Assembly (NCBI GenBank): GCA_902584915.1
Contig: CACIBQ010000006.1
Coordinates: 1-34,059, forward strand
Origin: an uncultured Pelagibacteraceae bacterium
Lineage (GTDB): Bacteria > Pseudomonadota > Alphaproteobacteria > Pelagibacterales > Pelagibacteraceae
DNA length: 34,059 nt
Direction: 5' to 3'
Positions 1 to 34,059 of this stretch are shown here, in pieces. The notes under the pieces are model-generated. The model saw only the letters and a program-made list of their open reading frames with translations, searched no databases and was not told where the DNA came from. Position numbers and translations under genes: made by a program. Every line of letters begins with the position of its first letter. Within the stretch, counting starts at the first letter, position 1.

Positions 1-897
1 AGATCGGGTAGGCAGGGAGATGAGGGAAATTCAATTTTTTTTGTAAGTCTTGAAGATGATTTAATGAGAATATTTGGTTCAGAATCTATGAATAATATTT
101 TAGAAAAACTTGGACTAAAAGATGGTGAAAGTATTGATCATCCTTGGATAAACAAAGCCCTTGAAAGAGCACAACAAAAAGTTGAAGCAAGAAATTTTGA
201 TATTAGAAAATCATTATTAAAGTTTGATGATGTTCTAAACGATCAGAGACATGTTATATTTTCTCAAAGAAGAAAAGTTATAGAGAGCTTAAATTCCTAT
301 GAGTTTGCAGATAACTTTCTAAAACAAATAATTGAAGATTTAATTGAATATAAAAATAAAAATTCAGATCTAGAAAAAAAATTATTATCTATTTTAGGCA
401 ATAGCTTTAGCAAAGATGAAATTTATAACTTAAAATCTAAAGATGGTTCAGTTTTGAAAAAAGAAATTACACAAAAATTTAATAACAAAAGAGATGAAAG
501 ATTAAATATTTTAGGTGAAAGTCAGTCAAAAGAAATTGAAAAAAGAATTTTTCTTCAATTAATTGATCAAAATTGGACAACACATATTCAATATCTAGAA
601 CAGCTGAGACAAGTAATTGGATTAAGATCATATGGTCAAAGAGACCCTTTAATTGAATACAAAAAAGAAGCCTTTAATTTATTTGAAGATCTTTTAGAAA
701 AATTGAAAAATCAATTTATAGCATTGCTATTAAATATTAAAATTGTATCAGACAATAATTCTAATCAACAAAAAAATATCCAAACTTCTGAAAATCCAAA
801 ATGTTTACTAGTATTAAACAAAGGAAAAAAAGTTTCTAGAAATGAAATGTGTCCTGCTACAAATAAAAAATATAAAAATTGTTGTGGTGCCTTATAA
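1..897 (+). CDS. secA: Preprotein translocase subunit SecA, C-terminal part (5' end outside window)
   Basis: Frame 1 from base 1 reads RSGRQGDEGNSIFFVSLEDDLMRIFGS, the SecA motif; C-terminal Cys-rich tail NEMCPATNKKYKNCCGAL. The listed ORF starts at an internal Met. Confidence 0.95.
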   Translation, partial: RSGRQGDEGNSIFFVSLEDDLMRIFGSESMNNILEKLGLKDGESIDHPWINKALERAQQKVEARNFDIRKSLLKFDDVLNDQRHVIFSQRRKVIESLNSYEFADNFLKQIIEDLIEYKNKNSDLEKKLLSILGNSFSKDEIYNLKSKDGSVLKKEITQKFNNKRDERLNILGESQSKEIEKRIFLQLIDQNWTTHIQYLEQLRQVIGLRSYGQRDPLIEYKKEAFNLFEDLLEKLKNQFIALLLNIKIVSDNNSNQQKNIQTSENPKCLLVLNKGKKVSRNEMCPATNKKYKNCCGAL

Positions 898-1998
898 AAA
901 ATAAATCAGTCCTAATATTAAAACAATTATTGTAGTAAAAACGATTAGATTTTTTTTATAACTTATAACTTTTTCTAGCAATATGTTAATATTATTTTTT
1001 TTGAAAGAAAGCCCAGTGCTAATATCTAATTTGCTTGTATAACCAGTACTTCTTCCTATCTGTAAAAATTTATTTTTCCTTTGTAAAATTATTTCTTCTT
1101 CTGTTAAATTATCAAAAATATCTAAATTTTTTTTTAATGAAATTTTTATATTTTTTAATGTATTTTCTTTGTCTCTATGAGCACCGCCGATAGGCTCTTC
1201 AATTATCTCATCAATTATATTTTGATTAAATAAATCTTTAGCAGTCATTTTCATAGCAGTTGCAGCTTCAAGAGTTTTTTTAGCGTCTTTCCATAAAATA
1301 CTTGCACAACCTTCTGGGCTTATTACTGAGTATACTGAGTTTTCTAACATTATTACTTTGTTTGATGTTGCTAGAGCTATTGCTCCTCCAGACCCTCCTT
1401 CACCGATTATTATAGATATATTTGGAACTTTTAATTTAGTACAAGTCTCTATACACTTTGCAATCGCTTCGGACTGTCCTTCTTCTTCGCTGGTAACAGT
1501 TGGTGATGCGCCGGGAGTATCAATAAAAGTTATTATTGGAATATTAAATTTATTAGCTAGCTCCATTAATTTTATACTTCGATGATAACCAGCTGGACTA
1601 ACCATTCCAAAGTTTCTTTCTAATCTTTCTTCAAGATTTTCTCCTTTTTCCTGCCCTATTACTAAAACAGATTTATTTTCAAATTTAGCAAATCCAGCTA
1701 TTATTGATTTATCTTCACCATAATATCTATCGCCAGATAGTGAAATGAAATCCTCAAATAAGTTTTCAATATAATACTTTGCTTTAGGTCGTTCTTCATG
1801 TCTTGCTACCTGCGTTCTTTGAAACGGATCAATATTTGAATAAATTTTCTTTAATTTTTCATTTATTTTCTCTTCTAATAATTCAATTTCTTTTGTATTT
1901 ACCTCGGATATACCTTCATTATTATATGGGTCTTTTAAGCTATCTAGTTTAGTTTCAAGATCTTTAATTTCAGTTTCAAAATTTAAATAATTTTTCAT
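892..1998 (-). CDS. accA: Acetyl-CoA carboxylase carboxyltransferase subunit alpha, with hydrophobic C-terminal extension
   Basis: LSGDRYYGEDKSIIAGFAKF, IGQEKGENLEERLERNFGM, GEGGSGGAIALA, YSVISPEGCASILWKD, GGAHRD motifs. Confidence 0.93.
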   Translation of the reverse strand: MKNYLNFETEIKDLETKLDSLKDPYNNEGISEVNTKEIELLEEKINEKLKKIYSNIDPFQRTQVARHEERPKAKYYIENLFEDFISLSGDRYYGEDKSIIAGFAKFENKSVLVIGQEKGENLEERLERNFGMVSPAGYHRSIKLMELANKFNIPIITFIDTPGASPTVTSEEEGQSEAIAKCIETCTKLKVPNISIIIGEGGSGGAIALATSNKVIMLENSVYSVISPEGCASILWKDAKKTLEAATAMKMTAKDLFNQNIIDEIIEEPIGGAHRDKENTLKNIKISLKKNLDIFDNLTEEEIILQRKNKFLQIGRSTGYTSKLDISTGLSFKKNNINILLEKVISYKKNLIVFTTIIVLILGLIYFL

Positions 1999-2057
1999 AA
2001 CTCTTATGTTCTATAAAATAAAGGCAATAAAGTGACTTTATTTTATTAATTTACTGT

Positions 2058-2126
2058 TATAATAATTTTTCAAAAAATAATACTTAAATTTAAGTATATA
2101 AAATATTTTTAGATTAACATCTAAAA
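2058..2126 (+). promoter_or_regulatory. glcB promoter -10 candidate and leader with two tandem hairpins
   Basis: TATAAT at 2058-2063; perfect palindrome ATACTTAAATTTAAGTAT 2080-2097; stem TTTTAGAT(TAAC)ATCTAAAA 2107-2126; start codon at 2143. Confidence 0.4.
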
Positions 2127-2142
2127 CTGAATTTTAGGAAAT

Positions 2143-4062
2143 ATGATAAAAAAATATATAAATATTGAAAATCTTTCAGTTTCTGAGGATCTTTATAATT
2201 TTATTAATAATGAAGTTATACCAGATACAGGCATTTCTGAAAAAAACTTTTGGAAAGGTTTTGGTAAAGTTAGTCATGATCTTGCTCCAAAAAATAAAGA
2301 ATTACTTAATATTAGAAAAAAATTGCAAATGGACATTGATAGATGGCATTTGGATAACTATGAAAAAGAATTTAACCTAGATGAGTATAAATCTTTTCTT
2401 GAAAAAATTGGCTATCTTAAAAAAGAAAGTCCTGATTTTAAAATTAAAACTAAAAATTTAGATCAAGAAATATCAGCTATCGCTGGGCCGCAACTTGTAG
2501 TGCCAATTATGAATGCGAGATATGCGCTAAATGCTGCAAATGCAAGATGGATGAGTTTATATGATAGTCTATATGGTACTGATGTTATATCTTCAGAGGA
2601 ATCGACAAGTGAAAGATATGATCCCGAAAGAGGATCAAAAGTAATTGAGTATACTAAAAACTTTTTAGACGAAAACTTTAAATTAAAAGACTCTTCGTGG
2701 AAAAAAATAAATCAAATATCAATCAAAAATCATAAATTAGAACTACATACAGACAAAGATATTACAGGTCTAATAGATGATAATAAATATGTTGGATATA
2801 GATTAGATAGAGAAAAAATTTCAGCTGTAATTTTAAAAAATAATAAATTACATATCGAAATTATAATTAATCCAAATGCATTTAGTGCTAAAAGAGACCC
2901 TGCTGGTATTTCAGATATAATTATTGAGTCTGCAATTTCTACTATATGCGATCATGAAGATTCTGTTGCTGCAGTTGATGCGGAAGACAAAATCATAGGG
3001 TATAGAAACTGGCTAGGTCTTATGAAAAAAGATCTTGAATCTAAATTTGAGAAAAATGGTAAAAAATTAATTAGGAAACTTAATCCAAATAGAAATTATA
3101 TCAACAAACTTGGTAAAAAAGAAAAACTTCATGGAAGAGCTCTTCTTTTAAATAGGAATGTTGGACATCTGATGACTAATTCGGCTGTACTTTTAGAAGA
3201 TGGATCTGAAATACCTGAGGGAATTTTAGATGCTTTTGTTACTTCTTTATGTGCAGTGCATGACTTAAAAAACAAAAATAACTCAAGAACAGGTTCGATT
3301 TATATAGTTAAACCAAAGCAGCATGGACCTGAAGAAACAGCTTTTACCAATTTATTATTTTCAAAAGTAGAGGAAGTTTTGGATTTAAAACCTTTGACGT
3401 TAAAGGTGGGGCTTATGGAAGAAGAGAGAAGAACTTCTATAAATTTAAAAGAATGTATAAGAACGCTTGAAGACAGAATCTTCTTTATTAATACGGGCTT
3501 CCTAGATCGTACAGGAGATGAAATGCATACGTCAATGGAAGCTGGACCTATGATTAAAAAAGGAGATATGAAAACATCTACTTGGATCAATACATATGAA
3601 AAAAATAATGTAGAGGTAGGATTAAGTTGTGGTTTTTCAGGTGTTGCGCAAATTGGCAAAGGCATGTGGGCTATGCCAGATAAAATGGCTGATATGTTAA
3701 AACAGAAAATCTCCCACTTAGAAGCAGGCGCAAATTGTGCTTGGGTTCCATCTCCTACAGCAGCAGCACTTCATGCCCTTCATTATCATCAAATAAATAT
3801 ATTTGACCAACATTCTAAATTAAAAAATAAAGATAAATCTAAATTGGATGACTTATTAAATATACCAATTATAAAAAAACCTAATTGGCCTCTAGATGAA
3901 ATAAATAAGGAAATATCTAACTCTGCACAAACAATACTGGGCTATGTTGTTAGATGGATTGATCAAGGCATAGGATGTTCAAAAGTTCCCGATATTAATA
4001 ATATTGGATTAATGGAGGACCGGTGTTTACCCCCAACCTTTTTTGGTTGGGGGACATCTTAA
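2143..4062 (+). CDS. glcB: Malate synthase G, 5' segment up to the in-frame stop inside the hairpin insert
   Basis: GSIYIVKPKQHGPEETAFTN, KVGLMEEERRTSINLKECI, FINTGFLDRTGDEMHTSMEAGPM, QIGKGMWAMPD, GCSKVPDINNIGLMEDR are malate synthase G motifs; reading frame then enters CLPPTFFGWGTS*. Confidence 0.95.
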   Translation: MIKKYINIENLSVSEDLYNFINNEVIPDTGISEKNFWKGFGKVSHDLAPKNKELLNIRKKLQMDIDRWHLDNYEKEFNLDEYKSFLEKIGYLKKESPDFKIKTKNLDQEISAIAGPQLVVPIMNARYALNAANARWMSLYDSLYGTDVISSEESTSERYDPERGSKVIEYTKNFLDENFKLKDSSWKKINQISIKNHKLELHTDKDITGLIDDNKYVGYRLDREKISAVILKNNKLHIEIIINPNAFSAKRDPAGISDIIIESAISTICDHEDSVAAVDAEDKIIGYRNWLGLMKKDLESKFEKNGKKLIRKLNPNRNYINKLGKKEKLHGRALLLNRNVGHLMTNSAVLLEDGSEIPEGILDAFVTSLCAVHDLKNKNNSRTGSIYIVKPKQHGPEETAFTNLLFSKVEEVLDLKPLTLKVGLMEEERRTSINLKECIRTLEDRIFFINTGFLDRTGDEMHTSMEAGPMIKKGDMKTSTWINTYEKNNVEVGLSCGFSGVAQIGKGMWAMPDKMADMLKQKISHLEAGANCAWVPSPTAAALHALHYHQINIFDQHSKLKNKDKSKLDDLLNIPIIKKPNWPLDEINKEISNSAQTILGYVVRWIDQGIGCSKVPDINNIGLMEDRCLPPTFFGWGTS

Positions 4063-4068
4063 AAACGA
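4021..4068 (+). other. 45-nt in-frame insertion in glcB forming a 14-bp bulged hairpin with an in-frame TAA
   Basis: Between MEDR (ends 4023) and ATLRISSQ (starts 4069). GGTGT 4022-4026 / ACATC 4054-4058 and CCCCCAACC 4030-4038 / GGTTGGGGG 4045-4053, loop TTTTTT 4039-4044, bulge TTA 4027-4029, stop TAA 4060-4062. Exact ends ambiguous (4021-4065 or 4024-4068). Confidence 0.85.
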
Positions 4069-4338
4069 GCAACACTTAGAATTTCATCTCAACATATTGC
4101 AAATTGGCTTCACCATGGAATTTGTAGCAGAAAACAAGTTTTAGAAATTATGAAGAAAATGGCAAAAGTTGTTGATGAGCAGAATAAAAATGACAAACTT
4201 TATCAAAAAATGTCTCCGCATTATGATAGGTCGATAGCTTTTAAAACCTCATGCGAGCTAGTATTCCAAGGAAAAGATCAACCCTCAGGGTATACAGAAC
4301 CATTATTACATTTAAATCGTTTAATTAAAAAAAGTTAG
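4069..4338 (+). CDS. glcB: Malate synthase G, 3' segment in the same frame as the 5' segment
   Basis: From 4069 reads [89 protein letters not shown], the expected malate synthase G C-terminus; ORF track shows only the part from the internal Met at 4150. Confidence 0.9.
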
Positions 4339-4339
4339 T

Positions 4340-4948
4340 TTATTTACTTTTAAAATTTTGCCTATTTTTAAAAGCTGTTATTAAAGTACCATCATCTAAA
4401 CTTTCTATTTCACCATTTATTGGTAGCCCTTGGGCAAGTTTTGAGATTTTTACATTTAAATCTTTTAAGCTATCTTGAATATAAAATGCAGTTGTCTGGC
4501 CTTCTACAGTTGCACTAGTAGCTAAAATTACTTCTTCTATCTCTTCTTTTTTAACCCTTTCTACTAACGAATTAATTAATAAATCTTCTTTATTTTGATT
4601 ATTAGAAGAAGAAATTGTTCCACCAAGAATATGGAAGTAACCTTGGTATACACTCGACGCTTCTATGCTCCACTGATCAGCTATATTTTCTACTACACAA
4701 ATTTTATTAAATTTATTTTTTTTATTTTCACAATTATCGCACCCTTTTGAGTTAGATTTTAACGATCCACATAACTTACATCTAAATATATTTTTATATA
4801 CATCGGCTAAGGTCTTTGCCATTGGTCTAATTAATTCTTCTCTGTTATTTATTAATTTTAAAACTATTCGCTTTGCAGATCTTGGTCCCAAACCTGGAAG
4901 TTTAGATATTAATTTAATTAATTCTTCAATTTCTGCTATATCTTGCAT
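4340..4948 (-). CDS. recR: Recombination protein RecR
   Basis: LPGLGPRSAKRI, C4 zinc finger CKLC...CDNC, VVENIADQW, ILGGTISS, AQGLPINGEIESLDDGTL. Confidence 0.93.
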   Translation of the reverse strand: MQDIAEIEELIKLISKLPGLGPRSAKRIVLKLINNREELIRPMAKTLADVYKNIFRCKLCGSLKSNSKGCDNCENKKNKFNKICVVENIADQWSIEASSVYQGYFHILGGTISSSNNQNKEDLLINSLVERVKKEEIEEVILATSATVEGQTTAFYIQDSLKDLNVKISKLAQGLPINGEIESLDDGTLITAFKNRQNFKSK

Positions 4949-4953
4949 CTAAG

Positions 4954-5274
4954 TTATAAAGGCCACTTAAAACCTCCTGGTACTCCAAAGTTACCTGCAG
5001 TTTTTGAAATTTCATCATTAGTTTTTGATTTTAGAGAAGATTTTGCATTATTGTGAGCGGCTTTAATTAAATCTTCAATAATGTTTTTGTCTTCTTTTAA
5101 TAGGTTATCAGAAATTTCTAGTGCGATCATTTCTCCTTCGCCATTTAGTGTAACTTTTACTAAATCTCCCCCAGAATTTCCGACCACTTCAATTTTTTTT
5201 ATTGCTTCCTGGCTTTCTTTCATTTTTTTTTCTAATTCTTTTGCTTTCTCAAGTATTTTTGAAAAATCAGTCAT
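4954..5274 (-). CDS. ybaB: YbaB/EbfC family nucleoid-associated protein
   Basis: Short protein next to recR and dnaX; VEVVGNSGGDLVKVTLNGEGEM-type pattern, DEISKTAGNFGVPGGFKWPL. Confidence 0.85.
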   Translation of the reverse strand: MTDFSKILEKAKELEKKMKESQEAIKKIEVVGNSGGDLVKVTLNGEGEMIALEISDNLLKEDKNIIEDLIKAAHNNAKSSLKSKTNDEISKTAGNFGVPGGFKWPL

Positions 5275-6920
5275 GATTTATTATCCTCGGTTACTTTGAA
5301 TAATTCTGCATCAGGGAAGATTTTTTTTATCTCTTTAGAAAATTCACTTTCAGATTCTTTTTTGTTCAATTTTTCTTTTAAATCTTTTTTTTGTTGTTTT
5401 ATACTTGGCAAGCCTTCTTCTTTTGAAAAAGCTATAATCCATCTTTTACTTGTCCATTCTAATAATTTAGCGGATAAATCCTTTACAAATGTCTTATCAA
5501 GATTTGAGTTAAATGAAATTTCAATTTTTTGATCTTTAAAACTTACTAAATTTAAATTGTTTTCAAGCTCATGTTTAATTTTTAATTCTCTTTTTTCATC
5601 ACAAATTTCAATTAACTCTTTAAAGCTTTTAATTTGGTTATTTTCTATTTTATTTTTTACATCAGGCTTCGTTATAATTTTTTCTTCTTGCTCAATATTT
5701 TTTAGTTGATTTATTGGATCTTGTTTCATTTGAGTTTTACTTTCATTTAAGATTTCATTATTAGATGAATCTTGTTTCAAAAAGTCATTTTGAAAATTTT
5801 TTTCTTCTTTTAAAATTTTTTTAAGATGCAAGAATCTAATTAAAAACATTTCAACAAATTGATTTTGATTTTTTATAATATCAATTTTCTCAAGATTATT
5901 TAGAGTAAATTGCCATAACAAAAGTATATTTTTTTTATCAAGTCTTTTGGATATATTTTTTATTTGATTAAACTCTTTATCATTTAATTCGAAGTTAGTT
6001 CCATCTAAATTTATAAAATCAATATTTTTTAAATAATAGAGCACTTCTAAAAATTCATTTAAAAATATTTTTGGTTCAACACCAGAATTGTAGATACTTC
6101 TATATATCTTTATAGTATTTTCTTCATTTCCTTCTAGAATATTGCTAAATAAATCTATAATTATACTTTTTTCAAAATATCCAAAAATTTTCTGAGCCTT
6201 ATCAAGATCTAGTTCTTTACCATCATTTTCAACTAACATAGCTCTATCGAGCAAAGATAAAGAGTCTCTTACAGACCCTTCTGATAATTTTACAATTAAT
6301 TTAATTGCAGCATCAGTGATTCTTCCTTTTTCTAAATCTTTAATTTTAACCAAGTACTCAAACAATTCTTCAGAATTAACTCTTGAAAGATCATACCTTT
6401 GACATCTTGATATTATTGTTACAGGTATTTTTTTTACATCCGTGCTTGCGAATATAAATTTTAAATAAGATGGAGGCTCCTCTAAAGTTTTAAGTAAAGC
6501 TGCAAATGCAGATTTAGAAAACATATGAACCTCATCACATATAAAAATTTTATATTTTGCAGATGTTGGTTTATACCTTGAAAATTCTATTAATTCCCTA
6601 ACATCATCTACACTTGTTTTGCTCGCAGCATCGATTTCTAAAATATCAATATTATTTCCATCTATAATTGACTGGCAACTTTCACAAAAATCTTCTGTAC
6701 ATAAATTTTCCACTCCGTTTTTACAATTTAAAGCTTTTGCAACAATCCTGGCTAGTGAAGTCTTTCCCGAGCCTCTAATTCCTAAAAATATGTATGCATT
6801 GGGAATTTTGTTGAGTTTAATTGAGTTAAAAATACTTTCAGCAATAACTTTTTGACCTATTAATTCATTAAAAGTTTGAGGCCTATATTTAAGAGCTAAT
6901 ACTTTACTATTTGAATTCAT
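5271..6920 (-). CDS. dnaX: DNA polymerase III subunit gamma/tau
   Basis: LALKYRPQTFNELIGQ, GIRGSGKTSLAR, EIDAASKTSVDDVRE, DEVHMFSKSAFAALLKTLEEPP, SRCQRYDL. Start placed at MNSNSK (6920); the listed upstream start lies inside the SRP RNA. Confidence 0.93.
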   Translation of the reverse strand: MNSNSKVLALKYRPQTFNELIGQKVIAESIFNSIKLNKIPNAYIFLGIRGSGKTSLARIVAKALNCKNGVENLCTEDFCESCQSIIDGNNIDILEIDAASKTSVDDVRELIEFSRYKPTSAKYKIFICDEVHMFSKSAFAALLKTLEEPPSYLKFIFASTDVKKIPVTIISRCQRYDLSRVNSEELFEYLVKIKDLEKGRITDAAIKLIVKLSEGSVRDSLSLLDRAMLVENDGKELDLDKAQKIFGYFEKSIIIDLFSNILEGNEENTIKIYRSIYNSGVEPKIFLNEFLEVLYYLKNIDFINLDGTNFELNDKEFNQIKNISKRLDKKNILLLWQFTLNNLEKIDIIKNQNQFVEMFLIRFLHLKKILKEEKNFQNDFLKQDSSNNEILNESKTQMKQDPINQLKNIEQEEKIITKPDVKNKIENNQIKSFKELIEICDEKRELKIKHELENNLNLVSFKDQKIEISFNSNLDKTFVKDLSAKLLEWTSKRWIIAFSKEEGLPSIKQQKKDLKEKLNKKESESEFSKEIKKIFPDAELFKVTEDNKS

Positions 6921-6928
6921 AAAATTTA

Positions 6929-7017
6929 GGAGACCAACCAACCTGAATAAATACTCAATACCCTTGCTTCCGTTAAGACCTAGGGGAGTTCATGGTACTT
7001 TCACCTGATTGGCCCCC
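6929..7017 (-). ncRNA. ffs: Bacterial small SRP RNA (4.5S)
   Basis: Minus strand GGGGGCCAATCAGGTGAAAGTACCATGAACTCCCCTAGGTCTTAACGGAAGCAAGGGTATTGAG...GGTTGGTCTCC: AGGTC...GGAAGCA apical motif; GGGGGCCAA pairs with TTGGTCTCC. Confidence 0.85.
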
Positions 7018-7061
7018 ATAACATTATATCAGTAATAAATTCAAATCTTCAATATGATATC

Positions 7062-7889
7062 TTATTTTTTTCTTAGTTTATCAGCTTCGAAAACCCCTAA
7101 AACGCTCATATCTTCACAATGATAATTAAGATCTTCTAAAGAATTTTTAATTTTTTGATTTTCTATATGGCCTTCAACTTCACATAGAAAAAAATAAGAA
7201 GAAAAAGAATTTTTTTCTGGAAAACTTTGAAGCTTAATCATATTAACTCCATTAATTGCCATTCCTTGTAAAGCACTGTAAAGAGCTGCTGGTTTGCTTT
7301 TAAGTTTAAATAAAAAAGATGTAACATATGATTTATCATCTTTTTCAGGTTGCATAATTTCTTTTCCCATCAATAAAAACCTAGTAAAGTTTTCCTTGTT
7401 ATCTTGTATATCTTTATCAATAACTTCTAGATCATAAATTTCTGCGCTTAGAATGGATGCAATGGCTGCTTTTGTTTTATCTTTAGTTTCAGATACAAAT
7501 TTTGCAGATCCTGCTGTGTCAGCTCTAACTTGTTCAGTTAAATTATTTTTTTTTATATAGTTTGATGATTGACTCAAGGCTTGAGCATGTGAGTACACAT
7601 CTTTTATATTATCAATTTTGCTTCCTTTTATACCTAATAAATTATGGCTTATCTTATAAAAGTGCTCTGCATAAATATTAAGTCTAAATTTAAATATTAA
7701 ATATTCTATACCTATATTTCCTGTTGTTTTATTCGACTCAGGTATTATTGCTCTAATGCTATTATCATTACTAGCCATTTCAAAACACTCATCAAATGTT
7801 TTGCATGAAATAGTTTCATGCCCTGGATAGTTTTTTTTTGCACAACTCTCGCTGTAACTTCCAGGAATACCTTGGTAAGCAATTTTCAT
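7062..7889 (-). CDS. pheA: Prephenate dehydratase
   Basis: MKIAYQGIPGSYSESCAKK, PESNKTTGNIG, ADTAGSAKFVSE, TRFLLMG, FLCEVEGH ACT-like C-terminus. Confidence 0.88.
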   Translation of the reverse strand: MKIAYQGIPGSYSESCAKKNYPGHETISCKTFDECFEMASNDNSIRAIIPESNKTTGNIGIEYLIFKFRLNIYAEHFYKISHNLLGIKGSKIDNIKDVYSHAQALSQSSNYIKKNNLTEQVRADTAGSAKFVSETKDKTKAAIASILSAEIYDLEVIDKDIQDNKENFTRFLLMGKEIMQPEKDDKSYVTSFLFKLKSKPAALYSALQGMAINGVNMIKLQSFPEKNSFSSYFFLCEVEGHIENQKIKNSLEDLNYHCEDMSVLGVFEADKLRKK

Positions 7890-7892
7890 AAT

Positions 7893-8630
7893 TTAAGATT
7901 TATATTCCATAAGTTTTTTTATTTCCAGAAAATCTTCATTAGTATCTACTCCAACAGGTATAGAATTTGCAAAAACAACATCAATTTTTATATTATTATG
8001 TAGGGCTCTAAGTTGTTCAAGTTTTAGACTAATTTCATTGGGTGATTGTTTTAAACCAACAAATTTTTTAAGGGTTGTGACTTTATAAATATATATACCT
8101 ATGTGATGATAAATATTCTCTATTTTTTCGTTTTTTACTGATCTTAAAAATGCTTTAGCTGATGAAATTTTATTTTTTTTAATATTTTCATTGCAAATTA
8201 CTTTCACAACATTTTGATTTTCAATATTTTTCGTTTCTAATTTACACGCAAGTGTTGCTATCTCAGAGTTATGTTTAATTGCTAAATTATTTAAATTCAC
8301 AATATCATTTGTATCTATTAATGGCTCATCTCCTTGTAAATTAATAACATAGTCTATATCGTTTCTATTAAGTTGGTCGTATGCCTCATGTATTCTATCT
8401 GTTCCTGTTAAATGGTCTTTTTTTGTAAGTATGCTTTTGCCATTATTTTTAATCACTTCTTCGAATATTTTATTGTCACCTGTCGCAACATAAACTTCGC
8501 CAATTTTTGTTGACTGGCCTTTCTCGTAGACATGATTAATAAGTGATTTATTATTTATTTTAAGCAGAGGTTTGTTTGGTAATCTAGAGGCGCTAAGCCT
8601 AGAAGGTATTAAAATAATAGTTTTTTTCAT
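7893..8630 (-). CDS. kdsB: 3-deoxy-manno-octulosonate cytidylyltransferase
   Basis: IILIPSRLSASRLPNKPL, VYVATGDNKI, HLTGTDRIHEA, VINLQGDEPLI, HHIGIYIYK. Start set at MKKTIILIPSRL. Confidence 0.92.
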   Translation of the reverse strand: MKKTIILIPSRLSASRLPNKPLLKINNKSLINHVYEKGQSTKIGEVYVATGDNKIFEEVIKNNGKSILTKKDHLTGTDRIHEAYDQLNRNDIDYVINLQGDEPLIDTNDIVNLNNLAIKHNSEIATLACKLETKNIENQNVVKVICNENIKKNKISSAKAFLRSVKNEKIENIYHHIGIYIYKVTTLKKFVGLKQSPNEISLKLEQLRALHNNIKIDVVFANSIPVGVDTNEDFLEIKKLMEYKS

Positions 8631-8731
8631 AAAATGTATAACTTGTGCGTCTTTGCGGCGCATAACAAAAAAATAAAATTTAGTATTTATTTTTAAATTA
8701 ATGTTATAAATCCAATCTATAATATTGAATT

Positions 8732-9259
8732 ATGGGTTTTGAAATAAATAAAATTATAGTTGCAGTTTTAGTAACAATTTTAGTGGTTTTCGGTATAGGA
8801 AAAGTAAGTGATTTGATTTTCACTACAGAAAAAAACGTTGTTGCTTACAAGGTGGAAGGTTCAAGCGAAAGTGCAACCGCGACTACAGTTAGCACAGAAT
8901 CATCAATCGATATATCAGCTTTCTTGGCAATGGGTGATCTTGAAACTGGATCGAAAATCTGGCGTAAGTGTTCTGCTTGTCATAGTATTAAAAAAGGTGG
9001 TGGAAATAAAATTGGACCAGCATTATGGAACGTCATGTTTAGAAATGTTGGTGCGATAACTGATTATAAATATTCTAAAGCTTTAACGTCTTACGGAAAA
9101 GAATGGAGTTGGGAAGAAATGAATGGTTTTTTAATTAAACCATCAAAATGGATTCCTAATAATAAGATGGGTTTTGCGGGTTTAAAATCTGAGAAAGACA
9201 GAGCATCTGTGATTTTATATTTAAATCAAAATAGCGATAATCCTCGACCATTACCTTAA
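8732..9259 (+). CDS. Membrane-anchored class I cytochrome c
   Basis: N-terminal hydrophobic segment; CSACHS haem motif, GNKIGPALWNV, KMGFAG Met ligand region. Confidence 0.9.
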   Translation: MGFEINKIIVAVLVTILVVFGIGKVSDLIFTTEKNVVAYKVEGSSESATATTVSTESSIDISAFLAMGDLETGSKIWRKCSACHSIKKGGGNKIGPALWNVMFRNVGAITDYKYSKALTSYGKEWSWEEMNGFLIKPSKWIPNNKMGFAGLKSEKDRASVILYLNQNSDNPRPLP

Positions 9260-10180
9260 TTTATTAAAAGTATACAATAAGATTGCTTTTTGAACATGTA
9301 CCCTATTAAGAGCTTGTTGCCAAACTCTAGATTGTTTTCCTAAAAAAACATCTTCTGAAACTTCATTTCCTCTAGGTAAGCAATGCAAAAAAATACTTTT
9401 TGGTCGAGTAACTTTCATTAAATTTTGATTGATTCTATAATTTTTAAAATCTTTAATTTTTTTCGCTTTGTTAACTTTGTCATTGAGAGAAACTACTTTA
9501 TCAGAAAATACTACATCTGCATTTTTAGCTGCTTTTTTTGGATCATTAAAAATATTAATTTTTCTTTTTTTTTTTTTAACCCAATCCATTACAAACTTTG
9601 GAGGACTATAATTTTTGGGACAACCAATATTTAAATTAAACCTAAATTTTACTGATGCTGCAATTAATGAATTTAAAACATTATTACAATCACCAATCCA
9701 ACATATATTTAATTTGGATATTGATTTCTTTTTTATTTCCTCAACAGTAAATATATCCGATAGCACTTGGCAAGGATGAGAGCTCGGACTTAATAAATTT
9801 ATAATTGGAATAGTTAAATTTTTACTAAAATCCTCAATTTTTTTATCATTATCTGTCCTAAGTAAAAATCCATCACCATAAGTTGATAAAATTTTTGCTG
9901 TGTCTACAAGACTTTCTTCACCTTTTCCTAAGTGTAATTCACTTGCTTTGATAGTTATTGATCCTGCTCCTAGTTGATTAATTGCAATATGAAAGCTTAA
10001 ACGAGTTCTAGAGCTTTGCTTTTCATACATTTGAATAAGAAGTTTTCCCTTCAACGGTTGATCTTTATCAACATCAAGAGTGCTAAGTATTTTTCTTTTA
10101 ATTTTTCTTTTTTTGGCATTGTTCAATATTTTTCTTAAATCAGCTGCAGGTATATCTTTTAAATTTATGAAATTTTTCAT
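9251..10180 (-). CDS. argF: Ornithine carbamoyltransferase
   Basis: MYEKQSSRTRLSF, SHPCQVLSD, IGDCNNVLNS, FLHCLPRGNEVSEDVF. Confidence 0.93.
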   Translation of the reverse strand: MKNFINLKDIPAADLRKILNNAKKRKIKRKILSTLDVDKDQPLKGKLLIQMYEKQSSRTRLSFHIAINQLGAGSITIKASELHLGKGEESLVDTAKILSTYGDGFLLRTDNDKKIEDFSKNLTIPIINLLSPSSHPCQVLSDIFTVEEIKKKSISKLNICWIGDCNNVLNSLIAASVKFRFNLNIGCPKNYSPPKFVMDWVKKKKRKINIFNDPKKAAKNADVVFSDKVVSLNDKVNKAKKIKDFKNYRINQNLMKVTRPKSIFLHCLPRGNEVSEDVFLGKQSRVWQQALNRVHVQKAILLYTFNKLR

Positions 10181-11359
10181 TTAACTATACTTATCACAAA
10201 CTTTATCTATAATTCTGATTGCTTGATCTATTTCACTTTTTTTTACGTTTAGTGGAGGTAAAATTCTAATTACATTTTCAGCTGCCCTAATTGTTAATAA
10301 ATTATTTTTTTCTAGAGATTTTATAAATTTAGCTTGATTAAAGTGCAGTTGCACTCCAATTAATAGTCCTTTGCCTCTAATTTCCTTAATAATTTTTGGA
10401 TAATTAATTTTTAAATTATGTAATCTTGAAAAGAAATAATCTGACATTTTTTTCACATTATTTAAAAATCCTGGCTTAAAGATTTGTTTCATAACCTCAA
10501 TCCCTACTGCACATGCGTTAGGGTTACCACCAAATGTTGATCCATGACTGCCTGGCTGCATTGCCTTTGCAACTTTATTAGTCATTAGAACAGCGCCTAT
10601 TGGAAATCCACCCCCAATACCTTTTGCAATCGGAACAATATCAGGTTTAATTTTCGAACTTTCGAAAGCAAAAAAATTCGCAGACCTTGCTACACCTGAC
10701 TGAATCTCATCACATATTAACAATATTCTTTTTTCATTACATATCTTTCTTAAATATTTAAGACATTTATCAGGTATTGTTTTAATACCTCCCTCGCCCA
10801 TTACTGGTTCAATCATTATTGCGGCTGTATTTTTCTTAATTTTGTTTCTAATATTTGGAAACCTTGGTTCAAAATCTCTAAATTCAATATGATCAAATCC
10901 TGGAACTTTAGGTCCAAAACCCTCAGTCATTTTTTTTGAACCACTTGCATAGATTGCTGCAATAGTTCTTCCATGAAATGAGTTCTTTATGCAAAGTATT
11001 CTATTTTTGTGAGGTTTACCTATGGAAAAAAAATATCTTCTTGCTGCTTTAATTGCTAACTCTGTTGCCTCAGCACCGCTATTCTGAAATATCACTTTAT
11101 CGGCAAACGTATTTTTAGTTAACATTTTTGCTAGCTTTTCAGCTTCTGGTATTTGAAAAGCATTTGATACATGCCAAACGTGTTTCGCTTGCTTATTTAA
11201 TGCCTTTATTAGTTTTGGATTTGCGTGTCCAAGTGAATTTACAGCTATTCCTTGAACAAAATCTAAATATTTTTTACCCTTGGTTGAATATAAAAAAGCA
11301 CCTCTTCCATATTTAAAGGAAATTTTTCTTCTGTTATAATTACTTGCCAATGAACTCAT
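10181..11359 (-). CDS. argD: Acetylornithine/succinyldiaminopimelate aminotransferase
   Basis: NSLGHANPKLIKAL, NSGAEATELAIK, FHGRTIAAI, EPVMGEGG, AKGIGGGFPIGAV, HGSTFGGNPNACAVG. Confidence 0.93.
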   Translation of the reverse strand: MSSLASNYNRRKISFKYGRGAFLYSTKGKKYLDFVQGIAVNSLGHANPKLIKALNKQAKHVWHVSNAFQIPEAEKLAKMLTKNTFADKVIFQNSGAEATELAIKAARRYFFSIGKPHKNRILCIKNSFHGRTIAAIYASGSKKMTEGFGPKVPGFDHIEFRDFEPRFPNIRNKIKKNTAAIMIEPVMGEGGIKTIPDKCLKYLRKICNEKRILLICDEIQSGVARSANFFAFESSKIKPDIVPIAKGIGGGFPIGAVLMTNKVAKAMQPGSHGSTFGGNPNACAVGIEVMKQIFKPGFLNNVKKMSDYFFSRLHNLKINYPKIIKEIRGKGLLIGVQLHFNQAKFIKSLEKNNLLTIRAAENVIRILPPLNVKKSEIDQAIRIIDKVCDKYS

Positions 11360-11541
11360 AAATTAGTTTTTATCTTATACACATTTAAATCATATTGGCT
11401 TAGATAAAATTCAACTAATGGTTAAATACAGCATTTAAAAATAACTGTTAAAAAAATCAAAAAAAAACTTGCATAAAATCTGCAATTATGAACTACATAA
11501 TATTGTATTAAATTTGATGAAACACACTATATTTAGCAATT

Positions 11542-12060
11542 ATGAGTTGGGATTCTAGAAAAGATCAGATATTACGTGATCACTACGGCAAGGGTTTGAA
11601 AACAGCCTCGGAGATTGCGAGCTTAATTGGTGATGGAATAACTAGAAATAGTGTCATCGGGCGTGCAAGTCGTTTGGGTTTATCAGGAAATATTAAAGTT
11701 AAAAAAAAATCAAAAGACGATTATCATCATCAAAATATTACTAATACTCAGAAGAGAGGAAAAAGAAGTAAATTTGTTTTAAATAAAGAAACTTTGGATC
11801 AATTAGGTCCTGCAAAACTTTTAACTCTCGAACAACTTACAGAAAAAACTTGTAAATATATGGTGCATGAAGATCAAAGTAAGGAGGGTCATCCGGATGT
11901 AGCGGGATCTTTCTTTTGCGGAAGAGATGCAGTTAATAAGTACAGTTACTGCCTTTATCATATGGGCCTAGTATGGCAATTAAAAAACAAGAAAGAAGAT
12001 GTAAACCTTAAAGATGATGAAGTCCCAGCCTTTTTAGAAAAAAAAGTAAAATCAGCATAA
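11542..12060 (+). CDS. gcrA: GcrA family cell cycle regulator
   Basis: MSWDSRKDQILRDHYGKGLKTASEIASLIGDGITRNSVIGRASRLGLSG N-terminus; FCGRDAVNKYSYCLYH C-terminus. Confidence 0.92.
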   Translation: MSWDSRKDQILRDHYGKGLKTASEIASLIGDGITRNSVIGRASRLGLSGNIKVKKKSKDDYHHQNITNTQKRGKRSKFVLNKETLDQLGPAKLLTLEQLTEKTCKYMVHEDQSKEGHPDVAGSFFCGRDAVNKYSYCLYHMGLVWQLKNKKEDVNLKDDEVPAFLEKKVKSA

Positions 12061-12076
12061 AAAATTTTTAAATAAA

Positions 12077-13036
12077 TTAATTAATTTCTTTTTTGGAGAA
12101 CTCGCCTCCTGGTTTCCACATATAGGAATATTTTAAAATTTCTTTATCAAAATATTTTGGATCAAAATTAAGTTTTAAATCTAAGTTTGTTTTAAACTTT
12201 CCTGAAGGAGAATTATTATAATTCAATAAAATTAATTGATCTTTTGTTAAAAGTGGATTTTTCATTGTTATTTCAAAAAAATTTGCAAATATTTTTGCTA
12301 TAAATAAAGGCAAAGGTATTAATAATCTTTTAGTTTCTAATGACTTTAAAAGTCGTTGCAAAATTTCTTTAAATGAGATTTTTTCTGGACCTACACATTC
12401 TATTGTTTCTGCTTTATATTCATTAATAATAACTTTTTCAATTATTTCACACATATCACTAACATGTAATGGATGGAAGATTGTTTTTCCCTCATAGTAT
12501 AAAGGAAATATTGGCATTAAATTTAACATATTAAGAAGCATAGTAGTAAATTTATCATCAACACTATAAACTAAAGACGGCCTTAAAATTACAAAGTTGT
12601 TTAATATTTTTTTTATTTCATTTTCACCATTTAGTTTACTTGATGCATACTTGCTATTTAATGCATCTTCAATTCCCAATGCTGATAAATGAATAAATTG
12701 TTTTAAATTATTTTCTTTTGATAACTCAGCTAATTTTTTTGGTAATAAAGTATGAATATTATCAAAAGAAGTCTTATTTTTTTGATTTAGTATACCTATA
12801 AGATTTATACAAATATCTTTATTTTTAAAAATTCGACTTAGATTTTCATAATTAAAAGAATTGAGTTCAATTATATTTAACCATCCAGCATTCGCTTGAC
12901 TTTTAAGTATATAAGCCTTTCTGTGGATATTTCTTGTAACCACTGTTACTTTAAAATTTTTTTTTGTTAATTTTCTTAATAAATGTCTTCCAATTTGTCC
13001 TGTGGCTCCAAATACTAGAATTTCTTTAGGTTTCAT
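12077..13036 (-). CDS. NAD(P)-binding epimerase/dehydratase (NDUFA9-like complex I accessory type)
   Basis: MKPKEILVFGATGQIGRHLLRKLTKKNFKVTVVTR Rossmann motif; LRPSLVYSVDDKF; start trimmed to Met 44 of the listed ORF. Confidence 0.8.
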   Translation of the reverse strand: MKPKEILVFGATGQIGRHLLRKLTKKNFKVTVVTRNIHRKAYILKSQANAGWLNIIELNSFNYENLSRIFKNKDICINLIGILNQKNKTSFDNIHTLLPKKLAELSKENNLKQFIHLSALGIEDALNSKYASSKLNGENEIKKILNNFVILRPSLVYSVDDKFTTMLLNMLNLMPIFPLYYEGKTIFHPLHVSDMCEIIEKVIINEYKAETIECVGPEKISFKEILQRLLKSLETKRLLIPLPLFIAKIFANFFEITMKNPLLTKDQLILLNYNNSPSGKFKTNLDLKLNFDPKYFDKEILKYSYMWKPGGEFSKKEIN

Positions 13037-13049
13037 ATATATATAAGTA

Positions 13050-13667
13050 ATGCAAATTGATATTAAATTACATAAGAATGATTTGCCAGATGAAATAAAG
13101 CTAGATGACAAAAAGTCATTAGCTATAGATTCTGAATTTTCGGGATTAAATGTAAATAGAGACAAGCTTTACCTAGTACAAATTTCTTCAGGCAATAACG
13201 ACGCACATATAATTCAATTAAATAGAGAAAATTACAATGCACCAAATTTAAAAAAACTTCTAACAAATAAAAACATAGAAAAAATATTTCATTTTGCTAG
13301 GGCAGATATGACATTTATAAAAAGATACTTAAATATTGATGTTGAAAATGTAAACTGCACAAAAATAATGAGCAAGTTAGCAAGGAGCTATTCAGATAGG
13401 CATGGACTCAAAGATTTAGCTAAAGAATTTTTAGGTATTGAATTAAGTAAACAACTTCAAAGCACAGATTTTGGTGGAAGCTTGAATGAAAAACAATTAA
13501 AATATTGTGCTAACGATGTAATATACCTTCACAAAATTTACTCAAATTTAAAAGAAATGTTAATAAGAGAAAATAGATTTGAACTTTATCGTAAAGCTAT
13601 TAATTGTATTCATACAAGAGTGGATTTAGATTTAGCTTTGTTTACTGAAGATATTTGGTCTCATTAA
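13050..13667 (+). CDS. Ribonuclease D-like 3'-5' exonuclease (single DEDDy domain)
   Basis: AIDSEFSGLNVNRDKLYLVQIS, FHFARADMTFIKR, YCANDVIYLHKIY: D-E / D / Y..D motifs. Confidence 0.85.
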   Translation: MQIDIKLHKNDLPDEIKLDDKKSLAIDSEFSGLNVNRDKLYLVQISSGNNDAHIIQLNRENYNAPNLKKLLTNKNIEKIFHFARADMTFIKRYLNIDVENVNCTKIMSKLARSYSDRHGLKDLAKEFLGIELSKQLQSTDFGGSLNEKQLKYCANDVIYLHKIYSNLKEMLIRENRFELYRKAINCIHTRVDLDLALFTEDIWSH

Positions 13668-13673
13668 AATGTT

Positions 13674-14645
13674 ATGAATAAAAATTTTTCATCAATAGGC
13701 AAAGAAGTAATTCAATCAGAAATAAATGCACTTAAAAAGCTGAAAAAATCTTTAAATAAAGATTTTGATAAAATTGTCAATTTAATATTAAAATGTAAAG
13801 GTAAGGTTATTTTTTCTGGGGTTGGAAAGTCAGGAATTATATCCAAAAAAATAGCTTCCACACTTGCATCATTAGGAATTCCTTCGCACTATGTTGATGC
13901 TGGATCATGTTCCCATGGAGACCTCGGAATGATAAGCTCAGGAGATCTACTAATTCTAATAAGTCATAGTGGTCAATCGATAGAATTAAAAAATATAATT
14001 CAATATGTAAAAAGAAACAAAAATATAATTCTAGCTGGAATTACTTCAAAAAAAAATTCACTATTATATAAATCAAGCAACATAAGTTTTTTACTACCAA
14101 ATATAGTTGAGGCTGGACCAGGAAATTATATTCCCACTTCAAGCACTACTGCACAAATGTGCTTTGGTGATGCATTAGCTATCTCCACAATTAAACAAAG
14201 AAAATTTTCAAAGCTTGAATTTAAGAAATTTCATCCAAGCGGAAGTTTGGGATTTAAGTTAAAAACTGTTGGAGATTTAATGTATCAAGGTAAAAGTATT
14301 CCTTTCATAAATGAAAACTCAAGCATTAAAGAAGCTTTGAAAGTTTTTAATAAAAAAAATTTAGGGGTATTAATTGCTAAAAATAATAGAGGAAATACCA
14401 CGGGAATCATATCGGATGGCGATTTTAAAAGAATTAATTATAAGACAGAAAATATAAATAATTTAATAATAAAAAAAGTAATGAAAAAAAATCCAATAAT
14501 AGTTAATGAAAATATGCTCGCTGCTGAAGCTTTATCTGTAATGAATAATAAAAAAATAACTGCCTTATGTGTGTTTAAAAAAAATAAAAGAAAAACAACT
14601 GGCTTAATTCATATGCACAGTATTTTAAATGCTAATATTAAGTAA
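13674..14645 (+). CDS. kdsD: Arabinose-5-phosphate isomerase (KdsD/KpsF family)
   Basis: GKVIFSGVGKSGIISKKIASTLASLG, SHGDLGMI, ISHSGQSIEL, TSSTTAQMCFGDALA, FHPSGSLG, two CBS repeats. Confidence 0.93.
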   Translation: MNKNFSSIGKEVIQSEINALKKLKKSLNKDFDKIVNLILKCKGKVIFSGVGKSGIISKKIASTLASLGIPSHYVDAGSCSHGDLGMISSGDLLILISHSGQSIELKNIIQYVKRNKNIILAGITSKKNSLLYKSSNISFLLPNIVEAGPGNYIPTSSTTAQMCFGDALAISTIKQRKFSKLEFKKFHPSGSLGFKLKTVGDLMYQGKSIPFINENSSIKEALKVFNKKNLGVLIAKNNRGNTTGIISDGDFKRINYKTENINNLIIKKVMKKNPIIVNENMLAAEALSVMNNKKITALCVFKKNKRKTTGLIHMHSILNANIK

Positions 14646-14647
14646 AG

Positions 14648-15250
14648 ATGAAATTAAAACTTATATTTCAGACAATATTAATTTTAACTATATTTATAAT
14701 AATAATCGCATTTTATTACACTTTTTTTGCTGAAAAAAATAAAGATATAGAAAACTTATCTCGTTTAGACGATACAAAAAAAATAGAGACAGAAATAAAT
14801 GAAAAAGTCGCTAGTGAGTTAACAAATATTGAATACAACTCAACAGATGACAATGGAAATGTTTATTTTATAAATGCAAAAAAAGCTATCATTGGGATGG
14901 AAGGGGAAGAAAATAAACAAGTTAAACTTGAAGATGTTACATCTTTTATCAACCTAACGAATAAAGGAGTATTAAATATTTATGCAAAAAATGCTATTTA
15001 TAACAAAGTAAACCATGATACCTTATTTTATAATGGGGTGAAAATTGAGTATCTTGATAATATAATTACTTCACAAAATTTTGATCTTATTTTTTCAAAA
15101 AATTTGTCTAATGTTTATAATAATGTGGTCTATAAAAATAAAAATTCTAGTTTAATATCTGATAATATTATTATTGATATGGAAACTGGAGATATAAAAA
15201 TTAAAATGATAAATAAAGTAAAAAAAGTGAGATTTACAAATAAATTATGA
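14648..15250 (+). CDS. lptC: LPS export ABC transporter periplasmic protein LptC-like
   Basis: Single N-terminal TM followed by beta-rich LptC-like region; located between kdsD and lptB. Confidence 0.65.
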   Translation: MKLKLIFQTILILTIFIIIIAFYYTFFAEKNKDIENLSRLDDTKKIETEINEKVASELTNIEYNSTDDNGNVYFINAKKAIIGMEGEENKQVKLEDVTSFINLTNKGVLNIYAKNAIYNKVNHDTLFYNGVKIEYLDNIITSQNFDLIFSKNLSNVYNNVVYKNKNSSLISDNIIIDMETGDIKIKMINKVKKVRFTNKL

Positions 15251-16023
15251 GTTCATTAATCAAAAAATTTAGAATTAAATCTTTTAAAGAAGAACAGCCT
15301 ATAATTGAACTTAAAAATATAACTATTGCTTATGGGAATAGGCAGATAGTTGAAAAACTAAATTTAAGCATTCAAAAAAATGAAATTAGTGGTTTACTTG
15401 GACCTAATGGAGCTGGAAAAAGTTCGATTTATCACTCTGTATTAGGTTTGTTGCAGCCAACTTTTGGTGAAATATTTATTGATGGTACCAATGCAACTAA
15501 TATTCCAACCCATAAAAGATGTTCTGAGTTTGGTATTTCATGGGTGCCTCAATATGGAGGATCATGGTCAGATCTTACAGTTTTTGAAAATATTATGGCC
15601 ATTGCAGAATTACATATTAAAGAAAAGCAAGAACGGATTTTAAAAGTTAATAATTTGATAAGAAAATTTGAATTGGAGAATGTTATTAAACTAAAGTCAA
15701 AATATCTTTCAGGAGGTCAGGTACGAAAATTAACTTTAGCTATGGCAATGGTAAAGAATACAAAAATACTAATACTTGATGAACCTTTTGCAGCATTAGA
15801 CCCTCAAAGTGTTAGAATGATACAACAAATTATTGTAAGTCTCCAAATGTTTGAAAAAATTTCAGTTACAATCTCAGACCACTCAAGTAGAGATCTTTTA
15901 AGCTGTGTGGATTCGGCGATGGTTTTATCAGAAGGCAATATTGTAGCAAAAGGAACTCCTCAAGAATTAATAAAAAATACCAAAGCAATCGAAGCATATT
16001 TTGGAGAAGGTTATAAATTTTAG
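15247..16023 (+). CDS. lptB: LPS export ABC transporter ATP-binding protein LptB
   Basis: GLLGPNGAGKSS Walker A, YLSGGQVRKLTLAMAMV signature, ILDEPFAALDP Walker B, SDHSSRDLLSCVDSAMVLSEG. Confidence 0.85.
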   Translation: MSSLIKKFRIKSFKEEQPIIELKNITIAYGNRQIVEKLNLSIQKNEISGLLGPNGAGKSSIYHSVLGLLQPTFGEIFIDGTNATNIPTHKRCSEFGISWVPQYGGSWSDLTVFENIMAIAELHIKEKQERILKVNNLIRKFELENVIKLKSKYLSGGQVRKLTLAMAMVKNTKILILDEPFAALDPQSVRMIQQIIVSLQMFEKISVTISDHSSRDLLSCVDSAMVLSEGNIVAKGTPQELIKNTKAIEAYFGEGYKF

Positions 16024-16029
16024 TTTCTA

Positions 16030-17355
16030 GTGAAAAATCAGGTCAAAATAGAAGAGTTAATTAAACCTTTTAAAAAAGAAATAATTGTATCTAGTGATAA
16101 AAGTTTAAGCATAAGATGTATATTGCTTTCATCAATAGCCGCAGGAACTTCAAAAATTTTTAACTTACTTGAATCTGATGATGTCTTGAATGCATTAAAA
16201 GCAATTAAAAAAATTGGAGTAAATTATAAAAAGAAAAAATATTATACAGAAATTCATGGTGTAGGCATTAATGGATTTAATATCAAAAAAAATACAGTCA
16301 TTGATGCCGGCAACTCGGGAACTCTAGCAAGGACTATCTTAGGGTTATGTTCCGCAACTAAAAAAAAAATTAAATTAATAGGTGACAGAAGTCTTTCGAA
16401 AAGAGATTTTTCTAGAGTGATAAAGCCACTAAATTTATTTGGTGTTAATATAAAATCTAAAAGAGGAAAATTGCCTTTGGAATTAACAGGATCAGATTTA
16501 TTAAGACCAATTCGATATATCGAGGATAAAGGCAGTGCTCAAATCAAAACCTGCATTATTTTAAGTGCTATAAACACACCAGGAATCACAATAATTAAAT
16601 CAAAAAAATCAAGAACACATTCTGAGGTAATGCTTAAAAACTTAAATTATCCAATAAAAATTATAAAGAATAAAAATTATGAATTAATTGAAGTTAAAGG
16701 TCTCGCTCAATTTAAATCATTTGAATATAAAGTTCCAGGAGACATAAGTTCTGCTTCTTTTTTTATTGTACTAACTTTATTATCAAAAAAATCTAGATTA
16801 TTGATAAAAGATGTTAATATAAATCCATCAAGAACTGGGATTATTAAAATTTTAAATAAAATGAATGCCAATATTAAAATTATAAATAAAAAAAATTATA
16901 AAGGAGAAGTCATTGGTGATATTAAAATTAAAAGTACAAAAAACTTTAAATCTATTAATTGTCCTTCAAATTTAAATACTGCTGCAATTGACGAATTTTT
17001 GTTAATTTTTTTAATTGCTGCAAAATCTGAAGGTATTTCTTCATTTAAAAATCTTGAAGAATTAAATAAAAAAGAAAGCCCTCGACTAGATTTATCAATT
17101 AAATTTTTAAGAATGATAGGAATAAAAGTAATTAGAAAAAAAAATGATATAAAAATATATGGAAATCCAGAATTAGAACTCCATGGCAATTATCGTATAA
17201 AAAATTTTCTTAAGGATCATCGTATTTTTATGATGTCGACAATAGCTGCTTTAACATTAAATGGAACTTGGGTTATATCAGACAAAGATTCAATTAAAAC
17301 ATCTTTTCCAAATTTTTTGAATATTTTAAAAAAACTGGGAGCTAAAATCAATTGA
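16030..17355 (+). CDS. aroA: 3-phosphoshikimate 1-carboxyvinyltransferase (GTG start)
   Basis: SSDKSLSIRCILLSS, DAGNSGTLARTILGL, GDRSLSKRDFSRVIKPL, GSAQIKTCIILSA, ELNKKESPRL. Confidence 0.88.
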   Translation: MKNQVKIEELIKPFKKEIIVSSDKSLSIRCILLSSIAAGTSKIFNLLESDDVLNALKAIKKIGVNYKKKKYYTEIHGVGINGFNIKKNTVIDAGNSGTLARTILGLCSATKKKIKLIGDRSLSKRDFSRVIKPLNLFGVNIKSKRGKLPLELTGSDLLRPIRYIEDKGSAQIKTCIILSAINTPGITIIKSKKSRTHSEVMLKNLNYPIKIIKNKNYELIEVKGLAQFKSFEYKVPGDISSASFFIVLTLLSKKSRLLIKDVNINPSRTGIIKILNKMNANIKIINKKNYKGEVIGDIKIKSTKNFKSINCPSNLNTAAIDEFLLIFLIAAKSEGISSFKNLEELNKKESPRLDLSIKFLRMIGIKVIRKKNDIKIYGNPELELHGNYRIKNFLKDHRIFMMSTIAALTLNGTWVISDKDSIKTSFPNFLNILKKLGAKIN

Positions 17356-18017
17356 AAGTATTAAATAAAAAAATAGTATTTAAGATAGCTGCAGATGGAA
17401 GTAGTGCATCGGGAAAAACAACTGGAAGTAAACTAATTGCTAAAAAATTTAAAATGAATTTTTTATCTAGTGGAACATTATATAGATATTGTGCATTAAA
17501 AACTCTGGAGAATAAAAATATTTGCAATCCAAAATTTATCAAAAAAATATCAAAAACAATTACTTTAAAAAAATTAAAAAATCATAAACTCTATAGTCCT
17601 GAAGTTTCAAAATTATCGTCTATAATTGCGAAAAAACCTTTTGTAAGAAAGGCATTAAAAAATTTTCAAAAAGATTTTATAAAAAAATCAAAATTAGTTG
17701 TGGTTGAAGGAAGAGATATAGGTACAAAAATAATGGTTTATGCAGATCTAAAACTCTTTTTTAAATGCTCAATTAAAGAAAAAGCAAAAAGGCGATTAAA
17801 AGAGTTTAAAAAATTAAACAATAGAATTACTTTAAATGAAGTCAAAAAAGCATTGATTCAAAGGGATAAAGAGGACACTAAAAGAAAAATAAGTCCCTTG
17901 ATTATGACAAAAAATTCTGTATTAGTCGACACCACTAAATTAACAATAAAACAAATGGAGGCAAAACTTATTAATTTAGTACGTAGATCTATTAGTAAAA
18001 AATATGGAGATATATAA
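17352..18017 (+). CDS. cmk: Cytidylate kinase (TTG start)
   Basis: IAADGSSASGKTTGSKLIAKKF, FLSSGTLYRYCAL, VVEGRDIGTKIM, RDKEDTKRKISPL. Confidence 0.9.
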   Translation: MKVLNKKIVFKIAADGSSASGKTTGSKLIAKKFKMNFLSSGTLYRYCALKTLENKNICNPKFIKKISKTITLKKLKNHKLYSPEVSKLSSIIAKKPFVRKALKNFQKDFIKKSKLVVVEGRDIGTKIMVYADLKLFFKCSIKEKAKRRLKEFKKLNNRITLNEVKKALIQRDKEDTKRKISPLIMTKNSVLVDTTKLTIKQMEAKLINLVRRSISKKYGDI

Positions 18018-19755
18018 AAATATCGAAGACAATAAAAACAAGGAATTCGAAAAACTCTTAGTTGATAACTTCTCGAAGACAAAAATTGAAGAAGGCAAAA
18101 TATTAACTGGAACAATAACTAAAATTACAGAAAAGCACGTCTACTGTTTAATAGACGGCATGAAAAGTGAAGCATTAATAGATATTGATGAAATAAAATC
18201 AACTTATCCAAGTAAGCAATTAAAAGAAAAAGATAAATTAGACGTATACTTAGAGAAAATTGAAGATGCAAAAGGAGAAGTGATAGTATCTGCATCGAGA
18301 GCACAAAAAATTAAAGGATTTTATGAGCTAGAAAAAGCATTTGAAGCAAATGAAACTATTAAAGCCAAATTTGTCTCAAAAATAAAGGGAGGCCTAGTCT
18401 GTTCTCATGTAGGCACCGGAACGCTAATGTTTTGCCCAGGAAGTGCTGTGGACAATAAAGTTTTAAAATCTTTTGATCACTTATTTGGTACTGAACATGA
18501 TTTTAAAATAATAAAATTAGATAAATTCCGAGGAAATATTTTGGTTTCAAGAAGAGAAGTGTTAAGTTCTGTAAAAAAGGAAGATAAAGCAAAAGTTCTT
18601 GAAAAATATTCACTAAATCAAATTATAAGTGGAACATGTAAAGGGTGGAGTAGCTTTGGGGCGTTCTTTGAGGTTAACGGAGAAATTGATGTCATGGTCC
18701 ATCTTCAGAACATATCTTACTCGAGAATCAATCATCCCGATGAGGTGTTCACAGTAGGTGAGGTGCACAGAATGCAAATAATAGAAATTAATAAAGATAA
18801 GCAGCACATATCGGCGAGCATTAAATCTCTTACCGCCGACCCCTTCGATAACGTTTCTAAATATGAAGTTGGAAAAGTGTATAAAGCAAAAGTTATAAAA
18901 ATTGTTGAGTACGGCTGTTTTGCGGAATTAGATTTGCAGCCAGGTCTTACCTGTTTATGCCACAGCTCATGCATTTCTTGGACGAAGAAGAACGCATCAG
19001 CTGATAAATTTTTTAAAGTAAATCAAGTATACGATTTTATGGTGACAGATATAGATCGAGAGAAAAAACGTATTGCAATTTCATATAAAGATGCTTTTGG
19101 AAATCCCTATTCTGCCTTCGAAAAACAATATTCTGTTAATTCAAAATTAAAATGTACAATCTCAAGTATAAAAGATTTTTCAATATATTTAGATATACCC
19201 GGATTTGAAATTACAGGATTTATGCATGCTACAGATCTGAGTTATGTTTCAAAACCAGAAGAAATAATAAAAACATATAAAAAAGGTGATGAATTGGAAG
19301 TTGTAGTTTTGTCTATAAATACTAAAGAACAGAAGATAAAATTTGGGCTCAAACAGCTAAAAGAAGATCCATTTAAAATTTTTCAAGACAAGTCAGTAAA
19401 AGACGTTCTCACATGCAAAGTATTATCTACAAGTCCTAAAGGTATATTAGTTTCTCCCGAGGGAAGTAATAATATTCAAATCCTGATTAAGAAAAATCAG
19501 ATTGCGATAAACGCTGAAGATCAGCGCCAAACTCGCTTTGTTACAGGCGATCGTATTGACGCGGCCATCTCAGAATTACATTATGAACGTAGGAAAGTTA
19601 CTTTGTCTATTAAACTGCTGGAAGAAATGCAAAATAAAGAGGCTATTAAACTTCATTCTTCACCTCTCAGCGGTAAGAACCTTCCGTTCAGTCAGCTTTC
19701 AGAAAAGATTGAAAGTGAAAAAAATAAAGAAAAAATTGATAAAAAAAAAGAATAA
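18004..19755 (+). CDS. rpsA: 30S ribosomal protein S1 (divergent)
   Basis: 583 aa with repeated S1-domain pattern (RGNILVSRRE, FGAFFEVNGEIDVMVHLQNISYSRINHP, SWTKKN); located between cmk and ihfB as is common. Confidence 0.88.
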   Translation: MEIYKNIEDNKNKEFEKLLVDNFSKTKIEEGKILTGTITKITEKHVYCLIDGMKSEALIDIDEIKSTYPSKQLKEKDKLDVYLEKIEDAKGEVIVSASRAQKIKGFYELEKAFEANETIKAKFVSKIKGGLVCSHVGTGTLMFCPGSAVDNKVLKSFDHLFGTEHDFKIIKLDKFRGNILVSRREVLSSVKKEDKAKVLEKYSLNQIISGTCKGWSSFGAFFEVNGEIDVMVHLQNISYSRINHPDEVFTVGEVHRMQIIEINKDKQHISASIKSLTADPFDNVSKYEVGKVYKAKVIKIVEYGCFAELDLQPGLTCLCHSSCISWTKKNASADKFFKVNQVYDFMVTDIDREKKRIAISYKDAFGNPYSAFEKQYSVNSKLKCTISSIKDFSIYLDIPGFEITGFMHATDLSYVSKPEEIIKTYKKGDELEVVVLSINTKEQKIKFGLKQLKEDPFKIFQDKSVKDVLTCKVLSTSPKGILVSPEGSNNIQILIKKNQIAINAEDQRQTRFVTGDRIDAAISELHYERRKVTLSIKLLEEMQNKEAIKLHSSPLSGKNLPFSQLSEKIESEKNKEKIDKKKE

Positions 19756-19766
19756 TTAAATAAAAG

Positions 19767-20057
19767 TTGTCTGCATCAAAACCAGAAATAATTAACAAAA
19801 TCTCCAAAAATTTTCCCAACCTATATAAAAAAGATATAAATAAGTTTTTTGATATTTTTATATCCGAAATAATTAAGGCATTATCAAAGGGTGAAAGAGT
19901 AGAGCTTAGAGATGTAATGATGTTTGAGCCAAGAATTCAAAAAAAAAGAATATCTCTAAATCCTAAAACATTGGAAAAAGTAGAGGTTCCAGAAAAAAAA
20001 AATATACTTTTTAAATGTTCAAAAGAATGGAAAAAAAAACTAAATGAAAAAAAATAA
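19767..20057 (+). CDS. IHF/HU family DNA-binding protein (IHF-beta position, TTG start)
   Basis: DINKFFDIFISEIIKALSKGERVELRDVMMFEPRIQKKRISLNPKTLEKVEVPEKK; follows rpsA. Confidence 0.82.
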   Translation: MSASKPEIINKISKNFPNLYKKDINKFFDIFISEIIKALSKGERVELRDVMMFEPRIQKKRISLNPKTLEKVEVPEKKNILFKCSKEWKKKLNEKK

Positions 20058-20742
20058 ACTCATATTTTTTGCATGTGATACTTCAAATATTAAACAGGTT
20101 AAAAAAATTCTTAAAGAAACAAAATCAAAAAAACTTAAAAGGATGATTCCAAAATTCGGACATCAATTTTTTTATAGCAAACATGGAAGAAAATTTTTAG
20201 AAAAATTTAAAGGAACATATTTTCTTGATTTAAAAATTATGGACGTCAGTAATACAGCCGTATCGGCTATTGACTCCATCAAGGATCTAAGAGGATGTAG
20301 ATATATAACCGTCCATGCTCATGGAGGTTTAAGAATGATGCGTGATGTAGTTAAAAAATCAAAAATAATAAACAAAAATTTAATGATACTTGGGGTTTCT
20401 ATATTAACTAGTTTAGATAATAAAAGTATTAAAGAAATTGGACATACTAAAACTGTTGATCAATTAGTTTTAAAACAAGCTGGTCTAATCAAAAAATCTG
20501 GAGCTTATGGAATTGTTGCATCGGCTCACGAAGCAAGAATCATAAAGAAAAAGTACAAGAATTTATTTGTAGTAACTCCTGGAATAAGATTACCTGGAGA
20601 TAGGAAAGATGAGCAGTCTAGAGTAGTAACACCTTACGACGCACTATATAAATATAATGCAGATGCAATTGTAATCGGTCGATCCCTAACACGATCGAAT
20701 ATTAAAAATAATGTTAAAAAATTGATTGATCATTTAAATTAA
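20044..20742 (+). CDS. pyrF: Orotidine 5'-phosphate decarboxylase
   Basis: FLDLKIMDVSNT keeps the K..D pattern; TVHAHGG; PGIRLPGDRKDEQSRVVTP; VIGRSLT. Confidence 0.88.
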   Translation: MKKNKLIFFACDTSNIKQVKKILKETKSKKLKRMIPKFGHQFFYSKHGRKFLEKFKGTYFLDLKIMDVSNTAVSAIDSIKDLRGCRYITVHAHGGLRMMRDVVKKSKIINKNLMILGVSILTSLDNKSIKEIGHTKTVDQLVLKQAGLIKKSGAYGIVASAHEARIIKKKYKNLFVVTPGIRLPGDRKDEQSRVVTPYDALYKYNADAIVIGRSLTRSNIKNNVKKLIDHLN

Positions 20743-21371
20743 TGATCAAAGGTGTTAAAATTTGTGGGATTTCAGATCCTAAAACTTTAAATTATATTAT
20801 AAATCACCCTAGCCAACCAAAAATTCTCATGATTGGTTTCATTACTAACTGGAAAGCATCAAGAAGGTTTGTCGAATTTGAAAAATTGAAAGAATTGATT
20901 GATGTTGACAAAAAACAAATAAATTTTACTAGTGTTCTTGTTTCGCCAACAGATGCAATTTTAGAAAAAATTAAAGACTTAAATTTTGATTATTATCAGC
21001 TTTACGATGTAAGCCCAGAGCGAACTATAGAAATTAAAAATAAGTATAAAGTTAAAATAATTTCAGCCATCACAGTTTCAGACAAAAAAGATGTTGAAAA
21101 ATATAAAAACTATTCTGAGATATCGGATATAATACTTTTTGATAGCAAAGGTTACCATAAATCAGAAAGTTTTGATCACAGTCATTTGAACGACATACCT
21201 AGCTCATTAAATAAAATGATAGCAGGAAATATCCAAATAGAAGACATTCCTAATTTCAAAAACTCAGACTATATGATTGATATTTCTGGAGCTTTAGAAG
21301 ATGATAGTGGTAAGAAGGATATAAAAAAAATTGATAAGTTTTTAAATACAGTACATAATATCATCGCTTAA
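20742..21371 (+). CDS. trpF: Phosphoribosylanthranilate isomerase-like protein (divergent)
   Basis: VKICGISDPKTL N-terminus, ILFDSKG, MIDISGALEDDSGKKD C-terminus; directly upstream of trpB. Confidence 0.75.
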   Translation: MIKGVKICGISDPKTLNYIINHPSQPKILMIGFITNWKASRRFVEFEKLKELIDVDKKQINFTSVLVSPTDAILEKIKDLNFDYYQLYDVSPERTIEIKNKYKVKIISAITVSDKKDVEKYKNYSEISDIILFDSKGYHKSESFDHSHLNDIPSSLNKMIAGNIQIEDIPNFKNSDYMIDISGALEDDSGKKDIKKIDKFLNTVHNIIA

Positions 21372-21374
21372 AAT

Positions 21375-22571
21375 ATGACAAAAAACTCACTTAAAAACGG
21401 ACCTGATGAATTTGGATATTATGGAGAATTTGGCTCTAGGTATGCTCCTGAAATTTTAATGCCAAATTTAATTGAATTGGAAGAAGCGTTTAATGATGCA
21501 ATTAATGACAAAAAATTTTTAGATGAGTTTAATTATTATTTAAAAGAATGGATTGGTAGGCCAAATCCACTGTATTACGCCGAACAGCTTACAAAAAAAG
21601 TAGGTGGAGCAAAAATATACTTCAAATCAGATCATTTAAATCATTTGGGCGCCCATAAGGGGAATAATGCATTATTCCAAATTTTATTAGCTAAACGTAT
21701 GGGCAAAAAAAAAGTTCTTTGTGAAACGGGTGCTGGGGCTCATCTGATTGCAACGGCAGCAGCTTGTGCGTTTAAGGACCTTCCTTGTATTGGTTACATG
21801 GGGCGAGATGATATTTTTTTACAATCTACTAATGTTTTAAAAGCAAAGTTATTTGGTGCAAAAGTAATAGAATGTGTTGATGGTACAGGAGAAAAAGGCG
21901 TTCTAAAAGACGCATGCACATCTGTTTTAAAAGCATGGTCAAGTGACCCTGATGCCTTTTATTGTTGTGGCAGTGCAATTGGACCACATCCTTTTCCTAG
22001 AATTGTACAGTATGCACAATCAGTGATTGGTAAAGAAATAAAAGAACAAATTTTAGAAAAAGAAGGCAGATTACCAGATGCCATATGTGCATGCATAGGT
22101 GGGGGCTCAAACCTGATCGGGGCAATACATGAATTTTTAGATGATAAAGAAGTTAAACTATACGGTGTTGAACCAGAACACAGTGCTGCTTTAACTAATG
22201 GTACAGTTGGTATTATGCAGGGATTTAAATCTTTTATGTTGCAGTCAGAAACAGGGGATTCCACTCTCGCGACTCAAAGTTTAGCTAGCGGGATTAATTT
22301 TTATAGTGCTGGTCCAGAACATGCATACTTAAAAAAAATTAAAAGAGTAAACTATACTCATGTCTCGGATAAAGAGGCTTTTGATGCTTTTCAACTTGTA
22401 TGCAAAACCGAAGGTATTCTTATTGCATTTGAACCAGCATTTGCAGTTGGATATGGAATAAAATTAGCAAAAGAAATGGGTAAAGATAAACTTTTGGTTT
22501 TAAATATCTGTGGCAGAGGTGATAAGGACATTGATACTGCGGAGAGAATTTTGGGAGATAAACTTGAGTGA
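21375..22571 (+). CDS. trpB: Tryptophan synthase beta chain
   Basis: EFGSRYAPEILMPNL, GRPNPLYYAEQLT, LNHLGAHKGNNAL (PLP Lys), ETGAGAH, GGGSNLIGA, GRGDKDID. Confidence 0.93.
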   Translation: MTKNSLKNGPDEFGYYGEFGSRYAPEILMPNLIELEEAFNDAINDKKFLDEFNYYLKEWIGRPNPLYYAEQLTKKVGGAKIYFKSDHLNHLGAHKGNNALFQILLAKRMGKKKVLCETGAGAHLIATAAACAFKDLPCIGYMGRDDIFLQSTNVLKAKLFGAKVIECVDGTGEKGVLKDACTSVLKAWSSDPDAFYCCGSAIGPHPFPRIVQYAQSVIGKEIKEQILEKEGRLPDAICACIGGGSNLIGAIHEFLDDKEVKLYGVEPEHSAALTNGTVGIMQGFKSFMLQSETGDSTLATQSLASGINFYSAGPEHAYLKKIKRVNYTHVSDKEAFDAFQLVCKTEGILIAFEPAFAVGYGIKLAKEMGKDKLLVLNICGRGDKDIDTAERILGDKLE

Positions 22572-23373
22572 TAGAATTAAAAAAATTTTTAAAAATTTAA
22601 AAGAAAAAAATAACAAAGCTTTAATTAGTTTTTCAGTTGCAGGTTTTCCAGATGACCAAACAAGCTTGGAGATATGTAAGGTACTATCAGATAGTGGAGT
22701 ACATATTCATGAGCTTAACATGCCACATGCTGAAGCTCAAGCAGATGGTCCAATTATTCAGCTTGCAAATATAAAGAGTATAAAAAAAGGTATTAATTTA
22801 GATAAAATATTTATGATTGCAGAAAAGCTAAGATTACATAATCCAAATTTAGGTATTTGTTTAATGGGCTATCTTAATAATATATTTATTTATGGGATAG
22901 AAAAGTTTGCAGAAAAAGCTAACAAGGCTGGTGTTGATGCGCTAATTTGTGTCGATCTTCCAGCTGATGTTAAAGAGGAAAAACAAATAAGAGATGCGCT
23001 AAAAAAAGTTGGTATTTCTCTTATTAAATTAATTACCCCAACAACTAATGAAAATAGAATTAAAGAAATTACGATGGATGCAGAAAGTTTTATCTATTCT
23101 GTTAACTTAAAAGGGATTACAGGAGTAAAAACAGTTCAGGTTAATGAAGCAAATCAACAAATTGATAGAATTAAAAAATATACAAATTTACCAATTGTAT
23201 CTGGTTTTGGCATAAAAAATCCACAAGATGCAAAAGAAATTGCAAAAAGTAACTGTGATGGTGTAGTTGTAGGATCACAAATTGTTAAGTATATTCAAGA
23301 AAATATCGATGACAAAAATTTACCACAAAAAGTCGGTAGTTATGTTAAAACATTTGTAGAGGTATTAAAGTGA
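22564..23373 (+). CDS. trpA: Tryptophan synthase alpha chain (probable TTG start overlapping trpB)
   Basis: LSDRIKKIFKNLK, ALISFSVAGFPD, HELNMPHAEAQADGP, LMGYLNNI, TPTTNENRI, DGVVVGSQIV. ORF track start at 22510 lies inside trpB. Confidence 0.9.
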   Translation: MSDRIKKIFKNLKEKNNKALISFSVAGFPDDQTSLEICKVLSDSGVHIHELNMPHAEAQADGPIIQLANIKSIKKGINLDKIFMIAEKLRLHNPNLGICLMGYLNNIFIYGIEKFAEKANKAGVDALICVDLPADVKEEKQIRDALKKVGISLIKLITPTTNENRIKEITMDAESFIYSVNLKGITGVKTVQVNEANQQIDRIKKYTNLPIVSGFGIKNPQDAKEIAKSNCDGVVVGSQIVKYIQENIDDKNLPQKVGSYVKTFVEVLK

Positions 23374-24329
23374 ATTGGATAAGCAAAATTAAGCAGTTTG
23401 GTGAAAACATAAAAAAAAATATAAAAAAGAAATTTCCAACTGCGGAGGAGCAGGAGGCCTCGAAGTGGAGGGCTCAAAATTGCTGCAATTCCGGGCCTGT
23501 GCTCGAAGAAGAACTTAAAGAAAATTTTTATCAATGTAAAAACTGTAATGATACTTACCCAGTTACTCCTGAACAACGTTTCAGCTGGATGTTTTTAAAT
23601 AACCAATATGAAATTTTAGATCATCCAATTATTAATAATCCAGAAACGCATGAGTGGGAAGATGCATCTGGAAAATATACTGATAAACTAAAAAAAACTA
23701 GAAAAAAGACAGGATTGAATTCAGCTCTAGTTGCTGCTTATGGAAGTCTCACTGAAAACTTAAAAGCAGTAGTGGTGGCAAGTGATTGGAGGTACTTTGG
23801 GTCTTCGATTTCTCCAGACGAGGGTGAATGTCTTCTATATGCATGTGAAAAAAGTATTTCAACTAACTCACCTCTAATTATTTTTGTACAAGGCGGCGGG
23901 ATGCGTGTAAATTTCCCTCTAACTTTAAGTTTAAACCAAATGCCAAGGTCAATTATTGGAATTAATGAAGTAAAGCAAAAAAATTTACCTGTGATTAATG
24001 TTGTCGACAAAATAGCAGCTGGAGGAATATCTGCAAGTTATTGTTCTACTTCTGATTTTTTAATTTTCGAAGGTGTGAAATCTAGAATAATGTTCGCCGG
24101 GCCCAGAGTTTCGGCAAATGCGAGCAACACTACTCCGCCGCCGAATTTTTTAGAAGCATCATGGGCATTAAAACATGGTATTGGAGATTTTTTGATTGAA
24201 CATAGAAAAGATACGAAAGATACCTTGGTAAAACTACTTAACATATTGTTAAAAATAGATACTAGTGTAAATTCGGTTTCATTGGATGAAACTTCAGAAC
24301 CTAATCTTACAGCCAAAGAAGCATCTTAA
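23370..24329 (+). CDS. accD: Acetyl-CoA carboxylase carboxyltransferase subunit beta (divergent, GTG start)
   Basis: YTDKLKKTRKKTGLNSALV, LIIFVQGGGMR, AGGISASY, MFAGPRV, HGIGDFLIEHRK; trpA-accD-folC order. Confidence 0.87.
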   Translation: MNWISKIKQFGENIKKNIKKKFPTAEEQEASKWRAQNCCNSGPVLEEELKENFYQCKNCNDTYPVTPEQRFSWMFLNNQYEILDHPIINNPETHEWEDASGKYTDKLKKTRKKTGLNSALVAAYGSLTENLKAVVVASDWRYFGSSISPDEGECLLYACEKSISTNSPLIIFVQGGGMRVNFPLTLSLNQMPRSIIGINEVKQKNLPVINVVDKIAAGGISASYCSTSDFLIFEGVKSRIMFAGPRVSANASNTTPPPNFLEASWALKHGIGDFLIEHRKDTKDTLVKLLNILLKIDTSVNSVSLDETSEPNLTAKEAS

Positions 24330-24347
24330 ATATATTGTTAATCAGAC

Positions 24348-25604
24348 ATGATTAACTCGGAAATCTATTATAAATATCTTCAAAAAAAATACAGCAGAAG
24401 TATTTCTTTAGGCTTATTTAGGGTTAAGAGGGCTCTAAGGTTATTAAAAAACCCCCATTTAAAATTAAAAAGGCCCTGCAATATAATAGGAAGTGACGGG
24501 AAATTCACTTGTCTTAGAGCAATTCAATGTTTCATTGAAGCAAACGGTAATACTACAACAGCAAATTTTTCACCTCATCTTTACGATCTTAGAACTCGAT
24601 TCTGGTTAAAAAATAGATTTATTTCTCTTAAAGAAATTAAAAAATATGAAAAGAAAATATCAAAATTAAAAATTAAATTAAGTTTATTTGAGGTTTTAAC
24701 TTTAATCCATATCCTGGCGGCATCTAAGGAGAATGCTGATTTCTCATTGCAAGAATCAGGTCTTCTGTTTAAAGGAGATGCGTCGAGAGTCTGGGATAAA
24801 CCATTTATGCAGATTTGTACTAACTTAAATAAGCAGCATCTTGAATGGGTTTATCCTAAAACAATTAATGAAATTTGCAGGCAAAAAGTTGGATATATGA
24901 GCAATAATACAAATATCTATATAGGTAAACAAAAACCAAAAGTATTAGGAATAGTTAAGAAAATACTTAAAAAAAATAATAGTAGTATTACATATCCCAC
25001 AACTTGGAAAATTATAAATAAAAATAAAAAAATTTTTTATAAAGACAACAAAAATTTAATTAAAATTAATTCTAAATATATTTACAGTAAAGGATTAGTT
25101 GACAATCTAGGTTTAGCAATAAAAATTGCGTTAGATTTAAATATAAAAAAAAAAATAATTGAAAGAACTATACCTACAATTAAATTTGAAGGGCGTTTAG
25201 ATTATATTAAATCAGGTAAATTAAGAAAATATTTAAATAAAAACGAAGCTCTACTCTTGGATGGGGCTCATTCAAATACTTCAGCACAAAACTTATATAA
25301 TCATCTAAAGACTTTAAATGGACCTATCTATGGAGTTTGGGCTATGCAAAGAAATAAAATGCCATCAAAATTTTTAAAAAATTTCCATGGTATATTTAAA
25401 AAAATAATAACAATGAAAATTGATAGTGAGCCAAACTCTTGTACTGCTGAAGAACTTAGAGAAATTGCTATTAAGAAAGGATATTCTGTTGATAAAGAAA
25501 AAAATATTCAAGATGCTTTAAAAAAGTTAAGTTCCAATAAAGCAAAAACAATTTGTGTTTTTGGAAGCTTATACCATGTAGGGTATGTATTAAGTAAAAA
25601 TTAA
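24348..25604 (+). CDS. folC: Folylpolyglutamate synthase/dihydrofolate synthase
   Basis: IIGSDGKFTCLRAIQCFIEANG (P-loop region), LYDLRTRFWL, KFEGRLDYI, LLLDGAHSNTSAQNL. Confidence 0.87.
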   Translation: MINSEIYYKYLQKKYSRSISLGLFRVKRALRLLKNPHLKLKRPCNIIGSDGKFTCLRAIQCFIEANGNTTTANFSPHLYDLRTRFWLKNRFISLKEIKKYEKKISKLKIKLSLFEVLTLIHILAASKENADFSLQESGLLFKGDASRVWDKPFMQICTNLNKQHLEWVYPKTINEICRQKVGYMSNNTNIYIGKQKPKVLGIVKKILKKNNSSITYPTTWKIINKNKKIFYKDNKNLIKINSKYIYSKGLVDNLGLAIKIALDLNIKKKIIERTIPTIKFEGRLDYIKSGKLRKYLNKNEALLLDGAHSNTSAQNLYNHLKTLNGPIYGVWAMQRNKMPSKFLKNFHGIFKKIITMKIDSEPNSCTAEELREIAIKKGYSVDKEKNIQDALKKLSSNKAKTICVFGSLYHVGYVLSKN

Positions 25605-25924
25605 CTTATATTACTTTCGATCCAAGATTTTAAATCAGACTTACTTGTCAATCCAACCTTAGTATCTTTAAGCTGTCCATCAACATGCAGAATCATCGTT
25701 GGAATCCCTCTCACATTATATTTTACTGGGATATTTGGCTCTTCATCAATGTTATGTTTTGAAATCACAACACCTTTATCTTTTAATTCTTCTGAAAGCT
25801 CCTCAAGAATCGGAGCAATATTTATGCAAGGTTTGCACCATGTGGCCCAAAAGTCATGCAGAATAATCTTATTTTCTTTTATTAGATTTTCAAAATTGTC
25901 GTCTGTAGACTTTATTGTTGCCAT
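25601..25924 (-). CDS. trxA: Thioredoxin
   Basis: DFWATWCKPCINIAPILEEL active site; VRGIPTMILHVDG. Confidence 0.95.
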   Translation of the reverse strand: MATIKSTDDNFENLIKENKIILHDFWATWCKPCINIAPILEELSEELKDKGVVISKHNIDEEPNIPVKYNVRGIPTMILHVDGQLKDTKVGLTSKSDLKSWIESNIS

Positions 25925-25979
25925 GATTGTTTAATATTTATTCTATAAAATAAGTCAAGATTAATTTAGAAGTTATTAT

Positions 25980-27116
25980 TTAATTCACAATACTTTTTAT
26001 CTTTTTTTCTTCAGCATCTTCTAAATCTGGAACAATTTTTTCATCTTCTGTTGTAGAATAAAGTTTGGAACCTCCTTCTAGACCGTGATCATCTTTTAAT
26101 TTGACAATCAAATTTTCAAGTCCACTCTTTTTAGCATATGTACTATCAATTAATGCCTGAAAGGCATTTCTGTGTGTCTTAAAGCTAGAAAATAATGTTT
26201 TAATATTGTTTCTTACAACTGTGTATTTATCCCAAACTGCCTCAGCATCTTTTACAACATTATCAACAATTGAAATTTGTTTGTGCTGATTTTTAAGACT
26301 TGTAACGTTTGCAATTAAAGCCATTATTGATATTGGGCCTGCCAAAATAACCTTATTTTCTGCAGCAAAATCTAGCAATTCCTTGTCATACTCAATTGCA
26401 GACAAATAACATGTATCAAATGGCATAAACATAATTACATATTGAAAAGACTTTAAATTATATAGTTTAGTATAATTTTTTTTTGCAAGACTTTTGATGT
26501 GATCCCTAACTGATGCTAAATGTTTATTTATATGCGCACTTCTAAATTTTGGATCTTTTTCATTAGCAAAATCCTCAAAGTTTTTAAGTGAAACCTTGCA
26601 ATCAATAACAATACTATTTTCTTCGGGAAGAGTAATTATAAAATCAGGATTTACTCTTTTGCTTAATCCTGTAACTGGATCTTTATTAATTTGTCCCTCT
26701 CTAACTGTAAAGTCTTGATCTTTAACTAATCCATTTTTTTCAAGCAACCTTTGTAATTTTTTTTCATTGTATTCACCTTGGTATTTAACATTACCAACCA
26801 ACTTTTCATGAAAGTTTCTATACTCTTGAACTAAAGTAGTATACTCTTGAAAACTTTTATCAGAAACCTCTTTGTAACCAGCTGCATTTTTAGAATTTTG
26901 TTCCAAAACCTGTTTATCTTTTTTTAGTTGCTCAATATAATCATCTTTAATGGTCATTGTATTTTCAAGAGTTTCAATCTGACTATCTAGTCTAATAATT
27001 TCAGGACTATCTTTGTCTATGATATTTTTATTTTTTAGATTTTTTAATATGTAAAAAATTAAACCTCCTAAAATTAATGCCAAAATAATTACTGTAAATG
27101 ATAGAATTGTTGTCAT
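25980..27116 (-). CDS. rmuC: DNA recombination protein RmuC family
   Basis: N-terminal TM plus coiled coil; GEYNEKKLQRLLEKNGL, NPDFIITLPEENSIVIDCKVSL, MFMPFDTCYLSAI. Confidence 0.92.
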   Translation of the reverse strand: MTTILSFTVIILALILGGLIFYILKNLKNKNIIDKDSPEIIRLDSQIETLENTMTIKDDYIEQLKKDKQVLEQNSKNAAGYKEVSDKSFQEYTTLVQEYRNFHEKLVGNVKYQGEYNEKKLQRLLEKNGLVKDQDFTVREGQINKDPVTGLSKRVNPDFIITLPEENSIVIDCKVSLKNFEDFANEKDPKFRSAHINKHLASVRDHIKSLAKKNYTKLYNLKSFQYVIMFMPFDTCYLSAIEYDKELLDFAAENKVILAGPISIMALIANVTSLKNQHKQISIVDNVVKDAEAVWDKYTVVRNNIKTLFSSFKTHRNAFQALIDSTYAKKSGLENLIVKLKDDHGLEGGSKLYSTTEDEKIVPDLEDAEEKKIKSIVN

Positions 27117-27132
27117 GTTTCTCCTTTATAAA

Positions 27133-28722
27133 TTAGTTTTTCATTAAATGCGACCACTCTTTAGAATATTTTTGAACACTCTTATTATTATCAATACACT
27201 TTTGTATTAATACAGTAAGTGAGTCACTAAACTCTCTTGATCCATCGTCGTGACCTAATGAATGAGATAGTTCATGCAAAAATACAGACATCATCTTACC
27301 AAACGATTCGTTAAATAAAGTTTTATGTAAATAAATCAATTTTGAATTATGATCTGAAGAATTTTTTAATTCCCCTAAAATATCCTTACAGGTTATAGTT
27401 CTAAATTTTACTTCATACAAAGGATCATCATATTCATCACCTGAGAATAACTTTGAAAAATTTGGACTAATACGCTTTGCTGCCTCAAAACAAAAGTTAA
27501 TAGCTTTCTTTTCTCTGACAGTTAACTCCATTGTTTTTTTATTTTTAATTCTTTTTTCAGCTGCTTTTTTATTTTTGATGAATTTATCTAGTGCAGATTC
27601 TACACCAAAGTTTGTAAAATATGCGGGCAGTAACTTTTTATTTTTTTTTTCTTTATTTGTTTTTTGTCTTATCCAGTTTTGAACTTTAGTAGAAAACCAA
27701 TCATTGTAAGATATTTCTCTACTCCAAGTCCATCTGGACTCAGCGTAAAAACCTTCTTTAAATAGTTCTTTTAAATACTTATCATCTTTTAATCTTCCAT
27801 ATGAGTTTGTTGCAATTGAACTTAACAATAAATGGCCAGTAGACCATATATCTTTAGAATTTTCTAAAATATATCTTATGGCAACATTTCCAGGTAAATC
27901 CATGTAATAAAAACCAGATCTTGCGAATATCGAAAAAAATGTACTTTGTAATTTTGTATCGAATGCTTGTCGGTCCCGGTCTATCTTTGTTTTCTTCTCT
28001 AGAGCACTATAAGCTTTATCTATTGAAATAATGACGGGTATTCCTTTAATATCAACTCTTTTTAAACCTTTATAAAATCCGTATCCATTTTTTTCTGTAG
28101 ATTTATAAATTGTAATATCATTATAAGAATGCAGGACTTCACCTATAACTGGGTTCTTTGAGTAAAAAAAGTTTCTCAAACCAAATTGAAAACTTTTTTT
28201 CAACTTTTTATCAATTGTATTTATAATTAAATAATTTCCATCAATTTTATTTATTTTAAAATAATTATAAACTAATGGTCTTAATTCTGTTTCAGGAACT
28301 TCTTTCCCAACAGTAATAATTAAAGCTTTGTCACCAGATAACAAAATAGGATTAAAAATTCCTATTCTTGCTAAATCTGAAAAACATTTCTTAATTCCTT
28401 CGCCATGAGCACCGATTTGTCTGTATGACTTTTCCGATTTATTTGACCCTATATAATATAGTCTTTCTAATGAATATTCATTTGGAGCATGGACTTTGAC
28501 TTGATCGTCTTCTGTTTTGATTTTAATTTTATCTATTCCAATGTTAGCTTCTACACAACCATCGACCATATTTTGGAGACAATCTCTACTTAATTTATCA
28601 TGATCCCATACTTCTTCACCCCAAGCTGTAGTTACCGCACTTTCTACACTTTTAATATACTCGGCTTTATTGACTTCTTTTAGTTCTAAAAGCAAATCTT
28701 TTAATTTTGAAATATTATTCAT
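27133..28722 (-). CDS. Putative GHKL-like ATPase fused to zinc metallopeptidase domain
   Basis: N-terminal DCLQNMVDGCVEAN (N-box-like) and IGAHGEGIKKC (G-x-x-G-x-G-like); C-terminal HELSHSLGHDDGSREF (HExxH at 27276-27262). Confidence 0.65.
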   Translation of the reverse strand: MNNISKLKDLLLELKEVNKAEYIKSVESAVTTAWGEEVWDHDKLSRDCLQNMVDGCVEANIGIDKIKIKTEDDQVKVHAPNEYSLERLYYIGSNKSEKSYRQIGAHGEGIKKCFSDLARIGIFNPILLSGDKALIITVGKEVPETELRPLVYNYFKINKIDGNYLIINTIDKKLKKSFQFGLRNFFYSKNPVIGEVLHSYNDITIYKSTEKNGYGFYKGLKRVDIKGIPVIISIDKAYSALEKKTKIDRDRQAFDTKLQSTFFSIFARSGFYYMDLPGNVAIRYILENSKDIWSTGHLLLSSIATNSYGRLKDDKYLKELFKEGFYAESRWTWSREISYNDWFSTKVQNWIRQKTNKEKKNKKLLPAYFTNFGVESALDKFIKNKKAAEKRIKNKKTMELTVREKKAINFCFEAAKRISPNFSKLFSGDEYDDPLYEVKFRTITCKDILGELKNSSDHNSKLIYLHKTLFNESFGKMMSVFLHELSHSLGHDDGSREFSDSLTVLIQKCIDNNKSVQKYSKEWSHLMKN

Positions 28723-29020
28723 TTTCTCCTCTTAATTGGTTTATTTTTTTTGTTTCGTCTAATTCGTCTTGAATTACTTTCATTAAAGTTACTCCTTTAT
28801 TATAAATATGAGCATCTCTCGAATCCTCTATATATTTAAATATTTTCAAAGGTAGAAAATAAATAGAAAGCAATAATTTTAAAAATTTTCTCTCCGAGTA
28901 ATATTTTTTTTTTGCCTTTTCAGTTATTGATTTATGGAAGAAATATAAATCCCAATCATTTTTCCACATTTTATAAAAAATCAATCTTTCTTTTAAAATA
29001 TTTTTATATTTATTTTGCAT
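28715..29020 (-). CDS. Hypothetical protein, basic/aromatic
   Basis: 101-aa ORF, overlaps the downstream gene by 8 nt, same orientation. Confidence 0.6.
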   Translation of the reverse strand: MQNKYKNILKERLIFYKMWKNDWDLYFFHKSITEKAKKKYYSERKFLKLLLSIYFLPLKIFKYIEDSRDAHIYNKGVTLMKVIQDELDETKKINQLRGENE

Positions 29021-29021
29021 A

Positions 29022-29231
29022 TTAATATTGAATGTATCCTTTATTGATTTTTTCTCTTATTTTCTTATCAGCAAATTTTTTTGCCTCTTGCTCGTTTATA
29101 AATTCTTTGATTTGTTCTTGTGGATTTTGAATTCCAATTCTTCCAAAAACAACTTTAACTAAAATACCTTTATGTGATATTTCCCAAAATTTATTTGAAA
29201 TCTCGTTTTTAAATTCAAAATATTTTTTCAT
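29022..29231 (-). CDS. Stand-alone WGR-domain mini-protein
   Basis: KFWEISHKGILVKVVFGRIGIQNPQEQIKEFINEQEAKKFADKKIREKINKGYIQ matches WGR domain pattern; GGAGG ribosome-binding site at stop of upstream ORF. Confidence 0.75.
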   Translation of the reverse strand: MKKYFEFKNEISNKFWEISHKGILVKVVFGRIGIQNPQEQIKEFINEQEAKKFADKKIREKINKGYIQY

Positions 29232-29290
29232 TTTAACCTCCTATATTTATTTTTTTTGTGATCTGATGATTTATTGTCTGATATTCCCTT

Positions 29291-29415
29291 CTCAGGGGAA
29301 CTTTGACATTCTTTATGGAAGAACTAGTAACTTCAAAGATTATCAATTGTACAGCCTGGGTAAGACAAGCGAGAAAGGATAATAGCCCAGATTGTACTTT
29401 GTTCCCCTTTTTGAG
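29291..29415. ncRNA. Candidate structured RNA / leader element (three-way-junction-like)
   Basis: P1 AGGGGAAC 29294-29301 / GTTCCCCT 29401-29408 (+CTC/GAG); P2 TTTGA 29302-29306 / TCAAA 29333-29337 with inner TTCTT/AAGAA hairpin 29309-29323; P3 GTACAGCCTGGGT 29349-29361 / GCCCAGATTGTAC 29385-29397. Confidence 0.45.
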
Positions 29416-29535
29416 AGCGCTTATGAAAGGTAAAAAATTAGTTTTTTTTCTAGAAGGAGTTTTGACAGAAAGTAGAACAGAAAGGATCTCCCCCTTATTC
29501 AGCAAACTAATTATTTTTTTTATCATATTCCTAGT

Positions 29536-29561
29536 TTTATACCATATTTAAACGCTGTCAA
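29536..29561 (-). promoter_or_regulatory. Candidate promoter for the WGR/GHKL unit
   Basis: Minus strand TTGACA (29561-29556), 14-nt spacer, TATAAA (29541-29536); the spacer is short. Confidence 0.4.
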
Positions 29562-29575
29562 CAGTTATTTTTGAT

Positions 29576-29603
29576 TTGACAATTTTTTTTTACACGGTAT
29601 AAA
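29576..29603 (+). promoter_or_regulatory. Sigma70-type promoter for the 504-aa protein/ExoI unit
   Basis: TTGACA 29576-29581, 16-nt spacer, TATAAA 29598-29603; ATG at 29622. Confidence 0.65.
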
Positions 29604-29621
29604 CAGTATATATAAAGAATC

Positions 29622-31136
29622 ATGGATATTAATAAATTAAATAAAGTAATACGCTCAATTAGTGAAAAGACTAAAAACCGTGAGTTATTAGAAAAAATTC
29701 TTAAAAAGTGCGGTATGAGTCGGTCAAATTGCAGTAATTTGATGGTCTATAAACACGGTTCTTCTTTTGACCACTATGTTTATAGGTATAAAGAAGATCA
29801 ATTCCCACCCGAGTTTTCATATTTGTTTCTTAATGCAGCTTTTGCATCTCTTTATAATAAAAATGCCAAGAAAGTAAGAAATAAAAAAAAATCTTGGGAA
29901 TATGTTAAGAAAAACATAAATCAACTTTGGCACAATCAAAGTCTAGATTTTTTTAATGTTATTTCTGACTGTACGAATTTAGATATAAAAAAGAAACTTA
30001 TAATGCCAGCGCTAGAGTTTCATGCTTTAAATTTAATTAGATTAGGAAATTTGGATCAAAGCAAAGAGTACAATAAGGATTTTGTAGAAAGCTACCTAAG
30101 AATTGCTTGCTCAGATGCCTTTGACTATATCGAGGAGTCTGATCAAGAAAATTTTCAAAATGAGTTATCAACTCAAAAATTTAAACAATATGAGGAGTTA
30201 ATCAAAAACCTTAGAAATTTTTATCCTATTATAGAATATCTTCGTAATTTTTTTATGAAAGATTTTTTAGCACCTAACGAATACAAAAAAATAAACATTG
30301 TTAATTCTAAAATTTCTAATGATAGATATGAAACAATTGTTCTATCAAAAGAATTCCTAAGAAATGAACTGGGATTATCAGATCTAAAAAATATATTTAT
30401 GTTAAATATTGAAGATGATAATATGAAAGGGAATTTTGAAATAAATGATAAAGTTTTAATTAAAAAACATCCTAGCTATATTAATAATGAAAATAATAAA
30501 ACTCTTACAACAAGCTCATATAGATTTAAGAATGGGGTTTATGCAATTAAAATTCCAGATATTAAACTTGGCTCCTCTGGTAGAGCTAAAGATCAAAGAA
30601 TAACAGAAAAAATAGTAGTTAGAAGATTACAATTTATATATCCAACGGAACACTGGAGAGATTATGAAGTACCTGAATTTCTTGAAAAAGAAATCAATAA
30701 AGAAATCAATAAAGTTTTTGAAAAAGGATTGAAAAATGTAAAACTATATGAAGTGGATAGATTAGTAAATAAATATGGTGCAGGAAATCCTTTATTAGTC
30801 AAAAAATTGAAACCACTTATAAATCTAGAAGAAAGTCAGAATGATTACTTTTATGGTAATAAAGTTCCAAAACAAAGTAATCATAAAGTCATAGTAAATA
30901 TTATTAGTGATGATAATAAATACCCTCCAATTTCAATTAACTTGGATGTCTTGCCTATTGTTGGTGAGGTTTTATGGAAATCCAGTAGCTACAAAGATAA
31001 ATTTCAAGATAAGAAGAATGAGACTTCTGACGAATCATTAGAGACTAAAAATTTATTTTTAGATGAAACTAAACCAGACACAGATAAATTTTTTGATTTT
31101 TTATATGACAAAACAAAACTTAAGGAGATAGCTTAA
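29622..31136 (+). CDS. Hypothetical protein containing a degenerate LexA/S24 peptidase-like domain
   Basis: FLRNELGLSDLKNIFMLNIEDDNMKGNFEINDKVLIKK...NGVYAIKI...KIVVRRLQFIYP aligns by eye with the S24 pattern GDSM(E/K)P..GD.VLV...VYA......VKRLQ. Confidence 0.6.
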   Translation: MDINKLNKVIRSISEKTKNRELLEKILKKCGMSRSNCSNLMVYKHGSSFDHYVYRYKEDQFPPEFSYLFLNAAFASLYNKNAKKVRNKKKSWEYVKKNINQLWHNQSLDFFNVISDCTNLDIKKKLIMPALEFHALNLIRLGNLDQSKEYNKDFVESYLRIACSDAFDYIEESDQENFQNELSTQKFKQYEELIKNLRNFYPIIEYLRNFFMKDFLAPNEYKKINIVNSKISNDRYETIVLSKEFLRNELGLSDLKNIFMLNIEDDNMKGNFEINDKVLIKKHPSYINNENNKTLTTSSYRFKNGVYAIKIPDIKLGSSGRAKDQRITEKIVVRRLQFIYPTEHWRDYEVPEFLEKEINKEINKVFEKGLKNVKLYEVDRLVNKYGAGNPLLVKKLKPLINLEESQNDYFYGNKVPKQSNHKVIVNIISDDNKYPPISINLDVLPIVGEVLWKSSSYKDKFQDKKNETSDESLETKNLFLDETKPDTDKFFDFLYDKTKLKEIA

Positions 31137-32599
31137 TGGAACAATTTACTTGTTACCTAGATGCTGAAACAACATCAGGATCACATATTAATGCAGATTT
31201 ACTCTCCTATTCTGCAATACTAGTAAGAGATAAAGACTTAAAAATTGTTGATAGTATTGATTTATTTGCTCGACCTAGAATTTCAAGGTCATATGAGTGT
31301 GATGCACTATTAGTCAATGGTTTGGATCCATATGACATATATGACAAAGAAAAACATACTTATAGTAATCACGGCATTGCAAAAAAACTAAGTGAAACTT
31401 TTACAAAATGGAAAAATAAAGGCCACGTCAAATTTAATGCTTATGCAGGATTTAATTTTGACTTCTTATTAACTTCTCACACATTGTTTTCAAATTTATA
31501 TAGTTTTCCATGGTTATTTTCTACAAATGCTTGTCAGATGGATACTCTCCCTCTTGCAAGAAACATGGAATATTATAATCCAAATATATTAAAGACAGAT
31601 ATAAATAAAAAAAATCACAAAATTTTTAAACTAACTTCTTTATGTGCGATGAACGGTTTTCCTATTAAAGATTCACATACAGCCAAGGATGATACGCTAG
31701 GTTTAAAAAATTTAACTGAGTATTTAAAAAAAAATGATAGTGAACTATTTAATAAAAATTTACAATTTATTAACAAAAAAGATGTTTTACCTTATGTGAA
31801 AAATCTCAAATACTTTTATACCACTGAAACATTTTTTTCAAAAACAAGGCAGTTTGCATGCTGTTTTTTAACAGAGCATAGTTTCTACGCTGGGTATATA
31901 CTTGCTTTTGATCTAAAGCATAACCCAAAAGATATATTTGAGGGTAAAAGCAATCAAGAATTGTCAAAACTTCTTTTTGCAACACCTGTGAAAATGAGAA
32001 CTATAAAATCAAATAGACTTCCTTTAATTTTAAAACCTGAAGAAAAATGGGTACAAAGTATACAAGATGAATATTCAGCTATTGGAAAAGGTGAGCTTGA
32101 AAAAAGGGCTGACTATATAATTAAAAATAGATCTGAGATTTCAACTAAAATTAATTTAATATTAAAAGATAAATTTGAAGAAAAAAATTTAGACCAAACA
32201 AAACTAAAACCAGAAGAAAAAATATTTGCCTTAAAACCTTCTAAAGATACTCAAAGATATATGAATGACTTTGTCATAGCAAATAAAATGGAAGAGAAAC
32301 AAAGAATTGCAAAAAACTTTGAAGGTGATGAAGATTTAAAACATCTATCTGAGTTAATTTTGATTGATGAATATGGCAAAGATGCTTTTGCTGATAAAGA
32401 CTATAAAAGAATTAGAAAAGGTATAAGTCAAAGACTGCTTTCTACTAATAATGAAAGTTATCCTACAATACCTTCTCAATTTTTAAGAATTGATGAAATT
32501 AGAGTACAAGAAAAACATGACAAAGAAAAATTAAAAAAAGTTGAATTAATTAATAGTCATTTAGAAAAAATGTCTGAAGACCATGAAAAATATCTATGA
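31136..32599 (+). CDS. Exodeoxyribonuclease I-like DEDD exonuclease
   Basis: CYLDAETTSGS (D-x-E), LFARPRISRSYECDALLVNGLDPYD, AYAGFNFDFLL, KDSHTAKDDTLG; overlaps the upstream stop/start (taatg). Confidence 0.75.
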   Translation: MEQFTCYLDAETTSGSHINADLLSYSAILVRDKDLKIVDSIDLFARPRISRSYECDALLVNGLDPYDIYDKEKHTYSNHGIAKKLSETFTKWKNKGHVKFNAYAGFNFDFLLTSHTLFSNLYSFPWLFSTNACQMDTLPLARNMEYYNPNILKTDINKKNHKIFKLTSLCAMNGFPIKDSHTAKDDTLGLKNLTEYLKKNDSELFNKNLQFINKKDVLPYVKNLKYFYTTETFFSKTRQFACCFLTEHSFYAGYILAFDLKHNPKDIFEGKSNQELSKLLFATPVKMRTIKSNRLPLILKPEEKWVQSIQDEYSAIGKGELEKRADYIIKNRSEISTKINLILKDKFEEKNLDQTKLKPEEKIFALKPSKDTQRYMNDFVIANKMEEKQRIAKNFEGDEDLKHLSELILIDEYGKDAFADKDYKRIRKGISQRLLSTNNESYPTIPSQFLRIDEIRVQEKHDKEKLKKVELINSHLEKMSEDHEKYL

Positions 32600-32787
32600 C
32601 AATAATTAATTCAGAAAAAATAGAAATAGAAATTCAAGAACAGAAAATTGAGAAACCGGGAACTAAATATCTAGTTTTGGTTAAAACAAACAATAATGAA
32701 CTTAAAATATATTCATCTAATAATAAACCTTGCGTTAGAAATACTGAAGATTTAGGAAATATTGTAAAAGAGAAAATTATCTCTTAG
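32596..32787 (+). CDS. Small hypothetical protein
   Basis: 63-aa ORF with ATG overlapping the previous stop (atga). Confidence 0.5.
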   Translation: MTIINSEKIEIEIQEQKIEKPGTKYLVLVKTNNNELKIYSSNNKPCVRNTEDLGNIVKEKIIS

Positions 32788-33463
32788 AAACCATCTCATA
32801 GAAAAGGTCTACCCTTTTCATAGCTTCTTCTTGTAGTTTTATAAATTCTTGTCCTTCCACTTCAAATTTTTGAAAGGTCAAATCTGTTGAACACATCAAA
32901 ATCACACCTTTAGAGATATTTGAGTTAAAAACTTTATTATGGGCCAAGGAATAGAGGGCCACTTGGAGCAGATATGAAGTAATCCATTCTTTTTTTTTTG
33001 GTGATCGAGAATTTTTAAAATCTAAGATCGCTTCTGCCCCAGAATAAATACCTACAGCATCACATGTTCCACTAAATTTGCTTGGATACCAGAGCGTTGC
33101 TTCCACACCATAAATTTCCGTAAATTTTTCTTTAATTCCATGTTCAATTATTTCATTAGCCATTTTTTCTGCTAAATTATCTTTTTCCAATAAATCTCCA
33201 TTTAAACGATTTGTTAAAAAATTTTCTAATATCTTATGTAAAGCTGCGCCGCGTATGGTCGCTTCATTTGATATTCTCTGACTCTCCTCTTTACCAACAT
33301 CTGCTTGCCATTTACGCAAAGCCTCTTTATCTTTTTCGGGCTTAGTAAGCTCTAATATTTCAGTACAACTTGGTAGTTTTTCATTATCTATAGAATAATA
33401 CCTCATTCCGTCAATTATGCTTCTGGATGATTTAGGGTAATTATATTTTTTATTCCACTTCAT
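32777..33463 (-). CDS. PD-(D/E)XK (RecB/MGME1-like) nuclease
   Basis: RGAALHKILENFL (motif His), FSGTCDAVG, AILDFKNS (D-x-K), YLLQVALYSLA (Q-x-x-x-Y). Confidence 0.8.
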   Translation of the reverse strand: MKWNKKYNYPKSSRSIIDGMRYYSIDNEKLPSCTEILELTKPEKDKEALRKWQADVGKEESQRISNEATIRGAALHKILENFLTNRLNGDLLEKDNLAEKMANEIIEHGIKEKFTEIYGVEATLWYPSKFSGTCDAVGIYSGAEAILDFKNSRSPKKKEWITSYLLQVALYSLAHNKVFNSNISKGVILMCSTDLTFQKFEVEGQEFIKLQEEAMKRVDLFYEMVSKR

Positions 33464-33528
33464 ATCTATTTAATATTTTAGTAAACTTAATTAATCAATT
33501 TCTTTTTAGTGGTAGGTTAAAGTTTAAA

Positions 33529-34059
33529 ATGGATAAGTCTGGATTTAAAAGCAAAAATCAATATGGTTCTTTTATTACTGACAACCCTATTGGGACACCA
33601 CCTCAGTATGAAACAATTGATTCTACTGAGGTAATAAAGATTAAAAAAAAACTTAAAGATTGTCCTGGATTAAATATATACGAGTATGGAAAAAAAGGAT
33701 CTGGAAGATATACTATTAAACTTAAAGTAGAGAAAGATGGCGAAATTATTCAGGAAGATCTAGCATATAGCAAAGATAATTTATCTACTATGTTAAAAAA
33801 ATACGATATCGCCGTGAAAACATTATTTCCTAACAGAATAACTGATAAAAAATTTAAAGAATTGAGATTATTAAATGACAAATTAACTGACTCAGAATTT
33901 GCAGATTTGTTAAATGAAAATGATTATTTAACTAATAAAGGAAACAAATTTACATCAATTAGTGCATTTAATTATAAAAAAAGATTGAAAATTGGTTCAT
34001 TAGGTCCAAGAAAATATAGAACAATAAAAGAAGCAAAAAATATTGTCATAGAAAAACTT
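33529..34059 (+). CDS. Hypothetical protein, truncated by window end, possible HTH/recombinase-like segment
   Basis: Open frame from ATG 33529 to window end: MDKSGFKSKNQYGSFITDNPIGTPPQYETIDST...DSEFADLLNENDYLTNKGNKFTSISAFNYKKRLKIG... Not in the ORF track because it lacks a stop. Confidence 0.65.
   Translation, partial: MDKSGFKSKNQYGSFITDNPIGTPPQYETIDSTEVIKIKKKLKDCPGLNIYEYGKKGSGRYTIKLKVEKDGEIIQEDLAYSKDNLSTMLKKYDIAVKTLFPNRITDKKFKELRLLNDKLTDSEFADLLNENDYLTNKGNKFTSISAFNYKKRLKIGSLGPRKYRTIKEAKNIVIEKL

What the first reader, a model, noticed from the sequence alone, without database searches (positions are those of the whole stretch)
27133..34059. Accessory island as a candidate composite nuclease/protease defence locus
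Immediately after rmuC the content switches from conserved genes to WGR, GHKL-protease, inactive S24, ExoI-like and PD-(D/E)XK proteins with shared divergent control and no recognisable transposase or integrase in the visible part. The combination of ATPase, protease, sensor domain and two nucleases does not match a named system I recognise.
Basis: inference. Interest (0 to 1): 0.6.

Follow-up and report, generated by a model that had tools for sequence, protein, structure and literature searches.

The report
SAR11 RmuC–ExoI–GHKL-protease nuclease cassette
Ocean SAR11 bacteria swap different nuclease-based gene sets in and out of one chromosomal spot, and this window carries a conserved but unnamed version that joins two DNA-cutting enzymes to an Hsp90-like protease, probably to destroy phage or other foreign DNA.

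Summary
The genes are real; the island was misdrawn. The window is one whole contig of a Pelagibacterales (SAR11) genome. RmuC, an exonuclease I (ExoI) and, in the same genus, a Cas4/MGME1-like nuclease are the usual residents of a chromosomal slot between trxA-folC and hisG-hisZ-hisS. What is accessory is a GHKL-like protein with a C-terminal HExxH zincin motif, p101, a stand-alone WGR protein and an HTH-like regulator whose S24 domain has lost its Ser/Lys dyad. Sixteen loci were found, in about 2.5% of Pelagibacterales genomes. All lie beside trxA-folC and all join the GHKL-zincin to RmuC and ExoI. In 13 of them (window included) RmuC and ExoI form clades of their own, separate from the resident alleles, so the cassette is inherited as a unit. 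GHKL, ExoI, WGR and p101 are under purifying selection. The same slot in relatives carries restriction-modification, Mza-like and Z1/DUF4420 genes. No hit in phages, plasmids or viral contigs, and no defence-library match to the GHKL protein. Best reading: an unnamed antiviral or anti-plasmid nuclease module that works like Shield (RmuC nuclease plus metallopeptidase). Defence is inferred, not shown; a resident DNA-repair or damage-response module is the main rival.

The parts
25980..27116 (-). RmuC nuclease (378 aa), N-terminal hydrophobic anchor, PD-(D/E)XK-type residues PDF...VIDCK kept; last gene of the leftward run
   Evidence: Pfam RmuC 5.3e-50; forms a clade with RmuC of the other GHKL loci, apart from resident RmuC (support 99); dN/dS 0.12
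27133..28722 (-). GHKL-like protein with C-terminal HExxH zincin motif (529 aa), the diagnostic gene of the cassette
   Evidence: AF2 model pLDDT 82; Foldseek PDB best TRAP1/Hsp90 6.6e-7, also MORC; invariant Q50 N51 D54, G104 G107 E108 G109, H483 E484 H487 D493 G494 F498 S499; dN/dS 0.03
28715..29020 (-). p101, small protein of unknown fold, 8-nt overlap with the GHKL gene
   Evidence: homolog at the same place in 12 other loci; dN/dS 0.15
29022..29231 (-). stand-alone WGR domain protein (69 aa), possible DNA-end binder
   Evidence: Pfam WGR 1.3e-14; present in 13 of 16 loci; dN/dS 0.06 to 0.10
29233..29560 (.). conserved divergent intergenic stretch with a 97-aa ORF on the - strand; coding status doubtful
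   Evidence: dN/dS about 0.8 and dS only 0.15; no Rfam match, folding z 0.18 (+) and -1.45 (-); occupied by a different ORF (sm150) in 10 other loci
29540..29621 (.). candidate divergent promoter/operator region: TTGACA on both strands, back to back 14 bp apart
   Evidence: read directly from the sequence; the consensus scan finds no more promoter-like sites than chance, so this is inference
29622..31136 (+). regulator with HTH-like N-terminus and a catalytically dead S24 domain (504 aa); first gene of the rightward run
   Evidence: PF00717 0.001, phrog_4 repressor 2.8e-7; orthologs in 12 loci; dS 1.18 against 0.37-0.51 in the large neighbours shows allele replacement
31136..32599 (+). Exonuclease I (SbcB) variant, 487 aa, DEDDh residues intact; start overlaps the regulator's stop by 1 nt
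   Evidence: PDB 1fxx 8.7e-32; PADLOC RTasSbcB 4.6e-22; own clade with ExoI of the other GHKL loci (support 100); dN/dS 0.03
32596..32787 (+). p63, small protein, 4-nt overlap with ExoI
   Evidence: conserved in L058, L059 and L062; dN/dS 0.08 to 0.16
32777..33463 (-). Cas4/MGME1-like PD-(D/E)XK nuclease (228 aa): usual resident of the slot in this genus, not specific to the cassette
   Evidence: matches in 48 of 101 relatives, none in the other family; beside ExoI in most g1 slots; PDB MGME1 7.8e-7
33529..34059 (+). ORF of unknown function cut off by the contig end; full length 260 aa in L059, followed there by p154 and hisG
   Evidence: 88% identical in L059; no domain hit

Best explanation
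The cassette is a nuclease-based defence module that sits in a variable chromosomal slot of SAR11 and makes use of that slot's nuclease pair. Proposed mechanism: (1) RmuC, held at the membrane, is the endonuclease that attacks incoming or replicating foreign DNA, and ExoI (with the slot's Cas4/MGME1-like nuclease or helicase-nuclease) degrades the ends. (2) The GHKL-zincin is the switch: its Hsp90/MORC-like clamp changes state when infection or DNA damage is sensed, and its HExxH peptidase then cleaves a partner, most likely the HTH/dead-S24 regulator (derepressing both divergent gene runs, since that regulator can no longer cleave itself) or RmuC (releasing or silencing it). (3) WGR and the regulator supply the sensing: WGR binds DNA ends, and the regulator is exchanged quickly. 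Shown here: gene set, conservation, own clades of RmuC and ExoI, purifying selection, key residues, genomic setting. Inferred: that the module is defensive, the peptidase target, the trigger and the order of events.
For: GHKL-zincin, RmuC and ExoI are together in 16 of 16 loci with three different partner sets. RmuC and ExoI of 13 loci form clades apart from resident alleles, and GHKL-linked RmuC comes from three separate places in the RmuC tree. One carrier (L067) nests among non-carriers in the folC tree (AU p 0.034); the cassette is inverted in L066 and a version occurs in another family (L070). Purifying selection on GHKL, ExoI, WGR and p101. The regulator is replaced gene by gene between cassettes whose GHKL is 97% identical. 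The slot in relatives holds type IIG-like restriction-modification (L060, L061), Mza-like TerB-MORC-Z1 (L058), Z1-DUF4420-MORC (L070) and PbeA-like genes (L052). Patchy: 10 of 397 Pelagibacterales. Precedent: in Shield the membrane-bound RmuC protein ShdA degrades DNA and stops phage, and a metallopeptidase, ShdB, controls it (PMC10270631); in VcSduA a GHKL domain is proposed to control a PD-(D/E)XK nuclease (PMC12137116).
Against: RmuC and ExoI are almost always in this slot, so co-occurrence is partly a matter of location, and GHKL-zincin was not found elsewhere in the order. No phage-resistance data. No hit in phage or plasmid records, so no sign of mobility beyond the slot. RmuC and ExoI are also housekeeping nucleases. 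WGR is missing in L068, L070 and L135. The GHKL DxGxG box is absent, so ATP binding is unproven. Carriers are few and mostly one folC lineage.
Confidence: 0.5

Rival explanations
1. Resident DNA-repair module with a damage-response controller. RmuC, the Cas4/MGME1-like nuclease and ExoI are SAR11's standing end-processing set; in this version the zincin cleaves the HTH/dead-S24 repressor after DNA damage, as IrrE/PprI cleaves DdrO, and WGR detects breaks. The function is repair of UV or oxidative damage, not defence.
For: RmuC and ExoI occupy this slot in nearly all Pelagibacterales examined, and ExoI is found, nearly always single-copy, in 86 of 101 relatives. The regulator has lost S24 self-cleavage and is divergently transcribed from the protease run. 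WGR is accompanied by BRCT in L136. PprI/IrrE-DdrO is a known protease-repressor pair that senses single-stranded DNA (PMC10904395).
Against: Alleles are replaced wholesale (ExoI 27-34% identical between versions in one genus), unusual for housekeeping repair genes. The slot also hosts restriction and Mza/Z1-type genes. Patchy, about 2.5% of genomes. No HTH family is found in the regulator.
Confidence: 0.3
2. Genes that share a hotspot but not a function: the GHKL-zincin/p101/WGR operon is an independent accessory system that landed beside resident RmuC and ExoI.
For: The slot hosts many unrelated accessory genes; RmuC and ExoI are always there; a distant GHKL-zincin (L074) has no RmuC or ExoI on its 8-kb contig.
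Against: RmuC follows GHKL on the same strand within 3-23 nt in versions A and B, and one gene later in L135; cassette RmuC and ExoI form their own clades and are found with GHKL in L067 and in the inversion in L066.
Confidence: 0.17
3. Remnant of a prophage, plasmid or integrative element.
For: Phage-like exonuclease and repressor families (phrog_298 5.5e-43, phrog_4 2.8e-7).
Against: No structural, integrase or replication genes; no tRNA in the window; no GHKL relative in phages, plasmids or IMG/VR; purifying selection; same chromosomal slot in all 16 loci.
Confidence: 0.03

Closest known systems
Shield (ShdA RmuC nuclease, ShdB M15-like metallopeptidase; Pseudomonas)
   Same: A membrane-anchored RmuC nuclease paired with a metallopeptidase in a chromosomal defence setting (PMC10270631).
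   Different: The peptidase here is fused to an Hsp90/MORC-like domain and carries HExxH, not an M15-like fold; ExoI, WGR and an S24-type regulator are added. Shield is reported only from Pseudomonas.
VcSduA / Shedu type I-D (GHKL ATPase N-terminus with a PD-(D/E)XK nuclease)
   Same: A GHKL-type domain proposed to control a PD-(D/E)XK nuclease (PMC12137116).
   Different: Nuclease and GHKL are separate proteins here and the domain fused to GHKL is a zincin; no DUF4263 hit.
IrrE/PprI-DdrO and ImmA-ImmR protease-repressor pairs
   Same: HExxH protease next to an HTH-type repressor that does not cleave itself (PMC10904395; ImmA-ImmR from own knowledge).
   Different: The protease here has no hit to the IrrE/ImmA domain and carries a GHKL domain; cleavage of the regulator is untested.
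PADLOC DRT-associated RmuC and SbcB (RTasRmuC, RTasSbcB)
   Same: The window's RmuC and ExoI match these two models (3.8e-45, 4.6e-22).
   Different: No reverse transcriptase in the locus; the matches reflect the RmuC and ExoI families.
Mza-like and Z1-DUF4420-MORC systems
   Same: GHKL/MORC-containing systems found in the same SAR11 slot.
   Different: Their MORC protein pairs with a Z1 helicase; the window has no Z1.

Membership tests
Shield | RmuC-domain nuclease | tested here: met
   Pfam RmuC 5.3e-50, PD-(D/E)XK residues present
Shield | M15-like ShdB, or ShdC, ShdD, ShdE partners | tested here: not met
   no M15 or Shield model hit in Pfam or PADLOC; the peptidase is a GHKL-zincin
Shield | phage protection by the RmuC protein | not testable with these tools
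   needs plaque assays
GHKL ATPase superfamily | Bergerat fold | tested here: met
   Foldseek hits to TRAP1/Hsp90 6.6e-7 and to MORC, though with low whole-chain TM-scores (0.23 to 0.29)
GHKL ATPase superfamily | N-box, DxGxG box, G2 box | tested here: inconclusive
   N-box-like (D/E)xxxNxxD and G2-like GxxGEG conserved; DxGxG absent in all ten aligned
Zincin metallopeptidase | HExxH plus third ligand | tested here: inconclusive
   HExxH invariant, D493-G494 invariant, R496 near-invariant; third ligand not identified; only a weak Peptidase_M48 match, 0.094, in L135
Exonuclease I (SbcB) | DEDDh catalytic residues with the ExoI-type C-terminal region | tested here: met
   1fxx 8.7e-32 over 367 positions; D9 E11 D109 H181 D186 invariant
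S24/LexA-type self-cleaving repressor | Ser-Lys dyad | tested here: not met
   Ser to Asn in DDNMKG, Lys to Arg in IVVRRL, also in L058 and L059
S24/LexA-type self-cleaving repressor | N-terminal HTH | tested here: inconclusive
   only a chance-level match to Aca1, 0.6; in L070 the regulator near ExoI hits HTH_3 at 4e-4, below cut-off
DRT (reverse-transcriptase defence) | reverse transcriptase | tested here: not met
   none in the locus
Prophage or integrative element | structural, integrase or excision genes | tested here: not met

The most novel reading that the evidence does not exclude
A so far undescribed SAR11 defence system in which an Hsp90/MORC-like clamp fused to a zincin peptidase is the sensor-switch that releases an RmuC + exonuclease I pair, controlled by a quickly exchanged dead-S24 regulator; SAR11 would then have defences of its own that current tools do not see.
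Probability: 0.35. Interest if true: 0.8.

Novelty: new variant of a known kind. Interest (0 to 1): 0.55.

Why it matters
SAR11 is among the most abundant bacteria in the sea and is heavily infected by pelagiphages, yet a DefenseFinder screen of 172 Pelagibacter genomes found only restriction-type systems, in 19 of them, and none in 14 bloom MAGs (PMC11066056). A conserved cassette missed by such libraries, in a fixed slot whose other versions include recognisable defence genes, gives a concrete place to look. The genome of HTCC9565 carries it (L062), so the idea can be tested in an isolate. Joining Hsp90/MORC, zincin, RmuC and ExoI would also widen the RmuC-nuclease theme known from Shield.

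Tried and rejected
Prophage/plasmid remnant: rejected. Structured RNA in the intergenic region: no Rfam match even at E 10, folding no better than shuffles on the + strand and only weakly on the - strand, no homolog beyond near copies; left open as a conserved leader. Real 97-aa gene there: not supported (dN/dS about 0.8). Transcription signals by consensus scan: not above chance. DRT system: no reverse transcriptase. HTH by profile search: chance level. A first structure model with 4 sequences was too poor (pLDDT 60) and was replaced by one with 15 (82). GHKL-zincin outside the order: one distant relative without RmuC or ExoI on its contig (L074) and one spurious fragment. Literature searches for RmuC with WGR, GHKL or SbcB found no matching system; most subscription papers and preprints are not held. 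No protein-protein interaction prediction was available, so the mechanism rests on precedent and anatomy.
Full report
What was checked. The window is a complete contig (G000:C6, 34059 bp) of a 61%-complete Pelagibacterales genome. Domain searches confirm WGR, S24-like, exonuclease I and PD-(D/E)XK. The 529-aa protein has no significant family hit; its model (pLDDT 82) resembles Hsp90/TRAP1 and MORC proteins and its C-terminus carries HELSHxxGxxDGxxxFSD. Ten aligned members down to 22% identity keep Q50, N51, D54, G104, G107, E108, G109, H483, E484, H487, D493, G494, F498 and S499. The standard GHKL DxGxG box is missing, so ATP use is likely but not shown.

The slot. In relatives the order is hisS-hisZ-hisG-rmuC-PD(D/E)XK-ExoI-trxA-folC-accD-trpA-trpB (same genus), or ExoI-rmuC-trxA-folC (another family). 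ExoI is found in 86 of 101 relatives, nearly always as one copy. In close relative L059 the far end is hisG, about 0.7 kb beyond the point where this contig stops.

The cassette. The GHKL-zincin gene was found in 13 further genomes of the GTDB collection, and two more divergent ones in a survey of the order: 16 loci with the window. All lie beside trxA-folC and all contain RmuC and ExoI. Version A (13 loci): [regulator, ExoI] divergent from [sm150 or the 97-aa ORF, WGR, p101, GHKL-zincin, RmuC, often p186]. Version B (L070, another family): XRE-like protein, ExoI, GHKL-zincin, RmuC on one strand. Version C (L135, L136): 97/103-aa protein, GHKL-zincin, ARPP-1, RmuC, ExoI, with WGR and BRCT proteins nearby in L136. 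Prevalence is 10 of 397 genomes of the order, the window's own included; 6 of 151 good ones.

Is it a unit? RmuC and ExoI of version A form clades with support 99 and 100, away from resident alleles. Version C and version B RmuC sit elsewhere in the tree, so GHKL-zincin has been joined to RmuC more than once. In the folC tree 12 version-A carriers are one lineage, but L067 lies among non-carriers (AU p 0.034), and in L066 the cassette is inverted. Because the slot always has RmuC and ExoI, co-occurrence by itself is weak; the clade pattern is the stronger evidence.

Selection and exchange. Against L058, dN/dS is 0.03 for GHKL and ExoI, 0.06 WGR, 0.12 RmuC, 0.15 p101, 0.07 PD-(D/E)XK. The regulator differs: its dS is 1.18 against 0.37-0.53 for GHKL, ExoI, RmuC and PD-(D/E)XK, and nucleotide identity falls from about 90% to 63-78% within the gene and recovers at both ends, so it was replaced as a gene. 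Its S24 residues are Asn and Arg in place of Ser and Lys. Other version-A members lack a recognisable S24 domain there.

Setting. Slots of relatives also carry a type IIG-like restriction-modification set (L060, L061), TerB-MORC-Z1 genes matching Mza models (L058), Z1-DUF4420-MORC (L070) and a PbeA-like helicase (L052). Ten of the other version-A loci also carry a Cas4-RNase H-helicase protein and a second PD-(D/E)XK protein.

Mechanism. The closest tested precedent is Shield: ShdA, a membrane RmuC nuclease, protects against phage, and a metallopeptidase, ShdB, holds it down. VcSduA gives a GHKL domain proposed to gate a nuclease. From these I propose a GHKL-zincin switch over an RmuC/ExoI effector, with the regulator and WGR on the sensing side. 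The cleavage target is unknown: the regulator (as in IrrE/PprI-DdrO) or RmuC (as suggested for ShdB). A resident DNA-repair module under such a switch explains much of the same evidence and is the main rival.

Verdict. A real, conserved, unnamed cassette; a credible defence candidate; not a member of Shield, DRT, Shedu or Mza by the features tested. The novelty is in the combination and the host, not in any single domain.

Noticed in passing
window 21375-24329 (trpB, trpA, accD): This block is only about 50% identical in DNA to close relatives L058/L059 while both flanks are 75-90%; its TrpB is 81% identical to that of G074 in another family and about 36% to most of its own genus, so the block looks replaced by exchange.
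   Followed up: partly
window 29233-29560: Conserved intergenic stretch with raised GC (31-37% against 17-27% on the WGR/p101 side) and unusually low synonymous divergence, whose 97-aa ORF shows no sign of protein selection; neither a clear gene nor a proven RNA.
   Followed up: partly
folC (window 24348-25604) and loci L058-L066, L068, L069: FolC of 12 cassette carriers is only about 28% identical to FolC of the other genomes, most of them of the same genus; flanking core genes seem to travel with the island.
   Followed up: partly
L059:12981-13172 against window 25601-25924: trxA identity drops to 57-69% in L059 between stretches above 84%, suggesting exchange of the thioredoxin gene; some phages use host thioredoxin, so this may be worth a look.
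   Followed up: no
L086, L106, L121 (for example L121:6757-8006): A sister RmuC (closest to the GHKL-linked RmuC) sits with three small unknown proteins (about 200, 89 and 91 aa) in the same slot: a possible further RmuC cassette.
   Followed up: partly
L052:3349-9825 (complete genome G012): Another version of the slot: p186 homolog, DUF2130, a 694-aa protein with a weak LRR match, sm150 homolog, ExoI and RmuC, next to a PbeA-like gene.
   Followed up: partly
L136:5574-6190: WGR and BRCT single-domain proteins encoded side by side near a version-C GHKL-RmuC-ExoI cassette.
   Followed up: no
L005:1444-4803 and orthologs: 1119-aa Cas4-RNase H-SF1 helicase protein, matching Mokosh MkoA at 7e-37, next to version-A and C cassettes.
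   Followed up: partly
L074:6353-7912: Distant GHKL-zincin (22-23% identical) from another family of the phylum, next to histidine kinase and response regulator-like genes, with no RmuC or ExoI on its 8-kb contig.
   Followed up: partly
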